DNA of 64,000 nt from Neisseria sp. 83E34 (lineage in GTDB: Bacteria > Pseudomonadota > Gammaproteobacteria > Burkholderiales > Neisseriaceae): positions 62,001 through 126,000 of the forward strand of contig NZ_LGYH01000005.1 of assembly GCF_001308015.1 (NCBI RefSeq), in the 5' to 3' direction. The notes below the pieces were generated by a model. It saw only the letters and a program-made list of their open reading frames with translations. It made no database searches and had not been told where the DNA came from. Below, in pieces: positions 1 to 64,000 of the stretch; position 1 is the stretch's first letter, and every line of letters starts with the position of its first letter. Both the position numbers and the translations under genes were made by a program.

Positions 1-237
1 TTCGCCGCCTGTGATGATGATGTTGCGGGCGGTATAGCTTTTCAGACAGGCATGGATTTCGCTCAGTGTCATGGGTTTGAAGGTCAGGTAATCGGTGTCG
101 CACCACGGGCAGGCGAGGTTGCATTTGCCCAGGCGGATGAATACGGCGGGCATGCCGGTGTTATAGCCTTCTCCTTGCAAGCTCTCAAAGATTTCGACGA
201 TGCGGTATTGGGGGTTGTCTGTATGATTTTTAGTCAT
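1..237 (-). CDS. queE: 7-carboxy-7-deazaguanine synthase QueE (3' end outside window)
   Basis: Radical-SAM enzyme that converts 6-carboxytetrahydropterin to 7-carboxy-7-deazaguanine, a step on the way to preQ0 and queuosine. Only the first 79 codons are in the window; the gene runs off the left edge. The start ATG is at 235-237 on the minus strand, 4 bases after the queD stop, so it is the last visible gene of the que operon. The N-terminus reads EIFESLQGEG, and the radical-SAM cluster motif C-x3-C-x2-C appears as CNLACPWC followed by DT, which is the QueE pattern. A DUS (complement at 42-53) lies inside the coding sequence and is read as A-C-L-K, so uptake sequence and codons coexist. Confidence 0.93.
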   Translation of the reverse strand, partial: MTKNHTDNPQYRIVEIFESLQGEGYNTGMPAVFIRLGKCNLACPWCDTDYLTFKPMTLSEIHACLKSYTARNIIITGGE

Positions 238-241
238 TTTT

Positions 242-664
242 CTACACTCCGTCGCACTCGGCGCAAGAAGTCGGTGTTTCCCACAAGCGGATTAAGCTCA
301 CGGGCAGGCCTGCGTTTTTCAGACAGGCATACATGTAAGCCGCCATATTTTCTGCCGTGGTGCGGAAATCAAGCCGCAGGGTTTTCATGTTCCAGCTTTC
401 GAGCAGGGCGGCGATTTGGCTTTCGCGCGGGTTGTTGCCGTTGTAGATGAAGGCGTGGTCGAACGGTTCGATGATGGTGCGTTTGACGATGGTTTTGAGG
501 TCGGAAAAGTCCATGACCATGCCGTCTTTCGCGCCGCCTTGGATGAGGCCGTCTGAAACCGTGACTTCGAGTTTGTAGGTGTGGCCGTGCAGGTTTTGGC
601 ATTTGCCGTCGTGGCCGTCGAGCATGTGTGATGAATCGAATGTGAAGATTTTGGTGATTTTCAT
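242..664 (-). CDS. queD: 6-carboxy-5,6,7,8-tetrahydropterin synthase QueD
   Basis: Makes 6-carboxytetrahydropterin from 7,8-dihydroneopterin triphosphate, the first committed step to preQ0. The 140-residue protein has the family zinc ligands His13, His26 and His28 and the catalytic Cys22 in KCQNLHGH (the C-x3-HGH motif that separates QueD from related 6-pyruvoyl-tetrahydropterin synthases). I chose ATG 664 because the open frame upstream reads through the DUS hairpin at 679-703 and has no family similarity. It sits between the DUF1543 gene and queE in one minus-strand operon. It contains one classical AG-type DUS (546-557) and one TG-type DUS (complement at 319-330, read as A-C-L-K). Confidence 0.93.
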   Translation of the reverse strand: MKITKIFTFDSSHMLDGHDGKCQNLHGHTYKLEVTVSDGLIQGGAKDGMVMDFSDLKTIVKRTIIEPFDHAFIYNGNNPRESQIAALLESWNMKTLRLDFRTTAENMAAYMYACLKNAGLPVSLIRLWETPTSCAECDGV

Positions 665-678
665 GGTTTGTATGGGTG

Positions 679-703
679 AGGCCGTCTGAATTTCAGACGG
701 CCT
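679..703 (-). terminator. Inverted pair of classical AG-DUS
   Basis: AGGCCGTCTGAA at 679-690 and its complement at 692-703 form a 12-bp stem, followed on the minus strand by the queD leader. It lies 19 bases past the DUF1543 stop and 14 bases before queD. It may attenuate rather than end transcription. This is the dialect of N. meningitidis and N. gonorrhoeae, not the TG dialect used in the rest of the window. Confidence 0.6.
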
Positions 704-722
704 TTTGTCTGTTTTAATATTC

Positions 723-1223
723 TTAGATCGGCATATAGCCTTGAAAGCCGATTTCGTCGGGCTTGCCGTCGGGATTGGGCTCAAGGTGGATATGCAGGCC
801 GCCGATTTCGTTTAATTCGAGCAGGTTGTCGATATCTTTCAGGTTGTCTTTGTGTTGCAGCGTATGGTCGGGCAGCAGGCTTTGCAAGGCTTTTTGTTTG
901 GCCTCGGACGGGTTTGCCGCTACAAAGAGGCCGAAGGCATGGGTTTCTGCCAGCGTTTCGGCGGTGTAGCCGCCCACATTGACGAAATACAGGCGTTCTT
1001 TGCTTTCAGACGGCCTGTCTGAAAGGCGGATGTCGTAGCCGTCGGCACAACTGACGGTTTGCCAGCCGTCGATATGGATTTTGTCGGCATCGCCGAACCA
1101 AGCGGCTTTCAGTTCGGGAATGGCTTCGCGGTAATCGCTGCATACGGCAAACTGTATGTCGTGTACTTCGATATTGGAACGGCCTGCGTTGCCGCCGAGG
1201 TAAAACATATACAGTTGTTTCAT
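723..1223 (-). CDS. DUF1543 domain protein in the que operon
   Basis: A 166-residue soluble protein with no signal peptide. The N-terminus (MKQLYMFYLGGNAGRSNIEVHD) and the later AWFGDADKIHIDGW segment are typical of DUF1543, whose members usually carry two related halves; a second half begins near residue 77 (RLYFVNVGGY). The function is unknown. A clear AAGGAG ribosome site lies upstream of ATG 1223. The gene is 30 bases after queC and before queD, so it is co-transcribed with queuosine synthesis genes; I infer a link to that pathway from position only. It contains an AG-DUS complement (1005-1016) that overlaps a near-TG-DUS, a rare place where the two dialects meet. Confidence 0.8.
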   Translation of the reverse strand: MKQLYMFYLGGNAGRSNIEVHDIQFAVCSDYREAIPELKAAWFGDADKIHIDGWQTVSCADGYDIRLSDRPSESKERLYFVNVGGYTAETLAETHAFGLFVAANPSEAKQKALQSLLPDHTLQHKDNLKDIDNLLELNEIGGLHIHLEPNPDGKPDEIGFQGYMPI

Positions 1224-1253
1224 GGTTGCTCCTTTGTGTTTTTATGGTTTGGT

Positions 1254-1919
1254 TTATGTTGCGGAAAGCCGTTTGGCGGCAAGATATTCGGCCAGCCCGC
1301 GTTCGCGCAGCACGCAGCTCGGGCATTCTCCGCAGCCGCCCGTTACGCCGTGGTAGCAGGTGTGGGTGTGTTCGCGGATGTAGTCGAGGCAGCCCAGCCG
1401 GTCGGCCAGCGCCCACGTTTCGGCTTTGGTGAGATACATCAGCGGTGTGTGGATTTGGAAGGCGTAGTCCATGGCCAGATTGAGGGTCACGTTCATGGAT
1501 TTGACGAATACGTCACGGCAGTCGGGGTAGCCGGAAAAGTCGGTTTCGCACACGCCTACGATGATGTGTTTGATGTTTTGGCTTTTGGCGTAAATGGCTG
1601 CGTATAGCAGAAAGAGGGCGTTGCGGCCGTCTACAAAAGTATTCGGCATGCCGTTGGTGCCTGTCTGAATTTCGGCCGTGTCGTCCATTAAGGCGTTGTG
1701 GGTGATTTGCTGCATCAGGCTTAAATCAAGCACGGTTTGTGCGATGCCCAAGTCTTCGGCAATCCGGCGGGCGCAATCCAGCTCGACGGCGTGGCGTTGG
1801 CCGTATTGGAACGTGATGGCCTGCACGTTGTCGCGGCCGTAGGTTTGAATGGCCTGAATCAGGCAGGTAGTAGAATCCTGGCCGCCTGAAAAGATGACCA
1901 GTGCTTTTTGGTTTTGCAT
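1254..1919 (-). CDS. queC: 7-cyano-7-deazaguanine (preQ0) synthase QueC
   Basis: ATP-dependent enzyme that turns 7-carboxy-7-deazaguanine into preQ0. The 221-residue protein shows the PP-loop SGGQDS at residues 11-16 and the four zinc cysteines near the C-terminus (Cys188, 196, 199 and 202, in CGECPSC). The length is normal. It is the first gene of the minus-strand operon queC-DUF1543-queD-queE. Its ATG (1917-1919) stands 6 bases after an AGGA ribosome site that is part of a preQ1 riboswitch, so translation should fall when preQ1 is plentiful. Confidence 0.95.
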
Positions 1920-1925
1920 GTGGGT

Positions 1926-1962
1926 TCCTAGTTTTGGTATCGCGGGAGGATTTCGAACCGCG
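1926..1962 (-). promoter_or_regulatory. preQ1-I riboswitch controlling queC
   Basis: On the minus strand, CGCGG (1962-1958) pairs with CCGCG (1945-1941) as stem P1. The 12-base loop TTCGAAATCCTC contains TCCT (1950-1947), which pairs exactly with AGGA (1929-1926) at the end of an A-rich tail ATACCAAAACT, giving the small H-type pseudoknot of preQ1-I. The sequestered AGGA is the queC ribosome site, so the design is translational repression. The placement directly before preQ0 genes agrees. Identified by eye from the preQ1-I layout; no covariance model was run. Confidence 0.85.
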
Positions 1963-1975
1963 CTGAAAACGGCGG

Positions 1976-2005
1976 ATTATAGCCGAATTGCCGGAGGTTT
2001 GTCAT
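1976..2005 (-). promoter_or_regulatory. Promoter of the queC operon
   Basis: Minus-strand -35 ATGACA (2005-2000) and perfect -10 TATAAT (1981-1976) are separated by 18 bases. The expected start near 1968 is a few bases before the riboswitch P1 stem. Confidence 0.75.
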
Positions 2006-2201
2006 AAAGCGGTAAAAGCGGATGGTGCGGCAAAAATCATCCATGCCTGTCTGAAAAACGCGGGGCGCCGGTTTGGCAAATACGGCCGCTTACACACTTT
2101 ACGCCCCATATCGCAACTTAACACTTTGCATACACAAAAATCTTGTTTATCCTTAAGGGATATCTACAATTGTTTTTACTCACTCAATTTTTCCAAACAA
2201 T

Positions 2202-2879
2202 ATGACAACCCACAACAACCGCCGCCCCATTGCCTCCCGCAACAACAAACTGATTATCCGTTTTGCAGCATGGTTGGCCGCAAAAGACTCCCCTTCACCC
2301 AATCAAATTTCCATTTTAAGCGCCGTGTTTGCCGCTTGCGGCGCCGGTTTGCTTGCATACAGCCAGCATGCCGCAGCTTTGGTGGGCTGCGCGATTTTCA
2401 TCCAGCTCAGGCTGATGTGTAACCTGCTCGACGGCATGGTGGCGGTTGAAGGCGGCAAAAAAACCGACACCGGCGAAATTTACAACGAATTTCCTGACCG
2501 CGTGGCCGACAGCGTTTTGATCGTGGCGCTGGGTTATGCCATCGGGCAAAGCTGGCTAGGCTGGCTGGGTGCCCTGCTGGCTATGGCAACCGCCTATATC
2601 CGCGTGTTTGGCGGCAGCTTGGGCTTTGCACAGGATTTTCTCGGCCCGATGGCCAAGCAGCAGCGCATGGCCGTGCTGACACTGGGTTGCCTTTTGGGCG
2701 CGATAGAAAGCCATTACAACCAAACCAATTTTCTGCTCGGCGTTTCTCTGGCAGCTATTGTTATCGGCAGCGGCATTACCTGCTACAAACGCACCCAAAC
2801 CATCGCCGAACTGATGCGCCTGCGTGCAGCCGAAACACAAAGTGAAGATGAGGTTGGGCAAACCCGCAAAAACGATTAG
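2202..2879 (+). CDS. CDP-alcohol phosphatidyltransferase family protein (YnjF-like)
   Basis: A 225-residue membrane protein of the CDP-alcohol phosphotransferase family, which joins a CDP-linked lipid or alcohol to a second alcohol. The signature region is RLMCNLLDGMVAVE...GEIYNEFPDRVAD (about residues 66-104). It keeps the DG and final D-x3-D but has Asn in place of two usual Asp/Gly positions, as I recall for the YnjF-like branch. Four to five hydrophobic segments follow. The last 25 residues are charged. The substrate cannot be named from sequence. No good ribosome site precedes ATG 2202, so the start is only the likeliest choice. It ends facing rsmI, with a shared DUS hairpin between. Confidence 0.8.
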   Translation: MTTHNNRRPIASRNNKLIIRFAAWLAAKDSPSPNQISILSAVFAACGAGLLAYSQHAAALVGCAIFIQLRLMCNLLDGMVAVEGGKKTDTGEIYNEFPDRVADSVLIVALGYAIGQSWLGWLGALLAMATAYIRVFGGSLGFAQDFLGPMAKQQRMAVLTLGCLLGAIESHYNQTNFLLGVSLAAIVIGSGITCYKRTQTIAELMRLRAAETQSEDEVGQTRKND

Positions 2880-2926
2880 CTATTACAAGCTGCATAATCC
2901 TACCCACCTCAAACTGAAACATGAAT

Positions 2927-2959
2927 AATGCCTGTCTGAAAGCTTTTCAGACAGGCATT
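2927..2959. terminator. DUS inverted pair, bidirectional terminator
   Basis: AATGCCTGTCTGAAAG pairs with its complement across AGCT. It lies between the converging ends of the YnjF-like gene and rsmI and serves both strands. Confidence 0.8.
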
Positions 2960-2979
2960 ATTTATCCGAGCCAACAATC

Positions 2980-3861
2980 TTATCCGCCGCTTTTCTTCCA
3001 CTCGAGCGCCAAATCATAAAGCGCTTTTTTACTCTCGCCCGTAATCTTCGCCGCCAATTCCGCAGCCTGTTTGGTTGGCAATTCGTCCGCCAACACTTTC
3101 ATCACATGTCGCGCATCCTCCGGCAGCGTCTCATTACGCTCCGCAGCCTGCGGATGCAACACCAGCACCATTTCACCGCGGCTTTGGTTGCTGTCTGCCT
3201 GCAGCATGGCGCGCACTTCTTCCACCGTGCCGCTCAAAAAAGTTTCAAACGTTTTGGAAATTTCCCGCGCCAACATGATCTTGCGCTCGGGAAAAAACTC
3301 CGCCATATCGCTTAACGCCGCTTCGATGCGGTGCGGCGTTTCAAACATCACCACCGGGAAATCCGCCGTTTGCCAGCGTTCGAACAGTTTTTTCCGCTCG
3401 CCCGATTTATGCGGCAAAAAACCGTAAAAATAAAAATCGGGTTGCGTCACACCCGCCACGCTCAAAGCCGCCATCACAGCGCTGGCACCCGCCACAGGCA
3501 CCACTTTATACCCCGCCTCGCGCACCAGCGCGGCAAGCTTGGCGCCGGGGTCGCATACGGCAGGCGTGCCCGCATCAGAAACCTGCGCCACGCTCTGCCT
3601 GGCCGCCAGCGCCTCAATAATTTTGTCGGCCATCTGGCGCTCGTTGTGCTCCCGAACACTCACCAATTTACCCTGTATACCGTAGGCGCTCAGCAGCTGC
3701 GCCGTTACCCGCGTATCCTCCGCACAGATAATATCGGCATGGTTCAACACCGCCAGCGCGCGCAACGTGATGTCTCCCAAATTGCCGATAGGCGTGGCAA
3801 CCACGTATAATGTCTGCTTCTCAACACTTTCGCAGGCTTTTTGGTAATGTTTCTGCATCAT
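2980..3861 (-). CDS. rsmI: 16S rRNA (cytidine1402-2'-O)-methyltransferase RsmI
   Basis: SAM-dependent methyltransferase of the tetrapyrrole-methylase fold that adds the 2'-O methyl group to C1402 in the ribosomal P site. The 293-residue protein has the family landmarks TLYVVATPIGNLGDITLRAL near residue 17, EDTRVTAQLL, VSDAGTPAVCDPG near 95 and PVAGASAV near 122. The start is ATG 3861 or the adjacent ATG 3858. It is divergent from yraN-gmhA-dolP, the same arrangement as E. coli yraL beside the lpoA-yraN-diaA-yraP group. Confidence 0.95.
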   Translation of the reverse strand: MMQKHYQKACESVEKQTLYVVATPIGNLGDITLRALAVLNHADIICAEDTRVTAQLLSAYGIQGKLVSVREHNERQMADKIIEALAARQSVAQVSDAGTPAVCDPGAKLAALVREAGYKVVPVAGASAVMAALSVAGVTQPDFYFYGFLPHKSGERKKLFERWQTADFPVVMFETPHRIEAALSDMAEFFPERKIMLAREISKTFETFLSGTVEEVRAMLQADSNQSRGEMVLVLHPQAAERNETLPEDARHVMKVLADELPTKQAAELAAKITGESKKALYDLALEWKKSGG

Positions 3862-3914
3862 ATCTGAATGCCTGTCTGAAAAACGAAAACCATATTATAC
3901 GGGCGAATCGGATT

Positions 3915-4262
3915 ATGCGCTTAAACCATCAATCAGGCGCAGCGGGCGAAGATGCGGCGCTGGCGTTTTTAAAAAGCCGCGGCTGCACGTTGGTCGAACG
4001 AAACTGGCATTGCCCGTTTGGCGAGATTGATTTAATCGTTAAACAGGGTAAGATGTTGCTTTTCGTAGAAGTCAAATACCGCAAAAACAGCACCTTCGGC
4101 GGCGCAGCACACAGCATCACACCAGCCAAACTGGCCAAGCTCACCCGCAGCGTCGAGCATTATCTGCAAACCCGCAAGGCAGGCAATCCGCCCTGCCGCC
4201 TCGACGCGGTATTGATTCAGGGCAACGATGCGCCCATATGGATTCAAAACATCACAGGTTAA
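3915..4262 (+). CDS. yraN: YraN family protein (UPF0102), nuclease-like fold
   Basis: A 115-residue protein. [34 protein letters not shown] and [11 protein letters not shown] are the conserved YraN blocks; the D and E-x-K residues match the PD-(D/E)XK endonuclease-like core of the family. The molecular function is not established. ATG 3915 is used because the family begins with a G-x-x-GE segment about 9 residues after it; an upstream in-frame extension reads through a DUS (A-C-L-K). The stop is 4 bases before gmhA, so the genes are co-transcribed. Confidence 0.92.
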
Positions 4263-4266
4263 ACCC

Positions 4267-4860
4267 ATGACAACATTGCAAGAGCGCGTAGCCGCGCATT
4301 TCGAAGAAAGTATCCAAGTCAAACAGCAGGCAGCCGAAGTGCTGGCCGAACCCACCGCCGAAGCAGCCATGCTGATGATGAACTGCCTGATGAACGACGG
4401 CAAAATCCTCGCCTGCGGCAACGGCGGCTCGGCTGCCGACGCCCAACATTTCGCTGCCGAAATGACCGGCCGTTTTGAAAAAGAACGCATGGAGCTGGCC
4501 GCCGTGGCACTCACCACCGACACCTCCGCCCTCACCGCCATCGGCAACGATTACGGCTTCGACCATATTTTCAGTAAACAGGTGCGTGCACTCGGCCGCG
4601 CAGGCGACGTGTTAATCGGCATCTCCACTTCCGGCAATTCCGGCAACGTGATTGAAGCCATTAAAGCCGCCCACGAGCGCGACATGCACGTTATCGCGTT
4701 TACCGGCCGCGACGGCGGCAAAATCGCCGGCATGTTGAAAGACAGCGACGTGCTGCTCAACGTGCCCCACCCGCGCACCGCCCGCATTCAGGAAACCCAT
4801 ATTCTGCTGATACATGCCTTGTGCGACTCTATCGACACCATGTTGCTCGAAGGCATGTAA
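4267..4860 (+). CDS. gmhA: Phosphoheptose isomerase / DiaA-type SIS protein
   Basis: A 197-residue SIS-domain protein. GmhA converts sedoheptulose 7-phosphate to D-glycero-D-manno-heptose 7-phosphate for lipooligosaccharide core. The sugar-phosphate loop [16 protein letters not shown] (about residues 55-70) and [11 protein letters not shown] (near 122) are clear, and the C-terminal HALCDSID is typical. Position (yraN before, dolP after) matches E. coli diaA, a paralogue that binds DnaA, so an additional or alternative DiaA-like role is possible; in Neisseria this gene is normally called gmhA. ATG 4267 starts 4 bases after the yraN stop. Confidence 0.88.
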
Positions 4861-4993
4861 ATGCCTGTCTGAAACCTTTTGGCAACCGATTATCGGCAAA
4901 AACGTGTCAAATTGATGATAAACCGTTAAAATGCTTTTCTTTTTTCAAAACCGGCCTCACCAAAGGCCGGATTGCCACGTTAAGGAATTCCGC

Positions 4994-5596
4994 ATGAATA
5001 AAACCTTAAAAACCCTCTTGCTGGCTGCTGCCGTTTCCACCGGATTGAGCGGTTGCGCCGCAGCCTTACTCGGCGGAGCCGCCGTCGGCACGCAATCCGG
5101 CTTAGACCGCCGCAGCACCGGCGCCCAAGCCGACGACCAAGTGATGGAGCTGCGCATCCACAACACAGCCATTTCCTATCTGAAAAACAATAATCAAACC
5201 TCCGGCTACGCGCCGCGCCTTTCCGTGGTGAGCTACAACCGTCATGTTCTCTTGCTCGGCCAAGTTTCTTCCGAACAAGAAAAACAATTTGTCGAACAAA
5301 TCGCCCGCTCAGAGCAAGCCGTGCAAGCCGTTTACAACTACATCAACGTAGCCTCCCCCCAACGCACGTTTAACGATGTGGGTATCGACACCTGGAGCAC
5401 CACCAAAGTGCGCACCACCCTATTGGGCATCCAAGGCGTGTACCCCGGCCGCGTAAAAATCGTTACCTACAACGGCGTAACCTATGTAATGGGCATTCTC
5501 ACGCCCGAAGAGCAAGCTGCGGTAACCCAAAAAGTCAGCACCACCGCCGGCGTGCAAAAAGTGATTACCCTCTATCAAACCTACACCAAACAATAA
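4994..5596 (+). CDS. dolP: DolP (YraP)-like BON-domain outer-membrane lipoprotein
   Basis: A 200-residue lipoprotein with signal peptide and lipobox LSGC (Cys21), then two BON domains (about 45-115 and 120-195). It corresponds to E. coli DolP/YraP, which helps keep the outer membrane intact, and to meningococcal GNA2091. Start ATG 4994 follows AAGGAAT. It lies downstream of gmhA, past a lone DUS (4861) and about 130 bases. A DUS hairpin follows the stop at once. Confidence 0.92.
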   Translation: MNKTLKTLLLAAAVSTGLSGCAAALLGGAAVGTQSGLDRRSTGAQADDQVMELRIHNTAISYLKNNNQTSGYAPRLSVVSYNRHVLLLGQVSSEQEKQFVEQIARSEQAVQAVYNYINVASPQRTFNDVGIDTWSTTKVRTTLLGIQGVYPGRVKIVTYNGVTYVMGILTPEEQAAVTQKVSTTAGVQKVITLYQTYTKQ

Positions 5597-5600
5597 TACC

Positions 5601-5636
5601 CGAATGCCTGTCTGAAAATTTTCAGACAGGCATTCG
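5601..5636. terminator. DUS inverted-pair terminator after dolP
   Basis: CGAATGCCTGTCTGAAAA pairs perfectly with its complement, giving an 18-bp stem with almost no loop, 4 bases past the dolP stop. Confidence 0.75.
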
Positions 5637-5684
5637 GAACCGCCGTACCCTAAACGGCGGCCTGATACACACTTGAGAACAATA

Positions 5685-6284
5685 ATGAGCAACACCAAAC
5701 CCGGCTTCAAACTGACGCCCCGCAAACTATTATTTATCGCACTGGCCATCGTAGCATTGGCTGTTTTTGCCTTAGTTGGCTACACTTTCTCGGTCGTTAC
5801 CACCAAAGAACAGGTCAAACAGGCAGACCAATCCGGAAACAGCGCCAACCAGCCTCAAGTTGAATTGCTGTCACCCAACGGCGGCAAAGGCACTGTCGTA
5901 ACCGTTCAAAGCGCCTCACAGGCATCTGCCGCACAGCCCCCCAAAGAAGACGACGATAAAGGCAACAACAAAGATAAACCAGCCAACGAAAACAACACCG
6001 AAGAAGACAAAAACGATAACGACGAAGACCAAGCCGCAGAATCACGTGACCATACCCCCGCAGCCCCTCGCGCCACGGCAAAACCCCAAACCTCTAAACG
6101 CAACACCGAGCCGGCTGCCGAAAGCGCCAACCGAAACGCCCAAAGAGAAACGCCGGTAGAACCCATCCGCCGCACACGCGAACCTGCGCCCTCTAAGGCA
6201 GAGCAGGCACCGCGCAGCCAAAGCAACCGCAGCGAACGCTCTGCTCCGGCACCACAGCGCGAAGTGATGGATAATTTGTTTTAA
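5685..6284 (+). CDS. Membrane-anchored low-complexity protein, unknown function
   Basis: A 199-residue protein not recognised. Residues 15-37 form one membrane helix (LLFIALAIVALAVFALVGYTF) after a short basic N-terminus. The rest is hydrophilic and low in complexity: an acidic Asn/Glu/Asp/Lys stretch (about 85-120), then an Ala/Pro/Arg/Ser-rich stretch to the end. The layout (short cytosolic tail, one helix, long disordered periplasmic tail) recalls divisome or peptidoglycan-linked anchors such as FtsN, but there is no SPOR domain and I do not assign one. ATG 5685 lacks a clear ribosome site. DUS hairpins flank the gene on both sides. Confidence 0.75.
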   Translation: MSNTKPGFKLTPRKLLFIALAIVALAVFALVGYTFSVVTTKEQVKQADQSGNSANQPQVELLSPNGGKGTVVTVQSASQASAAQPPKEDDDKGNNKDKPANENNTEEDKNDNDEDQAAESRDHTPAAPRATAKPQTSKRNTEPAAESANRNAQRETPVEPIRRTREPAPSKAEQAPRSQSNRSERSAPAPQREVMDNLF

Positions 6285-6302
6285 CCATGCAGCAAGATAC
6301 AC

Positions 6303-6338
6303 AAATGCCTGTCTGAAACTTTTTCAGACAGGCATTTA
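6303..6338. terminator. DUS inverted-pair terminator
   Basis: AAATGCCTGTCTGAAA pairs with its complement across CTT, about 20 bases past the stop of the preceding gene. Confidence 0.75.
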
Positions 6339-6415
6339 CCTTTAAACTACCTACATATCGCACCATCATAACTCAGGCTTGGCACGAGTATAACGAAATA
6401 CTATCTTTAACTTGT

Positions 6416-7120
6416 TTACACACCCATCAAAGGAATCAAAATCGGCACGAATATCGCCGTGAGCACACCATTAAAAATCAAACCCAAGCTCGCATAGGCC
6501 GCATATTTCTTGCTGCGCTCCATGGAAATCGCAATGCCCATCGCATGTGAAGCCGAACCCATCGACATCCCTTGCGACATCGGCTTGGTTACCGTACTCG
6601 CGCTCATCATGCGATAGCCCGCCATTTGCCCAAGCATACCCGCCACAATCACCATCGCCGCCGTAATCGCCGGAATGCCGCCTATGGTTTTGGTGATTTC
6701 AATCGCAATCGGATTGGTTACCGATTTGGCCGCCAAGCTCAGTGTTACCTCCCGATCCGCGCCCATCAGCTTCGCAATATACACCGCGCTCACGATGCCC
6801 GTAATGCTGCCCGCTCCTTGTGAAATCACAATCGGCAGCCATTGCTTACGGATTTTCTCCCAGTTGTTATAAAGCGGCACCGCCAGCCCTACCACTGCAG
6901 GTTTCAGCCAAAAATCAATAAATTCCGCTGCCTCGTGATAAGTTGCGTAATCAATATTTAATGCAGTTAAGTAGAGAATAATCGCCGTTGTACTCAGCAA
7001 TACGGGATTGAACAACACATTCCCCGTACGCGTGCGCAAGATATTGGCCACCCAATAAGCAGTAACCGTGAGCCAGAGCAGCACCATCGGATGTTTGAAC
7101 ACATTCATCGGTTCCATCAT
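6416..7120 (-). CDS. lrgB: LrgB/CidB family membrane protein
   Basis: A 234-residue protein with about 6-7 membrane helices. The block LAAKSVTNPIAIEITKTIGG (about 124-143) and GSASHAMGIA are the LrgB signature. LrgAB/CidAB pairs were first linked to control of murein hydrolases and programmed lysis; plant and bacterial relatives move small organic acids, so transport is also possible. ATG 7120 overlaps the end of lrgA by 4 bases (ATGA), a strong sign of coupled translation. Confidence 0.9.
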   Translation of the reverse strand: MMEPMNVFKHPMVLLWLTVTAYWVANILRTRTGNVLFNPVLLSTTAIILYLTALNIDYATYHEAAEFIDFWLKPAVVGLAVPLYNNWEKIRKQWLPIVISQGAGSITGIVSAVYIAKLMGADREVTLSLAAKSVTNPIAIEITKTIGGIPAITAAMVIVAGMLGQMAGYRMMSASTVTKPMSQGMSMGSASHAMGIAISMERSKKYAAYASLGLIFNGVLTAIFVPILIPLMGV

Positions 7121-7452
7121 TTTCTCCGTAAAAGCTCATGGGTTTTGCCCGTAACAAACATCACTGCAAACGTGCTGATCACCGTAGCCGTAACAATCGG
7201 CACAAAATCGCGTGCCACCAAATCCAGATAACTCATCACCGCAACACAAGGCGGCACCAGAAACAGCGCAAGGTTTGCCATCATGGTGTCTACCATTTTC
7301 TGAAGCTGCGAGGGTTTTACCCATTTAAGCTGCAAGGCTGCAAAAAGCAATCCCATACCCACAATGCTGCCCGGAAATTTCAGACCTGTTAAATAAACAA
7401 CGGCTTCCCCCACTGCGAGAAAGCCGAAAATAATGCTGAGCGATAAAATCAT
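7117..7452 (-). CDS. lrgA: LrgA/CidA family holin-like membrane protein
   Basis: A 111-residue protein with four hydrophobic helices and the family block KFPGSIVGMGLLF (about 25-37), then LALFLVPPCVAVM near 68-80. It pairs with LrgB, encoded next in the same operon. I start at ATG 7452 rather than 24 codons upstream because the added segment is charged and unlike the family, while ATG 7452 places the first helix at the N-terminus. No regulator such as LytSR lies nearby. Confidence 0.9.
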   Translation of the reverse strand: MILSLSIIFGFLAVGEAVVYLTGLKFPGSIVGMGLLFAALQLKWVKPSQLQKMVDTMMANLALFLVPPCVAVMSYLDLVARDFVPIVTATVISTFAVMFVTGKTHELLRRK

Positions 7453-7546
7453 GATGTATCCTTCGTTTGTGTTTTTCTTATGTTCGTTTTTGGTCGGCTT
7501 TGATGAAGTGATAAGCAGCAACAACCAGTTACACTATACTACAAAG

Positions 7547-7581
7547 AATGCCTGTCTGAAACCGCTTTTCAGACAGGCATT
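7547..7581. terminator. DUS inverted pair upstream of lrgA
   Basis: AATGCCTGTCTGAAA pairs with TTTCAGACAGGCATT across CCGCT. It lies between divergently placed lrgA and the 71-residue gene, so on the minus strand it would insulate lrgAB from the gene upstream. Confidence 0.55.
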
Positions 7582-7600
7582 ATAAATATTTTAACAATCT

Positions 7601-7816
7601 TTATTTTTTATAAGGGTTCTCTACCCCTTGAACGAGCCGAACCAGATATTCCCTCAGCTGCGCCTCGCCGCAGCCCATCAAAAGGCCATCTTCAAACGCA
7701 TCTTGCGCCAGCTGGAACAGCTCGGTCATGTTTTCATTCATTACCTTGATTTTTTCGGTGCAGGAAACGATGGTGCCATCCTCTCCATACCATTTGGGCA
7801 TCTGCGGCATACTCAT
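7601..7816 (-). CDS. Conserved small protein of unknown function
   Basis: A 71-residue protein beginning MSMPQMPKWYGEDGTIVSCTEKIKVMNENM. I recall similar small proteins with a KWY-x-EDG-x3-SCTEK start in Betaproteobacteria, without known role. No signal peptide; one Cys in SCTEK and one in GCGEAQ. It begins 10 bases after the NlpC/P60 gene on the same strand and is preceded by AAGAGGT, so it is probably co-transcribed with it. A DUS hairpin follows it. Confidence 0.7.
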   Translation of the reverse strand: MSMPQMPKWYGEDGTIVSCTEKIKVMNENMTELFQLAQDAFEDGLLMGCGEAQLREYLVRLVQGVENPYKK

Positions 7817-7826
7817 GGCATACCTC

Positions 7827-8387
7827 TTAATTCAAGAAACGGGACGGATCGTTTTTCTTGACGCGCCGCGCCGTAACATACCGCTTGCTCCAATATTTAT
7901 TGCTCAAGCTGGTTACTTCGATTCGCTTTCCCGTGCGCGGCGCGTGGATGAACCGGTCGTTACCGATATACAGGCCCACATGCGAAATGCGGCGGCCCGA
8001 AGTGTTGAAAAACACCATATCGCCCGGCTGCAAAGCGCTTCTGCTCACCTGCGTGCCCACTTTGGCTTGTTCTGCCGAAGTACGCGGCAGGCTGACCTGC
8101 ATGCTCTTGCGAAAAATATATTGCATAAAGCCGCTGCAATCAAAGCCGGTTGACGCGCTTGTTCCGCCAAAGCGATAGGCCACGCCCAAAAGGCTCATAG
8201 CGCTTCCGATTAACTGGTCGGCCTCATTCTGGCTGATGGCCTGCCCCACGGGCATCGGTTCGCCAAAATTGATACCGCCCGCCTGGAAACGGATAAACTG
8301 CTCCAAATCGTCTGCCTCAGCCGGCGGCGCGAACCACAGCGCTACCGAAGCCAAGATGACCGCTCCCAATTGCTTTAAAAATCTCAT
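7827..8387 (-). CDS. NlpC/P60 family peptidoglycan endopeptidase
   Basis: A 186-residue exported cell-wall hydrolase. After a signal peptide (cut near AEA-DD, about residue 26) comes a C40 peptidase domain with the catalytic Cys84 in FDCSGF, His136 in SHVGLY and His148 in FIHAPR, the standard Cys-His-His triad. It probably cleaves the gamma-D-glutamyl-diaminopimelate link in stem peptides. I use ATG 8387, spaced 6 bases after GGAAAG, rather than the GTG two codons earlier. There is no SH3 or LysM targeting domain, so it is a minimal Spr/MepS-like enzyme. Divergent from ubiB. Confidence 0.9.
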   Translation of the reverse strand: MRFLKQLGAVILASVALWFAPPAEADDLEQFIRFQAGGINFGEPMPVGQAISQNEADQLIGSAMSLLGVAYRFGGTSASTGFDCSGFMQYIFRKSMQVSLPRTSAEQAKVGTQVSRSALQPGDMVFFNTSGRRISHVGLYIGNDRFIHAPRTGKRIEVTSLSNKYWSKRYVTARRVKKNDPSRFLN

Positions 8388-8591
8388 GAACACTTTCCGT
8401 TAATGTAAAAGGCTTTTGCAGCAATATTCTCCTATCGGCTCTTCTCTGACACCAATAAAAAACATTGTTGTAAAAGGCTTTATTCGTTATCCTAAGGTTT
8501 ACCGGCATGATATTCGGCACTCAAATCCATACAAGATTTGCACACTGCCCCCATATATACAGCAGAAAGCCATAAAGATACCTCAAAAACC

Positions 8592-10244
8592 ATGATGATA
8601 CCAACTTTACTCGCCATACGCGATTTTTCCCGTCTAAGGGAAATCATCGCCATCCTGAGCAAATACGGTTTGGGAGAGTTTGTCCAGCGCATTAAACTGT
8701 CGGGCAAAACGCTTACCGAGGAAGACGCCGCCGAAAACCACTACCGCTATATCAGCACGCCGCGCCGTTTCAGACTGGCCTTTGAAGAGCTGGGCCCCAC
8801 ATTTGTCAAACTCGGGCAAATCCTTTCCACCCGGGTTGACATTTTCAATGCCGAATGGATTGAAGAATTCGAGCAACTGCAAAACAACGTCCCCCCCATC
8901 CCCACCACCAATATTCATGCCCTTATCGAATCACATCTGGGCAGGCCGATTAACGAAATATTCCAAAGCATTGACGCCGTGCCCATCGGCAGCGCATCCA
9001 TCGCGCAAGTGCACAAAGCCGTATTGCTCAGCGGAGAAACCGTCGCTATCAAAATCAAACGGCCGAGCATCGAAAAAATCATCAATGCCGACTTGCGTAT
9101 TCTCACTCATCTGGCGGGACTCATCGAATCGGAAATACCCGAAGCCCGCCGCTACCGCCCCTTGCAGATGGTTCAATACTTCGCCCGCAGTCTGGCCAAA
9201 GAAACCGATTTATCGGTGGAACTGCGTTATATGCAGCGGTTTGAAAATGCCTTCAGTGATCACAGTTATGTGCATATTCCCAAAGTGTACCGCGACATCT
9301 CAAACCGCCAGATTCTGGTGCAGGAATTCATTCAAGGCAAACTTCTGCTGGACACCGATCTCGACAGCCTTCCCCCGGAAACGCGAACCTTGATGGCGCA
9401 ACGCATTACCGACACCTTGTTTACCATGATTTTAAAACAAGGCTTTTTCCATGCCGACCCTCATCCCGGCAACATCTTCCTTGATAAAGAAGGCACCATC
9501 AGCTTCATAGATTTCGGCTTGGTCGGCCATCTTTCCGCCACCCGCCGCCGTGAGATTATCGAACTCATCAACGCCTTGATCCAGCGCGACCAGTTTTCCA
9601 TGCAATATGTATTGAGTAATTGGGCGCAAGGCGAATTACCCGACGAAAACCTGCTGGGCGCCGACGTATTGGAAATGCTGCTCAACTACGAACACACCGC
9701 CATCCGCGATTTGCGCATCAGCCAAGTGATTAACGACATCACCCAAATCATGCGCGGGCACGAGCTTACCCTGCCGGGCGATTTGGTGATGCTGTTTAAA
9801 ACCCTGATTACGTTAGAAGGCGTCGTCAAACGGCTCGACGGCAGCTCCGAGTTGCTGGAGCGCGCCAAACCCATCGTAACGGAAGTGATGAAAGAGCGCC
9901 TGTCGCCCGAGCATATCTTGCGCAAAAGCCGTATGCACGGCCAAATGCTGATACAGGCAGCCGACGAACTGCCGCAAAACATCATCCGCTTAAGCCGCCG
10001 CATCCAGAAAGGCCAATTCAACATCAATTTAGACATCAAACGCATCGACCAGCTCAACCACCAGCTCGACCGCACCGCCAACCGCCTGACGATGGGCATA
10101 GTCACCGCTGCGCTCATTATCGGTTCATCGATTGTGATGAGCATCGATACGGGCCCCAAATTCATCGGGTTCATCGGCTATCTTTTGGCATTAATCAACA
10201 GCTTATGGATTATCTGGTCGATTTGGCGCTCGGGCAAACACTGA
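8592..10244 (+). CDS. ubiB: UbiB, ABC1/ADCK-type ATPase for ubiquinone synthesis
   Basis: Membrane-associated atypical kinase/ATPase required for ubiquinone synthesis. The protein is about 550 residues. The family KxGQ motif is seen in FVKLGQILSTR, followed by the nucleotide-binding region (GSASIAQVHKA), HADPHPGN and SFIDFGLVGHL, the DFG-like metal site. Two C-terminal membrane helices (LTMGIVTAALIIGSSIVM and IGYLLALINSLWIIW) end the protein, as in UbiB. I start at ATG 8592 (or 8595), giving MIPTLLAIRDFSRL; the frame stays open to 8538 but that part looks non-native. The other ubi genes are not nearby. Confidence 0.92.
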   Translation: MMIPTLLAIRDFSRLREIIAILSKYGLGEFVQRIKLSGKTLTEEDAAENHYRYISTPRRFRLAFEELGPTFVKLGQILSTRVDIFNAEWIEEFEQLQNNVPPIPTTNIHALIESHLGRPINEIFQSIDAVPIGSASIAQVHKAVLLSGETVAIKIKRPSIEKIINADLRILTHLAGLIESEIPEARRYRPLQMVQYFARSLAKETDLSVELRYMQRFENAFSDHSYVHIPKVYRDISNRQILVQEFIQGKLLLDTDLDSLPPETRTLMAQRITDTLFTMILKQGFFHADPHPGNIFLDKEGTISFIDFGLVGHLSATRRREIIELINALIQRDQFSMQYVLSNWAQGELPDENLLGADVLEMLLNYEHTAIRDLRISQVINDITQIMRGHELTLPGDLVMLFKTLITLEGVVKRLDGSSELLERAKPIVTEVMKERLSPEHILRKSRMHGQMLIQAADELPQNIIRLSRRIQKGQFNINLDIKRIDQLNHQLDRTANRLTMGIVTAALIIGSSIVMSIDTGPKFIGFIGYLLALINSLWIIWSIWRSGKH

Positions 10245-10459
10245 ATGCCTATCTGAAAATCTTCGGTTTCACAACCGTTTGTTGTTAGCCATCCCAAACC
10301 CATTGTCTTTCAAAAACATTTTTTTCAGACAGGCATTCTTCCGCCCACAAGCAATAAAATCACTTAAATTTCACCATCCATCTTGAAATATCACACAAGA
10401 TGCTCTATTTACTGTTAAAATCCAAATCTTAATTCACTCACACAATAAAGGTACGCACC

Positions 10460-11149
10460 ATGAATCATGATGTTTACAACTACACCGACACCGCAGGCCG
10501 CGTCAGCCAAAACACCGTTTTGCGCAAAACCTACGGTTTGCTGGGTCTCTCTTTTATTCCGGCCGCCATTGGCGCCGTTGCCAGCACCATGATGGGCTTT
10601 AACGTCTTTGCCACTTTCGGCAGCCCCTGGATTGCTTTGGCTGTTTTCTTTGCATTTGTTTATGGCATGTGCTTTCTGATTGAGAAAAACCGTTACAGCA
10701 ACACAGGCATTGCTTTGCTGATGGTATTTACTTTCGGCATGGGTATTTTGATTTCGCCTCTGCTGCAACGTACCCTCGGTTATTCCAACGGCGGTGAATT
10801 AATCGGCATCGCCGCCGCTATGACTGCCGGCGTGTTCTTCACCATGGCTGCTTTAGCGCGCCGTGCCAATGTGAACACCAGCGCGCTGGGCCGTTTCCTG
10901 ACTGTCGGCGCCGTGGTATTGATTATCGGCATGATTGCCAGCTGGTTCCTGCAAATTCCCGCTTTAACCTTAACCGTTTCTGCCGGCTTTGCCATTTTCA
11001 GCTCACTGATGATTATGTGGCAAGTGCGCACCATCATCGAAGGTGGTGAAAACAGCCACATCAGCGCCACGCTGACCATCTTCATCTCTATCTACAATAT
11101 CTTCAGCAGCCTACTGAACATTTTAGGTGTATTCAGCGGCGAAGATTAA
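10460..11149 (+). CDS. yccA: Bax inhibitor-1 / YccA family membrane protein
   Basis: A 229-residue protein with seven membrane helices. BI-1 members modulate the FtsH protease (E. coli YccA) or conduct calcium/protons; the exact role here is unknown. The start MNHDVYNYTD followed by TVLRKTYGLLGLSF, and the last helix ISIYNIFSSLLNILGVFSG, are family landmarks. ATG 10460 follows AAAGGTACGCACC. A degraded DUS pair (TGCCTATCTGAA at about 10247 and a good complement near 10325, about 65 bases apart) lies before it. Confidence 0.92.
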   Translation: MNHDVYNYTDTAGRVSQNTVLRKTYGLLGLSFIPAAIGAVASTMMGFNVFATFGSPWIALAVFFAFVYGMCFLIEKNRYSNTGIALLMVFTFGMGILISPLLQRTLGYSNGGELIGIAAAMTAGVFFTMAALARRANVNTSALGRFLTVGAVVLIIGMIASWFLQIPALTLTVSAGFAIFSSLMIMWQVRTIIEGGENSHISATLTIFISIYNIFSSLLNILGVFSGED

Positions 11150-11170
11150 TTAATATCCGGCCAGAACCCA

Positions 11171-11208
11171 AAATGCCTGTCTGAAAAAGAACGTTCAGAC
11201 AGGCATTT
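11171..11208. terminator. DUS inverted-pair terminator
   Basis: AAATGCCTGTCTGAA pairs with its complement around AAAGAACG, between the converging yccA-like gene and ftnA. Confidence 0.8.
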
Positions 11209-11232
11209 GTATATCCGGCAGCTTAGTTTGAT

Positions 11233-11727
11233 TTACTTCGCAGCCAAAGCTGCCAACTCCTTATCCACATGGAACAAACCGTTGCCGTTATCCCCGATCA
11301 AGTTAATTTTATCCAAAATCGACTTAAACAAACGCTCTTCCTCGTGCTGCTCGGCCACATACCATTGCAGAAAGTTGAAAGAAGAAAAGTCTTTTTCAGA
11401 AAGCGTTTTCTCAACCAACTCATTAATTTTCACCGTAATGTCTTTTTCGTGCTTATACACTTCCTCAAACACTTCCTTCAACCCCGCATAACACGACCTC
11501 GGCGCCGCCACCGCACCGATTTCCGCCAGAGCACCGGTTTCATTCAGATAATCAAACAAGCGGTACATATGCTGCATCTCTTCAGCAGCATGCGCTTTCA
11601 AAAACTTGGCTGCCCCCTCAAAACCATTGTTATCCGCCCAAGCTGACATTTGCAGGTACACATTTGCCGAATAAAGCTCCAAATTCAACTGCTCATTCAA
11701 ACGTTTGATCATACTTTCCGATAACAT
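11233..11727 (-). CDS. ftnA: Non-haem ferritin (FtnA)
   Basis: A 164-residue iron-storage protein forming a 24-subunit shell. Ferroxidase residues are in place: Glu17, Glu49/Glu50 and His53 (AEEMQHM), and an AEQHEEE helix further on. The match is to bacterial ferritin, not bacterioferritin (no haem Met-52 layout). Start ATG 11727 follows AAGGAGAG. Neisseria usually carry BfrA/BfrB, so a short FtnA-type gene is worth noting. It is divergent from coaD. Confidence 0.93.
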   Translation of the reverse strand: MLSESMIKRLNEQLNLELYSANVYLQMSAWADNNGFEGAAKFLKAHAAEEMQHMYRLFDYLNETGALAEIGAVAAPRSCYAGLKEVFEEVYKHEKDITVKINELVEKTLSEKDFSSFNFLQWYVAEQHEEERLFKSILDKINLIGDNGNGLFHVDKELAALAAK

Positions 11728-11964
11728 TATTTCTCTCCTTGTTGATTAAACGATATAGCAAAGCCCAACCCACTATCTGCAACAATCAAGCAGAAAACGG
11801 TTTCGCTTGGCTCACCACAAATTGCCGCAGCAATCTCAATTAGCATACCATACCCAAACAATTAAAGTTAATAGAAATCACTATTAATAAAATCGTTTTT
11901 TCAATCCCAAATAATAAAGATATGGCACAGAATTTCCAAATAATCCGGTTTCCCACCATATGTT

Positions 11965-11993
11965 TTGACAATTTCGCCCAATCGGTCTATGCT
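11965..11993 (+). promoter_or_regulatory. Probable coaD promoter
   Basis: TTGACA (11965-11970) and TATGCT (11988-11993) with a 17-base spacer, about 33 bases before the coaD start. Confidence 0.6.
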
Positions 11994-12025
11994 GCCCAAC
12001 TCAATTGACCTTAAGTAACACAACC

Positions 12026-12532
12026 ATGAACCACCCCATCAGCCGAGCTGTATACGCAGGCAGTTTCGACCCGCCCACCAACGGCCATCTCTGGATGATA
12101 CGGCAGGCGCAAACCATGTTTGACGAGCTGATTATCGCCATCGGCGTCAACCCTGATAAAAAAAGCACTTACACCATAGCCGAGCGCTATGCCATGCTTG
12201 AGGCAATTACCCAAGAATTTCCCAATGTGCGCATTCATTCCTTTGAAAACCGCTTCTTAGTGGACTATGCTCACGATGTAGACGCAAAATTTATCGTTCG
12301 GGGCATTCGCACAGCCTCCGATTATGAATACGAGCGTACGATCCGTTATATCAACTCCGACCTCCAGCCCGACATTCTCACTATCTTTCTGATGCCGCCG
12401 CGCGAATTCGCCGAAGTATCCTCTACGATGGTCAAAGGCATGGTCGGCCCCAACGGCTGGCGTCAAATGATACGCCGCTATGTACCTGATGCGGTATACG
12501 AAAAAATCCTGGCCGATAATGAAGGCCGGTAA
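12026..12532 (+). CDS. coaD: Phosphopantetheine adenylyltransferase CoaD
   Basis: Transfers AMP from ATP to 4'-phosphopantetheine in coenzyme A synthesis. The 168-residue protein has the nucleotidyltransferase motif [10 protein letters not shown] (12-21), the [12 protein letters not shown] block (about 90-101) and EVSSTMVKG, the equivalent of the ISSS/T-x-VR motif. Start ATG 12026 gives the family length; a TTG 21 bases upstream would add residues not seen in the family. A DUS hairpin follows. Confidence 0.92.
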
Positions 12533-12541
12533 AATTCAAAC

Positions 12542-12582
12542 ATAATGCCTGTCTGAAAACCACTTTTTCAGACAGGCATTAT
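12542..12582. terminator. DUS inverted-pair terminator
   Basis: ATAATGCCTGTCTGAAAA pairs with its complement across a short loop, between the converging coaD and the GntR-family gene. Confidence 0.8.
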
Positions 12583-12608
12583 CATTATTCCAGCCGCTTG
12601 CCATCATA

Positions 12609-13349
12609 TCAAGCGGGCATCAAACCGGCTTCTTCCTCCGCGTCCTCAAACCGCTCCTCCAATTGAGCCAATACCACTTCAAGATGTTTGCGCATTTTTT
12701 TGGCCGCACGCCTATACTTACCTTCCTGCAACAGCGCCAGCATTTCCGTATGCTCGTTGTTGGGACTTTCATGCTTCACCGCACGCCCCGTAAGCGCAAC
12801 CATCAGCGACGAACGCGCGCATAAAGAAGCCATCATCTCCACCAGCACCTGATTATCCAAAACCCGGGCCAACTCGATATGAAACGCATTCGACAAACGG
12901 TCTCGCCCTACTCTATCGCCCGCTTCATGCGCTTCTGCCTGCTGCGCCACCAACCGGTAGAGCGGCACCAATTTTTCCTGTACATCCGGCAGCTCAGCCA
13001 GCTTGTCCACAGTCATCTCTTCCAAAGCTATCCGCATAAAAAACACATCTCGGATTTCCTGTAAATCCGGCACATGAACAAACGCACCGCGGTTCGGCAG
13101 CAAATCCACAATTTTATCGTGCGCCAGCAAAGAAAGCGCGCCGCGCACCGTATTGCGAGAGCATACCATCTGTCGACATAAATCCGACTCTGTCAGCTTC
13201 TTCCCCGGCAGCAACACGCCATCCATAATCGCGTTTAAAATCGCATGGTAAACGCGGGTAAGCTCCGAATCATGGCGTTCGATTACTTCCACCGGTGAAG
13301 CCACAGTTGATTGAATAGAAGCGATATTTTCCGTGTCCGTCATAAGCAT
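12609..13349 (-). CDS. GntR-family regulator, FadR/FCD subfamily
   Basis: A 246-residue transcription factor. A winged-helix domain at about 33-95 (LTRVYHAILNAIMDGVLLPG, then KLTESDLCRQMVCSRNTVRGAL) precedes an all-helical FCD ligand domain (about 105-225) with the metal-binding style AFHIELARVLDN. FCD regulators answer to small organic acids. Neisseria GdhR belongs to this subfamily, but I cannot show orthology. The start is ATG 13349 or 13343; neither has a strong ribosome site. The last 25 residues are Glu-rich. A near-perfect operator-like palindrome stands 48 bases upstream, so self-regulation is likely. Confidence 0.85.
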   Translation of the reverse strand: MLMTDTENIASIQSTVASPVEVIERHDSELTRVYHAILNAIMDGVLLPGKKLTESDLCRQMVCSRNTVRGALSLLAHDKIVDLLPNRGAFVHVPDLQEIRDVFFMRIALEEMTVDKLAELPDVQEKLVPLYRLVAQQAEAHEAGDRVGRDRLSNAFHIELARVLDNQVLVEMMASLCARSSLMVALTGRAVKHESPNNEHTEMLALLQEGKYRRAAKKMRKHLEVVLAQLEERFEDAEEEAGLMPA

Positions 13350-13396
13350 TATTTAAACCAAAATATTTTCAAAAATCGTTCACAATCTTAAACAAA

Positions 13397-13408
13397 ATTG
13401 TTGACAAT
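13397..13408. promoter_or_regulatory. Possible operator of the GntR/FCD regulator
   Basis: ATTGTTGACAAT is a near-palindrome with the TTGT-N2-ACAA form common to FadR-subfamily sites. It lies 48 bases before the regulator start, beside TTCACAATC, which may be a half-site. Confidence 0.4.
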
Positions 13409-13482
13409 CCAAGCTAAAGAAAGCACAATCAATATCAACAAACGCCAAGTTGAAAAAGGCGAATAAATAGAGGACTCCAAAA

Positions 13483-13522
13483 TCAAGCCCGTATCCGAAT
13501 ATCCCTTTCGGCGCGGGCTTGA
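13483..13522. repeat. Small inverted repeat in the 13350-13665 gene-free stretch
   Basis: TCAAGCCCG and CGGGCTTGA form a 9-bp stem around 22 bases. It resembles a piece of the ACTCGGG-core miniature elements seen elsewhere. The rest of the stretch holds the putative operator, one lone DUS at about 13600 and the terminator below; I see no gene. Confidence 0.4.
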
Positions 13523-13615
13523 GTATTATAACCAATCTGCTTTCCATAAGATACAGCCATATCGGGCTTTGCATCGATTCCCTTATTATCCACTTCTATG
13601 CCTGTCTGAAAAAAT

Positions 13616-13649
13616 AAAAAAAAACGCCTGAAAAATTCAAGCGTTTTTT
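13616..13649 (-). terminator. Rho-independent terminator of the ABC ATPase gene
   Basis: Read on the minus strand, ACGCTTGAA pairs with TTCAGGCGT (one mismatch) and is followed by an uninterrupted run of T. It starts 17 bases past the stop of the ATPase gene. Confidence 0.85.
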
Positions 13650-13665
13650 AAACTGCAATTTTAAA

Positions 13666-14391
13666 TTAATGCTTGATTTGTGCTAAAAACTGCTTTGCAC
13701 GCTCGGTTTTCGGGTTTAAGAAAAAGCTTTCTGGATCCGATTCTTCCAGAATCTGGCCGTGGTCAACAAAAATAATGCGATCGGCCACTTCACGTGCAAA
13801 TCCCATTTCATGAGTTACACACATCATAGTCATACCGGTTTTGGCCAAATCTTTCATGACTTTCAACACTTCACCCACCATTTCAGGATCAAGCGCGGAA
13901 GTCGGCTCGTCAAACAACATCACACGAGGCTCCATCGCCAACCCGCGCGCGATCGCCACACGCTGTTGCTGCCCGCCCGATAATTCGCTTGGAAAGGCGT
14001 CTTTTTTATGCGCCAACCCTACCCGCTCCAGCAACTCCACTGCTTTCTTCTCGGCATCTGCCCGGCTTACTTTCTTTACTTGCATGGGTGAAAGCGTAAT
14101 GTTTTCCAGCACCGTCAAATGCGGATACAGATTAAAATGCTGAAACACAAAACCCACCTCGGCGCGGATTTTGTTCAAGTCGGTTTTCGGGTCGGCCACA
14201 TTCACGCCATCCACCCAGATTTCGCCTTTCTGAATCGGTTCCAGCTGGTTGACAGTACGGATCAGCGTGGACTTACCGCTGCCTGAGGGCCCGCACACCA
14301 CCACAACCTCACCTTGCTTGATTTCTAAGTTCACACCGTTGATCACGTGCAGGTCTTTAAAATGTTTGTGTACATTTTTAAATTTAATCAT
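13666..14391 (-). CDS. Polar amino-acid ABC transporter ATP-binding protein (GlnQ/GltL type)
   Basis: A 241-residue ATPase that would power uptake of a polar amino acid such as glutamate, glutamine or aspartate. Walker [10 protein letters not shown] (34-42), Q-loop [14 protein letters not shown] (81-94), signature LSGGQQQR (137-144), Walker B VMLFDEP (157-163) and the His of THEMGFA are all intact. It follows rsmA by 12 bases on the same strand, and no permease or binding-protein gene is next to it, so partners must be elsewhere. It ends in a good Rho-independent terminator. Confidence 0.9.
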
Positions 14392-14403
14392 TGACTTCTT
14401 TCT

Positions 14404-15186
14404 TCAGACAGGCTTTTTTTCTGTCAGATAATTACTCAGTTTCACATAAAGCTCCGGCGCAATATGCTCGGCCCTATCCTGCGGATTAATGCCCACTGCG
14501 GCCAAATCTTCATCGGAGGCAATTTCTTTTAGATTATTGCGTATGGTTTTGCGCCGCTGTGCAAACGCAGCCTTAACCACCATACTGAAATGTTCAAAAT
14601 CGTTCGCTATACCAATGCGCCCTTTTTGCGGAATCATGCGCACCACGGCAGAATCAACTTTCGGCGCCGGATCAAATGATTCGGGCGGCACTTCAATCAA
14701 CATTTCCATATCGAAAAAGTATTGCAACATCACACCCAAGCGGCCGTAATCATTGGTTTTCGGCTCGGCCACCATGCGCTCGACCACTTCTTTCTGCAGC
14801 ATAAAATGCATATCTTCCACATCGTCTGCCACTTCGCTCAAACGAAATAGCAAAGGCGTGGAAATATTATATGGTAGGTTGCCCACGATTTTTTTTCTGC
14901 CCGGCACGCTATTGAAGTCGAATTGCAGCACATCGCCTTCATGAATAACCAATTTATCAGCAAACGGCAGCGTTTTGAGGCGTTTGATAATATCTCTGTC
15001 GATTTCGATAACATGCAGCCGGCCCAGCTTTTTCGCCAATGGCTCGGTAATCGCCGCCAAACCCGGGCCGATTTCGATAACCATATCATCAGGCTGCGGG
15101 CGCACGGCATTAACAATATCATTGATGATGCGCGTATCCTGCAAAAAGTTCTGTCCGAAACGCTTGCGGGCTTTATGCTCTTTCAT
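14404..15186 (-). CDS. rsmA: 16S rRNA (adenine1518/1519-N6,N6)-dimethyltransferase RsmA (KsgA)
   Basis: Dimethylates two adenines in the 3' hairpin of 16S rRNA late in 30S assembly. The 260-residue protein has KRFGQNFL near the start, the SAM loop [10 protein letters not shown] (38-47), acidic EIDRD (61-65) and the catalytic NLPYN (103-107). The length is normal. It is followed 12 bases later by the ABC ATPase gene. The C-terminus EKKPV overlaps no other gene. Confidence 0.95.
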
Positions 15187-15271
15187 GCGGATTCTTTTAA
15201 GAAAAATGCAAACGCGTATTGTAGCGGATTTTTGCCCTGCTCGGCAGAGCCTTGATGCACAACATGCGAAA

Positions 15272-15679
15272 TTAAAAAGCCGACAAGCCCATCATCAACA
15301 CACCATAACGCGCAATTTTTCCGATTGCCAGCATCAGGCAGCTAACAGCAAAAGGCAAGCGCAGCCAACCTGCCGCTATCGGCAAAGCATCCCCTACAAA
15401 CGGCACCCAAGCCAGCAACAGCCCCCACGCCCCGTATTTTTTCAGACAGGCTTCTGTTTTAACGCTTGGCTTGTATTTTTGCGGCAGCAAGCGGCCCATG
15501 CCGTAAGAAACAATGCTGCCCAAAATATTGCCGAAAGCAGCCAAGCAAAACGCCCACCAGAAACTTTGCGGATAGTTATGCACCATCACTGCCAACGCCG
15601 CTTCCGAAGTGCCGGGGAAAATCGTAGCAGAAGTAAAAGCGGAGAAAAAGAGAGCGGCATATTGCCAAAATAAATCCAT
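15272..15679 (-). CDS. YqaA/DedA-like small membrane protein
   Basis: A 135-residue inner-membrane protein of the YqaA branch of the SNARE-associated/DedA superfamily. Landmarks are [19 protein letters not shown] near residue 10, [17 protein letters not shown] in the middle and [19 protein letters not shown] near 90. Family members are thought to be proton-coupled lipid flippases; this small version is uncharacterised. I use ATG 15679, 6 bases after AAAAGG; a TTG five codons upstream overlaps the ribosome site. A DUS complement in the gene is read as A-C-L-K. Confidence 0.85.
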
Positions 15680-15734
15680 TGAAAGCCTTTTCAAAGCTTC
15701 GTAACACCTGAATTTTCAGACAGGCATTCCCATC

Positions 15735-15860
15735 ATTCCAAACATTTTACGCCATATTCGGGCTTGACCTGTTCACCTTGAAGTCCAGTAACATTGGAGA
15801 TAATCAGATCAAGCCCAAAGCATGGCAGATGTACCGCTGTTAAGTTAATTGACTGTGTAT
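15735..15860. repeat. Decayed miniature element in the 15680-15990 gap
   Basis: CGGGCTTGACC, CCAGTAACATTGGAGAT, ATCAAGCCC and a right end TTAAGTTAATTGACT follow the same order as the ACTCGGG-core elements at 45071 and 58764 but with many changes. It is flanked by a DUS complement (about 15714) and a variant TTCAGACGGGCA (about 15863). No gene is visible in the gap. Confidence 0.4.
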
Positions 15861-15990
15861 TTTTCAGACGGGCATAAGTTAGTCAAACGGCAATCCAACA
15901 CTTGCCATATTTTGCCGATTTTAGCTCAAATCGCTATACAAAGCTGCTATGATTCGTCTCCATCATTATTCGACTTTTCAAAGGAATACT

Positions 15991-16836
15991 ATGCCGCAAT
16001 CCGTTTTAATCACCGGCTGCTCCAGCGGCATCGGCTATGATACTGCCAAATTTTTAAAACAGATGGGGTGGCAGGTTTTCGCTACCTGCCGCAAACAAGA
16101 AGACGTTGAGCGGCTTCGCCAAGAAGGCTTTACCTACGCACTACAACTCGACACCGCCGACAGCCAAAGCATACATGCTGCTTTTGATACCGTATTACAC
16201 ACTACCGGCGGCACGCTGGATGCTCTGTTTTGTAACGCGGGTTATGGGCAAGTCGGTGCAGTGGAAGATATCCCGCGCCAAGCATTGCGTGAGCAATTTG
16301 AAACCAATGTATTCGGCGCATGGGAATGCATCACGCTGGCCATGAACGTGTTCCGCCGTCAAAACCATGGGCGTATTCTAGTAAACAGCAGTATTTTGGG
16401 GTTTGCCGCCATGCCATGGCGCGGCGCGTATAACAGCAGCAAATTCGCGCTGGAAGGTATGTGCGACACTTTGCGCCACGAGCTATATGGCAGCAATATT
16501 TATGTGAGCCTGGTAGAGCCCGGTCCGATTGCCACCCGCTTCCGCACCAATGCATTGGAAAAATTTGCCGAACATATTGATTATGAAAGCAGCTTTCATG
16601 CCGAAAGCTACCGCCGGCAGCTCAACCGCTTGGAAGCAGAAGGCTCTGTTGCGCCATTTACATTAAGCTCGCCCAGTTGCGCGATGGTGTGCGTACGCGC
16701 ATTAACAGCAAAAAAACCGAAAGCACGCTATCTAGTTACCGTGCCGACTATTGTGTTTTGGTATCTGAAGCGTCTGCTACCCACTACACTGCTTGACAGC
16801 CTGCAACGCGCCGCCGTGAAAGACCAAGGAAAATGA
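15991..16836 (+). CDS. Short-chain dehydrogenase/reductase
   Basis: A 281-residue classical SDR oxidoreductase. The cofactor loop TGCSSGIG (8-15), the NAG motif CNAGYG (81-86), Ser at 133/134 and the catalytic Tyr147-x3-Lys151 are present. The C-terminal part with a hydrophobic end (YLVTVPTIVFWYLKRLLPTT) resembles SDRs acting on lipid or retinol-like substrates; the substrate is not predictable. ATG 15991 follows AAAGGAATACT. Its stop overlaps the start of maf (ATGA), so the two are translated together. Confidence 0.88.
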   Translation: MPQSVLITGCSSGIGYDTAKFLKQMGWQVFATCRKQEDVERLRQEGFTYALQLDTADSQSIHAAFDTVLHTTGGTLDALFCNAGYGQVGAVEDIPRQALREQFETNVFGAWECITLAMNVFRRQNHGRILVNSSILGFAAMPWRGAYNSSKFALEGMCDTLRHELYGSNIYVSLVEPGPIATRFRTNALEKFAEHIDYESSFHAESYRRQLNRLEAEGSVAPFTLSSPSCAMVCVRALTAKKPKARYLVTVPTIVFWYLKRLLPTTLLDSLQRAAVKDQGK

Positions 16837-17441
16837 AACCAACCTTATACCTCGCATCCGGCAGCCCGCGCCGCAGGGAAATTTTGGAAAACCTCGGTTA
16901 TCAAATCTTGCAACTGCCTGCCGATATTAATGAAACACCCTATTCCGACGAAACAGCTTCCGCATATGTTGAGCGAATGGCCGCCGAAAAAAACGCAACC
17001 GCGCTTACACTTTGGCATAGCCGACACACTCACGAACCTGAATATCCACTACTGACTGCCGACACCACCGTCGCTCTCAACGAGCAGATTCTTGGCAAAC
17101 CTGATAATGCACAACATGCAGCTGAAATTCTTGCCGCTCTTTCCGGCTCCACGCATCAAGTGCTCACCTCTGTTTGCGTGTATTTCAACAGTCAATGCCT
17201 GTGCACCACCCAAATTAGTCATGTTACGTTCAAAGCTTTGAACGAAGCCGAAATATCAGCTTATATTAACTCAGGCGAACCGCTCGACAAAGCCGGCGGG
17301 TATGGCATTCAAGGCTTAGGCGGCGTGTTTGTACAACATCTGCAAGGCAGTTTTACCGGCGTGATGGGATTACCTGTGTATGAAACCATTTCACTGTTGG
17401 AGGCCTGCGGATGTATCACTCCACCGTTTATAATGAAATAA
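16833..17441 (+). CDS. maf: Maf-type nucleotide pyrophosphatase (YhdE-like)
   Basis: A 202-residue house-cleaning enzyme that hydrolyses non-canonical or excess nucleoside triphosphates (dTTP/UTP for the YhdE branch). LASGSPRRREIL (7-18), TADTTVALN (about 75-83) with the catalytic Asp, LGKP and GGYGIQGLGGVFV (about 149-161) are all family motifs. The last two give the nucleotide pocket. It overlaps the upstream SDR by 4 bases. Base usage is ordinary. Confidence 0.93.
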   Translation: MKPTLYLASGSPRRREILENLGYQILQLPADINETPYSDETASAYVERMAAEKNATALTLWHSRHTHEPEYPLLTADTTVALNEQILGKPDNAQHAAEILAALSGSTHQVLTSVCVYFNSQCLCTTQISHVTFKALNEAEISAYINSGEPLDKAGGYGIQGLGGVFVQHLQGSFTGVMGLPVYETISLLEACGCITPPFIMK

Positions 17442-17873
17442 CCAAATCACATATTAAATCAATCGAAAAGCAGTACGCTTGCCCTACCCGAACTGAACCT
17501 GAATACTTTTCAAAGTTATCGGAGCTTAAGTATCTTCCAACATCACTAAAACCCCAGATACGGCAGATCCGAGTATGACGCTGCCGTTACTATACAAACG
17601 GTTTGACTATAATGCACCTTGGCGCATCACATTACCCTTCTTCACCCAAGCCAAAACCGATGTACTGGGACGCATTCCATGTTTATGTTCTAATGCAATG
17701 CCTGTCTGAAAAATGGTTTCAGACAGGCATTCAGAATTTGTGACACGAGCCTGATATACTTTATTTCAAATTTAAACAGTTCATACGCGTCGATGGCGAC
17801 ACTCTATATTCACGAAACAACCTTACCAACGCTCAAATGGATTTTTGAATGTATTCCACAAATAAAAAGCAAC
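17442..17873. other. Gene-free stretch between maf and the porin terminator
   Basis: About 430 bases without a believable gene. It holds fragments of the ACTCGGG-core element (for example GATCCGAGTATGACG near 17565), a DUS hairpin at 17697-17731 and AT-rich sequence downstream. Confidence 0.5.
17697..17731. terminator. DUS inverted pair
   Basis: AATGCCTGTCTGAAA pairs with TTTCAGACAGGCATT across AATGG. It is 255 bases past maf; it may end read-through from either side. Confidence 0.55.
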
Positions 17874-17901
17874 AAAAGAGCCTGCAAATACAGGCTCTTT
17901 T
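17874..17901 (-). terminator. Rho-independent terminator of the porin gene
   Basis: AAAAGAGCCTG and CAGGCTCTTTT form an 11-bp stem with a 6-base loop; on the minus strand it lies 22 bases past the porin stop and is followed by T-rich sequence. Confidence 0.85.
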
Positions 17902-17923
17902 TTAGCTAATCTTTAAATCAAGA

Positions 17924-18985
17924 TTAGAATTTGTGACGCAAACCAACCAAACCGGCAGTATTTTCAGTTTTGTTGTCACCGCTACCAGCTTTCAACCAAC
18001 CGGCAGAAACCATAGCAGTAGTGCGTTTAGAGAAATCGTAGTCAGCACCCAATACAACTTGTTTGTAGTTAGTGCCGTCAACTTTGTTACCACCTGCTTT
18101 AGCTTTAAAGCCGTGAGCGTAGCTCAAGCGAGGAGTTACGTTACCGAAAGTGTAGGCAGCAGTAGCAGCAGCTTCGTGAGTTTTCAGACGACCAGAGTTG
18201 TCTGAAGCAGGCGCATCTTCACCTCTGATAGTAGCAATGTAGCTGCGCTCACTATCCCAACCGTTGGTATATTGATAACCCAAACCTACAAACAGGTTGT
18301 TGGCATCATAACCACCATGGATACGGTGTGCTTGGGCAGATTTGCTGTCACCGTTAGCTACATAAGCAGATTTTTTGTAACCAACACCGTATTGAGCAAA
18401 GAAACCGGCATTTTCGTAGTTAACACCACCATAGTAAGCAGAAGTATCGCTTAAAGCGCTCTCACGACCAGTATCTGCTTGGTTATCACGCGGAGTGAAT
18501 TGAGCATTGAAAGAGAAACCTGCCCAAACAGGAGAATCATAACGCGCAGAAATTACACGCTCACCTGTACGGGTAAATACGCCCAAGCCTAAAGCAGGGT
18601 TATTGTATTCCCAAGCATCCAAAGCGTCCATATCATTTAATTGGGTGCTCAAGCGACCAGCACGGATTTTACCCCAGCTTTCACCTTCCAAGCCGATGAA
18701 TGAGTCACGAGTACCCCATGAACCGCCACCAGAAACCGGTGTTTTTTGCTCAATTTGCCAAATAGCATTCAAGCCGGAACCCAAGTGTTCGGTACCTTTG
18801 AAGCCAATGCGCGAACCAAAGTCAGCAATCTTAGTTTCAGTATGATCTTTGGTTGTCACACCGTTATCACGATTTTTCTTTTGGCTAACCTCAACACCTG
18901 CTTTTACTTGACCGTACAGGATCACTTCAGCAGAAGCGGCGCCAGACAAAGCTACCAAAGACAGAGCAATCAGAGTTTTTTTCAT
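17924..18985 (-). CDS. porB: Neisserial trimeric porin (PorB-like)
   Basis: A 353-residue outer-membrane general porin. The signal peptide MKKTLIALSLVALSGAASA is followed by the mature start EVILYGQVKAGVEVS, close to PorB/PorA. Alternating strands with GFKGTEHLGSGLNAIWQIEQ (near 63) and the C-terminal GLVGLRHKF with terminal Phe mark a 16-stranded barrel. Surface-loop segments (for example about 180-195 and 255-270) are hydrophilic. Start ATG 18985 follows AAAGGAATACAGCA. No homopolymer tract of the kind that phase-varies meningococcal porA is seen upstream. Confidence 0.93.
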   Translation of the reverse strand: MKKTLIALSLVALSGAASAEVILYGQVKAGVEVSQKKNRDNGVTTKDHTETKIADFGSRIGFKGTEHLGSGLNAIWQIEQKTPVSGGGSWGTRDSFIGLEGESWGKIRAGRLSTQLNDMDALDAWEYNNPALGLGVFTRTGERVISARYDSPVWAGFSFNAQFTPRDNQADTGRESALSDTSAYYGGVNYENAGFFAQYGVGYKKSAYVANGDSKSAQAHRIHGGYDANNLFVGLGYQYTNGWDSERSYIATIRGEDAPASDNSGRLKTHEAAATAAYTFGNVTPRLSYAHGFKAKAGGNKVDGTNYKQVVLGADYDFSKRTTAMVSAGWLKAGSGDNKTENTAGLVGLRHKF

Positions 18986-19353
18986 TGCTGTATTCCTTTT
19001 CTATCGTTAAGAAAAACAAACTCAAACAGTATTAATGTTCGTCTAAGTTTTGAATTCACCGCCATAAACGGCGATTCCATGACTGCTAATATAAATGCTT
19101 CGTTTAAAAAAAACAAACTTTATCACCCTTTTCCTCTGCTTTTTTCTGCCTGCTGTGTATGTTTAATTACACAACCATATATTTTCTTAATTATTTTCAA
19201 ACAGATACAAAAACACAAAAACAAATTTGCATGTTTACAACAGATTTATTTTTTTGTGGCTTTTTGGCACGCTCTGTTTAAAATTATCTGTTTAAAATTA
19301 TCTGTATTTTAAAGCTTGCCTCTGAATCTTGTGCAGTTAACAGATATATCTAT
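18986..19353. other. Porin upstream region
   Basis: About 370 AT-rich bases that must contain the porin promoter on the minus strand. I do not see a confident -35/-10 pair, nor a gene. It runs into the miniature element at 19354. Confidence 0.4.
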
Positions 19354-19497
19354 CATAGCAAACCAACTTAAGAACGATACATTTGCCATGCACAAACTCC
19401 GACGCGGATATTTTGAATTTCCGTAATGTTGGGAGACACTCGGGTCAAGTCCAAGCATAATGAAGCCATGGTAAAAAATAAGTTTATTTGCTATATA
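19354..19497. repeat. Miniature inverted-repeat element
   Basis: Left end ATAGCAAACCAACTTA (19355-19370) and right end TAAGTTTATTTGCTAT (19479-19494) are imperfect inverted repeats. The core contains ACACTCGGGTCAAGTCC, a piece of the ACTCGGG core. About 144 bp, no coding capacity, between the porin and dsbB. Confidence 0.65.
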
Positions 19498-19600
19498 GTA
19501 TAATGAATATAGGCTACTTCTGCTTTTTTTAACGGATTTTGTAAAGCCCAAGAACCCAAGCTAGAGTTATGCCTGTCTGAAATTTTGTGAGAGTTAGATA

Positions 19601-20083
19601 ATGAGCTATCGTAAAGCTTTATTGATCGTTATTGTTACCGGCCTGTTATGCACGGCGGGTTCTTTTTTTGCCCAATATGTTATGGAGCTGAACCCCTGTC
19701 CTTTATGTATTTTGCAACGGGTGGCTGTGATTTCGGTAACACTGATGGCGATGTTGGTATTACTTTTACCTACGCATAAAAAAGGCGGCCGGTTTGCGGC
19801 AGCGGGTTTGGTAAGCATTCCGGCTCTGTGGGGCTTCGGGGTGGCTGTGTATCAAATGTGGCTGCAAAGCTTACCTGCCATGAAACGCCCATCCTGCGGC
19901 GCGCCATGGACTTTCCGTTTGAAGGATTGGCCCTTGTTTGATATGTGGGAACCTGTTGTACGCGGATTTGGTGATTGTGGCGTTCAAGAGTATGTGATGG
20001 GCGTGCCATTGCCGATTTGGAGTGTTATGTTTTTTGGCTCTGTATTGGTTTGGGTGTGGTTTGCTCTGAGGCTTTCTAAATAA
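19601..20083 (+). CDS. dsbB: Disulfide bond formation protein DsbB
   Basis: A 160-residue inner-membrane quinone reductase that re-oxidises DsbA. Four membrane helices; the first periplasmic cysteine pair is C33-PL-C36 and the second is Cys99 and Cys126, matching E. coli Cys41/44 and Cys104/130. The Arg after the first pair (LQR, 38-40), needed for quinone binding in E. coli, is kept. ATG 19601 follows GAGAGTTAGATA. A single DUS lies at about 19569. Confidence 0.94.
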   Translation: MSYRKALLIVIVTGLLCTAGSFFAQYVMELNPCPLCILQRVAVISVTLMAMLVLLLPTHKKGGRFAAAGLVSIPALWGFGVAVYQMWLQSLPAMKRPSCGAPWTFRLKDWPLFDMWEPVVRGFGDCGVQEYVMGVPLPIWSVMFFGSVLVWVWFALRLSK

Positions 20084-20114
20084 ATACAACAAATAATCAA
20101 AAACAGTACATACA

Positions 20115-20192
20115 TATAACTTCAAGCAAAGGGGATTCGGGCCAATTCCGAGCATGCGGATGTGCGCTTTTTAAGTTGATTCATTATAAATC
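20115..20192. repeat. Partial miniature element
   Basis: GATTCGGGCCAATTCCGAGCATG followed by a TTTTTAAGTTGATTCATTATA right end. Only one terminal repeat is present, so it is a half copy. Confidence 0.45.
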
Positions 20193-20298
20193 TGTTTCTA
20201 TGCACGTTTGCATTGTTTTCCTCCAAGATAAGAATTCTTTTACCAATAATTTAATAAGCCATTAGGTAATCTGATACTTTAGTTTCTTTAAATATACG

Positions 20299-21087
20299 TT
20301 GTTAATTTCACTTTCTATATTGCTTAGCGCTTGTGCCACAAAACAGGCTCCTTTTCTCGGCATGTATCACACTGTTGAACCTAGGCGTCAAGTTCAACTA
20401 TTCATGTTTCCTGATAAAACTTTTTGTTACGGCATGCTTGCAGAAGGGGCTGGTTTTACAATCAGCGGGGATTGGAAAATCACTCAACGAAATTCAAACA
20501 AGGCATTGGTCATTCAGCTTCAAGGAAAATCACTGGATTTACCTCTATTCGGAATATCTACAATGAGTGATATCCCTCAAGAAGAAGCATTTATCCTTAA
20601 ACATTCACGTTGGCTGGTTACCGACACATCAAACCAAGAATGGGCGAGTCTAGCCGGCATACGCCTGGCAGTTAATGCCAATGGGGGGATACCCGCTGCT
20701 ACAGCTTTTCAAAAGATTACGCCGCCCAAAGATAATAAAGTGCCCGACAGCATAGTTACAGAGTTGCCGGAAAATGCGCGCTATCTTTTTGTATTATTAC
20801 CTGAACAAATTAATGGTGATGATATCTTTCCACTGAGCTATCAAAATAAACTATATCGTTTTGACTTTGGAACTGAGTCCCGTGCTGTTTTACTCGGCAT
20901 AAGACATGAGTTATTAGTTCAAGCCAAGATGAATGAAATGTATCAAGCAGATGCTATATTTGATCTCGACACTCAAACAATAACAGTACAACAACAGGAG
21001 CTAGGTTCACCCAAAATATGGGAAGATGATTGGCGCAAAGTTCAGCAACAATGTATGCCGCTGACAAACCAAAGAATGCCTGTCTGA
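20299..21087 (+). CDS. Putative lipoprotein, unknown function, doubtful start
   Basis: A 262-residue protein not recognised. It starts with a hydrophobic stretch and lipobox LLSAC (Cys12 counted from the TTG at 20299). A conserved-looking first third (PRRQVQLFMFPDKTFCYG) is followed by a beta-rich body. No ATG exists between the upstream in-frame stop (20272) and the lipobox. The in-frame codons just before TTG read K-Y-T, which would complete a normal charged signal peptide if the preceding TTT (20287-20289) were ATG, so the native start may have been lost. The stop codon is supplied by the DUS at the 3' end (M-P-V-stop). Confidence 0.6.
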   Translation: MLISLSILLSACATKQAPFLGMYHTVEPRRQVQLFMFPDKTFCYGMLAEGAGFTISGDWKITQRNSNKALVIQLQGKSLDLPLFGISTMSDIPQEEAFILKHSRWLVTDTSNQEWASLAGIRLAVNANGGIPAATAFQKITPPKDNKVPDSIVTELPENARYLFVLLPEQINGDDIFPLSYQNKLYRFDFGTESRAVLLGIRHELLVQAKMNEMYQADAIFDLDTQTITVQQQELGSPKIWEDDWRKVQQQCMPLTNQRMPV

Positions 21088-21110
21088 AAAGTTGTTTCAG
21101 ACAGGCATTC
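21075..21110. terminator. DUS inverted-pair terminator overlapping a stop codon
   Basis: GAATGCCTGTCTGAAA pairs with its complement; the TGA inside the first DUS is the stop of the lipoprotein gene. It also serves the converging pgaD. Confidence 0.75.
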
Positions 21111-21125
21111 TAATTAGCAACACTA

Positions 21126-21521
21126 TTATTTTTTCAAATTCCGATTTGCCGGAGGCTCATCGATCTTTCTATATTGCCTTGTGGTTTCCACAGCGGTTTT
21201 GATTCGCGCAGCAGTTCGGCGCTTGTTACGCAGAGCGCTGACCCGCGAAGTTGCCAAAATCGACCAGCAAAATAAGATGTTCAACTGGGTCAATGTTACT
21301 ACGGCTACGGCTTTAATTAAGTCTATCAACGTCCATGTGCCGATAATAGGTTCGAAAATCAACGCTTCATGATCGTTGAAAACAAAATATACAGCAGCAA
21401 GCCACAACGCCCAAGTGATTGCAAATATCAGAAGACTTTTAGCGCTGATAGAGCGGTTTTTACTGCGTGCTCTTTTAATAACCATTTGCTCACGCAGGTT
21501 TTTTCTGTTTTCCGGCGACAT
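21126..21521 (-). CDS. pgaD: PgaD-like subunit of PNAG synthase
   Basis: A 131-residue inner-membrane protein with two helices (about 29-50 and 66-90) and basic ends. In E. coli PgaD partners with PgaC and is needed for polymerisation of poly-beta-1,6-N-acetylglucosamine, with c-di-GMP binding at the PgaC/PgaD interface. Sequence similarity in this family is low, so the name rests on size, topology and being the last gene of pgaABCD, 18 bases after pgaC. The C-terminus is rich in Arg and Lys. Confidence 0.82.
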   Translation of the reverse strand: MSPENRKNLREQMVIKRARSKNRSISAKSLLIFAITWALWLAAVYFVFNDHEALIFEPIIGTWTLIDLIKAVAVVTLTQLNILFCWSILATSRVSALRNKRRTAARIKTAVETTRQYRKIDEPPANRNLKK

Positions 21522-21539
21522 AATGTTTTCTCCCGTTTA

Positions 21540-22763
21540 TTACTGTACGCCCCGATCCGGGCTTATCCACGTGGCTTTTCGCTCTTTATCCCGCAAAATA
21601 GCTCTTGGGAAACCGTGTACCAAGGTAAGGCTGTTGAGCAGCCAAAAAACGTAAGGATACCAGATACAGCTTACAAAATAGCGGAAAAGGTTACCTTCAT
21701 AGCGGCTGTCGATAAACATACTGATAGAAAATTGCAACATAAACATCAAAAAGGTAATCAAACCGCTTACCTCTATCAATGTGAAGTCCGCCTGCCCTGT
21801 CAAAATCCGGATGAATCCGTATATCATGAAAGCAAATAGGCTATATGCCCAAATCAATGTAATGAAATATTCAAAATAAAGAGGCCAGAGACGGAAATTT
21901 TTTACACGCCAAACTTGAGGAAAGTATTTCAAAATTACTTCGGCTCCGCCTTGCGCCCAACGCAACCGCTGTTTATACAGACCGCGGATTGTTTCGGGCA
22001 TCAACACCCAGCAGAGTGCTCGGGGCTCATAAGCAATATTGTAGCCTGCTACTTGGGTTTTCCAGCTGACATCAATGTCATCGGTAATCATGTTGTCGCT
22101 CCAGCCGCCAATGCGTTCAATCACATCTTTGCGGATACACATGATGACGCCTGACACGGTAAATAATGTTCCCAAGATGCTTTGCGAGCGTTTGATTAAG
22201 CCGATAATGGAACTGAACTCAGCCACTTGCAGCTTGCCTAACACGGTACTGCGGTTTCTCACACGCGGATTGCCGGTTACTGCGCCTAAACTCGGATCTT
22301 CTTCAAGACTTTGTACCATATATTCAATGGCACTGTAATCAAGGATGGCATCGCCATCAATTCCGACAATGTACTTACCGCGCGCATGACGCATACCGTT
22401 ATTCATAGCCGAAGCTTTACCGCCGTTTTCTTGGTCGATGCCCACCACTTTATCGGAAATTTTTTCCCAACTGCGGATAATTTTCAAAGTGTCGTCGCTG
22501 CTGCCATCATTGATGAAAACGAGCTCATAATTCGGGTAGGTAAGATTTAAAAGGTGGGGGATGGAGCTGTTGAGATTATCTGCTTCGTTGTAGCAGGGAA
22601 TCAGCACGCTTACCATCGGGATTTCTTCCTGATTATGAAAATCAGGCTCAGGCATTTCGCGTTCCCAGAATATGTAGTAAATCACGCCGGAGATTGTCCA
22701 GTATACGGCCATCACGCCGGGATACATCATGACAAAAACAGCTAAATAATCATACCATTTCAT
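21540..22763 (-). CDS. pgaC: PNAG synthase glycosyltransferase PgaC
   Basis: A 407-residue family-2 processive glycosyltransferase that polymerises UDP-GlcNAc into poly-beta-1,6-GlcNAc and moves it across the inner membrane. Catalytic features: NDGSSD (85-90), GIDGDA (134-139), TDD (227-229) and QRLRW (265-269). Membrane helices lie at the N-terminus (about 8-32) and C-terminus (about 290-390). It is slightly shorter than the E. coli protein (441). It is separated from pgaB by about 140 bases with a DUS palindrome and is followed 18 bases later by pgaD. Confidence 0.95.
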   Translation of the reverse strand: MKWYDYLAVFVMMYPGVMAVYWTISGVIYYIFWEREMPEPDFHNQEEIPMVSVLIPCYNEADNLNSSIPHLLNLTYPNYELVFINDGSSDDTLKIIRSWEKISDKVVGIDQENGGKASAMNNGMRHARGKYIVGIDGDAILDYSAIEYMVQSLEEDPSLGAVTGNPRVRNRSTVLGKLQVAEFSSIIGLIKRSQSILGTLFTVSGVIMCIRKDVIERIGGWSDNMITDDIDVSWKTQVAGYNIAYEPRALCWVLMPETIRGLYKQRLRWAQGGAEVILKYFPQVWRVKNFRLWPLYFEYFITLIWAYSLFAFMIYGFIRILTGQADFTLIEVSGLITFLMFMLQFSISMFIDSRYEGNLFRYFVSCIWYPYVFWLLNSLTLVHGFPRAILRDKERKATWISPDRGVQ

Positions 22764-22824
22764 TTTTTATTTGCTCTTATGTATATTTATATTTGGTGTT
22801 GGTTGTATTTGGCAAATTTATCTG

Positions 22825-22860
22825 TTTTCAGACAGGCATGACATAGTGCCTGTCTGAAAA
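22825..22860. terminator. DUS palindrome between pgaB and pgaC
   Basis: TTTTCAGACAGGCA and TGCCTGTCTGAAAA with an 8-base loop. The orientation is tail-to-tail, opposite to most terminator pairs in the window. It may attenuate pgaC transcription. Confidence 0.55.
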
Positions 22861-22903
22861 TGTTCATCTGACAAGTGTAAATACAAAACTAAGACGCTAA
22901 ATA

Positions 22904-24805
22904 TTACCGTTTAATCGAAAAAGCCGGTTTCACAATATTGATAGCTGGTCTGTCATTCACAAAATCATCAGGCCCATAAGCTATGTTTTTGACACCTCCT
23001 TTTTTCAGATCTTCCATCCATTGAACCAACTCCGTCGCAGGAACATGCTGATTTGTTTGCCTGTTTTGTGCAGGCAGCTCAAAAATGGTTTTATCTAAAG
23101 GAATACCGGTTTTTTTGATATCGTGTGTCGCACTCTTTACCCATTTGCCAGCATCTTGGGTATTGGTATTCTGACCTTTTTCATAAGGCATCAGGGCTAT
23201 TGCCGTATAGTCATAATGCTTGATGTATTTGGAAAGGCTTTGCGTAAACCATTTTTGTGCTTCTTTATCAATCGCTTGCCCGGCATAAAGATTATGAACC
23301 GATTTTAATTCTACCGCTCCGTTAAAGCTGTATTTCATTGCTCCGGCTTTAAGTTGGTCGGAATAACGGATTAAGCCGTCAATATTGGTGGCGACTTGTT
23401 GCCAATACTGTGAATTGCCAAATGCACCTGAAGGCAGATTACCTTTAAAGTCGGCAAAAACCGCATCATTTTGAAACAACAGGCCATTAAAACGACTGCT
23501 AAATGCTAAGTCCTCATAGACTTCCGAAACAGCGCGCCGGTTTTTTTCATTGTTAAACGAGAGACGGCGTGCGCCACTATTAGAAACGTAGTCATAGCCT
23601 GAGCCGAAATTAAACGCGGTCATCGGCATCCATGCATACACCTTCACACCGGAACGCGTCATTAACTGCCAAGCCACTCTGCTGAACAAATCTGCTTTCA
23701 TTTTCAAATGACGGTTGGGGAAATAAACCGTTTCCGCAATACCATTACCATCCTCATCTGAAAATGCTTGCAGATAAACAACGCTTACTCCAAGCTGGGC
23801 GATTCGGCTGACCAATTTGTCGAAATTCCGATTGAATTCTTCAGTATTCGGGCTATATAAATCATCCAAGTTAACATAGACGGCACGTTTGATTTTGCTT
23901 TCAAACATTTTGCCTTCCAGATAGGATTTAATCACACCGTAACCCGTTTCATGGTCAACCAAAATCCGGCCTACGTGACCTGCGCTGTCTTCATTCAACT
24001 TTAAATCGAATAAAGTGAAATCACTATCGAAACCTTCTTTGCGGGCGATTTCCGTAGCCTCTCGGTTATATTGTCCGTAAGGCCATACCAAGGCATTAGG
24101 TCTTTTTCCGGTATGTTTTTCGATAATATCGGCGGAGCGTCTTAAATCATCCGCAATGCGCTTACGGTATTCCTCAGGTGTTTCATAACGACCGTTTTCA
24201 TATTTGCCCGGCAGTGCAGCAGCAAACTCCGACCCGAAAGGGTTACCGAAATTACTACGGTGTAAGTCATGGCTGTGCGAAGCAATTTCTATCAAACCGC
24301 TTTGCTGCATTTCCCTCACTTGCTCCCATGTAATGAACGCTTTACGCGATAATTTCTTCTTACCATAGGCGATATAACCGTTTGCCGGTGTTTCCATCCA
24401 ACTCGTTACCAAAGCATACATAGCCGGATAGTTATATGCTTTCAACACTGGAAATATCGTTTTGTAAAAACTGATATAACCATCATCGAAAGTGAGCAAA
24501 ACAGGCTTGGCAGGAAGCTTTCCCCTCCCTGCCTTCGCATCTTTAATCTGCTGCCAGCTTACCGGTGTATAACCGTTATTTTTCAGCCAGTTAAAATGAT
24601 TAATCAGTTTATTTACCGTGATGGTTTGCGGATAGTATTGGCGTCTGAATTCATCATCAAACTCGTCACCACCGTAAGCCTCCGGCGGTGCGCTTTCGTC
24701 AACCACATCGTGGTAGCACATCACGCCATACTGTATATTGGCAGCATAGGCCGTGCTCATACTTAACAGCAACGTAATGGCTGATAAAAAACGGGTATAT
24801 TTCAT
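22904..24805 (-). CDS. pgaB: PNAG N-deacetylase / hydrolase PgaB
   Basis: A 633-residue periplasmic protein that partly deacetylates PNAG before export. N-terminal NodB-type deacetylase (about 25-280) has the metal motif TFDDG (105-109) and HSHDLH (177-182). The C-terminal half (about 300-630) matches the PgaB glycoside-hydrolase domain; YVNLDDLYSPN opens it. Unlike the E. coli lipoprotein, the signal peptide ends AYA-A with no lipobox Cys, so it may be soluble in the periplasm. Preceded by pgaA, with a DUS palindrome in the gap. Confidence 0.94.
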   Translation of the reverse strand: MKYTRFLSAITLLLSMSTAYAANIQYGVMCYHDVVDESAPPEAYGGDEFDDEFRRQYYPQTITVNKLINHFNWLKNNGYTPVSWQQIKDAKAGRGKLPAKPVLLTFDDGYISFYKTIFPVLKAYNYPAMYALVTSWMETPANGYIAYGKKKLSRKAFITWEQVREMQQSGLIEIASHSHDLHRSNFGNPFGSEFAAALPGKYENGRYETPEEYRKRIADDLRRSADIIEKHTGKRPNALVWPYGQYNREATEIARKEGFDSDFTLFDLKLNEDSAGHVGRILVDHETGYGVIKSYLEGKMFESKIKRAVYVNLDDLYSPNTEEFNRNFDKLVSRIAQLGVSVVYLQAFSDEDGNGIAETVYFPNRHLKMKADLFSRVAWQLMTRSGVKVYAWMPMTAFNFGSGYDYVSNSGARRLSFNNEKNRRAVSEVYEDLAFSSRFNGLLFQNDAVFADFKGNLPSGAFGNSQYWQQVATNIDGLIRYSDQLKAGAMKYSFNGAVELKSVHNLYAGQAIDKEAQKWFTQSLSKYIKHYDYTAIALMPYEKGQNTNTQDAGKWVKSATHDIKKTGIPLDKTIFELPAQNRQTNQHVPATELVQWMEDLKKGGVKNIAYGPDDFVNDRPAINIVKPAFSIKR

Positions 24806-24859
24806 AAGGCAAACCTACTCAATGGGTAGTCTAACTGTAATAAGTGTACGATATAGATT

Positions 24860-24887
24860 GTTCAGACAGGCATATGCCTGTCTGAAC
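24860..24887. terminator. DUS palindrome between pgaA and pgaB
   Basis: GTTCAGACAGGCAT directly abuts ATGCCTGTCTGAAC, a perfect 28-base palindrome 13 bases past the pgaA stop. A role in lowering downstream transcription is possible. Confidence 0.55.
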
Positions 24888-24900
24888 ATCACATTTTCAT

Positions 24901-27309
24901 TTATTTGAATCTAACGCTTAAATTAACATTGCCGAAATTTTGGAATTCCGGTTCACCATCATAAATTGCTTGCTTGCGGCCTAATTCATAACCCAAACTG
25001 GTTTTCTTACCCAGCGACCAATCATGGCCGTATTTCAACAACCAAGTGTTCTCAGAACTATGATCCGCTTGCCAGTAACGGCCAACGCCTCCTGTTAGCT
25101 TCTGATTCAAACGGATTCCGTTATCCAGCGGCATAGCATATGAAAGGCTTAAGCTGCCGCTCACAGTTTTACTGTTTTTCGGGTTATAATAATAAGCCGA
25201 AGGCGTGTCTTTATTGCTGCTGTAATCGGCCCAGAGTGAACCGTCCAGCTTCCAGCGGTTGCGCTGATAAAGCATCTGTGAAACCCAACCATAAACACTC
25301 TTGCGAACGTTATCATCATCAAATGTCATCACACCCAAACCCGCCCCGGCTCGTGTGTTAGCAGAATGAGTATAAGACGCGCCAATATTATATTCATCAG
25401 CATACACTTTTTGCTGAAGCGCTTTTGTCGGCGTGTTGGCACTGTTATGTGCAGCTTTGGCATTCAAGCTGATGCGTTCGTTTACACGGTAGTCGGCACC
25501 AATACTGGCATACGCTTTTTTATTCAATTCGGTACCATGTCCGGCTTCAACGTTAACCGTTACCGGATGTAAGCTGATATCTGCACCTATACCAACCCGG
25601 CCTGAACGCAATGGATCACCGTTATTGGGAACATAAGCAGTTTGCTCAGTGATATAAGCTCGATGACCGCTTTGACTACGAGGGCTATACAGCGTGGCGC
25701 TTTGCCCCCATTCAGTGCCGTCTTTAGGCGAGGTAGCCTTCATCGCACTGCCTGAAATATTCAACTGCGCCGCACGCGCTTTATCATATTGTTCCCAAAA
25801 AGGCTTATAAGCAGGATCATTTCTATCCAACTTTGAAGCCATCTCTTTTACCGCCGCCCAATTACCGGTGCTCATCCAAACATTGGCAATTTGATTATTT
25901 ACCCAAATTTGGCTTTCGGGAGAAATATGATCTTTGGCATTTTCATACCATTTGATTGCTTCATCTCCACGACCATTCCAATAGGCCAAATCACCACGCA
26001 AAATCATTGCCCATGGGTCGCCCGGATGTTCGGCCAGCCAAGCATCCATCAATGCTGCTGCTTTTTTATGGTTGCCGTTCCAAGCTTCCAGCCGGGCGTT
26101 CCAAAAAAACTGCTGATCGTAATAAGGATTATCTATTTCGCGTGTGTGTGTGAAGTCTGGAACGTTTTTTTTTGGGTTCCAGCTTTTGACTCGCTCCTGT
26201 GCGTTGGTGTAATAACCCGCATCTGCATCTGCTTCCACCAGCTTACCGGTCAGATTCGGAGAAACTTGACCGGTCTCTGCTTTTTGCTGCTGCATGATTT
26301 CCTGATAAATGCTGCGTGCTGTAATCGGGCTGCCGTTCATAGATAAAGCTTGCGCATATTGTTCTTTGACATATTGAGGCTGCTCACCAATACGGCGCAG
26401 CATGTTGTAATCTTCCAATGCTTGCTTATCTTTACCCAAAGCAATTGAAGCCGCCATGCGGTCGCGTATGGCATTAACCTGAAGATCGCTTCCTGCAGGA
26501 GCTTGGGTTGCTACTTCATTCAAGCTATTATAAGCAGCTTCAAGCTGAGGAATATCATTGGTTTCACGGCTCAATCGCAACTGAGTCACAGCCTTACTAA
26601 GCTTTAACCACAACAAATCGGTTTGACTGAATAATTTCGGATAACGCTGGATTAACTCATCTTGCACAGGATAAGCCTGAAGTTGTGCAGCTGTGCGGTA
26701 AGTTTGCAATGCCAAATCTTTATTTTCAGGATCTTTCGCCAGCTTTTGTTTCAATGTTTCCAAACGCTCGGATAAAGATTGAGAACGCTCATTGATATAT
26801 TCCTCTGCTTGAGTGATATCGGCATCATTACCAAACCGTTTACGGTACTCGGCAATTTGATTACGCGCCGCCGTATGCTTACCTGCTTCAGACGAAGCCA
26901 ATGCTCCTCCGAGAAAACCTATCTTTTTGAAAGCATCTACGCGTTGCAATTGCGCGTAAAGCGCCGCTGATTCTTCAAACCGCTTATTATCGCGGGCAGC
27001 TTTTGCCAGATTTTCCAATTCGTCAGAAGTGTAATTGCTAGGTTTGCATTCTGCACATACCGCCAATGCTTCTACCTGCTTGCCTTGTCGAACAAGCAGC
27101 GCGATTAAATCAGCTCTAACTTTTGTGTCTTTGCTTTGCGTATAAAGTTTGCGCAAAGCATCAACTGACTCAGCTAATTCGGCCTGACCTTTGCGCGCAT
27201 GTAGCGCCCAATGTTCACGTTCGGCATTAATATCTTGTGCCACAGCGCTCAATGGCAGACAGGTAAGCGCCAGAGCCAGACTAATAGTGGTTTTTCTGAT
27301 AGATTTCAT
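24901..27309 (-). CDS. pgaA: PNAG outer-membrane export porin PgaA
   Basis: An 802-residue outer-membrane protein (E. coli 807) through which deacetylated PNAG leaves the cell. The signal peptide ends at about residue 25 (SAVAQ). A long helical TPR region (about 30-510) binds the polymer, and a beta-barrel (about 515-802) ends with NVNLSVRFK. The barrel segment GTEWGQSATLYSPRSQSGHRAY opens the pore domain. It is the first gene of pgaABCD. No pgaR/nhaR or diguanylate cyclase gene is next to it. Confidence 0.93.
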   Translation of the reverse strand: MKSIRKTTISLALALTCLPLSAVAQDINAEREHWALHARKGQAELAESVDALRKLYTQSKDTKVRADLIALLVRQGKQVEALAVCAECKPSNYTSDELENLAKAARDNKRFEESAALYAQLQRVDAFKKIGFLGGALASSEAGKHTAARNQIAEYRKRFGNDADITQAEEYINERSQSLSERLETLKQKLAKDPENKDLALQTYRTAAQLQAYPVQDELIQRYPKLFSQTDLLWLKLSKAVTQLRLSRETNDIPQLEAAYNSLNEVATQAPAGSDLQVNAIRDRMAASIALGKDKQALEDYNMLRRIGEQPQYVKEQYAQALSMNGSPITARSIYQEIMQQQKAETGQVSPNLTGKLVEADADAGYYTNAQERVKSWNPKKNVPDFTHTREIDNPYYDQQFFWNARLEAWNGNHKKAAALMDAWLAEHPGDPWAMILRGDLAYWNGRGDEAIKWYENAKDHISPESQIWVNNQIANVWMSTGNWAAVKEMASKLDRNDPAYKPFWEQYDKARAAQLNISGSAMKATSPKDGTEWGQSATLYSPRSQSGHRAYITEQTAYVPNNGDPLRSGRVGIGADISLHPVTVNVEAGHGTELNKKAYASIGADYRVNERISLNAKAAHNSANTPTKALQQKVYADEYNIGASYTHSANTRAGAGLGVMTFDDDNVRKSVYGWVSQMLYQRNRWKLDGSLWADYSSNKDTPSAYYYNPKNSKTVSGSLSLSYAMPLDNGIRLNQKLTGGVGRYWQADHSSENTWLLKYGHDWSLGKKTSLGYELGRKQAIYDGEPEFQNFGNVNLSVRFK

Positions 27310-27757
27310 AATGTTATTTAAGCTAATTCTTTAAATTTCTAAAGACACAATGATTAAAAAATCGTTATTATAAAGCAGCCCTTGCGGTTTGCTTAGATTG
27401 AGTTAAGACTACATTCCCTATATGTAGGGATATTTATTGAATTATTGTAGACAAATTAAGAAACAATTTCTTCTTGGAATATTGCTTAAACATGCTACAA
27501 GAATGATAAAACAGAGGAAAGACTGGGTGTATTAACGGTTCCCCCGAGGGTTTAACGGGATTTTAAAGGTTGTATAAAATACAACAATTACCCCGCAATT
27601 ATGGAAACATAATGCAAATCACGGTATAAACATTTCATTTTGACCACTACAGCATAGGCGGCACATCAAAAATCTATTAGAATATTCTCCTGAAACCCAT
27701 ACCAAACGTTTACTACTCACTTAAATCTATAAAATATTCAAAACTTTAGGGAAACTT
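27310..27757. other. pgaA-moaC divergent intergenic region
   Basis: About 450 AT-rich bases expected to hold both promoters. A palindrome TCCCTA-TATG-TAGGGA lies at 27415-27430, about 106 bases before pgaA, and could be an operator. I see no gene, DUS pair or riboswitch here. Confidence 0.45.
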
Positions 27758-28264
27758 ATGATGTTTGACGAATTAACCCATTTCAATGAAAACGATGAAG
27801 CCCACATGGTAAATATCGGTGACAAAGAACCGACAGAACGTGTAGCTGTGGCCAGTGGCTACATTAATATGAGCCCCAAAGCAGTACGCATTTTAGCTGA
27901 AGGTTCTGCAAAAAAAGGGGATGTATTGGGTGTTGCCAGAGTGGCGGCAATTCAAGGTGCAAAACAAACCAGTTTTTTGATTCCGCTTTGCCACCAAATC
28001 TCTCTCACTCATGTGCGCGTTGATTTTGAAATAGACTTAGATGTTAGCCGCGTAAAAGCAACGGTTACCGTCAGCACAACAGCCAGCACCGGTGTAGAAA
28101 TGGAAGCGCTTACAAGTGTAAATGTTGCGCTATTAACCATTTATGACATGCTAAAAGCCGTGGATAAAACCATGAGCATGACCCATATCCGTTTAGAAAG
28201 TAAAACCGGCGGCAAAAGTGGCGACTTCTCTTTCGAACAAAGCTATGAAGGCATCACATTCTAA
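27758..28264 (+). CDS. moaC: Cyclic pyranopterin monophosphate synthase MoaC
   Basis: Second enzyme of molybdenum cofactor synthesis; with MoaA it makes cyclic pyranopterin monophosphate. The 168-residue protein has KKGDVLGVARVAAIQGAKQT (about 52-71), SFLIPLCHQI (about 72-81), GVEMEALTSV and YDMLKAVDK with the catalytic Lys. Start ATG 27758 (or the next codon) follows AGGGAAAC. The TAA stop overlaps the moeB ATG by one base (TAATG). Confidence 0.95.
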   Translation: MMFDELTHFNENDEAHMVNIGDKEPTERVAVASGYINMSPKAVRILAEGSAKKGDVLGVARVAAIQGAKQTSFLIPLCHQISLTHVRVDFEIDLDVSRVKATVTVSTTASTGVEMEALTSVNVALLTIYDMLKAVDKTMSMTHIRLESKTGGKSGDFSFEQSYEGITF

Positions 28265-29025
28265 TGGATGACCGAGATTTGTTGCGTTACAGCCGCCATA
28301 TCCTGCTTGATGAAATCGGTATTGAAGGGCAGGAAAAACTCTTGGCTGCAACGGCCTTGGTTATCGGCTGCGGCGGACTAGGTTCCGCCGCTTTGCCTTA
28401 TTTGGCAGCAGCCGGCTTAGGCCGCATTATTATTGCTGATGACGATACGGTTTCAGACACCAATCTGCAACGGCAAGTCTGCTTTACCGAGGCAGATATC
28501 GATCATTTCAAAGCAGAAACCATTAAAACTCGCTTACAAGCCATCAACAGCCGTATAAAGATTACTGCGTTAAATGAACGCCTGTCTGAAAAACGTTTGC
28601 TCCAACTGGCAGCACAAGCCGATATTATTTTAGATTGTTGCGACAATTTTTCTACACGGCTAGCCGTTAACCGCACCAGCGTTGCAACCAAAAAACCATT
28701 AGTTTCCGGTGCAGCAGTAAGGTTTGAAGGCCAGGTTGCTATCTATCGACCAGACCTGCCCGATACGCCCTGCTATGCCTGCCTCTTTGACGGTGACAAC
28801 GCTTCCGACGGGGCCTGCGCCGTATTCGGCGTGTTTGGCCCATTAGTCGGCATTATTGGGACGACACAGGCAGCCGAAGCATTAAAAATTCTCGTCGGCA
28901 TAGGCAAACCTTCACACGGATACCTCATGAGTTACAACGCGTTAAATAGCGAATGGCAGCGCTTTAGCTTTGACAAAAACCCTACCTGCCGCGTTTGCGG
29001 CCAAATTTCAGACAGGAGTAACTGA
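28264..29025 (+). CDS. moeB: Molybdopterin-synthase adenylyltransferase MoeB (ThiF/HesA family)
   Basis: A 253-residue E1-like enzyme that adenylates the C-terminus of MoaD (or ThiS). It has the ATP loop GCGGLG (35-40), the zinc cysteine pairs C170-x2-C173 and C242-x2-C245, and Cys185 in the place of the family's reactive Cys. The length is typical of MoeB without a rhodanese domain. It is translationally coupled to moaC and followed 2 bases later by dtd. ThiF is the alternative name; the moaC neighbour favours MoeB. Confidence 0.88.
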
Positions 29026-29027
29026 AT

Positions 29028-29489
29028 ATGCGCGCAGTTATCCAAAAAGTCAGCCGCGCCCGCGTTGATGTAATCTCAACAGATACACGAACTACTACAG
29101 GAGAAATTCACTCAGGCTTTGTTGTACTACTCGGCGTAAACCATGACGATACCGAAGCAGATGCCCGTTATATTGCAGAAAAAACAGCGCATCTGCGTAT
29201 TTTTGAAGATGAAAACGGCAAACTCAATCTTTCCCTTAAAGATACGGGTGGTTCTGTTCTACTCATCTCCCAATTCACTCTATATGCCGATGCACGTAGC
29301 GGGCGCCGCCCTTCGTTTTCTAATGCAGCAAAACCAGAACAAGCTCGAAAGCTTTATGAACGGGTTGCAGATCTTTTACGCTCCCAAGGCATCCAAGTAC
29401 AAACCGGCCAATTCCAAACGCACATGCAAATTGATTTATGCAATGACGGCCCGGTTACTATCCTATTAGATTCTCATAAAATTCTATAA
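29028..29489 (+). CDS. dtd: D-aminoacyl-tRNA deacylase Dtd
   Basis: A 153-residue proofreading enzyme that removes D-amino acids (and glycine from tRNA-Ala) from mischarged t[16 protein letters not shown] at the start, [17 protein letters not shown] (about 80-96) and the C-terminal N-x-GPVT motif ([11 protein letters not shown]) are diagnostic. It begins 2 bases after moeB, so it is part of the same transcript. A DUS hairpin follows the stop. Confidence 0.95.
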
Positions 29490-29492
29490 ACC

Positions 29493-29523
29493 AATGCCTG
29501 TCTGAATATTTCAGACAGGCATT
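29493..29523. terminator. DUS inverted-pair terminator after dtd
   Basis: AATGCCTGTCTGAA pairs with its complement across TAT, 3 bases past the dtd stop; T-rich sequence follows. Confidence 0.75.
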
Positions 29524-29740
29524 CTTTTCACATAGGGTAAACTTTGCTCAACTCAGCACAAAATATAGTGATATTTCCAGTATACAGCAATCGGGTTGGC
29601 TGAGCTTCAACCCAGCAATTATCCAAATATTCTAAACAGTGTGATACTAAAGCCAACCTGCCTCGTTGCTATGTTTTAGTTATTTCACGGTAACAAATCT
29701 AAAGGTAATATGGCCGGATACAACAATAAGTTTTCGCAAA

Positions 29741-29848
29741 ACTATAGTCAATCAAATTAATTTTTGATACAAGGCAGCAAGCCGAAGACAGTACAAGTAG
29801 TACGGAGAAGCGCGGCAACGCTGTAGCAAAAGTTAAGTTAATTGAGTA
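29741..29848. repeat. Correia-like miniature element, short form
   Basis: Imperfect terminal repeats (CTATAGTCAATCAAATTAA left, TTAAGTTAATTGAGTAAA right) enclose a core ACAAGGCAGCAAGCCGAAGACAGTACAAGTAGTACGG...CGGCAACGC, closely following the Correia repeat core of N. meningitidis. The length of about 108 bp matches the short Correia form. It fills most of the gap before the DUF2478 gene (29490-29935). Confidence 0.8.
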
Positions 29849-29935
29849 AATTCATCCATAATCCATTGGCACAATAGACATCTCTAACTAGCTGTTTTAT
29901 AAGAGAAGTACAATAATTACCTCAAAACATCCAAA

Positions 29936-30448
29936 ATGAACATAAAACTCGCAGCTATCATACATGGCTCAGACAGCAGTGCCGCTCAAACTGTACTGGA
30001 AATTTTTATCACCCGGTTGCAATCTCAAGGATTCCGGATAGGAGGACTAATTGCCACAGAATATATGCGCAGCGATGGTACACAAGATAAATGCATCCGT
30101 GGGATAGAAAGCGGCATTCTTTATCCCATATTTCAAAACTTAGGGAATAATTCCGAAGCTTGTAGACTGAATCCAGCAGGGCTAGCCACTGCAGCAAACG
30201 AACTTCTGTCTTTATTAGAAGATCCACCAGACCTAGCCATTATCAATCGGTTTGGCGTAATGGAAGCAACAGGTAAAGGCTTTTTTCAAGAATTTTTAGA
30301 ATTGATATCCGCCGAAATTCCCGTACTTACCTTATTAAATAGTTCAAAATATTTGCAACAATGGAGGGCATTTACAGATAACGAAGCCACTGAATTAGCT
30401 GCCGACTTAGAAAGCCTAACGACTTGGTTTAATACATGCATCAAATGA
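29936..30448 (+). CDS. DUF2478 domain protein
   Basis: A 170-residue protein matching DUF2478, found near molybdenum transport and cofactor genes. It starts with a strand-loop (AAIIHGSDSSAAQTVLEIF) that resembles a modified nucleotide-binding loop, and has the family block LAIINRFGVMEATGKGFFQEF (about 99-119). The role is unknown; the moaC-moeB genes 0.9 kb upstream support a molybdenum link. Start ATG 29936 lacks a strong ribosome site. Base composition is more AT-rich than its neighbours. Confidence 0.75.
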   Translation: MNIKLAAIIHGSDSSAAQTVLEIFITRLQSQGFRIGGLIATEYMRSDGTQDKCIRGIESGILYPIFQNLGNNSEACRLNPAGLATAANELLSLLEDPPDLAIINRFGVMEATGKGFFQEFLELISAEIPVLTLLNSSKYLQQWRAFTDNEATELAADLESLTTWFNTCIK

Positions 30449-30798
30449 CACGGACGATAATTACATGCCTAAAACACAGCAATTAAATATAGCGAAACAA
30501 CCAAAACCTAACAGGGTGACTGGCGGCATCCTTACCTACTTGTATGACCTCTAATAAATGAAAAAATATAGTTAATTACAATAACAGTGCCGTCATACTC
30601 TGAACAAGCTCGGGTATAACAGCAAATAATCGGAATAATTATAATGCCTAGCCTGTCTGAAAAACTTTCAGACAGGCATTACCGTATCTAGCCATGAAAC
30701 TTGGTATGCTATACAAACTACCTCTCTTTACTGCGATATCTATAAAGCCCATAGCTCAGAACGCTTTGTAGAAATCTATGCTTTACAGCCATGACTAC
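30449..30798. other. Gene-free stretch with repeat fragments
   Basis: Contains GCCGTCATACTCTGAACAAGCTCGGGTATAAC (from about 30588), a scrap of the ACTCGGG-core element, and a DUS pair at 30651-30677 that may end transcription from the DUF2478 gene. No gene seen. Confidence 0.45.
30651..30677. terminator. DUS inverted pair
   Basis: GCCTGTCTGAAA pairs with TTTCAGACAGGC. The left arm has lost its first two bases (AG in place of TG), while the right arm is a full DUS. Confidence 0.5.
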
Positions 30799-30960
30799 TA
30801 TGTAACAAATAAACTTAACTTTATGATACGTTGTTGCTGCACCTTAGCTCAAAGAACACAATTTTGTAAGCTACTGAAGCAGCAGCAAAAACTATCCTGT
30901 ACTATTTGTACTGTCTACGACTTGCTGCCTTGTATCAAAAATAAGTTTATTTGCTATATA
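30799..30960. repeat. Correia-like miniature element, long form
   Basis: Terminal repeats TATGTAACAAATAAACTTA (left) and TAAGTTTATTTGCTATATA (right) match over about 17 of 19 bases as inverted repeats. The core read on the minus strand contains ACAAGGCAGCAAGTCGTAGACAGTACAAATAGTACAGG, the Correia core, in reverse orientation to the copy at 29741. The length of about 162 bp is close to the long Correia form. Confidence 0.82.
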
Positions 30961-30966
30961 ACTGAA

Positions 30967-31019
30967 AAAGTTTGTCCGGTTTACCCAATAAAATCTATTG
31001 GGTAAACCGGACAAACTTT
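30967..31019 (-). terminator. Strong hairpin ending the GTPase/roadblock operon
   Basis: A perfect 24-bp stem (30967-30990 with 30996-31019) and 5-base loop. On the minus strand it lies 25 bases past the roadblock stop and ends in CTTTTT, so it is a Rho-independent terminator. The stem is unusually long and perfect and abuts the Correia-like element. Confidence 0.8.
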
Positions 31020-31044
31020 AATATATACACTTGGTAAGCTTAAC

Positions 31045-31407
31045 TTAAAGAATATCAGCAATATGTTTTGCCGCACGCTTTGCATCAAGTAAAATCAAGC
31101 CCAGTTTACCACTCTCTTTTGCCATTAAGGTCAAAACAGCATCCGATCCAGCTTGATTCAATAGAATATAACCAGTTTTACCTTTAACCATTACCTGATC
31201 CAACTCACCACATGCCAACTCACCAGCTGCGTGGCTGCCTAAAGCCAACAGTGTGGCTGACATTGCACCTACCCTGTCTTGATCCAAGGTCTTAGGCATC
31301 AACGTTGCTATTGGTAAGCCATCAGTTGAGATAACGGCAGAAGCAATAATATCCACAGAAGTAGCGTTCAAATCGCTCAATACTGACATTAAAAGTTGTT
31401 CACGCAT
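31045..31407 (-). CDS. Roadblock/LC7 domain protein
   Basis: A 120-residue single-domain roadblock protein. Bacterial roadblock proteins (such as MglB) bind small GTPases and act on their nucleotide cycle or position. The pattern SAVISTDGLPIATLMPK (about 23-39), the long helix with MSATLLALGSHAAGELA and the strands VMVKGKTGYILLNQ and AVLTLMAK fit the fold. Last gene of the minus-strand operon with the GTPase two genes upstream; the 100-base gap before it is the largest in the operon, so it may also have its own promoter. Confidence 0.85.
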   Translation of the reverse strand: MREQLLMSVLSDLNATSVDIIASAVISTDGLPIATLMPKTLDQDRVGAMSATLLALGSHAAGELACGELDQVMVKGKTGYILLNQAGSDAVLTLMAKESGKLGLILLDAKRAAKHIADIL

Positions 31408-31507
31408 ATTTTTTCCAATTTATTGAATAATAAGCAGCTTGCTTGTTTAGTTTTCCCACAGTGCCAATTAAATTATTTCATTCATTAATGGCTGCTTTTA
31501 AATAATA

Positions 31508-32137
31508 TTAACGGTTGCTCAATGCTTTGATTAAAGAAACAAAAGCTTCTTGGTTCAAATCAGGAACGCCTCCAATCACCAAAATCAACTTACTTTGACC
31601 GATATATAAAGGAAAGAAAGTCAACTCGGTTTGACCCGAAGGATCACAAATCCCCCATGCAGTATGATGGATATTTAAATTGTTTTTCAACAATAATTGA
31701 TGACGCTCACCAACAGCAACCACCTCACTGGCTAAAATTCCAACTTCTTCCGCAGTTTCATGATGGAATCCGGCGTTAGCAAAATACAACCCATTTTGAT
31801 CTGCCAATAAAGCCCTTCCAATATTCGATAGTTTTGCTAACAAATCAGGTAACTGTTCATCTGTCAGATGGATATTATCAACTGTAGGAGATTCATCTCC
31901 ATACAAAAACTCTAGGCGCTGAAGGCGATATAATAAGTTAAGTGCAATATTGATATCGCTTGTATCAGACCATGCCAAAAGCTTTTCCGTGCTAATCAAT
32001 TCATCAGAATTTGCTTTTAACAGACCATGCAGCAAAGTTCGGCTGGCACTTACCGTATTATTAGAAACAGCATAATAAGCACCTGCCGGAGTAATTCTCG
32101 GATATAAATTTGCTTGTAACGAAAGAGTAGTGTCCAT
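31508..32137 (-). CDS. Protein with roadblock-like C-terminal half
   Basis: A 209-residue protein not recognised as a named family. The N-terminal half (about 1-95) is helical, possibly a winged-helix-like fold (LLKANSDELISTEKLLAWSD, then NLLYRLQRLEFLYG). The C-terminal half (about 100-209) has the order helix - GRALLADQNGLYFANAG - helix - two strands - LILVIGGVPDLNQEAFVSLIKAL, which resembles a roadblock/LC7 domain. It sits 2 bases after the GTPase gene, so tight coupling suggests it binds the GTPase. Confidence 0.6.
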   Translation of the reverse strand: MDTTLSLQANLYPRITPAGAYYAVSNNTVSASRTLLHGLLKANSDELISTEKLLAWSDTSDINIALNLLYRLQRLEFLYGDESPTVDNIHLTDEQLPDLLAKLSNIGRALLADQNGLYFANAGFHHETAEEVGILASEVVAVGERHQLLLKNNLNIHHTAWGICDPSGQTELTFFPLYIGQSKLILVIGGVPDLNQEAFVSLIKALSNR

Positions 32138-32139
32138 TC

Positions 32140-32676
32140 TTACACCTCTAAGCCCGGATCAATTGAGAACAACATAGCACTAACTAGTTGTTTTACATCA
32201 TCTTCCTGACGGGCATCAATTTCAAAAACAGGAACATTAAAATTATTCTGAGCCAGATATTTTTGATAAACCTCAATACTCGGCAAAGAGCGGATATCCA
32301 TTTTTGTTACACCAACCACCAAAGGTGCCGTTTTAAGCAAATCTTTAAACGCCTCTAAAAAGAAATTTAAATCTTTCAATGGATTGGTTCGTGTATTGTC
32401 TAACAAAAGAACCAATCCCATACTCCCTTTACTTAAAATCGTCCACATGAAATTAAAGCGTTCCTGACCAGGAGTACCATAAAGGTGAACTTTGGTTTCT
32501 TCATCCAGACGAATAACACCGTAATCCATTGCAACAGTCGTATAACCTTTACGCACCAATGTCATATCGGAAGCGCGGGCATCAGTTTGCACAGGAGGAT
32601 CGTCAGATAACGCACTGATTGCAGTAGTCTTCCCTACGCCAACAGGGCCGGTAAATATAATTTTATTTTCAATCAC
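32140..32676 (-). CDS. Small Ras-like GTPase (MglA-related, COG2229 type)
   Basis: A 178-residue GTPase. G1 P-loop GPVGVGKT (10-17), Thr near 46 as switch I, G3 GTPGQERF (67-74) with Gly in place of the usual Asp, and G4 as TKMD (124-127) in place of NKxD. The extent and G3 style match the bacterial GTPases that occur next to roadblock genes. No lipid-anchor motif. Encoded between a receiver-like protein and two roadblock-type proteins. In Myxococcus a related pair (MglA/MglB) sets cell polarity; the role here is inferred. Confidence 0.85.
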   Translation of the reverse strand: MIENKIIFTGPVGVGKTTAISALSDDPPVQTDARASDMTLVRKGYTTVAMDYGVIRLDEETKVHLYGTPGQERFNFMWTILSKGSMGLVLLLDNTRTNPLKDLNFFLEAFKDLLKTAPLVVGVTKMDIRSLPSIEVYQKYLAQNNFNVPVFEIDARQEDDVKQLVSAMLFSIDPGLEV

Positions 32677-32687
32677 TTATACACTCC

Positions 32688-33800
32688 TCACTTACCAATC
32701 AACTTGCGCATCAATCTATTCAACAAGCCTCTCGGCTGTTCTTTCGAACCACTTGCAGCACGCTCAGCATCACTAGACATTTTCTTATCAGTAATCTCAT
32801 TACTGTTTACACTCATGCTGGAAGAAACATCCACAGGAGCACTTGGCGTAGCACTTTTCTCTGCAGCAAACTCATTATCAGTTGCTAAAAATCCGGTAAC
32901 ATAAGTTGCGGCAAGATAATTTAGAATATCTGCCATATCCAAAGGCATTACTTTATACAGCACATTCAGATTTACCGAAGTCTTAGTTAAAAATGCTGAC
33001 AACCTCATCGATTCTGGGACAGGAGCCAAACGGGTCAGATTAGGCCACCGCTTCAACGTAAAAACTGTCTGCGGAGTTAAAGGGTAAACTAAACGGCCTT
33101 GCGCTGTCCAAATAGCCATTTGCCACATACACGACATAATGGTAACTTTAGCTTTATCTTTCCACTGAGGATTATCAGGAACCGCTTTGCACACAACCTC
33201 AAGATTATCATCTTTACACATACGCTCCAAATCATCAGCACTAACGGTTAGCAAAACACGCTGAATGCTTGGAAACACGATCAAAACAGGCTTTCCGTTA
33301 TTCAGAACGGCAGTGTCCTGTTGTCGTGAACTTGCCATTTTCAATGCGCCCAACAAACCGCTTTGTGGGTTGAAACGTTTGATAGTTGTTTTTCTGTATT
33401 CATTCTTTGAACTGGTCTCGGCCGGCTTCGCTGCATCTTCACCCGGTTTGACTTCATAAACATTGCCCCCTTGAACCAAGCTACGCAAAGTTGGAAACAA
33501 TGTATCGAATTTAACAGGTTTTGCGAGATAAGGCGCTGTCAACTTTGGCTTTTCAGATGAAAAGATAACTACAGGAATATCACTGTATTGCTGACGTGAC
33601 TCATGCCAAGGCAACATACCGCGCTGGGTGTCAACATCAACTAAAACCATATCCGGCTTATGCTCTGCACCATCTCCGACAATTTCATAATTAGTCGTAT
33701 TGTGCATTTTAAATGCCATGCGGAAAATAGCTTCTTGCTGCTCACTAAAATCCTTTAGCATCACCCGTACTGTTTTAACTTTCGGTAACAGACTATCCAT
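32688..33800 (-). CDS. Receiver-like protein of the GTPase operon
   Basis: A 370-residue cytosolic protein. The first 110 residues resemble a response-regulator receiver (VRVMLKDFSEQQEAIFRMAF, DMVLVDVDTQ with a candidate phospho-Asp near 55, VVIFSSE, then YLAKPVKFDTLFPTL, which carries the Lys-Pro of receivers). The acidic pocket is incomplete, so it may be a pseudo-receiver. Residues about 150-310 form a conserved unknown domain (VLIVFPSIQRVLLTVSADDLE; LVYPLTPQTVFTLKRWPNLTRL). The tail (about 310-370) is low complexity and ends with a basic helix. It lies between the FimV-like gene (17 bases before) and the GTPase gene (11 bases after). Confidence 0.65.
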   Translation of the reverse strand: MDSLLPKVKTVRVMLKDFSEQQEAIFRMAFKMHNTTNYEIVGDGAEHKPDMVLVDVDTQRGMLPWHESRQQYSDIPVVIFSSEKPKLTAPYLAKPVKFDTLFPTLRSLVQGGNVYEVKPGEDAAKPAETSSKNEYRKTTIKRFNPQSGLLGALKMASSRQQDTAVLNNGKPVLIVFPSIQRVLLTVSADDLERMCKDDNLEVVCKAVPDNPQWKDKAKVTIMSCMWQMAIWTAQGRLVYPLTPQTVFTLKRWPNLTRLAPVPESMRLSAFLTKTSVNLNVLYKVMPLDMADILNYLAATYVTGFLATDNEFAAEKSATPSAPVDVSSSMSVNSNEITDKKMSSDAERAASGSKEQPRGLLNRLMRKLIGK

Positions 33801-33817
33801 TGTTGGTACTCTTATAG

Positions 33818-35260
33818 TTATTTAGAAATTTCATTAACACGTTGCAACAAACGACTCATCGCCAATACTGCTTCTTCTGGCAGAGTTGATGCACGATCTC
33901 TCAACAGTTTGACAAACTGTTCCAAACGATCCCAACCTTCAGAGCGCTCATACAAATCGAAGAGGGTAATATAAAGTTGAGATTCTTCCGGATACTGCAA
34001 AACCGACTGTTCTAATGTATCAATGGCTTGATCCAACTGTCCATACATCAGTAAAGACTCAACTTCTTTAATTACCATGTCCGTAGGCGAATTGCTGGTG
34101 CTGGTTACCGAATCATTCTCCAACACCAAATCACGGTAATGGGCTTTTAATTGACGCTTAGAAGGCTGCAAATAACCTTTTGCTAATCCGATCTCCCGGA
34201 TTTGCTGCTCATTAGGTCCTTTTTCCAAGTCATCAAACAGCTCATGCTGGCCTAGGCTATATCCCCAACCCAACATTCTTTCTTTCACTTGCCGTCCATA
34301 AGGCCCTAAAGAATAATAAAGTTTCCATAAGTGTCCGGCAAATTGCTCCACTTCATTGTGTTGATAGTCAAGCTTCAAGGCATCAATGATAAGTGCTGCC
34401 GGTTTTTCCGATTTTTGAATAGCTCGGTTATATTGTTGAAGTGCAGTTTCATAACCTACTTGGTTTTTAAGGATTTTAGTGCTGCGTTCAGGCTTCACAA
34501 AACCCATAACCGCATTCATTTCTTCATTCGACAAATCACGCAGTTCTTGAGTACCTTTAGCTACAACAATCGTACTGCGTTTAGATGCACGTTTCTGAGG
34601 GGCAACTGAACCAGATGGAACAGGCTGATGAGCAGTTTTCGCACTTGCCACATCCTCGCCACCCAAGCCTGTCTTCTCGCCGATTTGATGCGCTACTTCC
34701 TGCATACTCCAGCCCAACTTCGCCTCCGCAACCACACGCAAGGGTAAGTTGTTTGAGTCTTGCATCAAACCTTCACGAACATAATCAGACAGACTCTCAT
34801 TCGACAAAATATCAGCATGTCTGTCCAAAGTGGTTGCCAACAGATCTATATTTCCAGTACTCAGGCTCAAATTGGCCAGCTCATGCACCAATTTTTCAGG
34901 AGCACTGCCTTCCATTTTATTAAGATAACCGGCTAAAGATGCGGCTGCCTTATCTTCATACCCAAATTGCTTATAAACCTGATATTCGGTCAACGGATCC
35001 ACTTCTTTGGCAGAAACGGAAGTCGCACCGGGGTCAATACCTCCTGTGTCCCACTCCCAATCTTGGTCGTCTGTTTCTTCCACAGTTTGGCTGACCATAT
35101 CCAGCCATTCGCCAGAAGACTGTTCTGCCTCATTATTTTGGGGACGTTTAAATGCCGGTTTGGTTGTCGTTTTATTATCCTTTTTGTTTTGCTTTAAGCG
35201 CACAAAAAGGGCGACAATTACCAGTGCACCCAATAATCCTATTAACAGCGAGTAATTCAA
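33818..35260 (-). CDS. Membrane-anchored FimV-like helical protein
   Basis: A 480-residue protein and first gene of the operon. Residues 5-22 form one membrane helix; an acidic linker (about 45-90) follows. Segment DPLTEYQVYKQFGYEDKAAASLAGYLNK (from about 88) and the final TPR-like part (LLMYGQLDQAIDTLEQSVLQYPEESQL) resemble the cytoplasmic repeats of FimV, which in Pseudomonas controls type IV pilus polarity and cAMP. It lacks the periplasmic LysM half, so it is FimV-like in one half only. Ribosome site GGGAG lies upstream of ATG 35260. Confidence 0.65.
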   Translation of the reverse strand: MNYSLLIGLLGALVIVALFVRLKQNKKDNKTTTKPAFKRPQNNEAEQSSGEWLDMVSQTVEETDDQDWEWDTGGIDPGATSVSAKEVDPLTEYQVYKQFGYEDKAAASLAGYLNKMEGSAPEKLVHELANLSLSTGNIDLLATTLDRHADILSNESLSDYVREGLMQDSNNLPLRVVAEAKLGWSMQEVAHQIGEKTGLGGEDVASAKTAHQPVPSGSVAPQKRASKRSTIVVAKGTQELRDLSNEEMNAVMGFVKPERSTKILKNQVGYETALQQYNRAIQKSEKPAALIIDALKLDYQHNEVEQFAGHLWKLYYSLGPYGRQVKERMLGWGYSLGQHELFDDLEKGPNEQQIREIGLAKGYLQPSKRQLKAHYRDLVLENDSVTSTSNSPTDMVIKEVESLLMYGQLDQAIDTLEQSVLQYPEESQLYITLFDLYERSEGWDRLEQFVKLLRDRASTLPEEAVLAMSRLLQRVNEISK

Positions 35261-35423
35261 GAAACTCTCCCGATTTATACAGTAAACCTATAAATACTTA
35301 ATTTATCAAAACAAATAGAGAAAATTGGTATCAATAGGCTGTTAATTCCTCAGATGTGGATGATAGCATGACTTCCTTATATCAGTCATTTCACAAATAT
35401 TTCTTTACGCCTAAAAATACCGA

Positions 35424-36746
35424 TTATCTAAAAAAAAGACCGATAGACTCAACATGTGCCGTTTGCGGAAACATATTCATAATACCTACTTCTTTGAATT
35501 TATAGCCTTTTTCAATTATTACATGAGCATCCCTAGCAAATGTTGCAGGATTGCAGGAAACATACACTATCCGCTTAGGCATAAAAGGTTTACACAATGC
35601 TTTAACAATTTCATACGCTCCGCTTCGCGGCGGGTCAAGTAATATCTTGTCTATTTCACCCCATTTTCGAATATCCGCTTCTGTAATTGAAAACAAATCT
35701 GCTGTTTCAAAATGTGTATTCTCTGCACAACCGTTAATTTTGGCATTCTTTCGTGCCCGTTGCACTAGATGCTCTGCACCCTCTATACCTAAAACATGTG
35801 CACCACTTTTGGCTATCGGCAAAGTAAAATTGCCCAATCCACAAAATAAATCTATAACCCTTTCTTCTGGCTTAGGCTCAAGCATTCGAACAGCCCGCTC
35901 AATCATCAATGTGTTTAATTCCTGATTAATTTGCGTAAAATCACCAGGCCTGAATGGCATCCGCACGCCAAATTCAGGTATTTCATAAAACAAATCTGGC
36001 ATATTTTCCGGATAAAAAGGATTAGCTTGACTTTGTTTGGTTTGCAGCCAAATTTGCCAAACTGAGCGTTTGGTTTGTAAATGCCTGTCTGAAAATATTT
36101 TTAGCTTATCCAAGTCTTTTTCAGACAGGCATGTGTTTGTACGGATATTTAAAGCAGTAAGGAGCTTGCCGACTGAAAATTCTACATATTCCACAACAAC
36201 ATTATCAGAAACGCTGCCTAATAACGTACGCAAATGCGGCAACACTTCTTCTACATGCGGCGGTAAAACAGGGCACTCGTTTAAATTCACCACTTCATTA
36301 CTACGTCGAGAACGAAATCCGAGCAATAGCCTGCTCTGTTTGTTTTTTGACACACTTAAACGTGCACGATGGCGATAAGCCCAAGCGCTGCCATAAATCG
36401 GAGGCAGAATATCTTCCGGCTGTACTTTCCCGATGCGCAATAACTGCTCTTCCATCACCCTTTGCTTGAATGCCACTTGCGCTTCTACCGAAGCATGTTG
36501 CAATACGCAACCACCGCACACGCCAAAATGCTGACACGCAGGTTCTATGCGGTCGGGTGAGGCATGATAAATATGGGTTACATCCGCTTCATCAAAACTT
36601 TTCTTGCTTCGTGTCACATGAAAAGCAACTTCTTCTCCCGGCAAAGCACCTTGTATAAAAACAGTCTTACCGTCAGCGCGCGCGACGCCCCGCCCTTCGT
36701 AATCTACAGCAAAAACTTTTGCCTTACCTTGTATACTGCCCTGCAT
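35424..36746 (-). CDS. rlmD: 23S rRNA (uracil1939-C5)-methyltransferase RlmD
   Basis: A 440-residue SAM- and [4Fe-4S]-dependent methyltransferase. Cluster cysteines are Cys71, Cys77 and Cys80 (CQHFGVCGGC) plus one in NECPVL; the SAM loop is DLFCGLGNFT and the catalytic Cys is in YVSCNPATFARD. An N-terminal TRAM domain occupies about 1-60. Oddity: a complete inverted DUS pair (36081-36132) lies in frame in the middle of the gene and adds about 17 residues (CLSEK ... IFSDRH) without breaking the frame. Confidence 0.93.
   Translation of the reverse strand: MQGSIQGKAKVFAVDYEGRGVARADGKTVFIQGALPGEEVAFHVTRSKKSFDEADVTHIYHASPDRIEPACQHFGVCGGCVLQHASVEAQVAFKQRVMEEQLLRIGKVQPEDILPPIYGSAWAYRHRARLSVSKNKQSRLLLGFRSRRSNEVVNLNECPVLPPHVEEVLPHLRTLLGSVSDNVVVEYVEFSVGKLLTALNIRTNTCLSEKDLDKLKIFSDRHLQTKRSVWQIWLQTKQSQANPFYPENMPDLFYEIPEFGVRMPFRPGDFTQINQELNTLMIERAVRMLEPKPEERVIDLFCGLGNFTLPIAKSGAHVLGIEGAEHLVQRARKNAKINGCAENTHFETADLFSITEADIRKWGEIDKILLDPPRSGAYEIVKALCKPFMPKRIVYVSCNPATFARDAHVIIEKGYKFKEVGIMNMFPQTAHVESIGLFFR
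36081..36132. repeat. DUS inverted pair inside rlmD
   Basis: ATGCCTGTCTGAAAA and its perfect complement, 21 bases apart, inside the coding frame. Elsewhere such pairs are intergenic. The 52-base length leaves the frame open when both DUS are read. Confidence 0.85.
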
Positions 36747-36883
36747 TTTGACAACCTTAATATGCCTACCTTTCGGCCGACACTGACAAAATCCGATATT
36801 TTCTCACAAAACCATTGAAAATGCGGTATGATTTCCTCTTGATTTTAACAACCACAACATACTTTTAAAAAAGATAATTCACA

Positions 36884-37876
36884 ATGAATAAAACTGGATT
36901 AGGTCTGTTTCTTGCCATATTCAGCGGCGCAGCAGCAGCCAACACACCCCTGCCAGACGTCCAACCTTACTCGGAAGGCCAACACGTTTTTATCAATATC
37001 CCTCAACAAAGACTGTTTCTCTATACCAACGGTGAACTTACCAAAGCGTACCCTGTTGCCGTAGGCAAAGCAGCTACCCAAACCAATTTGGGCCGCCATC
37101 TCATCGGTGCCAAAGCTTATAACCCGACTTGGCATATCCCGAAATCAATTCAAAAAGAATTGAAAAACGGTAAAACTACCATACCTCCGGGGCCGAGTAA
37201 CCCACTGGGGCCGGTGTTTGTTCGCATGGGCGATCCCAAACTCGGCTTAGGCATTCACGGCACCAATGCCCCTGCAAGTGTTCCGGGAGTACGCAGCCAT
37301 GGTTGCGTACGAATGAAATCGCCTGACGCACTGGAATTTGCCAAAACCATCAATACCGGTACGCCTGTTGATGTGATTTATCAAATGGCTTCACTTAATA
37401 CCGATGCCAATAACAACCTTTGGTTGGCAGCCTATCGTGATCCTTACCGCCAAAACAACTTAGATATAAAAGCCTTGGAAGCCAGCGTGAAAAAATGGGC
37501 TAAAGCTCATGGCAAAACCGTGCATACCAAACGCTTAGCTCTTGTATTAAAAAACAAAACCGGTGCGCTCAACTGTATCACCTGCGGTTCGAAAAACGGA
37601 AAAGTGCCAAGCTCACTGAAATCACTGGCTTGGACAAACGGCGATGGCGAATTAAGCAAATCCGTAGCGCCTCCGCCGAAGCCAGTACCGCAACAAGACG
37701 AAGTATTACCTGAAGGCAGCGAAATTGAAATCGACGCCGGCACCGACACCCTGCCCGCTTCGGAACGCGCACCCCAAGCTCCTCAAACAGAGCAGGAACC
37801 AACATACTTCAATGCTATTCCTCCTGCCTCTGATGATTACCAGCCAGAAAATAATGGCACTTCACACTTGTTTTAA
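36884..37876 (+). CDS. L,D-transpeptidase (YkuD family)
   Basis: A 330-residue periplasmic enzyme that forms or edits peptidoglycan crosslinks via a Cys nucleophile. The signal peptide ends near AAA-N (about 19). A YkuD domain at about 33-166 carries HGTN (from His125) and SHGCVRM with catalytic Cys141. After it comes a basic segment (about 190-240) and an acidic Pro/Glu-rich tail (about 255-330) typical of wall-spanning linkers. Two cysteines (NCITCGS) sit between them. A homologue of the Neisseria Ldt enzymes is likely; which one is unclear. Confidence 0.9.
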   Translation: MNKTGLGLFLAIFSGAAAANTPLPDVQPYSEGQHVFINIPQQRLFLYTNGELTKAYPVAVGKAATQTNLGRHLIGAKAYNPTWHIPKSIQKELKNGKTTIPPGPSNPLGPVFVRMGDPKLGLGIHGTNAPASVPGVRSHGCVRMKSPDALEFAKTINTGTPVDVIYQMASLNTDANNNLWLAAYRDPYRQNNLDIKALEASVKKWAKAHGKTVHTKRLALVLKNKTGALNCITCGSKNGKVPSSLKSLAWTNGDGELSKSVAPPPKPVPQQDEVLPEGSEIEIDAGTDTLPASERAPQAPQTEQEPTYFNAIPPASDDYQPENNGTSHLF

Positions 37877-37894
37877 TACCGGTCGTTTAACGGA

Positions 37895-37930
37895 ACAATG
37901 CCTGTCTGAAAAGTTTCAGACAGGCATTGT
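37895..37930. terminator. DUS inverted-pair terminator
   Basis: ACAATGCCTGTCTGAAA pairs with its complement with almost no loop, 18 bases past the transpeptidase stop and facing the GNAT gene. Confidence 0.78.
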
Positions 37931-38035
37931 TTCATATATTCTTAATGGCCATTAAATCACAATTGCCGCAGGCCGTATACAGCTATAATCCACACAGCAT
38001 CACAGGAATCAAACTAAAAACCATACGAAACCGCA

Positions 38036-38869
38036 CTACCCCTTGAACTCTTCAACCTTGCAGACAAAGTGATGGCCGGTAATATCAAATCCGTGGCGGA
38101 AATATAAACGGCGGGCATCGGTACGGTCTTGGCCAACAGTTGAATTAATCTGAATTTGAGTAATACCTTCTTGCCGTGCAATTTTAGCCACTTCGGCCAA
38201 CAAACGCGCCGCATACCCCTTGCCACGGCTGCTGGGAATCGTTACTACATCATCGATATGGATATAGATGCCGCTGACTAAGTTTACGGAAACGCGGAAA
38301 CCGCACACAGCTAACGCGCTGCTCTTTCCCTCTTCAAAAATACCCAGCAAACGATAGCCCTGTGGGCGTTGCAGAGTATTAACCTGCTCAACAAAACGGT
38401 TCACATCAGTCAGCATCGGACGCAAAATACTTAATGCTGCAAACGCAGTTGCAGTTTCCGCGGGTTCAATTTCACGCAGGCCTTCAATAACTTCTGTATC
38501 GGAGGCAGGCACCTGAGCAGCGCTTGCAGCAGCTTCTGCCGGTTTCCTTTCCTCTGCACCCCCTTCTTGATCTTCGCGTTCGTCAATCAGGGCATTACAG
38601 TTCATGACCCGTAAATCATTATCGGCGGCAAAATCCATCAGAAAACGGAACATTGCCGGATTAATTTCTTCCAGATTTTTATGCACGGCAACACAGCGCA
38701 CATTGTCCACCAATAAAGGGCGCACCCATTGATGGTAAGACAGCCGGTTGCCTTTATCGAATGAAGACAAAATGCCGCATAAGCGCTCCGACCAATCGCT
38801 TGGACGGAAAGTTTTACCTTTGCTGGTCGTACCGTGAATAATTATTTCATCAATATTGCAAACTAACAT
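38036..38869 (-). CDS. DUF3579 - GNAT acetyltransferase fusion
   Basis: A 277-residue two-domain protein. Residues 1-95 match DUF3579 (IIIHGTTSKGKTFRPSDWSERL; RLSYHQWVRPLLVDNVRCV). A Glu/Ala-rich linker (about 97-130) leads to a GNAT acyltransferase domain (about 135-277) with the acetyl-CoA loop PSSRGKGYAARLL (near 212-224) and a final YFRHGFDITGHHF. DUF3579 occurs as a separate small protein in other Betaproteobacteria, as I recall. The substrate is unknown. GNAT proteins that end RRLYFRHGF often act on amino groups of metabolites or proteins. Confidence 0.82.
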   Translation of the reverse strand: MLVCNIDEIIIHGTTSKGKTFRPSDWSERLCGILSSFDKGNRLSYHQWVRPLLVDNVRCVAVHKNLEEINPAMFRFLMDFAADNDLRVMNCNALIDEREDQEGGAEERKPAEAAASAAQVPASDTEVIEGLREIEPAETATAFAALSILRPMLTDVNRFVEQVNTLQRPQGYRLLGIFEEGKSSALAVCGFRVSVNLVSGIYIHIDDVVTIPSSRGKGYAARLLAEVAKIARQEGITQIQINSTVGQDRTDARRLYFRHGFDITGHHFVCKVEEFKG

Positions 38870-39311
38870 AATGCCCTCTTTAATTTGGTTTTATCGAGTT
38901 TGGCATACGCACAAACTGCATTAATCATGCAGATTATACATAGGTTTGAGTGGTTTAAACATCACTCCTAGCCGGATTGTAATTTTATTTCTTTCAGCAC
39001 TTGAAACGCACGGACAACATCCGCATCGTTTTACGGATGCCTTCGCCGATTTATTTGTTGAAACTGAATTAAATAACAGCTTATAAACTTTAACGTAACT
39101 TAAAAGAAATTTTATTTCTATTTTTATGCAACATTTTGGTCAATCCAAACCTGCCAAGAAAATTGAAGAAGCGATACTTGAAACATAGTCACCCCTAAAC
39201 TGTACACAAAGAAAACACTGATACTTTTAACAACAGAAGTCTTCCACAAAGTTTTATGCCTGTCTGAAAAGTTTTCAGACAGGCATTGTAGATTAAGCAG
39301 TTAAAACGTAT
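38870..39311. other. Gene-free stretch upstream of the GNAT gene
   Basis: About 440 bases. It holds a DUS pair at 39258-39290 and two very short frames (for example from ATG 39126, 20 codons) that I do not accept as genes. No miniature element is seen. Confidence 0.45.
39258..39290. terminator. DUS inverted-pair terminator
   Basis: ATGCCTGTCTGAAAA pairs with TTTTCAGACAGGCAT; on the minus strand it follows the flavoprotein stop by about 20 bases. Confidence 0.75.
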
Positions 39312-41168
39312 TTAAGCGGATGCTTCTTTAACTGCACGGAAAGCTTCATCCACTGCATTTTGCAGATACGGCATCCATGCCACGTCGCAACCTGCCATAA
39401 AGATGTTACCCACCGGCTTGCGCATGGCGCGGGTGGTACGCTCCATAGACTGCTCCGTATCGGCAAGCTCCGCCTGTTCGTAGCTATATCCGTGCGCCCA
39501 GCGGTTCAGGGTTATATCAACCAACATTTCATCGAAATTTTCCCCTGCCAATTCATATAGATGACGCAATTGGCCTAACAATTCTGTTTTAAGCGCGTCA
39601 TAGCTTTGTGCAAACAGTTTTCTGCGGCCATTACGATATTGCTCGCGGATATTTTCACCGGTGAAATCAGTGGCAATCCGAACAGCATGCACAATTATTG
39701 GTTCATCCGGGCTCTGTTGTGCCTGATAACCACCGATATTGACCGGATCTTCAAGCTGTATCAAGCAATAAGGAGAACTTGGGGCATAAAGTGAATACAC
39801 GCCGAGCTTTTTAAAAGCTTGCGCGTTTTTTACCAAAACTTTGGCATATACCATCGGTACTTTCACGCAGCTCAATTCAGCTTTTTTCTGCGCTTCCGGC
39901 ATCTGAGGGATAATGCGGGCCGCCAACGCGCTGTGTCCGGCAAAAATACATTTCTTGGCCTGCACTTGCACAAGCTGCTGATCATCGTGTTTCAAATAAG
40001 CCACCGCCACGCCTTCGGCATTGTTTTCAGCCAATAAAGCAGTGCAGTTTAAGCGGATGCGTGTGGAATTTTCAGGAAGGTCGAGTTTGCTGTAATCGAA
40101 TTTGGCCAACACAATATCTTCCATCGTATTACCTGCAGCTATGCTGGGGATGAGTTTGCGAACCAGCAATCGGGCGATCGAAGCATTGCCATCGGGAAAA
40201 TGATAAATATACGGCTCTTTTTCTTCTTCGCCATCTTCTTCAGGCAAACCTAAGTTCTGGACGCCCGGATAGTTTTCTTCCAATGCTTCCATTACGGAAA
40301 TAGCGCTGATAGGATGGCCCCAATATTCGGAACTGATGTCTTTCAGATAATTAAGCGCCCCCTCCGGCAGCTTTACGGTGTCTTTCAGAAAGTCATAATA
40401 ACTGGTTTCTTCTGCAAACTCGATGCGCTGGCGTTTTTTCTTACCTTTTAAATAGTTGGTTTTACCGGTATAAAGCTCAATCAGCGCCTGCTTGGCATCG
40501 TCGGCCAATGGAAACCGGCGGATAATTTCTGCGGCATTTTCTTTACCCGTTTCAGGCAAGCTTGCCACCACGGCTGCCTTACCGAATATTTCAGGACTAA
40601 AGAACGCACCTTGTTTGAGCTGCCATTTTTTCTCGTATAAATCACGGTCGAAATATTGCTCGAATTTTTTATAGTCCACACCTAAGCTTTCCAAAAGCGA
40701 ATGTGCTTGCTTGGAAAAAGTAGTTTTCGGTGAATCCAGCGATTCGCTGCCGCCATATGTGATGAATGTACGGCCTTGATAGCTGAACTCATTACGCTTG
40801 GCGTGACCGCCAAAATCATCGTGGTTATCCAACACCAGCACTTTGGCTTCGGGATGTTTCTGGCGGTAGAGATAGGCCGAAGTCAAACCGCTGATACCGC
40901 CACCGATAACCACCAAATCATAATGCTCCAACGCTTTACCGGGCAGCGTGTAGTTTTTGCCAAACATGGCCATACTGTGTGCAGCGGTTTCACTACCCTC
41001 GTGATCACCACGCAAACCGTTGAGTGCGGGCGGATAGTAAATTTTAACGGTGTTTTCAGGCTGCGCCGGGCGGTATTCTTTTTGGCAAGCGCTAAACATC
41101 AGGCTGCCGGTTAAAGCAGCCGACCCCTGGAGAAAGTAGCGGCGGGAAATTTTGTGTTGCATTGTCAT
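39312..41168 (-). CDS. Tat-exported FAD-dependent oxidoreductase (spermidine dehydrogenase-like)
   Basis: A 618-residue periplasmic flavoprotein. Twin-arginine signal SRRYFLQGSAAL (8-19) runs into LMFSAC, which looks like a lipobox (Cys28), so it may be a Tat lipoprotein. Segment YYPPALNGLRGDHEGSETAAHSM and the Rossmann loop DLVVIGGGISGLTSAYLYR (about 83-101), then LDNHDDFGGHAKRNEF, resemble Pseudomonas spermidine dehydrogenase SpdH. The C-terminus has a second FAD motif (GNIFMAGCDVAW). The substrate, probably a polyamine or other amine, is inferred. Start ATG 41168 or 41162. No partner cytochrome gene is adjacent. Confidence 0.82.
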   Translation of the reverse strand: MTMQHKISRRYFLQGSAALTGSLMFSACQKEYRPAQPENTVKIYYPPALNGLRGDHEGSETAAHSMAMFGKNYTLPGKALEHYDLVVIGGGISGLTSAYLYRQKHPEAKVLVLDNHDDFGGHAKRNEFSYQGRTFITYGGSESLDSPKTTFSKQAHSLLESLGVDYKKFEQYFDRDLYEKKWQLKQGAFFSPEIFGKAAVVASLPETGKENAAEIIRRFPLADDAKQALIELYTGKTNYLKGKKKRQRIEFAEETSYYDFLKDTVKLPEGALNYLKDISSEYWGHPISAISVMEALEENYPGVQNLGLPEEDGEEEKEPYIYHFPDGNASIARLLVRKLIPSIAAGNTMEDIVLAKFDYSKLDLPENSTRIRLNCTALLAENNAEGVAVAYLKHDDQQLVQVQAKKCIFAGHSALAARIIPQMPEAQKKAELSCVKVPMVYAKVLVKNAQAFKKLGVYSLYAPSSPYCLIQLEDPVNIGGYQAQQSPDEPIIVHAVRIATDFTGENIREQYRNGRRKLFAQSYDALKTELLGQLRHLYELAGENFDEMLVDITLNRWAHGYSYEQAELADTEQSMERTTRAMRKPVGNIFMAGCDVAWMPYLQNAVDEAFRAVKEASA

Positions 41169-41486
41169 CTCTAAATTGTGTATTTTTTATGAGCTCGGGA
41201 TTATAAAACCTTATACCAACTTAAACAATCTTTACAGTTATAAAATTACATTTATCTACAAAGTTTTCAGACAGGCATAAACCTTGTATAGTCAATCAAC
41301 TTAAAAGTTGGGATAACAACGCGCGCCTTGAATGTTTGTATGCCCATTATTTTCAGATTGCGCTTCCCAGCTGCACGGCCACTCACTTTCTTTACTTTGC
41401 CAACATAAGCAAAGAAAGGCGGCCGCAGTTGCCAAGATTTGCTAATAATTTAAGCGTTCGACTTTTTTAAGTTGGTCGAAAAATAG
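41169..41486. repeat. Possible third miniature element in the 41169-41537 gap
   Basis: GTATAGTCAATCAACTTAAAAG (from about 41286) and CTTTTTTAAGTTGGTCGA (from about 41462) are inverted repeats like those of the other elements. The core of about 150 bases differs and contains a hairpin CTTTCTTT...AAAGAAAG near 41388-41416. A lone DUS complement lies at about 41267. No gene seen. Confidence 0.5.
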
Positions 41487-41527
41487 ACCATGCCTGTCTG
41501 AAAAAACATTTTTCAGACAGGCATGGT
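41487..41527. terminator. DUS inverted-pair terminator of dld
   Basis: ACCATGCCTGTCTGAAAAA pairs with its complement, 11 bases past the dld stop on the minus strand. Confidence 0.78.
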
Positions 41528-41537
41528 CATTATTGCA

Positions 41538-43226
41538 TTACGCCCAATGTTTCTTTTTCGATGTTTTGCCAATACCCGGATTAAAACTGTTGGTCGGATC
41601 AAGCTTGCGGTAAAACTGTTTCAGCGCCGGCTTGGCTTCATAAAGGTGGCCGACATTATGCTCGGCTGGATACTGCGCACCGCGCTCATCCAAAAGATGC
41701 AGCATTTCATGCTCAAGCGCCATGCAATCGTGCCCTTTTTTCACGATATAGTCTTGATGGAACACATGGCACATAAAATGACCGTAATAAAGTTTGTGGC
41801 TGATTTTACTGCTGATTTCTTCAGGCAGGTGTTCGAACCAATCGCGGTCGTCGCGTCGCAGGGCAATATCCAGTGCCACAATATCTTCCACTTCTTTATC
41901 ATGCACCGCACGGTAACGCACTGCGGCAGAAGCCACGGCAAAGCGGTGCAGCATGGCGGCTTGTGTTTCTTCCGGGCAGCATTCAAAATAATCGCCCGAT
42001 TTTTCAGCAAAATAATTTTTCAAAAACACGCGCGCTTCTTCCACGCCTTCTCCGCCCATTTTCAAAATCAAATGGTGTTCGAAGCGGTTCCGGTAGTCGC
42101 GCAAAGATTGCGGCAAATGCTCCGGCAAAAATTTGCTGATTTTTTGCAAGGCTTTATCGGAAAAATGCTTGGGCAGAAAATTCAGCTTTTTGCCGAACCG
42201 GTCAACTTTTGCTTTGTAATCAAAAAGTTTAGGCAGATTATGTGTGCCGAATTTTTTAATTACCCAAAACGTATCTTTGCCGTACACCGCTGCAATGTCA
42301 AAAGCATCCCGGTGAATGTATTCGCCGGATATGGGCAGGCTTTTGAATCCGCCCAAAATGGTGCGGCGGATATCGGTTAGTTCGTTGATGTCGTTAGTGC
42401 CTATATAGAAAACAGCTGTATTTTTTTCCAACGGGAACGTATCCAGCCTCACGGCAAACACCATCAGCTTGCCCGCGCAGCCCGAAGCTTCGTAATGTCG
42501 CGCCGGGTCGGCATTAAAGCGGGCGGCGGTGGGTTCGTCCACTTGGCGGACATGGTTGCAATAAGCATGATCGTGCCCTTTTCCGGCATCGCGGGTGATG
42601 TCTTTTTGCTGGTAATGATAGCCTTGCAGATTGGTAAGGATTTCTTCAGGCGTTTCGCCCAAATCAATACCCAAGTGGTTGATTAATTGCAATTCGCCCG
42701 CTTCGTTTAGCTGGGCAAACAATGCCATTTCCGTGTAGGCCGGGCCACGCTGCACCAGAGCCCCGCCCGAATTGTTGCACACTCCGCCCAACACAGATGC
42801 GCCGATGCATGAAGAGCCGATCACCGAATGCGGCTCCCGACCCAACGGCTTCAGCAGTAATTCGAGCTGGTTTAAAGTGGCACCGGGTAAGCAGACGACT
42901 TGTTCATTCTGGTTGATGGGCTGGATAATGTTCATGCGCATGGTGTTCACAATCACGATATCGCGGTCGTAATCATTGCCGTCAGGGGTAGAGCCGCCGG
43001 TCAGGCCGGTGTTTGCTGCTTGTGTGAGCACAATCACATCTGCCTCCACACAAGTTTTCAGCACTTGCCATTGCTCCAGCAACGTGCCCGGACGTACCAC
43101 CGCCAATGCTTTGCCCTCGCCGAAGCGGTAGCCTTGGCGGTAAGGCTCGGTTTTGGCGAGGTCGGTAATGATATGCGGTTGGCCTACAATTTCTGTAAGC
43201 CTTTGGATGAATTGGGTTGCAGTCAC
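41538..43226 (-). CDS. dld: Quinone-dependent D-lactate dehydrogenase
   Basis: A 562-residue FAD enzyme that oxidises D-lactate to pyruvate and feeds electrons to quinone at the inner membrane. The FAD-binding PCMH block reads LTQAANTGLTGGSTPDG (near 67-83) and VIGSSCIGASVLGGVCNNSGGALVQRGPAYTE (near 135-166), as in E. coli Dld; the C-terminal membrane-binding part includes FGTHNLPKLFDYKAKVDR. Length is close to E. coli (571). It is followed upstream in the same direction by a TSUP permease gene 17 bases away, so lactate use may be co-expressed with it. Confidence 0.93.
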   Translation of the reverse strand: MTATQFIQRLTEIVGQPHIITDLAKTEPYRQGYRFGEGKALAVVRPGTLLEQWQVLKTCVEADVIVLTQAANTGLTGGSTPDGNDYDRDIVIVNTMRMNIIQPINQNEQVVCLPGATLNQLELLLKPLGREPHSVIGSSCIGASVLGGVCNNSGGALVQRGPAYTEMALFAQLNEAGELQLINHLGIDLGETPEEILTNLQGYHYQQKDITRDAGKGHDHAYCNHVRQVDEPTAARFNADPARHYEASGCAGKLMVFAVRLDTFPLEKNTAVFYIGTNDINELTDIRRTILGGFKSLPISGEYIHRDAFDIAAVYGKDTFWVIKKFGTHNLPKLFDYKAKVDRFGKKLNFLPKHFSDKALQKISKFLPEHLPQSLRDYRNRFEHHLILKMGGEGVEEARVFLKNYFAEKSGDYFECCPEETQAAMLHRFAVASAAVRYRAVHDKEVEDIVALDIALRRDDRDWFEHLPEEISSKISHKLYYGHFMCHVFHQDYIVKKGHDCMALEHEMLHLLDERGAQYPAEHNVGHLYEAKPALKQFYRKLDPTNSFNPGIGKTSKKKHWA

Positions 43227-43243
43227 GATTTATTCTCCGTTGT

Positions 43244-44044
43244 CTAGTTAATCACTTGCCACAACATACGCGCAGCAATCACCAGCAGCAATACGCCGAA
43301 CGCCATTTTCAGCTTTTCGGCAGGCAACTTATGAGATGCTTTCACACCAATTGGTGCAAAAATCAAAGTAGCTGCCGCCAACACCACAGCGGCCGGCCAA
43401 TACACAAAGCCGACCGCGCCGGAAGGCAAGCCGGCCACGTTCCAACCTGCCGCAAGATAAGTAACCGCACCAGTCACCGCAATCGGCCAACCGAGCGCAG
43501 CCGAAGTGCCGACCGCCTGATGCATCGGCACATTGCAAAACACCATATACGGCACGGAAAGCGAACCGCCGCCGATACCGATCCAGCTGGAAAACACGCC
43601 AAATAAGCCACCCATACCAAACAAACCGCCTCTGCCCGGCAGCTGGCGGGTAGGCTTAGGTTTCACATTCATCAAAGCGCGCACGGCAAGAATCGTGGCA
43701 AAAACCACGAAGAAAATCTGCAGGCCTTCTTTCGGCAGATATTTGGCCAACAACGAACCCGCCACCACACCGGCGATCATGCCCGGCGCCATGCTTCTGA
43801 ATATCGCCCAATCGACACCGCCTTTTTTATGCTGCGACATCATACTCGAAAACGAAGTGAACACCATCACGGCAAACGATGTACCGATAGCAATATGCTG
43901 CGTATAAGCCGTGTCGCCCGCCCCCTGCATCTGCATCGCCCAAAGCACTACCGGCACAATAATCATACCGCCGCCGATGCCTAGCAAGCCGGCGATAAAC
44001 CCGGCAAACGAGCCGACCAAAGCCAGCATCACAATAATTTCCAC
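43244..44044 (-). CDS. TauE/SafE (TSUP) family membrane permease
   Basis: A 266-residue protein with about eight membrane helices. Two related halves each start with G-x-x-AGF-x-G-LLGIGGG-like motifs (GFIAGLLGIGGGMIIVP near 14-30, GVFSSWIGIGGGSLSVPYMV near 148-167), the TSUP signature. Members export or import sulfite, sulfoacetate and other organic anions; the substrate is not predictable. It is 17 bases before dld on the same strand, so a role in lactate or pyruvate passage is a possible inference. Confidence 0.85.
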   Translation of the reverse strand: MEIIVMLALVGSFAGFIAGLLGIGGGMIIVPVVLWAMQMQGAGDTAYTQHIAIGTSFAVMVFTSFSSMMSQHKKGGVDWAIFRSMAPGMIAGVVAGSLLAKYLPKEGLQIFFVVFATILAVRALMNVKPKPTRQLPGRGGLFGMGGLFGVFSSWIGIGGGSLSVPYMVFCNVPMHQAVGTSAALGWPIAVTGAVTYLAAGWNVAGLPSGAVGFVYWPAAVVLAAATLIFAPIGVKASHKLPAEKLKMAFGVLLLVIAARMLWQVIN

Positions 44045-44062
44045 TTGCTATCCTCTCTTGCT

Positions 44063-44090
44063 TTTCAGACAGGCATATGCCTGTCTGAAA
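44063..44090. repeat. DUS palindrome
   Basis: TTTCAGACAGGCAT abuts ATGCCTGTCTGAAA, a perfect 28-base palindrome, between pssA and the TSUP gene on the minus strand; it could act as a terminator for pssA. Confidence 0.65.
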
Positions 44091-44126
44091 CACTTGTTTT
44101 TCTTAAGCCATCAAAAAATCTGATTA

Positions 44127-44885
44127 TCAAACCAGCTTTCTCTTTTTCTTGATTCTGCGCCAGAAATACATCACATAGCCCGACAAACTGTATCCCAGGA
44201 AAAACAGAAAAATCACCAGTGAAGGCCCGAGCGCCACCAAAGGCAGCACCAGCATTGCCGCGATAATCGCCACAAACGGCACCTTGCGGCGCACATTCAG
44301 CTCTTTAAAGCTCCAAAACGGAATCTGCACCACCATCGACAAGCCGGCAAACAAAGTAAGCAGCAGCGCAAACCATTCCACACCGCCGATTTCACCATAA
44401 TTATGGTTAACCCAAACCAAACCGATAACCAGCGCAGCGGCCGTCGGGCTGGGGATACCGATAAACCAGCGTTTGTCCACTTTACCGATCATCGTATTGA
44501 ACAAAGCCAAACGCAGCGCGGCACATGCACAATAAATAAACGCCACCGAATAACCGACTTTGCCGAAATTAAACAGCTGCCACTTATAAGCAATCAGCGC
44601 CGGCGCCACACCGAAGCTCACCATATCGGCCAAACTGTCGAGCTGCTCGCCAAATGCACTCTGGCTGTTGGTCCAACGCGCTACGCGACCGTCCATACCG
44701 TCGAGCAGCATGGACACAAACACCGCAATCGCCGCCGTTTCATAATGCTCGTGCATCGCCTGCGTAATCGCAAAAAAAGCAGAAAACAAAGCCGCGATGG
44801 TAAAAGAATTGGGCAGCAGATAAATGCTGTTCTGACGCAAACGGCCGCGGCCGCTTACTGCTTGATCTTGCTGGGGGTATTCCAT
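44127..44885 (-). CDS. pssA: CDP-diacylglycerol-serine O-phosphatidyltransferase PssA
   Basis: A 252-residue membrane enzyme that makes phosphatidylserine, precursor of phosphatidylethanolamine. The CDP-alcohol phosphotransferase signature is complete: DGMDGRVAR followed by G-x3-D-x3-D (FGEQLDSLAD). About eight hydrophobic helices and a basic end KKKRKLV. It is the integral-membrane type, unlike the peripheral enzyme of E. coli. Start ATG 44885 (after GAGAA) fits the family; the frame stays open 29 codons upstream, partly through a DUS-derived A-C-L-N. No psd gene is next to it. Confidence 0.9.
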   Translation of the reverse strand: MEYPQQDQAVSGRGRLRQNSIYLLPNSFTIAALFSAFFAITQAMHEHYETAAIAVFVSMLLDGMDGRVARWTNSQSAFGEQLDSLADMVSFGVAPALIAYKWQLFNFGKVGYSVAFIYCACAALRLALFNTMIGKVDKRWFIGIPSPTAAALVIGLVWVNHNYGEIGGVEWFALLLTLFAGLSMVVQIPFWSFKELNVRRKVPFVAIIAAMLVLPLVALGPSLVIFLFFLGYSLSGYVMYFWRRIKKKRKLV

Positions 44886-45070
44886 AAAAATTCTCGACTG
44901 TTTATTCAAACAGGCATCCACGCCTGTATTTATTTTGGGTAACTTCCTTAACCAATTCAGATTATAACCCAATTTGCCTGCTGCATATGGCAGGCAGGCG
45001 TAGGCGGCACGCGTCGATCATAGTTCAGACAGGCATATGCCTGTCTGAACATATTTTCTACATATTTGAA
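44886..45070. other. pssA upstream region with DUS palindrome
   Basis: Includes a perfect DUS palindrome at 45023-45050 (GTTCAGACAGGCAT abutting its complement) and the likely pssA promoter. No gene. Confidence 0.45.
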
Positions 45071-45205
45071 AGTAGCCCAACTTGAGAATAATACCCCCAT
45101 CATATTCAGGCTTGATCCGAGTATCTTCCACTATTACTGGAATTCAAGATACTCGGGGCAAGCCCTAGTATGGTGAATGTACTATTTTTAAGTTGGTTCA
45201 CTCTA
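45071..45205. repeat. Miniature element with ACTCGGG core
   Basis: Terminal repeats AGTAGCCCAACTTGAG (left) and AAGTTGGTTCACTCTA (right). The core contains GCTTGATCCGAGTATCTTCC and CAAGATACTCGGGGCAAGCCC, the same order as the copy at 58764 but with more changes. About 135 bp. Confidence 0.65.
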
Positions 45206-45219
45206 GTCTCAATCATAAG

Positions 45220-45255
45220 AATGCCTGTCTGAAAAATTATTTTCAGACAGGCATT
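45220..45255. terminator. DUS inverted-pair terminator
   Basis: AATGCCTGTCTGAAAA pairs with its complement across ATTA; on the minus strand it is 28 bases past the VanZ-like stop. Confidence 0.75.
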
Positions 45256-45282
45256 TATGTTCATCCCGATATAAATAAAGCC

Positions 45283-45657
45283 TTAACCTACGCCCTTTAT
45301 AGCCGCCACATTGCGCGCCAGCAACAAAGCCAAACCTGTGCCCAGCATATCGGCCAAACCATCCGCCAACTCTGCCGAACGCGTTTGGGTAAACCAGAGC
45401 TGCGCCAGCTCGCTGCTCAGGGCAAATACCAGTGCAAACACCAGCAGCGCCGCATAAGGCGGGCGGCGGCGTGCTTCTAAAAAGCTGCGGGCTATCAGCC
45501 AGATTTGTGCAAAAAACATGCCGCAATGGGCGGCTTTGTCAAAATGAGGAAACGGCGGCGCCGAGCCGGAGCTTTCCTTCAAAATGCCGAACCAGCACAC
45601 GACAAACCACACCAGCGCAAACACCGTATATTTATTGAAAGGTATGTTTTTCAGCAT
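45283..45657 (-). CDS. VanZ-like family membrane protein
   Basis: A 124-residue protein with four helices, of the VanZ-like family (related to the teicoplanin-resistance protein but usually of unknown role). Landmarks: FDKAAHCGMFFAQIWLIAR (about 38-56), with the D-K-x2-H motif, and SSELAQLWFTQTRSAELADGLADMLGTGL (about 80-108). I use ATG 45657, which overlaps the stop of the 67-residue gene (ATGCTGA), rather than a codon five residues upstream. The two genes are coupled. Confidence 0.8.
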   Translation of the reverse strand: MLKNIPFNKYTVFALVWFVVCWFGILKESSGSAPPFPHFDKAAHCGMFFAQIWLIARSFLEARRRPPYAALLVFALVFALSSELAQLWFTQTRSAELADGLADMLGTGLALLLARNVAAIKGVG

Positions 45658-45854
45658 TCTTCGTCCAACCAAGTTTGGCAGATACCCGCCAACCGCACAA
45701 ATTTACCGCCGCGCGCATTCAGAATATCGCGCCATTGCGCCACTTCTGCCGCTGAAGGCGCATCTTCCACGCTGCATTCATACAGCAAAAAATCCAGCGT
45801 TTCGCCCACCACACCCGGCGCCTCATGCTCTATTAAATCAATAAGTTCCGACAT
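45651..45854 (-). CDS. Small conserved-looking protein, unknown function
   Basis: A 67-residue acidic soluble protein (MSELIDLIEHEAPGVVGETL ...). I do not recognise a family. It looks real because the stop overlaps the VanZ-like start, the third codon positions are GC-rich like nearby genes and it fills an otherwise empty gap between yebC and the VanZ gene. It ends TWLDEEC. A lone DUS lies just before its start at about 45860. Confidence 0.6.
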   Translation of the reverse strand: MSELIDLIEHEAPGVVGETLDFLLYECSVEDAPSAAEVAQWRDILNARGGKFVRLAGICQTWLDEEC

Positions 45855-45940
45855 TATCTATGCCTGTCTGAAAAAGAAATAGCCGCGCGGTTAAGTTAGC
45901 CTTCACAGCGCAGCCGTTTCATAACATTCGAATATTGTTT

Positions 45941-46669
45941 TTACACATCAAACTGCAACACGGCGGAAGTGTACACGTTTTGCACGTCGTCCAAATCTTC
46001 CAACGCATCAATCAGTTTCTGCATTTTTTCAGCATCTTCGCCGGTGAGCACGGTATCGTTTTGCGCACGCATGGTGACATCGCCGTCTTCCGATTTGAAA
46101 CCCGCCTCTTCCAAAGTGGCTTTCACTTGCGCCCAGTCCGCAGGCGCGGTAATCACTTCGATCACGCCTTCGTCATCCACAACCACATCTTCCGCACCCG
46201 CTTCCAAAGCCGCTTCCATCAGCGCATCTTCATCCGCATCGGTAAACACCAAATAGCCCTGATGCTCGAATTGAAACGCCACGCAGCCGTCGGTGCCCAA
46301 ATTGCCGCCGTTTTTATTGAACGCATGGCGCACATCGGCTACCGTGCGGGTTTTGTTATCGGTCAGGCAATCCACCATCAAAGCCGCGCCGCCGATGCCG
46401 TAGCCCTCATAACGCAGCTCCACATAATCCGCGCCTTCCACGTTGCCCGTGCCCTTATCAATCGCGCGCTGCACGTTATCTTTCGGCATATTCGCGTCCC
46501 AAGCCTTGTCCATCGCCAAACGCAAACGCGGATTGGAAGCAGGATCGCCGCCGCCCAAGCGTGCAGCAACGGTAATCTCTTTAATCAATCGCGTGAAAAT
46601 CTTGCCGCGCTTCGCATCCTGGCGCGCTTTTTTATGCTGGATATTCGCCCATTTACTGTGGCCTGCCAT
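45941..46669 (-). CDS. yebC: YebC/PmpR family DNA-binding regulator
   Basis: A 242-residue protein of the YebC/TACO1 family. [23 protein letters not shown] at the start and the ALGGGDP-like [18 protein letters not shown] block (about 39-56) are diagnostic. Family members act as transcription regulators (PmpR) and, as shown for some, in translation of proline-rich stretches. The C-terminal half is acidic. ATG 46669 follows AAAAGGATTTTTGT. Confidence 0.94.
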
Positions 46670-46744
46670 ACAAAAATCCTTTTACTTCGATAAATTTTGA
46701 GGCGGATATTTTAACATACATAGCCGCCCAAACGCTGAAAACAG

Positions 46745-46784
46745 ACAATGCCTGTCTGAAAAACAATTTCCAGACAGGCATTGT
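46745..46784. terminator. DUS inverted-pair terminator, one arm changed
   Basis: ACAATGCCTGTCTGGAAA-like pairing: the left arm is a full DUS and the right arm has C in place of T (CCAGACAGGCA). It lies 13 bases past the stop of the 196-residue gene and ends the CsgG-like cluster. Confidence 0.7.
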
Positions 46785-46797
46785 AATCGGTCAGAAA

Positions 46798-47388
46798 CTA
46801 TTCTGATTGAGGCGTGGAAACCGGTTTTTCCTCCGTATTTCTCTCGGTAGAAACCGCCGGTTGTGTTACGCTTCCGGCAGCAGAGTCACCCTGCCGTGCA
46901 ATAACACGCACTTTATTCAATTTGTTATTCAAATCCCGAACAGTGCGTGCGTTTTGTTCCTCGATATTGTAAAGCTGTTGCAACTCGGGTAACTCAAGCC
47001 CGGCTTCCAAAGATGCCATGGACTGCTGTATCTCCGAATTCATTTGCTTCAACGCTTCGCGCACGCTGGCTACACTTCGTTCAGGAGCGCCATGCTGCAT
47101 CCAGCCGGCAATCTGCATAGACATCATTTGCAGGTTTTGCTGACGGCGGTTGACCGCGGGAACCCGTTGCGCATACTGGTAACGCTGCAATAGCGCGATT
47201 CTGTTAGTATCAATATTGGACAGCGAAATTTGCGGCATCTGAAACTGACCGGCTTGCTGGCCACCCTGAGCTGTCCTTCCACCGATATTCGGATCAGGAT
47301 TATTAACGATGAAAATTTCTGCGGATACCGGCGCAGCAACAGATAACACACCGATTAACAACGAGGTTGTTTTTATTTTGTTAAACAT
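46798..47388 (-). CDS. Secreted coiled-coil protein, possible CsgF-like accessory factor
   Basis: A 196-residue periplasmic or surface protein. The signal peptide ends at residue 23 (VSA-E). The mature N-terminus reads EIFIVNNPDPNIGG, which resembles the N-terminus of CsgF (F-x-F-x-NPNFGG), the part that plugs the CsgG channel in curli secretion. Residues about 40-165 are helical and rich in Gln/Met with heptad-like spacing (LQQLYNIEEQNARTVRDLNNKLNKVR), so a coiled coil is likely; the last 30 residues are a Ser/Thr/Pro/Glu tail. ATG 47388 follows GGGAG. It is 11 bases after the CsgG-like gene and ends the cluster. The CsgF link is an inference from motif and position. Confidence 0.6.
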   Translation of the reverse strand: MFNKIKTTSLLIGVLSVAAPVSAEIFIVNNPDPNIGGRTAQGGQQAGQFQMPQISLSNIDTNRIALLQRYQYAQRVPAVNRRQQNLQMMSMQIAGWMQHGAPERSVASVREALKQMNSEIQQSMASLEAGLELPELQQLYNIEEQNARTVRDLNNKLNKVRVIARQGDSAAGSVTQPAVSTERNTEEKPVSTPQSE

Positions 47389-47399
47389 AATCCAGCTCC

Positions 47400-48353
47400 C
47401 TAACAACTTTGTTCGCTTGTTTTATAGGGTTTGAGAAATTTATCCAGCAACTGGTACACGCCCTTATCAATCATCTCTTTAACGGCCGCCATTTTCGGGT
47501 CGGCTACCCGGGCAGAATAATCTATACCGTAATCTTTAGACCCTATCAAGCGGAAAAAATTGTGTGTGTTTTTCACGGCATAAAACGTATTGGTCAGGCT
47601 AACCGTAGCCAGCTCGTTAGTGCCGTTCACACGCATTACCGCACCTGTCCAAGAATCAATCAGCCGCATATTTACCGTTGCTGTAATCGCCTGAATATCC
47701 CGCGAATATTGGTATTGATAAACATCTACACCAATATTGGTATTAGGTAAAACTCCCTCTTCATCATACTGAGTCAAAGCACCGGCGATATAATAATTGG
47801 AAGGGAAATTTACTCCGGTCGGCACATGCTGCAACGAAGTCATAGTAGAGGAAAAATTCTGCACAATACCGTCGGCCAATACATAATTCGGATGCAGGAA
47901 ATTATTGCGCGATTCAATCAAGGTGTCAGGAAACAACGGTGTTTCCACCAAATCAAAATGACGGAAATGCGACATTGCATCCATGACCATATCCGAAATA
48001 GCCGTGGAATTAATATCAAAAACCTTACCGGTTTTATCCCTGAACGGTGCTACCGCCATGCGGAAATACCCGTTACCAGTTGTTACGCCTGATTGAAGCG
48101 CACTCTGACGGACTGTGTCGAAAAAACCGGCATGCATATCGCGCAGACATTCCAGCTTTTTACCGTAAAAAGTTTGATGATCGCTAATCTGTTGGGAGCG
48201 CTGGTCGGCCACAGCCTGCACTTTGGCACGCTTACTTTCGCTATTGTAATAATTGCGCGTATATTTCAAATCAAGTGTCGAACATGCCCCTGCAAATAAT
48301 GTGGCCGACAACAAAGCAGCCATTTTTATTTTTGTTTTTATTGAAGTTATCAT
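47400..48353 (-). CDS. CsgG/HfaB-like outer-membrane secretion lipoprotein
   Basis: A 317-residue lipoprotein (lipobox LFAGAC, Cys24). After a helical N-terminal part (about 30-90), residues 95-290 follow CsgG/HfaB: MAVAPFRDKTGK, then NSTAISDMVMDAMSHFRHFDLVE, a YVLADGIVQNF strand, YIAGALTQYDEE, and ITATVNMRLIDSWTGAVMRVNG. In CsgG these form a nine-subunit pore that exports curli. The loop after DKTGK is several residues shorter than in CsgG, so the constriction may differ. Its ATG overlaps the stop of the 191-residue subunit gene by 4 bases. Confidence 0.75.
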   Translation of the reverse strand: MITSIKTKIKMAALLSATLFAGACSTLDLKYTRNYYNSESKRAKVQAVADQRSQQISDHQTFYGKKLECLRDMHAGFFDTVRQSALQSGVTTGNGYFRMAVAPFRDKTGKVFDINSTAISDMVMDAMSHFRHFDLVETPLFPDTLIESRNNFLHPNYVLADGIVQNFSSTMTSLQHVPTGVNFPSNYYIAGALTQYDEEGVLPNTNIGVDVYQYQYSRDIQAITATVNMRLIDSWTGAVMRVNGTNELATVSLTNTFYAVKNTHNFFRLIGSKDYGIDYSARVADPKMAAVKEMIDKGVYQLLDKFLKPYKTSEQSC

Positions 48354-48925
48354 TTTGCGATCGCCTTAAATGTGTTGCGTCCTTTAACATCAACAATAAT
48401 ATTGCTTTCATCGTCATCGTCAAAGCCGGTGCACACCACTCCTGCACACGCCTTGCCTCCGTTAGAAGCAACTGCAGTAGCTTGAATATTGCTGTTGCGC
48501 GAAGTAACACGCACATTCTGCATCTTCACCTTAGAATTACCTTTTTTATTGCCATTTTCAATCACTACAATGCCAGCATTATTCCCCTTGGTAGATTGAG
48601 TAATGCCATCAGTAATGATGCGCGTATCACGGATGATTATCTGCTTGTTGAGCGGGTTTTCAATCTGAATCAACGGCTCTTTATCGCCTGCCTTACCGAT
48701 AATGGTACCGCCCTGCAAAATCACTTTATTGCCGTTTTGAATCAACTTACCGCCTTGCAAATTGCGTACTTCGATTTTCTCCTGCTTTAACGCACCTTTG
48801 TTTTCGGTAACAGGCTTTCTTTCGGAAACCGAACCTTTATCGGTAATGGAGTTCGGCGCCGCATGAGAAACAGACGCTGCCAGAAATACGCTGCTTAAAG
48901 CAAGCACTAATTGACGTTTAGACAT
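48350..48925 (-). CDS. Secreted beta-rich protein of the CsgG-like cluster
   Basis: A 191-residue exported protein (signal peptide cut near SHA-AP, about residue 22). A Lys/Glu-rich linker (about 25-55) leads to a region rich in beta strands and Asn/Gly/Ile (GGKLIQNGNKVILQGGTIIG, IIIRDTRIITDG, GIVVIENGN) that suggests a parallel beta-helix. The C-terminal ATAVASNGGKACAGVV carries the motif shared with the three smaller secreted proteins. It has an extra CxxxC pair (CAGVVC). Ribosome site CAGGAG. The stop overlaps the CsgG-like start, so it may be the anchor or nucleator subunit, by analogy with CsgB. Confidence 0.65.
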   Translation of the reverse strand: MSKRQLVLALSSVFLAASVSHAAPNSITDKGSVSERKPVTENKGALKQEKIEVRNLQGGKLIQNGNKVILQGGTIIGKAGDKEPLIQIENPLNKQIIIRDTRIITDGITQSTKGNNAGIVVIENGNKKGNSKVKMQNVRVTSRNSNIQATAVASNGGKACAGVVCTGFDDDDESNIIVDVKGRNTFKAIAK

Positions 48926-49008
48926 GTCTTAAAACTCCTGTTTAAAAATTAGAATTGTTCCGCTTTCTCAAACACACGATCTTACCCTTGTAGCCATTAT
49001 TCAAATAT

Positions 49009-49353
49009 TTATTTATTCACATAAGCACCGGCAAATGCCTTGTTTCCGTTTGATGCCTCCGCATGAGCATTTATCCGGGCACTTTCAAGCTTCACTTCCG
49101 CTCTCTTTTTGTCGTTTTTAATGCCTTTATTACTGTTATGGCTGATTACACCGCCTGCTACTGCATAAGAATTTCCTCCGTCGGCAATAGCCGTAGCATT
49201 AATACTGCTGTTATCCAATTTCCCTATAGCGACATTACCATCTATCTTGTTAACCCATTTAAGCGACTCATTTTCGATAAAGTCAGTTATAGGGTTGGCA
49301 CCGGCATACATGGCAGCCAAACAAAATGCAAATAACATTACTCTCTTATTCAT
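49009..49353 (-). CDS. Small secreted repeat protein C
   Basis: A 114-residue exported protein (signal peptide cut near AGA-N, residue 19). Two imperfect repeats follow: one about 39-80 (GNVAIGKLDNSSINATAIADGG, then YAVAGGVISHN) and one about 83-114 (AEVKLESARINAHAEASNG, then KAFAGAYVNK). Alternating small and hydrophobic residues (I-N-A-x-A-x-A) point to beta strands. Most divergent of the three small subunits; a charged insert (NKGIKNDKKR) separates the repeats. ATG 49353 follows CAGGAG. Confidence 0.7.
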   Translation of the reverse strand: MNKRVMLFAFCLAAMYAGANPITDFIENESLKWVNKIDGNVAIGKLDNSSINATAIADGGNSYAVAGGVISHNSNKGIKNDKKRAEVKLESARINAHAEASNGNKAFAGAYVNK

Positions 49354-49401
49354 CAGTCATACTCCTGTTATAGATTTATTAAATAAACCGAAAATATCTA
49401 A

Positions 49402-49423
49402 AGCGTGGGCTCATGCCCACGCT
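49402..49423 (-). terminator. Hairpin between subunit genes B and C
   Basis: AGCGTGGGC and GCCCACGCT form a perfect 9-bp stem with loop TCAT, 59 bases past the subunit B stop. There is only a short T tract afterwards, so it is more likely a partial terminator or RNA-stabilising end than a full stop. Confidence 0.6.
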
Positions 49424-49482
49424 TATCGTCTCAATGGCACAGGGCATAACCTGACATTATTGATTCAGGTAAAAGCCTAATA

Positions 49483-49839
49483 TTAATATTGCGAAGCCAC
49501 TACGCCACCAGCATTAGCTACACTATTCTTACCTGATGCTTTAGCTTTAGCTTTAACTGTTCCACCAGTAAATACGCCAAGACCTACGTTCACACCAACA
49601 GTTGATTGGCCAGCTTTTTGACTTGCTACCACACCACCCGCATTAGCCAGCCCACCGTTTTGAGCATCCGCTTCAGCCTCAATGTTAGCATTGTCTGTTA
49701 CAAAACCTACGCCGGCATTAATTGCTGCAGTTTTATTAAAAACTTTGCCCGCCACATCAGCTGCGCTGCCAAGCGCATCTGCCTGAGCACCAGCAGAAAC
49801 GATCATCAAAGCTAAAAACAATGCAGAAACTTTTTTCAT
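49483..49839 (-). CDS. Small secreted repeat protein B
   Basis: A 118-residue exported protein (signal peptide cut near AQA-D, residue 20). Two clear repeats: 39-74 (AINAGVGFVTDNANIEAEAD, then GGLANAGGVVASQ) and 81-117 (VGVNVGLGVFTGGTVKAKAK, then NSVANAGGVVASQ). The shared end ANAGGVVASQ appears twice exactly. Ala, Gly, Val and Asn dominate and there is no Cys, as in amyloid-type or beta-solenoid subunits. ATG 49839 follows TAGGAG. I do not recognise a named family. Confidence 0.75.
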   Translation of the reverse strand: MKKVSALFLALMIVSAGAQADALGSAADVAGKVFNKTAAINAGVGFVTDNANIEAEADAQNGGLANAGGVVASQKAGQSTVGVNVGLGVFTGGTVKAKAKASGKNSVANAGGVVASQY

Positions 49840-50005
49840 GATTAAACTCCTAAAATCTAAACTCTATTAATTTAAGGATACGGAACTATTTTCCGCCAAG
49901 GAGGCATGCAACAGTAACAATGAAGAGGGGTTTACCATTGCTTGCTATAAACAGCCGGGTCCATCCCAAACCATTTAATTCTAAAACTCTACAAAATTCA
50001 GACGA

Positions 50006-50344
50006 TTATTCGGTTCCCGCAATAATGCCTCCGGCCAAAGCTTTGCTTTTACGCCCGTTGGCTTTTGCACGGGCTTTAATATCTGTATTTTTCAATATAC
50101 CTGCTGACACATTAATACGGACAGCTTTATTTTTAGTATTCTGATCGGCAATCACTCCACCCGCCGAAGCCATACCGCCATTTGAAGCTTCCGCCTCTGC
50201 ATCTATGGAACTATTGTCTAATACACCTACTGCAACATTGGCTCTGGTTCTCCCGGTCAAAATATCACTCAATCCGCCAAGACCGAAAGCTGAAGCAATA
50301 GCCGGTATCGCCAACGCACACAGCAACAGATAAATCCTTTTCAC
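50006..50344 (-). CDS. Small secreted repeat protein A (first gene of the cluster)
   Basis: A 112-residue exported protein (signal peptide cut near ASA-F, residue 19). Repeats at 35-68 (ANVAVGVLDNSSIDAEAEAS, then GGMASAGGVIADQ) and 75-110 (VRINVSAGILKNTDIKARAK, then SKALAGGIIAG). Repeat 1 is acidic (DAEAEA) and repeat 2 basic (KARAKA), a pattern also in protein B, which could help head-to-tail stacking. The start is GTG 50344, 5 bases after a full AGGAGG ribosome site. Confidence 0.75.
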   Translation of the reverse strand: MKRIYLLLCALAIPAIASAFGLGGLSDILTGRTRANVAVGVLDNSSIDAEAEASNGGMASAGGVIADQNTKNKAVRINVSAGILKNTDIKARAKANGRKSKALAGGIIAGTE

Positions 50345-51060
50345 TCCCGCCTCCTAGCTATATTAAGCTGAATTGAATTCTCTAGTGATAAATGACTTTA
50401 AACAAACAACAAATTTAAAATGTTCCGTTTTTTGATAGTGCCTTCATTTCAAATTTTATGTCATTGTACTAATTTGTCAGTTTCTAATAAAGAAAAGTTT
50501 CCTTTTTTCAGGCAGACAACTTTTGTTAACAAATATTCTTCAAGCAGAGAATTTTTCAAATGCTTAAATTACCAACAAACGGCACGCTTTAAGCGCCTCC
50601 CCCAAAAACTAATTTTTACAAAAATAAACAATTTAACAATACAAAGTTTATTATAATTAACAAAATTATCATCTTTTAAATCAACATATTAATAATTTTT
50701 GTTATGATATTTTAATAACAAACGATATGGATAAACGTATCATTTAAACGCATAGAAGGCTGTCTGAAATCGGTTTTAGCTTCGCAGAAACCCGCGTTGC
50801 CCGTTTTCAAACAGCCTTCTTCTATTCAAATCATTCAAATATTCATCTATCCTACTTCCCAATACCATACCAAAACAGCGTGGCTATGAAACTGAACTTT
50901 TCATACGAAGCGGCTGAATACAGTACATAAATTTAAGAAACTGCCATAACAATTAATTAAGCATTTCAACTAATTAAGCATTTCAACAAAAATATAAAAC
51001 CGAAAACTGAACATTTAGTAGGATATTAAGCCTTTCAGCCACCTCGTTATAATAAAGCAC
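50345..51060. other. Long AT-rich upstream region of the CsgG-like cluster
   Basis: About 700 bases, much more AT-rich than the genes on either side. It should hold the cluster promoter on the minus strand. It includes an odd DUS-like stem at about 50755-50822 (AAGGCTGTCTGAAA with TTTCAAACAGCCTT), whose loop repeats in inverted form at 51612-51631. Short open frames here look like chance. Confidence 0.5.
50778..50797 (+). repeat. Left copy of a 20-bp inverted repeat flanking the PAS gene
   Basis: AGCTTCGCAGAAACCCGCGT, exactly complementary to 51612-51631. It sits in the loop of a stem made from the variant DUS AGGCTGTCTGAA. Confidence 0.75.
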
Positions 51061-51087
51061 ATGAAACATAACCAACGGAGCCAGACC

Positions 51088-51465
51088 ATGAACCACCTTC
51101 CCTATCAAGCCATGATCGAGCAGATGGCAGATTCCGCAATTTATGCAGATAAACAAGGCATTATCCGCGTATGGAACAAGGCATCGGAAAACCTGTTTGG
51201 CTTTACTCGGGAAGAAGCATTGGGGCAAAGCCTCGACATTATTATCCCGGAACACCTGCGCGCTCCACATTGGCGTGGTTTTCATGCCGCGATTGCCGCA
51301 GGGAAAACCAAACACGGCGGGAAAGCCACCCGCACCAAAGCCTTGCATAAAAACGGCAGCTTTATTTATGCCGAAGTCAGTTTCTGTGTGATTACCGACC
51401 CCGCAAGCGGCGAATGCGGTTCGCTCTCTACCGCAAGGCCCTCACCGCCAAAAGAAAAAGATTAA
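51088..51465 (+). CDS. Small single PAS-domain protein
   Basis: A 125-residue sensor-type protein consisting of one PAS domain: MIEQMADSAIYADKQGIIRVWNKASENLFGFTREEALGQSLDIIIPEHLR, then HWRGFHAAIAAG and KNGSFIYAEVSF. The last 15 residues (ARPSPPKEKD) leave the usual A-R-D-V-T ending, which hints at an old frame change. It has no output domain, so it may bind a ligand or haem and act on a partner. ATG 51088 follows GGAGCC. Flanked by a 20-bp inverted repeat. Confidence 0.8.
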   Translation: MNHLPYQAMIEQMADSAIYADKQGIIRVWNKASENLFGFTREEALGQSLDIIIPEHLRAPHWRGFHAAIAAGKTKHGGKATRTKALHKNGSFIYAEVSFCVITDPASGECGSLSTARPSPPKEKD

Positions 51466-51589
51466 CGTATCGTGGGAAGCCCAATTATTTCAGTACAAAC
51501 CAGGTATCTCTACCTATCATGTATGATTGTGTGATTAAAGAGATACTCGCCCCAGCCCGGGCACTGGATGTAAAGAATAGTAATATAAA

Positions 51590-51653
51590 AATGCCTGTCT
51601 GAAAACGAGCCACGCGGGTTTCTGCGAAGCTGAAGCTTTTTCAGACAGGCATT
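51590..51653. terminator. Long-loop DUS inverted pair
   Basis: AATGCCTGTCTGAAAA and its complement are about 31 bases apart. On the minus strand it follows the leuA stop by about 20 bases. The loop contains ACGCGGGTTTCTGCGAAGCT (51612-51631), the right copy of the inverted repeat. Confidence 0.65.
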
Positions 51654-51673
51654 GTTTATCAGTCGGTTGAGTC

Positions 51674-53455
51674 TTAGATCGTACCTTGCGCTTTAATCCG
51701 TTCGGCACTTTCCAGCTTGCTCAAAGCGGAAAGATACGCTTTGGCCGTCGCCACCAGCACATCGGTGTCGGCACCCTGACCGTTGGCCACACGGTTGCCG
51801 CGTGCAAGGCGCACGGCTGTTTCGCCTTGGCTTTCCGTGCCCTGCGTTACCGCATTAACTGAATAAAGCTGCAAGTTCGCGCCGCTTTGAACAATGCTTT
51901 CAATCGCTTTAAAAATCGCATCAACCGGGCCGGAACCTGTGGCAGAAGCGTGTTTTTCTTCGCCTTTCACGCTAAACGTGATTTCGGCACGCGGCTCTTC
52001 GCCGGTTTCGGTTGAAATGCGTTGCGAAATGAATTTGTAGCTTTCCGCCATGCCCGCCAATTCGTCCGACACCAGCGCGTGCAAGTCTTCATCGAAAATT
52101 TCGCGTTTTTTGTCGGCCAGCTCTTTAAAGCGGGCGAACGCAGCATTCAAAGCTTCTTCGCTCTCAAGCTGAATGCCCAAATCGGCCAACTTGGTTTTAA
52201 ATGCATTGCGGCCGGAAAGTTTGCCCAAGCTCAAACGGTTGGCCGCCCAGCCTACTGATTCGGCCGACATGATTTCGTACGTTTCACGGTGTTTCAACAC
52301 ACCGTCTTGGTGGATGCCTGATTCATGGGCAAAAGCATTGGCACCCACAATCGCTTTATTCGGCTGAACAGGATAGCCGGTAATGGTGGAAACCAGTTTG
52401 GACGCAGGCACAATCTGCGTGGTGTCGATACCGGTTTCAAAACCAAACACATCGTGGCGGGTTTTCAGCGCCATCACGATTTCTTCAATCGAGGCATTGC
52501 CCGCACGCTCGCCCAAGCCGTTTACGGTACATTCCACTTGGCGCGCACCGCCCAAAACGGCGGCCAGCGAATTGGCAACCGCCAAGCCCAAGTCGTTATG
52601 GCAGTGTGCCGACCATACTACTTTGTCGCTGCCCGGTGTTTTTGCAATCAATTCGCGGAAAAAGGCTTCGGTTTTGTGTGGCACCGAATAGCCCACGGTA
52701 TCGGGGATATTGATGGTGGTGGCGCCCGCTTCAATTACCGCGCCGCAGATTTCCGCCAGAAAATCAATTTCCGAGCGCAATGCGTCTTCGCATGAAAACT
52801 CCACATCGTCCGTGTATTCTTTGGCGATTTTCACGGCTTTCACCGCCGCTTCAATCACCTTTTGCGGCTTCATTTTCAGCTTATATTCCATGTGGATCGG
52901 GCTGGTGGCGATAAATGTGTGGATACGGCGGTTTTGCGCCGGTGCGATGGCTTCGCCTGCTTTACGGATATCGTTTTCCACCGCACGCGCCAGCGTGCAG
53001 ACAGTTGCACGGGTCAGCGTTTTGGCGATTTCGTTAACGGCTTCAAAATCGCCAGGGCTGGCTGCCGCAAAACCCGCCTCAATCACGTCTACACCCAATT
53101 TCTCAAGCTGGCGTGCAACACGCAGTTTTTCCTCTTTGGTCATTGCAGCGCCGGGCGACTGCTCGCCGTCGCGCAGAGTGGTATCGAAAATAATGATGCG
53201 GTTATTGGTTGGCATAGCGGGTTTCTCCAGTGTGGTTTGTTGGTTCATAAATGCATTCAAATCAAGCGGACGGCCTTGTGCTTCGGCCAGCGCACTTAGC
53301 TTTTGCAGCTGGTTAAGCGGCATCGAGCCGCGTGTGCGCCATTTATAGATTGCGGCGGTACTGGCCGCATTATCAGGATCGTATTTTTTCAGCGCTTCAG
53401 CCAGCGCATTCACGCCGCCGAAATAGGCAATTAATCGGTCAATATCCAGTTGCAT
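51674..53455 (-). CDS. leuA: 2-isopropylmalate synthase with extra N-terminal HTH-like domain
   Basis: First enzyme of leucine synthesis: condenses acetyl-CoA with 2-oxoisovalerate. From residue 81 ([20 protein letters not shown]) the protein is a normal LeuA with catalytic TIM barrel ([13 protein letters not shown]) and C-terminal leucine-binding regulatory domain. The first 70 residues are extra: [13 protein letters not shown], then [25 protein letters not shown], which looks like a Cro/YdaS-type helix-turn-helix. The frame is continuous, and ATG 53455 follows AGGTAAAGC; an internal start at 53215 with GGAG would give LeuA alone. So both forms are possible. Two TGTCTAAT-like boxes lie just upstream. 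Confidence 0.9.
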
Positions 53456-53463
53456 GCTTTACC

Positions 53464-53513
53464 TGTCTAATATCATCGTGGTTTGTTGCTGCCGATTATA
53501 CGCAAATTAGACA
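53464..53513. promoter_or_regulatory. TGTCTAAT boxes upstream of leuA
   Basis: TGTCTAAT at 53464-53471 and its complement ATTAGACA at 53506-53513 form an inverted pair 34 bases apart just before the leuA start; a third TGTCTAAT lies at 53580-53587. They could be operator half-sites for the HTH domain, though similarity to the DUS core is a caution. Confidence 0.3.
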
Positions 53514-53739
53514 AAACAGCAATCGTTTTATTCTTTTTTTATAAAATTTCTAATTTTATAAAAAAATATTTATACATATTGTCTAATAAAATTTTCAGAC
53601 AGGCATTTAAATCATCTTAAAAACAAACAGTTAAAATAAGGCAAACCAGAAAAACAATAAATAAATTGTTGCAGCAACATTTTTTGCATGCGGCGTTCAT
53701 TGTTATATACTCTTTTCATCTTCTTTCTACGCCAAATTT

Positions 53740-54864
53740 ATGTCGCACTCTGCATCCTCTCACCATCAGCCCCCTCCCTCTCTCGAATGGCGCACAGAAA
53801 GTACGCAAAAAGCACCTCAAGCCATTGTCAGCGTTCAAGAGTGCAGCGCAGATGCTGTGTTAAAGCGCGCTTATGCCAACACCGCCACGCTTTGGCAGGG
53901 CGATTTCCACAATGCCAAACAAGTGCTGGCCGCCATCAAAAAACGCCTGCGCAAACCCGCCGCTAAAAATAAAACCAAACCCGAACAGGCGGCAGAAATC
54001 TTCCACAAACACCGCATGCAACAGGCACAACAAGCACGCCTCATCAATATGCTGGCGGTCGAAATCCAGCCCGGTTTCACGCTCAAACTTTCACGTGCAC
54101 CGGATATACGCGCCGCGCTTTTAGAAGTGTACGGCGAGGGAAATACCCAGCCCTTCCTGCTACCGCTCAACCAATTACTCGGCTTTATCGGCGCACACGA
54201 ATGGCATAAAAAGGGGGTGGACATCGTCGCGCTGGGTGCCCGCATTCATGTTCCGTTTGGCGTATTTTCCCCTCTGCGCGGCGAATACCTCGACTTAATC
54301 GCCCAAGCGCCTCTGCCGCCAAACTGCCGCACCGCCTTCGACATCGGCACAGGCAGCGGCGTGATTGCCGCACTACTCGCCCAACGCGGCATTCCGACCA
54401 TTACCGCCACCGACACCAACCCGCGCGCCATCGCCTGCGCGCGTGCCAACTTCGAGCGCTTAGGCCTGTCTGAAAAAATCCTTTTGCAACACGCCGATTT
54501 ATTCCCATCCGAAAAAGCCGATTTAATCGTGTGCAATCCGCCCTGGCTGCCCGCAAAACCCACTTCCGCCGTTGAAACCGCGCTCTACGACCCCGATAGC
54601 GCCATGCTGAAAGGTTTTTTAAACGGCGTTGCAAAACATCTGAACGAATCGGGCGAAGCATGGCTGATTATGTCCGACTTAGCCGAGCATTTGGGCCTGC
54701 GGCCCTCTGATGAATTGGCCCAAATCATCGGCAATGCCGGTTTGCAGATTATCGACACAATCCGCACCAAACCCCTGCACAACAAAGCACACAACCCACA
54801 CGATCCGCTCGCTTTCGCCAGGCTCCGAGAAATCACCCGCCTGTACCGTTTAAAGAAAGTCTGA
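53740..54864 (+). CDS. Class I SAM-dependent methyltransferase (NPPW type)
   Basis: A 374-residue protein. The C-terminal half (about 180-330) is a methyltransferase domain with AFDIGTGSGVIAALLAQ (about 198-214), ATDTNPRAI and VCNPPWLPAKP (NPP-Y/W motif), like PrmC, RsmC and other N- or Gln-methylating enzymes. The N-terminal half (about 30-175) is a separate substrate-recognition-like part with a Lys/Ala-rich segment near 65-100. The exact substrate is unknown; rRNA, tRNA or protein glutamine are all possible. No strong ribosome site before ATG 53740. Confidence 0.8.
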   Translation: MSHSASSHHQPPPSLEWRTESTQKAPQAIVSVQECSADAVLKRAYANTATLWQGDFHNAKQVLAAIKKRLRKPAAKNKTKPEQAAEIFHKHRMQQAQQARLINMLAVEIQPGFTLKLSRAPDIRAALLEVYGEGNTQPFLLPLNQLLGFIGAHEWHKKGVDIVALGARIHVPFGVFSPLRGEYLDLIAQAPLPPNCRTAFDIGTGSGVIAALLAQRGIPTITATDTNPRAIACARANFERLGLSEKILLQHADLFPSEKADLIVCNPPWLPAKPTSAVETALYDPDSAMLKGFLNGVAKHLNESGEAWLIMSDLAEHLGLRPSDELAQIIGNAGLQIIDTIRTKPLHNKAHNPHDPLAFARLREITRLYRLKKV

Positions 54865-54938
54865 GTGGTGTTATTCGTACATTTTCAAAAATGAATAAAA
54901 TCGCAATTAAAAAGCTTTTTCACAGAAAATATGCGTAT

Positions 54939-54981
54939 TTTTCTATATTTTGCTGGACATTTAACAGCAAAATATAGAAAA
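54939..54981. repeat. 17-bp inverted repeat upstream of accB
   Basis: TTTTCTATATTTTGCTG and CAGCAAAATATAGAAAA are exact complements around a 9-base loop. It is AT-rich and has no T run after it, so it may be a protein-binding operator or an mRNA leader hairpin about 115 bases before accB. Confidence 0.7.
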
Positions 54982-55096
54982 TAGATTATTAAACAAACAA
55001 CCGGTTATGCCGTAAAACCTACCGTTCAAAATTTCTCTCTGCTGCTTTATCCAAGCAACAGCAAACCCTATCTATATTACGATCTAAGGATAAAAA

Positions 55097-55552
55097 ATGG
55101 ACTTACGCAAACTGAAAAAACTAATTGATTTAGTTGAAGAGTCAGGTATCGCCGAAATTGAAGTAACCGAAGGCGAAGAAAAAGTTCGCATTACCCGCTC
55201 CACTGCTGCACAGCCTGTTTACGCAGCACCTGTTCACCATGTTGCCGCCGCAGCGCCTGCCGCACCCGCACCCGTTGCCGCTCCGGCAGCAGCCGCACCC
55301 GCTCCGGCCGCCGATTCGGCAAACGCACAAAAATCACCTATGGTCGGCACTTTCTACCGCGCGCCAAGCCCTTCTTCCCCGCCTTTTGTGGAAGTGGGCC
55401 AAAGTGTGAAAGAAGGCGACACACTCTGCATCATCGAAGCCATGAAGCTGATGAACGAAATCGAAGCCGAAAAATCCGGCGTAATCAAAGCCATTCTGGT
55501 CGAAAACGGCCAGCCTGTAGAATATGGCGAACCATTGTTTGTCATCGAATAA
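55097..55552 (+). CDS. accB: Biotin carboxyl carrier protein AccB
   Basis: Carrier subunit of acetyl-CoA carboxylase, first step of fatty-acid synthesis. The 151-residue protein has a short N-terminal helix region, an Ala/Pro-rich linker (about 36-75), and a biotinyl domain with EAMKLM, Lys117 being the biotin site. The N-terminal [23 protein letters not shown] is typical. ATG 55097 follows TAAGGATAAAAA. A DUS palindrome separates it from accC. Confidence 0.96.
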
Positions 55553-55558
55553 AATTCT

Positions 55559-55587
55559 TTTCAGACAGGCATGATGCCTGTCTGAAA
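55559..55587. repeat. DUS palindrome between accB and accC
   Basis: TTTCAGACAGGCAT and ATGCCTGTCTGAAA flank a single G. It lies 6 bases past accB. In most bacteria accB and accC form an operon, so full termination here is unlikely; partial attenuation could set the AccB:AccC ratio. Confidence 0.6.
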
Positions 55588-55645
55588 CATTCTCACAGCA
55601 TATCTATTTGCCCGTGCAAATACCTATCTTCCGAAGGAATTATTC

Positions 55646-57004
55646 ATGCTGAAAAAAGTATTGATTGCCAACCGTGGCGAAATCGCACTGCGTGTATTGC
55701 GCGCCTGCCGCGAGCTGGGTATCGCCACCGTAGCCGTGCATTCCGAAGCCGATAAAGACAGCCTGCATGTCAAACTAGCCGACGAATCAGTCTGCATCGG
55801 CCCGGCGCCCTCGCCTCAAAGCTATCTCAACATCCCCGCTCTGATTTCTGCGGCGGAAGTAACCGGAGCCGACGGCATTCACCCGGGCTACGGTTTTCTG
55901 GCTGAAAACGACCGTTTTGCCGAGCAAGTAGAACGCTCCGGCTTCACATTTATCGGCCCGCGCCCCGAAACCATCCGTCTGATGGGCGACAAAGTGTCTG
56001 CCAAACACGCCATGATTGAAGCCGGCGTGCCTTGCGTTCCCGGCTCTGACGGTGCGTTGCCCGAAGATGATAAAGAAATTCTGAAAATCGCCGATAAAGT
56101 GGGCTTCCCCGTAATCATCAAAGCCTCCGGCGGCGGCGGCGGACGCGGTATGCGCGTGGTTGAGAAAAAAGAAGACCTGCTCAAATCAGTGGAAATGACC
56201 CGCACCGAAGCCGGCGCCGCGTTCGGCAACCCCATGGTTTACATGGAGCGCTATCTGCAAAAACCGCGCCACGTTGAGATCCAGGTTTTGGCCGACGAAC
56301 ACGGCAATGCGATTTATCTGGGCGAACGCGATTGCTCCATGCAGCGCCGCCATCAGAAAGTCATCGAAGAAGCACCCGCCCCCGGCATCACTCAAGCCGA
56401 GCGCGAAAAAATCGGCGAAGCCTGTGTGGCCGCTTGTAAACGCATCGGCTACCGCGGCGCAGGCACGTTTGAATTTCTGTATGAAGACGGCGAGTTTTTC
56501 TTTATCGAGATGAACACCCGCGTGCAGGTTGAGCACCCTGTAACCGAGCTGGTAACCGGCATCGACATCGTGCAGGAACAATTGCGCATTGCCGCCGGCC
56601 TGCCTTTGCAATACACGCAGAAAGACGTTCAAATCAAAGGCCATGCGTTTGAATGCCGTATCAATGCGGAAGACCCATACACATTCATTCCCAGCCCCGG
56701 CCTGATTGAAAGCTGCCACCTGCCCGGCGGTTTGGGCGTGCGTATCGACAGCCATATTTATCAAGGCTACCGCATCCCGCCCAACTACGACAGCCTGATC
56801 GGCAAAGTCTGCGTGTTGGGCAAAACCCGCGAACAAGCCATCGCGAAAATGTTGGTTGCATTAGACGAATTAGCCATTACCGGCATCAAAACCAACACCG
56901 CCCTGCACCGCGACCTGTTTATGGACGCAGGTTTCCAAAAAGGCGGCGTCAGCATCCATTATCTCGAACAATGGATGGCCGAACACAAAGGCAAAAAATC
57001 CTAA
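55646..57004 (+). CDS. accC: Acetyl-CoA carboxylase biotin carboxylase subunit AccC
   Basis: A 452-residue ATP-grasp enzyme that carboxylates biotin on Acc[27 protein letters not shown] at the start, the glycine-rich loop [14 protein letters not shown] (about 159-172), EAPAPGIT and the [14 protein letters not shown] block (about 288-301) are all intact. Length matches E. coli (449). ATG 55646 follows CGAAGGAATTATTC. Strong terminator after the gene. Confidence 0.97.
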
Positions 57005-57012
57005 AGACCCAA

Positions 57013-57036
57013 CCCGCCTAAGCCCGCTTAGGCGGG
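57013..57036 (+). terminator. Rho-independent terminator of accBC
   Basis: CCCGCCTAAG and CTTAGGCGGG form a perfect 10-bp GC-rich stem with a 4-base loop, followed by CTTTACATTTTT, 9 bases past the accC stop. It is one of the few terminators here not built from DUS. Confidence 0.9.
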
Positions 57037-57112
57037 CTTTACATTTTTCAGACAAGCATCCTCACCCAAAACCATCACAGGAGATGCCTGTCTGAAACCA
57101 CGAAAACACACT

Positions 57113-57574
57113 ATGAACCGCTCACTTACTTTACTTTTCTGCACATTCTTATCACTGGCCGGCGCCGTCAGCCATGCCCAAGATATTCCCAGCACATTCC
57201 GCGGCAAATGGGTTACCAACTGGGAAGGCAAACCCACCGCCAAAGAAGCCCGCGACTATTGCAAGATGCCCGACATCGAAACCGCCGTTGCATTAACCAT
57301 CCGCAAAAACACCATGACATACGGCTATTGGGAAGCAGGCGAAGATGTTGACCGCTTGCGCTACACCCGCCGCACCCCCACCGTCATCAAAGGCACGGCG
57401 CGCTACACCCAATCAGGATTCGACACCGATGAAAACGGCGACCTGCTCGACACAGAGCGCGTGTTCCGCCGCAATATCAGCTTAGCGCTGAAAAACGGCA
57501 AACTGGTCGAATTATTTCTCGATCACACCCCCAAGCCTACTTGGAGAAAACGCATCTGGCACCGCTGCAAATAA
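57113..57574 (+). CDS. Small secreted protein, unknown function
   Basis: A 153-residue protein not recognised. The signal peptide ends near SHA-Q (about 22). The mature part starts DIPSTFRGKWVTNWEGKP and has a lipocalin-like beta pattern (ETAVALTIRKNTMTYGYWEAG, VIKGTARYTQSG, ISLALKNGKLVELFLD), ending WRKRIWHRCK. Cys in DYCKMPD and the last CK could pair. It lies between accC and prmA with its own upstream DUS (57084) and no good ribosome site. Periplasmic location is inferred. Confidence 0.7.
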   Translation: MNRSLTLLFCTFLSLAGAVSHAQDIPSTFRGKWVTNWEGKPTAKEARDYCKMPDIETAVALTIRKNTMTYGYWEAGEDVDRLRYTRRTPTVIKGTARYTQSGFDTDENGDLLDTERVFRRNISLALKNGKLVELFLDHTPKPTWRKRIWHRCK

Positions 57575-57739
57575 CCAATGCCCGTCTGAAAAGCTTGCCC
57601 ATCGCGCCATCCATTTAAAACTCTACTGACAAGCTTAATATGGTTAATAGCTCAATACTCCGCCGACGCTCGAGGATATTAAGTTTCACAGCCATATAGG
57701 TTAAAATACAGGCAACAGAAACACCCCCGGACACATCTT

Positions 57740-58627
57740 ATGGCATATCAACAAATCACCATTTTCGTACACGAACGCATCGCCGAAGCCCTTTCCGATG
57801 CCCTGATGGAGCATGGCGCGCTTTCCACCGCCATCGAAGACGCCTACGCAGACACCGATGAAGAAGAAGCCATCTTCGGCGAGCCGGGTATGCCTACCGG
57901 CCAAATATGGCAGCGCAGCAAAATCATCGCCCTATTCAACAAACAAGACGATGTTTCAAACATTCTCGCCGCCGCATCACAAGCCATCAACATCGAGCCG
58001 CCCGCATTCGAATCCGAGCTGCTACCCGAGCAAGACTGGGTGCGCCTCACACAATCCCAGTTCGATCCCATCAAAATTTCCGACCGCCTGTGGATCACCC
58101 CGTCATGGCACGCCGCGCCCGATACCAACGCAGTTAACCTCCAGCTCGACCCCGGCCTCGCATTCGGCACCGGCAGCCACCCTACCACCCGCCTTTGCCT
58201 GCAATGGCTGGATCACAACCTGAAAGGCGGAGAATCCGTTTTGGATTACGGCTGCGGTTCCGGCATTCTGGCCATTGCCGCCCTCAAACTCGGCGCAGGC
58301 AGCGCAACCGGCGTGGACATTGACGAACAGGCCATTCTCGCCAGCAAAGGAAACGCCGTTCAAAATAAAACGGCAGCCGATTTCTACCTGCCCGACGAAT
58401 TGCCCGAAGGCAGCTTCGATATCGTGATTGCCAACATTCTCGCCAATCCGCTGCGTATGCTCGGCGACATGCTGGCCTCGCGCACCAAAACAGGCGGGCG
58501 CATTGTGTTATCCGGCATTCTGGAAGAGCAGGTTGAAGAAATGAGCGGCATTTACAGCCAATGGTTCGACATCGTTCCGGCTCAAATCGACAACGGCTGG
58601 GCCTGCTTGAGCGGTACCAAACGGTAA
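57740..58627 (+). CDS. prmA: Ribosomal protein L11 methyltransferase PrmA
   Basis: A 295-residue SAM-dependent enzyme that trimethylates L11. N-terminal substrate-binding part (about 1-100: MAYQQITIFVHERIAEALSDAL) and C-terminal methyltransferase domain with LDPGLAFGTGSHPTTRLCLQWL, LDYGCGSGILAIAALKLGA and ANILANPL, all characteristic. Length agrees with E. coli (293). A DUS hairpin follows. Confidence 0.95.
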   Translation: MAYQQITIFVHERIAEALSDALMEHGALSTAIEDAYADTDEEEAIFGEPGMPTGQIWQRSKIIALFNKQDDVSNILAAASQAINIEPPAFESELLPEQDWVRLTQSQFDPIKISDRLWITPSWHAAPDTNAVNLQLDPGLAFGTGSHPTTRLCLQWLDHNLKGGESVLDYGCGSGILAIAALKLGAGSATGVDIDEQAILASKGNAVQNKTAADFYLPDELPEGSFDIVIANILANPLRMLGDMLASRTKTGGRIVLSGILEEQVEEMSGIYSQWFDIVPAQIDNGWACLSGTKR

Positions 58628-58643
58628 TCCTACCCGCTTGAAT

Positions 58644-58678
58644 ATGCCTGTCTGAAAAGCAGTTTTTCAGACAGGCAT
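58644..58678. terminator. DUS inverted-pair terminator of prmA
   Basis: ATGCCTGTCTGAAAA pairs with its complement across GCAGT, 16 bases past the prmA stop. Confidence 0.78.
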
Positions 58679-58721
58679 TACTTTTCAACCGGCACATCGT
58701 TTTCAAGCACTCCCCATAAAC

Positions 58722-58755
58722 AATGCCTGTCTGAAAACACTTTCAGACAGGCATT
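58722..58755. repeat. Second DUS inverted pair downstream of prmA
   Basis: AATGCCTGTCTGAAA pairs with its complement across ACAC. Two such pairs within 110 bases is unusual; this one may belong to the element that follows. Confidence 0.6.
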
Positions 58756-58763
58756 CATATCGT

Positions 58764-58903
58764 TATAGCCAACCAACTTACATAATAACAACACCGTCAT
58801 ACTCGGGTTTGACCCGAGTATCTCCTAAAGTTACTGGAACTCAAGATACTCGGGGGTAAACCCGAGTATGACGAGTGTACTATTTTTAAGTTGATTCGCT
58901 ATA
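58764..58903. repeat. Miniature element with ACTCGGG core, best-preserved copy
   Basis: Terminal repeats TATAGCCAACCAACTTA (left) and TAAGTTGATTCGCTATA (right), 140 bp. The core holds two palindromes: ATACTCGGGTTTGACCCGAGTAT and ATACTCGGGGGTAAACCCGAGTAT, themselves inverted around a centre near CTAAAGTTACTGG. No coding capacity. Confidence 0.75.
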
Positions 58904-58910
58904 CACTCTG

Positions 58911-59873
58911 CTAAAACAAAGCTTCAAACCGCAACAGCGCGCCCACATGATGGCTGCGGTTTCGCTTCTTATCGTTCAGATAATTGACCTCGGTCTGCAC
59001 AAACAGCCAGTCTTTCCACACCGGCTGGCGCCAGCCGGCAAACGGGCCGTAACTGTTGAGTTTGGCTTTGCGGTTTTTGATATCCCCTCCCGTATAAACG
59101 CCGTAGTTCAACCGCCTCATACCTTCCAAATCATGTTGGCGGTAAAGGCTGTTGCCCCAAGTCCACAGCTCTTCGTTATCATGCTCATACTGCACGTGCA
59201 GTTGATTGGCGATAAAAGGCTTGTTTTCCTCTCCGTGGCGTATTTCCCAGTTGGTACGCGCATGATGTTTGCTGTCCAGCCCGTAGCGGTAAATTTGTTC
59301 GACACGGGTATCCAGCTTCGGATTCAGCACCCATTCCTTGCCCAACTTGGCACGCGCGTATATATCGTCGCCGGAGCGCACACCCAGGTCAAAATCGGTT
59401 TCTATACCCAAACGCTTGGTTAAATCCGACCAACGCAAAGCCAATGAAGCGTTATCGTCCCTGCTTTGGCGGCGGTCGAACGTTTTGCTCGAATGGCGCG
59501 GCTGTTCGCTGTAAACATGCGCATTTTGCTGCGGCTCGTCATCCAGCGAGTCGTCACCGAATATCACATTCAGGCGCTGCTCCAACACCGGCAGCCGCAC
59601 ACGCCCGCGCACACGCGGCTTCACGGAAAAATCATCGTATTTGTTCCATTCCGTATCCAACATTACCCGCAAGTTTGCACTGGCGGGGCGGTTTGGATCG
59701 GGCGTACCGAACCAGCCGTCCATATTGTGCGCCAAACCGCGTATGCCGCTCTGCACCGAACCGCGCTGGCGGTCTATCCAAGTATCCTCTTCGACCGCAC
59801 CCATACCATCCGCCCACGCCGGCCATGCGGCCAAACCCAGCAGCAAAAGTGAATAATCACGGATTCTGTTCAT
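58911..59873 (-). CDS. Putative outer-membrane beta-barrel protein
   Basis: A 320-residue exported protein of unknown function. The signal peptide ends near AWA-DG (about 21). The rest has alternating strands (ANLRVMLDTEWNKYDDFSVKPRVRGRVRLPVL; VGALLRFEALF) and ends with Phe, the usual outer-membrane barrel signal. The segment DSLDDEPQQNAHVYSEQ-x-RHSSKTFDRRQSR is a hydrophilic loop. Start ATG 59873 follows AAAAGGAGAAAACGC. Neisseria have a conserved protein of this sort, from memory; the role is unknown. Confidence 0.72.
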   Translation of the reverse strand: MNRIRDYSLLLLGLAAWPAWADGMGAVEEDTWIDRQRGSVQSGIRGLAHNMDGWFGTPDPNRPASANLRVMLDTEWNKYDDFSVKPRVRGRVRLPVLEQRLNVIFGDDSLDDEPQQNAHVYSEQPRHSSKTFDRRQSRDDNASLALRWSDLTKRLGIETDFDLGVRSGDDIYARAKLGKEWVLNPKLDTRVEQIYRYGLDSKHHARTNWEIRHGEENKPFIANQLHVQYEHDNEELWTWGNSLYRQHDLEGMRRLNYGVYTGGDIKNRKAKLNSYGPFAGWRQPVWKDWLFVQTEVNYLNDKKRNRSHHVGALLRFEALF

Positions 59874-59920
59874 GCGTTTTCTCCTTTTAGAAAAGGTATT
59901 TTGATTCTAGCAGCTTAAAC

Positions 59921-59957
59921 ATAATGCCTGTCTGAAATTTTTTCAGACAGGCATTAT
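59921..59957. terminator. DUS inverted-pair terminator
   Basis: ATAATGCCTGTCTGAAA pairs with its complement across TTT; on the minus strand it follows the cytochrome c' stop and lies before the barrel gene. Confidence 0.78.
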
Positions 59958-59959
59958 GT

Positions 59960-60415
59960 TTAATTGCTTCTAAACACACTGTGACAGGATTTGCAGCTTT
60001 CCCCTGTTTTCGCATAGGCTGCTTTGATCGCTTCAAAATCGCCGCTTTGCGCTTTCGCATTCAACTCATCCACCGCGGCAATGAATTTTTCCTCTTCCGC
60101 TTTGAATTCGGCGGGTTTCTGCCACACCGTCGGCAACGTGTAACCGTTGCCTTCCGGATCGTTTTGAAAGTGCTCGAAAGGCTTGCGCGCGTTTTGTGCA
60201 AACGCGGCGGCGTTCGCCCGGAATTTTGCCGCATCAAAATCTTCCTCACCTTTTACCACTTTACCCATGCTCAGATATTCAGGCATCATGCTTTTAAACG
60301 CCGCGGTGCGCGATTCCGAAACCGGCCCTCTCGCACCTGCGCCCTCCCCGCTGCCGCCGCAACCGGCCAGCAATAAAACACCTGCGGCCAACGCCGGTAA
60401 TAATTTGATATTCAT
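59960..60415 (-). CDS. Cytochrome c' lipoprotein
   Basis: A 151-residue haem protein. Lipobox LLAGCGG (about residue 18) after the signal peptide, a Gly-rich linker, then a four-helix cytochrome c' domain ending with the haem motif CKSCH near the C-terminus. Cytochromes c' bind NO; the Neisseria homologue has been linked to protection against NO. I use ATG 60415, after AAGGAACACAAA, not the codon five residues upstream. Length is normal. Confidence 0.88.
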   Translation of the reverse strand: MNIKLLPALAAGVLLLAGCGGSGEGAGARGPVSESRTAAFKSMMPEYLSMGKVVKGEEDFDAAKFRANAAAFAQNARKPFEHFQNDPEGNGYTLPTVWQKPAEFKAEEEKFIAAVDELNAKAQSGDFEAIKAAYAKTGESCKSCHSVFRSN

Positions 60416-60495
60416 TTTGTGTTCCTTCAATACTTAGAGTAATCTTTCAGCTTGCGTATAATACCCGAAAACACGTTAAGAAAAAGGAGAAAATC

Positions 60496-61242
60496 ATGGC
60501 TGTTTTAATCACAGGCGCATCGGCCGGTTTCGGCAAAGCGATGTGCGAAACCTTTGTTAAAGCAGGCTTCAAAGTCATCGGTGCGGCGCGGCGTTTGGAC
60601 AAACTGCAAGATTTGCAAAAAACATTGGGCGCCGGTTTTTACCCGCTGCAAATGGACATGGCCGACACCGCCTCCATTGATGCCGCCCTGCAAAGCCTGC
60701 CTGAAGATTTTGCCGAAATCGACTGCCTCATCAACAATGCCGGTTTGGCACTGGGTTTGGACTTCTCCCCCGAAGCCGATTTCAACGACTGGCAGACCAT
60801 GATTCAAACCAATGTGATCGGCCTGGCCTACCTTACCCGCCAAGTGCTGCCGCAAATGGTGGCGCGCAAAGACGGCTACATCATCAATATCGGCTCCATC
60901 GCCGGCACCTACCCCTATCCCGGCGGCAATGTCTACGGCGCCACCAAAGCGTTTGTGCGCCAGTTTTCCCTCAACCTGCGCGCCGATCTGCAAGGCACCG
61001 GCGTGCGCGTGAGCAATGTCGAGCCGGGCTTGTGCGGCGACACCGAGTTTTCCAACGTCCGCTTCAAAGGTGACAACGAGCGCGCGCAGAAGCTCTACGA
61101 AAACGTACAATTCATCAGCCCGCAAGACATCGCGAACACCGCCTTCTGGCTCTACAACAACCCGAAGCATATGAACGTGAATTCCATCGAAATCATGCCC
61201 GTGGCGCAAGCATTCGGCCCGCTGCCGGTAACCCGCGGCTGA
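60496..61242 (+). CDS. ydfG: SDR-family NADP-dependent dehydrogenase (YdfG-like)
   Basis: A 248-residue oxidoreductase. Start MAVLITGASAGFGKAM contains the cofactor loop TGASAGFG (6-13); NNAG is at about 80, catalytic YGATK at about 154-158, and IEIMPVAQAFGPLPVTR at the C-terminus is characteristic of the E. coli YdfG group, which oxidises serine and 3-hydroxy acids or reduces malonic semialdehyde. ATG 60496 follows AAAAAGGAGAAAATC. Followed by a DUS hairpin and zur. Confidence 0.88.
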   Translation: MAVLITGASAGFGKAMCETFVKAGFKVIGAARRLDKLQDLQKTLGAGFYPLQMDMADTASIDAALQSLPEDFAEIDCLINNAGLALGLDFSPEADFNDWQTMIQTNVIGLAYLTRQVLPQMVARKDGYIINIGSIAGTYPYPGGNVYGATKAFVRQFSLNLRADLQGTGVRVSNVEPGLCGDTEFSNVRFKGDNERAQKLYENVQFISPQDIANTAFWLYNNPKHMNVNSIEIMPVAQAFGPLPVTRG

Positions 61243-61255
61243 CGGATTGCCTTTA

Positions 61256-61296
61256 CCGAATGCCTGCCTGAAAATACCTTTCAGACAGGCATTCGG
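61256..61296. terminator. DUS inverted-pair terminator, one arm variant
   Basis: CCGAATGCCTGCCTGAAA pairs with its complement; the left arm is TGCCTGCCTGAA, one base off the dialect, and the right arm is exact. Confidence 0.72.
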
Positions 61297-61349
61297 TTAT
61301 AATGAAACACCCTCGTTCATGATTATTCAGGCCTGCAGAAAGCAAACGG

Positions 61350-61817
61350 ATGAACCAAAAACAAAAAATCCTCAACCGCTGCCGCGAAACCGGCGCCCAA
61401 GTTACCGCGTTGCGCGAGCAAGTGCTCGACTTGGTTTTACAGCAAAGCGGCGTGATCAAAGCCTACACCGTTTTATCGCTGATGCAGCAGCAAAGCGACA
61501 CACCCGTGGCCCCGCCCACCGCCTACCGCGCGCTCGATTTCTGGGTGGAGCAAGGCGTGTTGCACAAAGTAGCTGCCGTAAACGGCTATGTTTTATGCAG
61601 CCACGCGCAACACGAATGCAGCAGCCATTGCCATGAAGATTCAATCAATCCGCACCATAGCGCCTTCATTTTGGTGTGCACCGAATGCGGCGCGGTTGAC
61701 GAGCAATCGCTCAGCAAAGAATGGGCCGCACTGCAAAAAGCCGTGGCCGCCAGCGGCTTTGCCGTAAAAGAAGAACATGTGGTACTCACAGGAATATGCA
61801 AACAATGTCAAAAATAA
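61350..61817 (+). CDS. zur: Zinc uptake regulator Zur (Fur family)
   Basis: A 155-residue Fur-type repressor. Winged-helix part about 10-85 (VTALREQVLDLVLQQSGVIKAYTVLSLM; PTAYRALDFWVEQG). Metal-binding part is Cys/His-rich: HAQHECSSHCHED, then CTECG and a last CKQC for structural zinc. The HECSSHCHED region and lack of the HHDH ferric pattern favour Zur over Fur. A TATAAT box lies at about 61298. Its end overlaps the start of the COG0523 gene by 13 bases, so zinc control and the chaperone are co-translated. Confidence 0.88.
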   Translation: MNQKQKILNRCRETGAQVTALREQVLDLVLQQSGVIKAYTVLSLMQQQSDTPVAPPTAYRALDFWVEQGVLHKVAAVNGYVLCSHAQHECSSHCHEDSINPHHSAFILVCTECGAVDEQSLSKEWAALQKAVAASGFAVKEEHVVLTGICKQCQK

Positions 61818-62731
61818 AAAAAGCCAAAGTCCACCTTATTTCGGGCTTTCTCGGCACTGGCAAAACCACTGCCCTCAAAAGCCTGATGGCACAAAAAAAT
61901 CCTGATGAAAAATGGGTGATTCTGGTGAACGAATTCGGCGAAATCGGCATCGATGGCGCCGTGTTAAGCGACAACGGCATCCCCGTAGCGGAAATCGCCG
62001 GCGGCTGCCTCTGCTGCGTGGCCGGCCCGCAGATGGGCAACACCATCAACCGCATGGTTACCGGCAACAAACCCGACCGCATCCTGATCGAAGCCAGCGG
62101 CCTCGCGCACGCCGCCACTGTAATCGACGAGCTCAAAGCCCCGCCTTTCGACCAAATGCTCGAAATCGGCGCCGTGTTTACCGTGGTTGACCCGCGTCAG
62201 TTTACCGACCCCGATTACGCCCAACAGGCGCTTTACAAAGACCAAATCGGCGTATGTGACGTGCTGGTCGCCAGCAAAACCGATTTGTGCACACCCGAAC
62301 AAATGGCGGCATTCCGCGAGCAGGCGGCCAAACTGTTTCCGCCCAAAGCCAAAGTGGTTGAAGTGGACAACGCGCAAATGGACATCGCCTGGCTCGACAT
62401 TCCCGTGGTCGAAAAATCGCGCTACCGCATCAAAGCCCTGCCGGACAACACCATGGGTTTCCAATCACAAGGCTTCACTTTCCCCGCCGACCGCGATTTC
62501 GACGGCGAAAAACTCACCAATTTTTTCAACGACCTGCCCAAAATGACCGAAGGCCTCGTGCGTGCCAAAGGCGTGTTCCGCGTACTCGGCACTTGGGTTT
62601 GGCTCAACTGGGTTGACGGGCAATGGGGAGCCAACCAAGTTTCATGGCGCCGCGACAGCCGCTTCGAACTGATTGCCAAATCGTTTGATGCCGATGCGAT
62701 TGAGCAAAGGTTAAACGACGCATTGGAATAA
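61805..62731 (+). CDS. COG0523 / CobW-type GTPase, putative zinc metallochaperone
   Basis: A 308-residue G3E-family GTPase. P-loop GFLGTGKTT (14-22), NEFGEIGIDG (42-51) and the metal motif CLCC (68-71, in GGCLCC) are intact, and the TKTD-like SKTDL (about 157-161) gives base recognition; a CobW C-terminal domain starts near residue 215. Related proteins (ZigA, YeiR, ZNG1) carry zinc to client enzymes in zinc shortage. The overlap with zur strongly supports a zinc role. ATG 61805 chosen, with 61796 also possible. Confidence 0.88.
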   Translation: MSKIKKAKVHLISGFLGTGKTTALKSLMAQKNPDEKWVILVNEFGEIGIDGAVLSDNGIPVAEIAGGCLCCVAGPQMGNTINRMVTGNKPDRILIEASGLAHAATVIDELKAPPFDQMLEIGAVFTVVDPRQFTDPDYAQQALYKDQIGVCDVLVASKTDLCTPEQMAAFREQAAKLFPPKAKVVEVDNAQMDIAWLDIPVVEKSRYRIKALPDNTMGFQSQGFTFPADRDFDGEKLTNFFNDLPKMTEGLVRAKGVFRVLGTWVWLNWVDGQWGANQVSWRRDSRFELIAKSFDADAIEQRLNDALE

Positions 62732-62747
62732 GCTTTACACCCCAAAC

Positions 62748-62783
62748 AACATGCCTGTCTGAAAGATTTCAGACAGGCATGTT
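62748..62783. terminator. DUS inverted-pair terminator
   Basis: AACATGCCTGTCTGAAA pairs with its complement with a tiny loop, between the converging COG0523 gene and gabD. Confidence 0.8.
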
Positions 62784-62836
62784 CATACTTATCGCCATAC
62801 AAAGCTTAAGGCTGTTTTGATTGAAGCTTAACACCG

Positions 62837-64000
62837 TCAACCGGCCGGCTCAGTCAAATCCACACACAAATACTTCAATTCCAGATATTCATCCACACCG
62901 TATTTGCTGCCCTCCCGCCCCAAGCCGCTTAATTTCACGCCGCCAAAAGGCGCGACTTCGTTGCTGATTAAACCGGTATTCACGCCGACCATGCCGTATT
63001 CCAGCGCTTCGCCTACCCGCCATTGGCGGGCTGTATTTTCCGTATAAAAATAAGCGGCCAGGCCGAATTCCGTATTATTGGCTGCGGCTATCACTTCTTC
63101 TTCGGTTTCAAACCGGAATACGGGGCATAAAGGGCCGAAAGTTTCCTCGGCAGCCACTTTCATACTGGCATTCACATCGCATAACAAAGTCGGCTCGAAA
63201 AAAGTGCCGCCCAAACTGCTACGCTTGCCGCCGGCCAAACATTTTGCGCCTTTTGCCAACGCATCTTCGATATGTTCTTCCACTTTGGCAACCGCTTTTT
63301 CATCAATCAACGGCCCCTGGTTTACGCCCTCTTCCAAGCCGTTGCCCAATTTGAACGCGGTCATGCGCGCCGCCAGTTTGCTGCAAAACGCATCATAAAC
63401 CGAGGCGTGTGTATACACCCGGTTCGTGCAAACACAAGTTTGGCCGCTGTTGCGGAACTTGCTGGCCAATACGCCTTCCACAGCTTTATCCAAATCGGCG
63501 TCTTCAAACACAATAAACGGCGCATTGCCGCCCAGCTCCAAGCTGAGTTTTTTAATCTGTGGTGCGCTCGCTTCAAAGATTTTGATCCCGATTTCAGTCG
63601 AACCGGTAAAGCTGATTTTGCGCACGGTTTCACTTTCGGCAAATGTTTGACTGATTTCGCCTGCGTTACCGCTCACCACAACCAGCAGAGCCTGCGGGAT
63701 GCCCGCTTCGTATGCCAATACTGCCAGCGCATAAGCGCTCAACGGTGTGAGGCTGGCCGGCTTAACCAACATCGCACAGCCTACTGCCAAAGCCGGAGCC
63801 GCTTTGCGGGTAATCATTGCGGCCGGGAAATTCCACGGCGTAATGGCGGCGGCCACGCCGATCGGCTGGCGGAGCACCAACATTTTCTGCGTGGGTTTCA
63901 CACTGGTCAGCACTTCGCCGTCGATACGCCGCGCTTCTTCGGCAAACCAGCGGATAAAGCTCGCCGCATAATCGATTTCGCCGCGCGCTTCCGTGAGGCT
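62837..64000 (-). CDS. gabD: Succinate-semialdehyde dehydrogenase GabD-like (5' end outside window)
   Basis: NAD(P)-dependent aldehyde dehydrogenase, likely acting on succinate semialdehyde. Only the C-terminal 387 codons are in the window; the frame continues to the right edge (29 codons beyond the GTG at 63913, reading ...ARGEIDYAASFIRWFAEEARRI). Catalytic Cys in GQTCVCTNR, the Glu in LELGGNAP, cofactor loop FTGSTEIG and the ending GLGREGSKYGVDEYLELKYLC fit GabD. The other possibility is another ALDH of the same clade. No GABA transaminase gene is in the window. Confidence 0.88.
   Translation of the reverse strand, partial: SLTEARGEIDYAASFIRWFAEEARRIDGEVLTSVKPTQKMLVLRQPIGVAAAITPWNFPAAMITRKAAPALAVGCAMLVKPASLTPLSAYALAVLAYEAGIPQALLVVVSGNAGEISQTFAESETVRKISFTGSTEIGIKIFEASAPQIKKLSLELGGNAPFIVFEDADLDKAVEGVLASKFRNSGQTCVCTNRVYTHASVYDAFCSKLAARMTAFKLGNGLEEGVNQGPLIDEKAVAKVEEHIEDALAKGAKCLAGGKRSSLGGTFFEPTLLCDVNASMKVAAEETFGPLCPVFRFETEEEVIAAANNTEFGLAAYFYTENTARQWRVGEALEYGMVGVNTGLISNEVAPFGGVKLSGLGREGSKYGVDEYLELKYLCVDLTEPAG

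Follow-up and report, generated by a model that had tools for sequence, protein, structure and literature searches.

The window analysed here, a stretch of 64,000 nucleotides from Neisseria sp. 83E34, carries six genes that may together form a self-contained system for secretion and assembly around a divergent outer-membrane pore of the CsgG type. To the full model, which combines a CsgG-like pore, a polymer of R proteins, P191 as nucleator or anchor, CC as helper, and hairpin attenuation, we assign a probability of roughly 0.55. The features that can be read directly are homology to CsgG, exact co-occurrence of the gene families, constant gene order, internal repeats, a shared motif, and hairpins (Table 1).

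Table 1. Genes and hairpins of the CsgG-family cluster, with positions in the window.
Feature	Position	Strand	Remarks
R112, exported two-repeat protein, candidate subunit	50006..50344	-	112 aa; GTG start after AGGAGG
R118, exported two-repeat protein, candidate subunit	49483..49839	-	118 aa
Hairpin between R118 and R114, candidate attenuator	49401..49424	-	10-bp, G+C-rich
R114, exported two-repeat protein, more divergent paralogue	49009..49353	-	114 aa
P191, exported, R-like motif near C-terminus, candidate nucleator/base	48350..48925	-	191 aa
CsgG-family lipoprotein, candidate outer-membrane export pore	47400..48353	-	317 aa; lipobox LFAGAC by eye
CC, exported, candidate periplasmic/pore accessory	46798..47388	-	196 aa from ATG; helical by appearance
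Terminator-like hairpin after CC	46745..46784	-	18 pairs; exact TGCCTGTCTGAA within one arm (46749-46760, + strand)

Layout of the gene cluster

The original prediction of six minus-strand genes between 46798 and 50344, the last two with overlapping or near-touching starts, was borne out: open reading frames of the expected positions and lengths were confirmed, transcribed in the order R112, R118, R114, P191, 317-residue lipoprotein, CC. The P191 and lipoprotein genes overlap by 4 bases, and 11 bases separate the lipoprotein stop from the CC start; an alternative TTG start would give CC 202 instead of 196 residues. Signal peptides were recognized by eye at the N-termini of R112, R118, R114, P191, and CC. 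Across the six genes, dN/dS ranged from 0.04 to 0.31 (18 comparisons among three close genomes). A Pfam and NCBIfam search with the R, P191, and CC proteins returned no domain over the cut-off; we took the weak sub-threshold rows to be chance.

The spacer between R118 and R114 folds stably (z -3.9; none of 200 dinucleotide shuffles as low). Each of the eight loci described below has one such spacer past its leading R gene or genes, with z between -2.7 and -6.2 and no more than 2 of 200 dinucleotide shuffles folding equally well. In the window and in loci L010 and L011 it follows the second R gene, in L014 the first, and in four loci the sole R gene; its sequence differs from lineage to lineage. 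Three other spacers were tested in all: that between R112 and R118 in the window was intermediate (z -2.1), and those before P191 in the window and in L014 showed no excess folding. This layout fits abundant subunits above a partial terminator and scarce machinery below; a hairpin in this place, past the leading R gene or genes, would keep subunits plentiful relative to machinery.

The 716 bases upstream of R112 (50345-51060) have a G+C content of 30% and may hold promoter and regulatory sites. The G+C fraction of the cluster itself was 0.440 as compared with 0.474 for the window; recent transfer was considered on this basis and dropped, as 179 of 605 equal-length stretches were equally low. 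The 12-mer TGCCTGTCTGAA, which we take to be the DNA uptake sequence in its wadsworthii dialect, is present at 65 sites in the window, often as close inverted pairs, and at none in shuffled sequence. No site falls within 46798-50344; gaps of similar size are present elsewhere in the window.

Distribution and genomic neighbourhoods

The lipoprotein was found in eight of 83 Neisseriaceae genomes, all within the genus of the window (8 of 46; 0 of 37 in other genera). Profiles of R, P191, and CC matched the same eight genomes and no others, so that the proposed link between the small proteins and the lipoprotein stands: among the 83, a genome has the small proteins whenever it has the lipoprotein, and never otherwise. 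Gene order and strand were identical in all eight loci, and the four gene families very probably constitute one joint system. Only the number of R genes varied, with three in three loci, two in one, and one in four.

At least five different neighbourhoods were distinguished across the eight loci. A YebC-like gene (assigned by eye) flanks the cluster in three loci and an IPP transferase gene in two, on opposite sides; ribBA with an EamA transporter, PhoU, and an ABC protein with a permease were each seen at one locus. Pfam naming covered ten flanking open reading frames of five loci and named nine. Because neighbourhoods differ while gene order stays, the cluster behaves as a cassette.

Wider searches returned little. 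The lipoprotein profile matched its own genome alone in samples of 369 genomes of the class and 300 of the order, as did the R profile in a sample of 321 class genomes, and a scan of genome contigs yielded one relative, N. wadsworthii. Plasmid searches with the lipoprotein and P191, and a scan of viral contigs with the lipoprotein, found none. In N. wadsworthii 9715, whose genome is one of the eight, an open reading frame near the cluster (L001, 9129-10100) includes a long stretch of unknown residues, where the record has N.

The CsgG-family lipoprotein

The proposed relationship of the lipoprotein to CsgG was confirmed by profile comparison: Pfam CsgG (PF03783) was matched by all eight members at E<=0.1 (best 7.9e-8), and direct comparison of the two profiles by hhalign gave canonical CsgG a probability of 97.6%, from a lipoprotein profile that is thin (8 rows). 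The copy in the window scored 21.1 bits, barely over the 20.8 cut-off, across residues 186-304, a part of the domain; a six-frame genome search with PF03783 reported just four of the eight copies at E<=0.001. We conclude that the lipoprotein is almost certainly a divergent CsgG-family protein, judging from its sequence.

Between the conserved TG and ST, a stretch that we take to be the part forming the CsgG constriction, all eight lipoproteins have six residues, as compared to ten or eleven in 14 canonical CsgG proteins. With a constriction loop four to five residues shorter, the same export mechanism as CsgG is not assured. The distance from lipobox to CsgG domain, about 70 residues by eye, is roughly twice the canonical one. 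Besides the lipobox cysteine, Cys69 and Cys317 are invariant in all eight members and may form a disulfide. AlphaFold2 modelled the lipoprotein at a pLDDT of 48.7 (8 alignment rows), and Foldseek with this model gave no significant match. When PDB sequences were searched with the lipoprotein and four profiles, no plausible relative emerged, only weak rows at E 0.12 and above.

R proteins, P191, and CC

The four small exported proteins had been predicted to share a motif, and this similarity exceeds chance by BLASTP for the R proteins and by shuffling for P191. Against a small database of the open reading frames of the eight loci, with the low-complexity filter off, R112 matched R118 at E 3e-24 and R114 at E 5e-8. 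Two imperfect repeats of about 36 residues had been described for the 112- and 118-residue proteins. Both do contain two repeats, as does R114, which the prediction had left aside; the period is 41-43 residues, with an aligned core of about 35, in all 15 R proteins of the eight loci. When one rule was applied to all 15, internal repeats scored z 2.3 to 11.3; the weakest was R114 of L011 (36 of 1000 shuffles equally high), and R114 of L010 and the R protein of L012 were equalled by 7 and 4 of 1000 shuffles, respectively. An AlphaFold2 model of R112 has six strands, three per repeat, at a moderate pLDDT of 61.5 (15 alignment rows); Foldseek with it gave no significant match.

P191 resembles the R proteins to a degree that depends on the species. 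In the window, its similarity to R114, R112, and R118 was equalled by 0, 4, and 9 of 500 shuffles, while in L016 similarity was absent (66, 411, and 76 of 500). Across the five of the eight P191 proteins subjected to this test, the similarity is strong in some species and weak or absent in others. The R profile finds P191 in four of the eight genomes at E about 1e-4. The sequence ACAGVVCT, with its cysteine pair, is invariant in all eight P191 proteins, and P191 may have beta-helix character as read from its sequence.

The mature N-terminus of CC, EIFIVNNPDPNIGG, resembles that of CsgF, ELVYTPVNPSFGG, and hhalign aligns the two regions with each other, at a probability of 1.6%, which is no significant similarity and makes CC as a CsgF relative a lead at most. 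No significant similarity between CC and CsgE was found either, 6.5% being the ceiling against CsgE for the P191, CC, and R profiles alike. Among comparisons of these three profiles with CsgE and CsgF, the highest value (55%, R profile against CsgF) concerned the signal peptide only. A CsgF-like role for CC is doubtful on this evidence.

Comparison with curli

The cluster resembles curli in having a CsgG-family lipoprotein, small exported repeat proteins, a compact gene cluster, and a second protein with the subunit motif, P191 standing to R as CsgB to CsgA. It differs in its other components. The curlin repeat (PF07012), CsgF (PF10614), and CsgE (PF10627) were found in none of the eight cluster genomes at E<=0.1. 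E. coli, the positive control, matched in each search, and in those for CsgF and the curlin repeat one or two further control genomes matched as well. Even at E<=1, the curlin repeat had no match among the six cluster proteins, in agreement with the prediction that the subunits lack the CsgA-type repeat. The R repeat, with its period of 41-43 and three predicted strands, is different from the curlin repeat, and the lipoprotein departs from canonical CsgG in its constriction loop and lipobox spacing, as given above. Because searches for the curlin repeat, CsgE, and CsgF were negative, the cluster is not a member of the curli systems, though it may work like them.

Passages of a 2012 survey of curli systems describe two in betaproteobacteria, both in Burkholderiales, and regard CsgG hits outside curli as likely paralogues of a larger family; the word Neisseria is absent from its main text (PMC3521004).

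Proposed mechanism and its rivals

According to the model, R proteins would cross the inner membrane by means of their signal peptides and leave the cell through a ring of the CsgG-like lipoprotein, a route that we consider probable. On the cell surface they would stack into a beta-rich polymer, each adding two three-strand units; we rate polymerisation slightly better than even. In curli, CsgB nucleates the polymer. P191, with its R-like C-terminal motif, would nucleate or anchor the R polymer in similar fashion, an assignment that we offer tentatively for nucleation. CC would take the place of CsgE and CsgF as a helper, either in the periplasm or bound to the pore.

The best-surviving rival, which we nevertheless consider unlikely, is that the R proteins exported by the ring form no polymer and are small proteins, either soluble or attached to the surface, in the manner of MafA and MafB. 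A lipoprotein oligomer with non-fibre cargo does exist: in meningococci, as described in PMC7738311, MafA assembles in the outer membrane into an oligomer of about 270 kDa, which exports MafB and was likened to CsgG by the authors. The likeness, by that description and within the same genus, lies in an oligomeric lipoprotein of the outer membrane that is devoted to the export of a neighbouring protein (PMC7738311), and the presence of just two repeats per R protein would also suit soluble cargo. The cargo of the present cluster differs in being a family of repeat proteins. Repeats, paralogues, and a motif in common with P191 favour polymerisation over soluble cargo; the absence of any Pfam or NCBIfam domain over the cut-off in R, P191, and CC also counts against this rival, and a lipoprotein search matching solely the eight cluster genomes of 83 may do so.

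An improbable alternative is a holdfast-like anchor, in which R and P191 would form a short surface patch that holds exopolysaccharide at the cell, the role that HfaA and HfaD play together with HfaB. Caulobacter HfaABD, as outlined in PMC6707917, combines a CsgG-related protein with two surface partners, one of them amyloid-like; set side by side by parts list alone, the Neisseria cluster offers the same outline of a CsgG relative, small repeat proteins, and a putative second surface protein, and differs in having up to three R paralogues. No polysaccharide export gene was found, however, in the cluster or among the nine named of the ten flanking open reading frames (five loci).

Less probable still, the lipoprotein could have the CsgG fold yet sit in the periplasm and lack pore function, with the R proteins remaining there too. 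A CsgG fold is no proof of secretion, and a second CsgG group is common in Neisseriaceae; yet the lipoprotein profile matches canonical CsgG at 97.6%, far above its 32% against this short group, and a Pfam search gave no DUF4810 or GNA1162-like match for any of the six cluster proteins. Members of the second group, CsgG-family lipoproteins of about 222 residues, occur widely in Neisseriaceae (L036-L055), and in the two loci checked (L038 and L043) genes for DUF4810 and GNA1162-like lipoproteins come after the CsgG-family gene. This operon is a different branch, by its length of about 222 residues, its other partners, and the weak profile match (32%). An operon of three lipoproteins, one CsgG-like, on an Acinetobacter baumannii island (PMC3224125) may be of the same type; a CsgG-like protein in Acinetobacter is also mentioned in PMC8446060.

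Meaning of the cluster

The proposal of a curli- or holdfast-like system with subunits of a non-CsgA kind is supported as regards the CsgG family, co-occurrence, and the lack of a curlin repeat; its fibre and its export we infer. The belief that no such Neisseria cluster had been described agrees with our search of open-licence PMC literature, which found none among the matches listed.

The cluster suggests a separate route to surface protein fibres in some Neisseria, as read from sequence. It is conceivable, at somewhat less than even odds, that it represents a third kind of dedicated surface polymer, with a CsgG-type pore, 42-residue three-strand repeats, a P191 nucleator, and a CC helper, carried as a mobile cassette among Neisseria. 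In that case, the R repeat layout would be closer to that of FapC of the Pseudomonas Fap system than to CsgA, and CsgG pores would be general exporters paired with unrelated subunit families. If the model is right, substrate recognition by the pore becomes testable, since the pore family is that of curli and the substrate, constriction loop, and accessories are not those of curli; with its shorter constriction loop, the candidate pore is also a possible nanopore scaffold. If the model of pore and R polymer is true, CsgG-type secretion is not bound to curlin repeats, and the genus Neisseria has a protein-fibre system for which we found no earlier description among the open-licence PMC papers listed.
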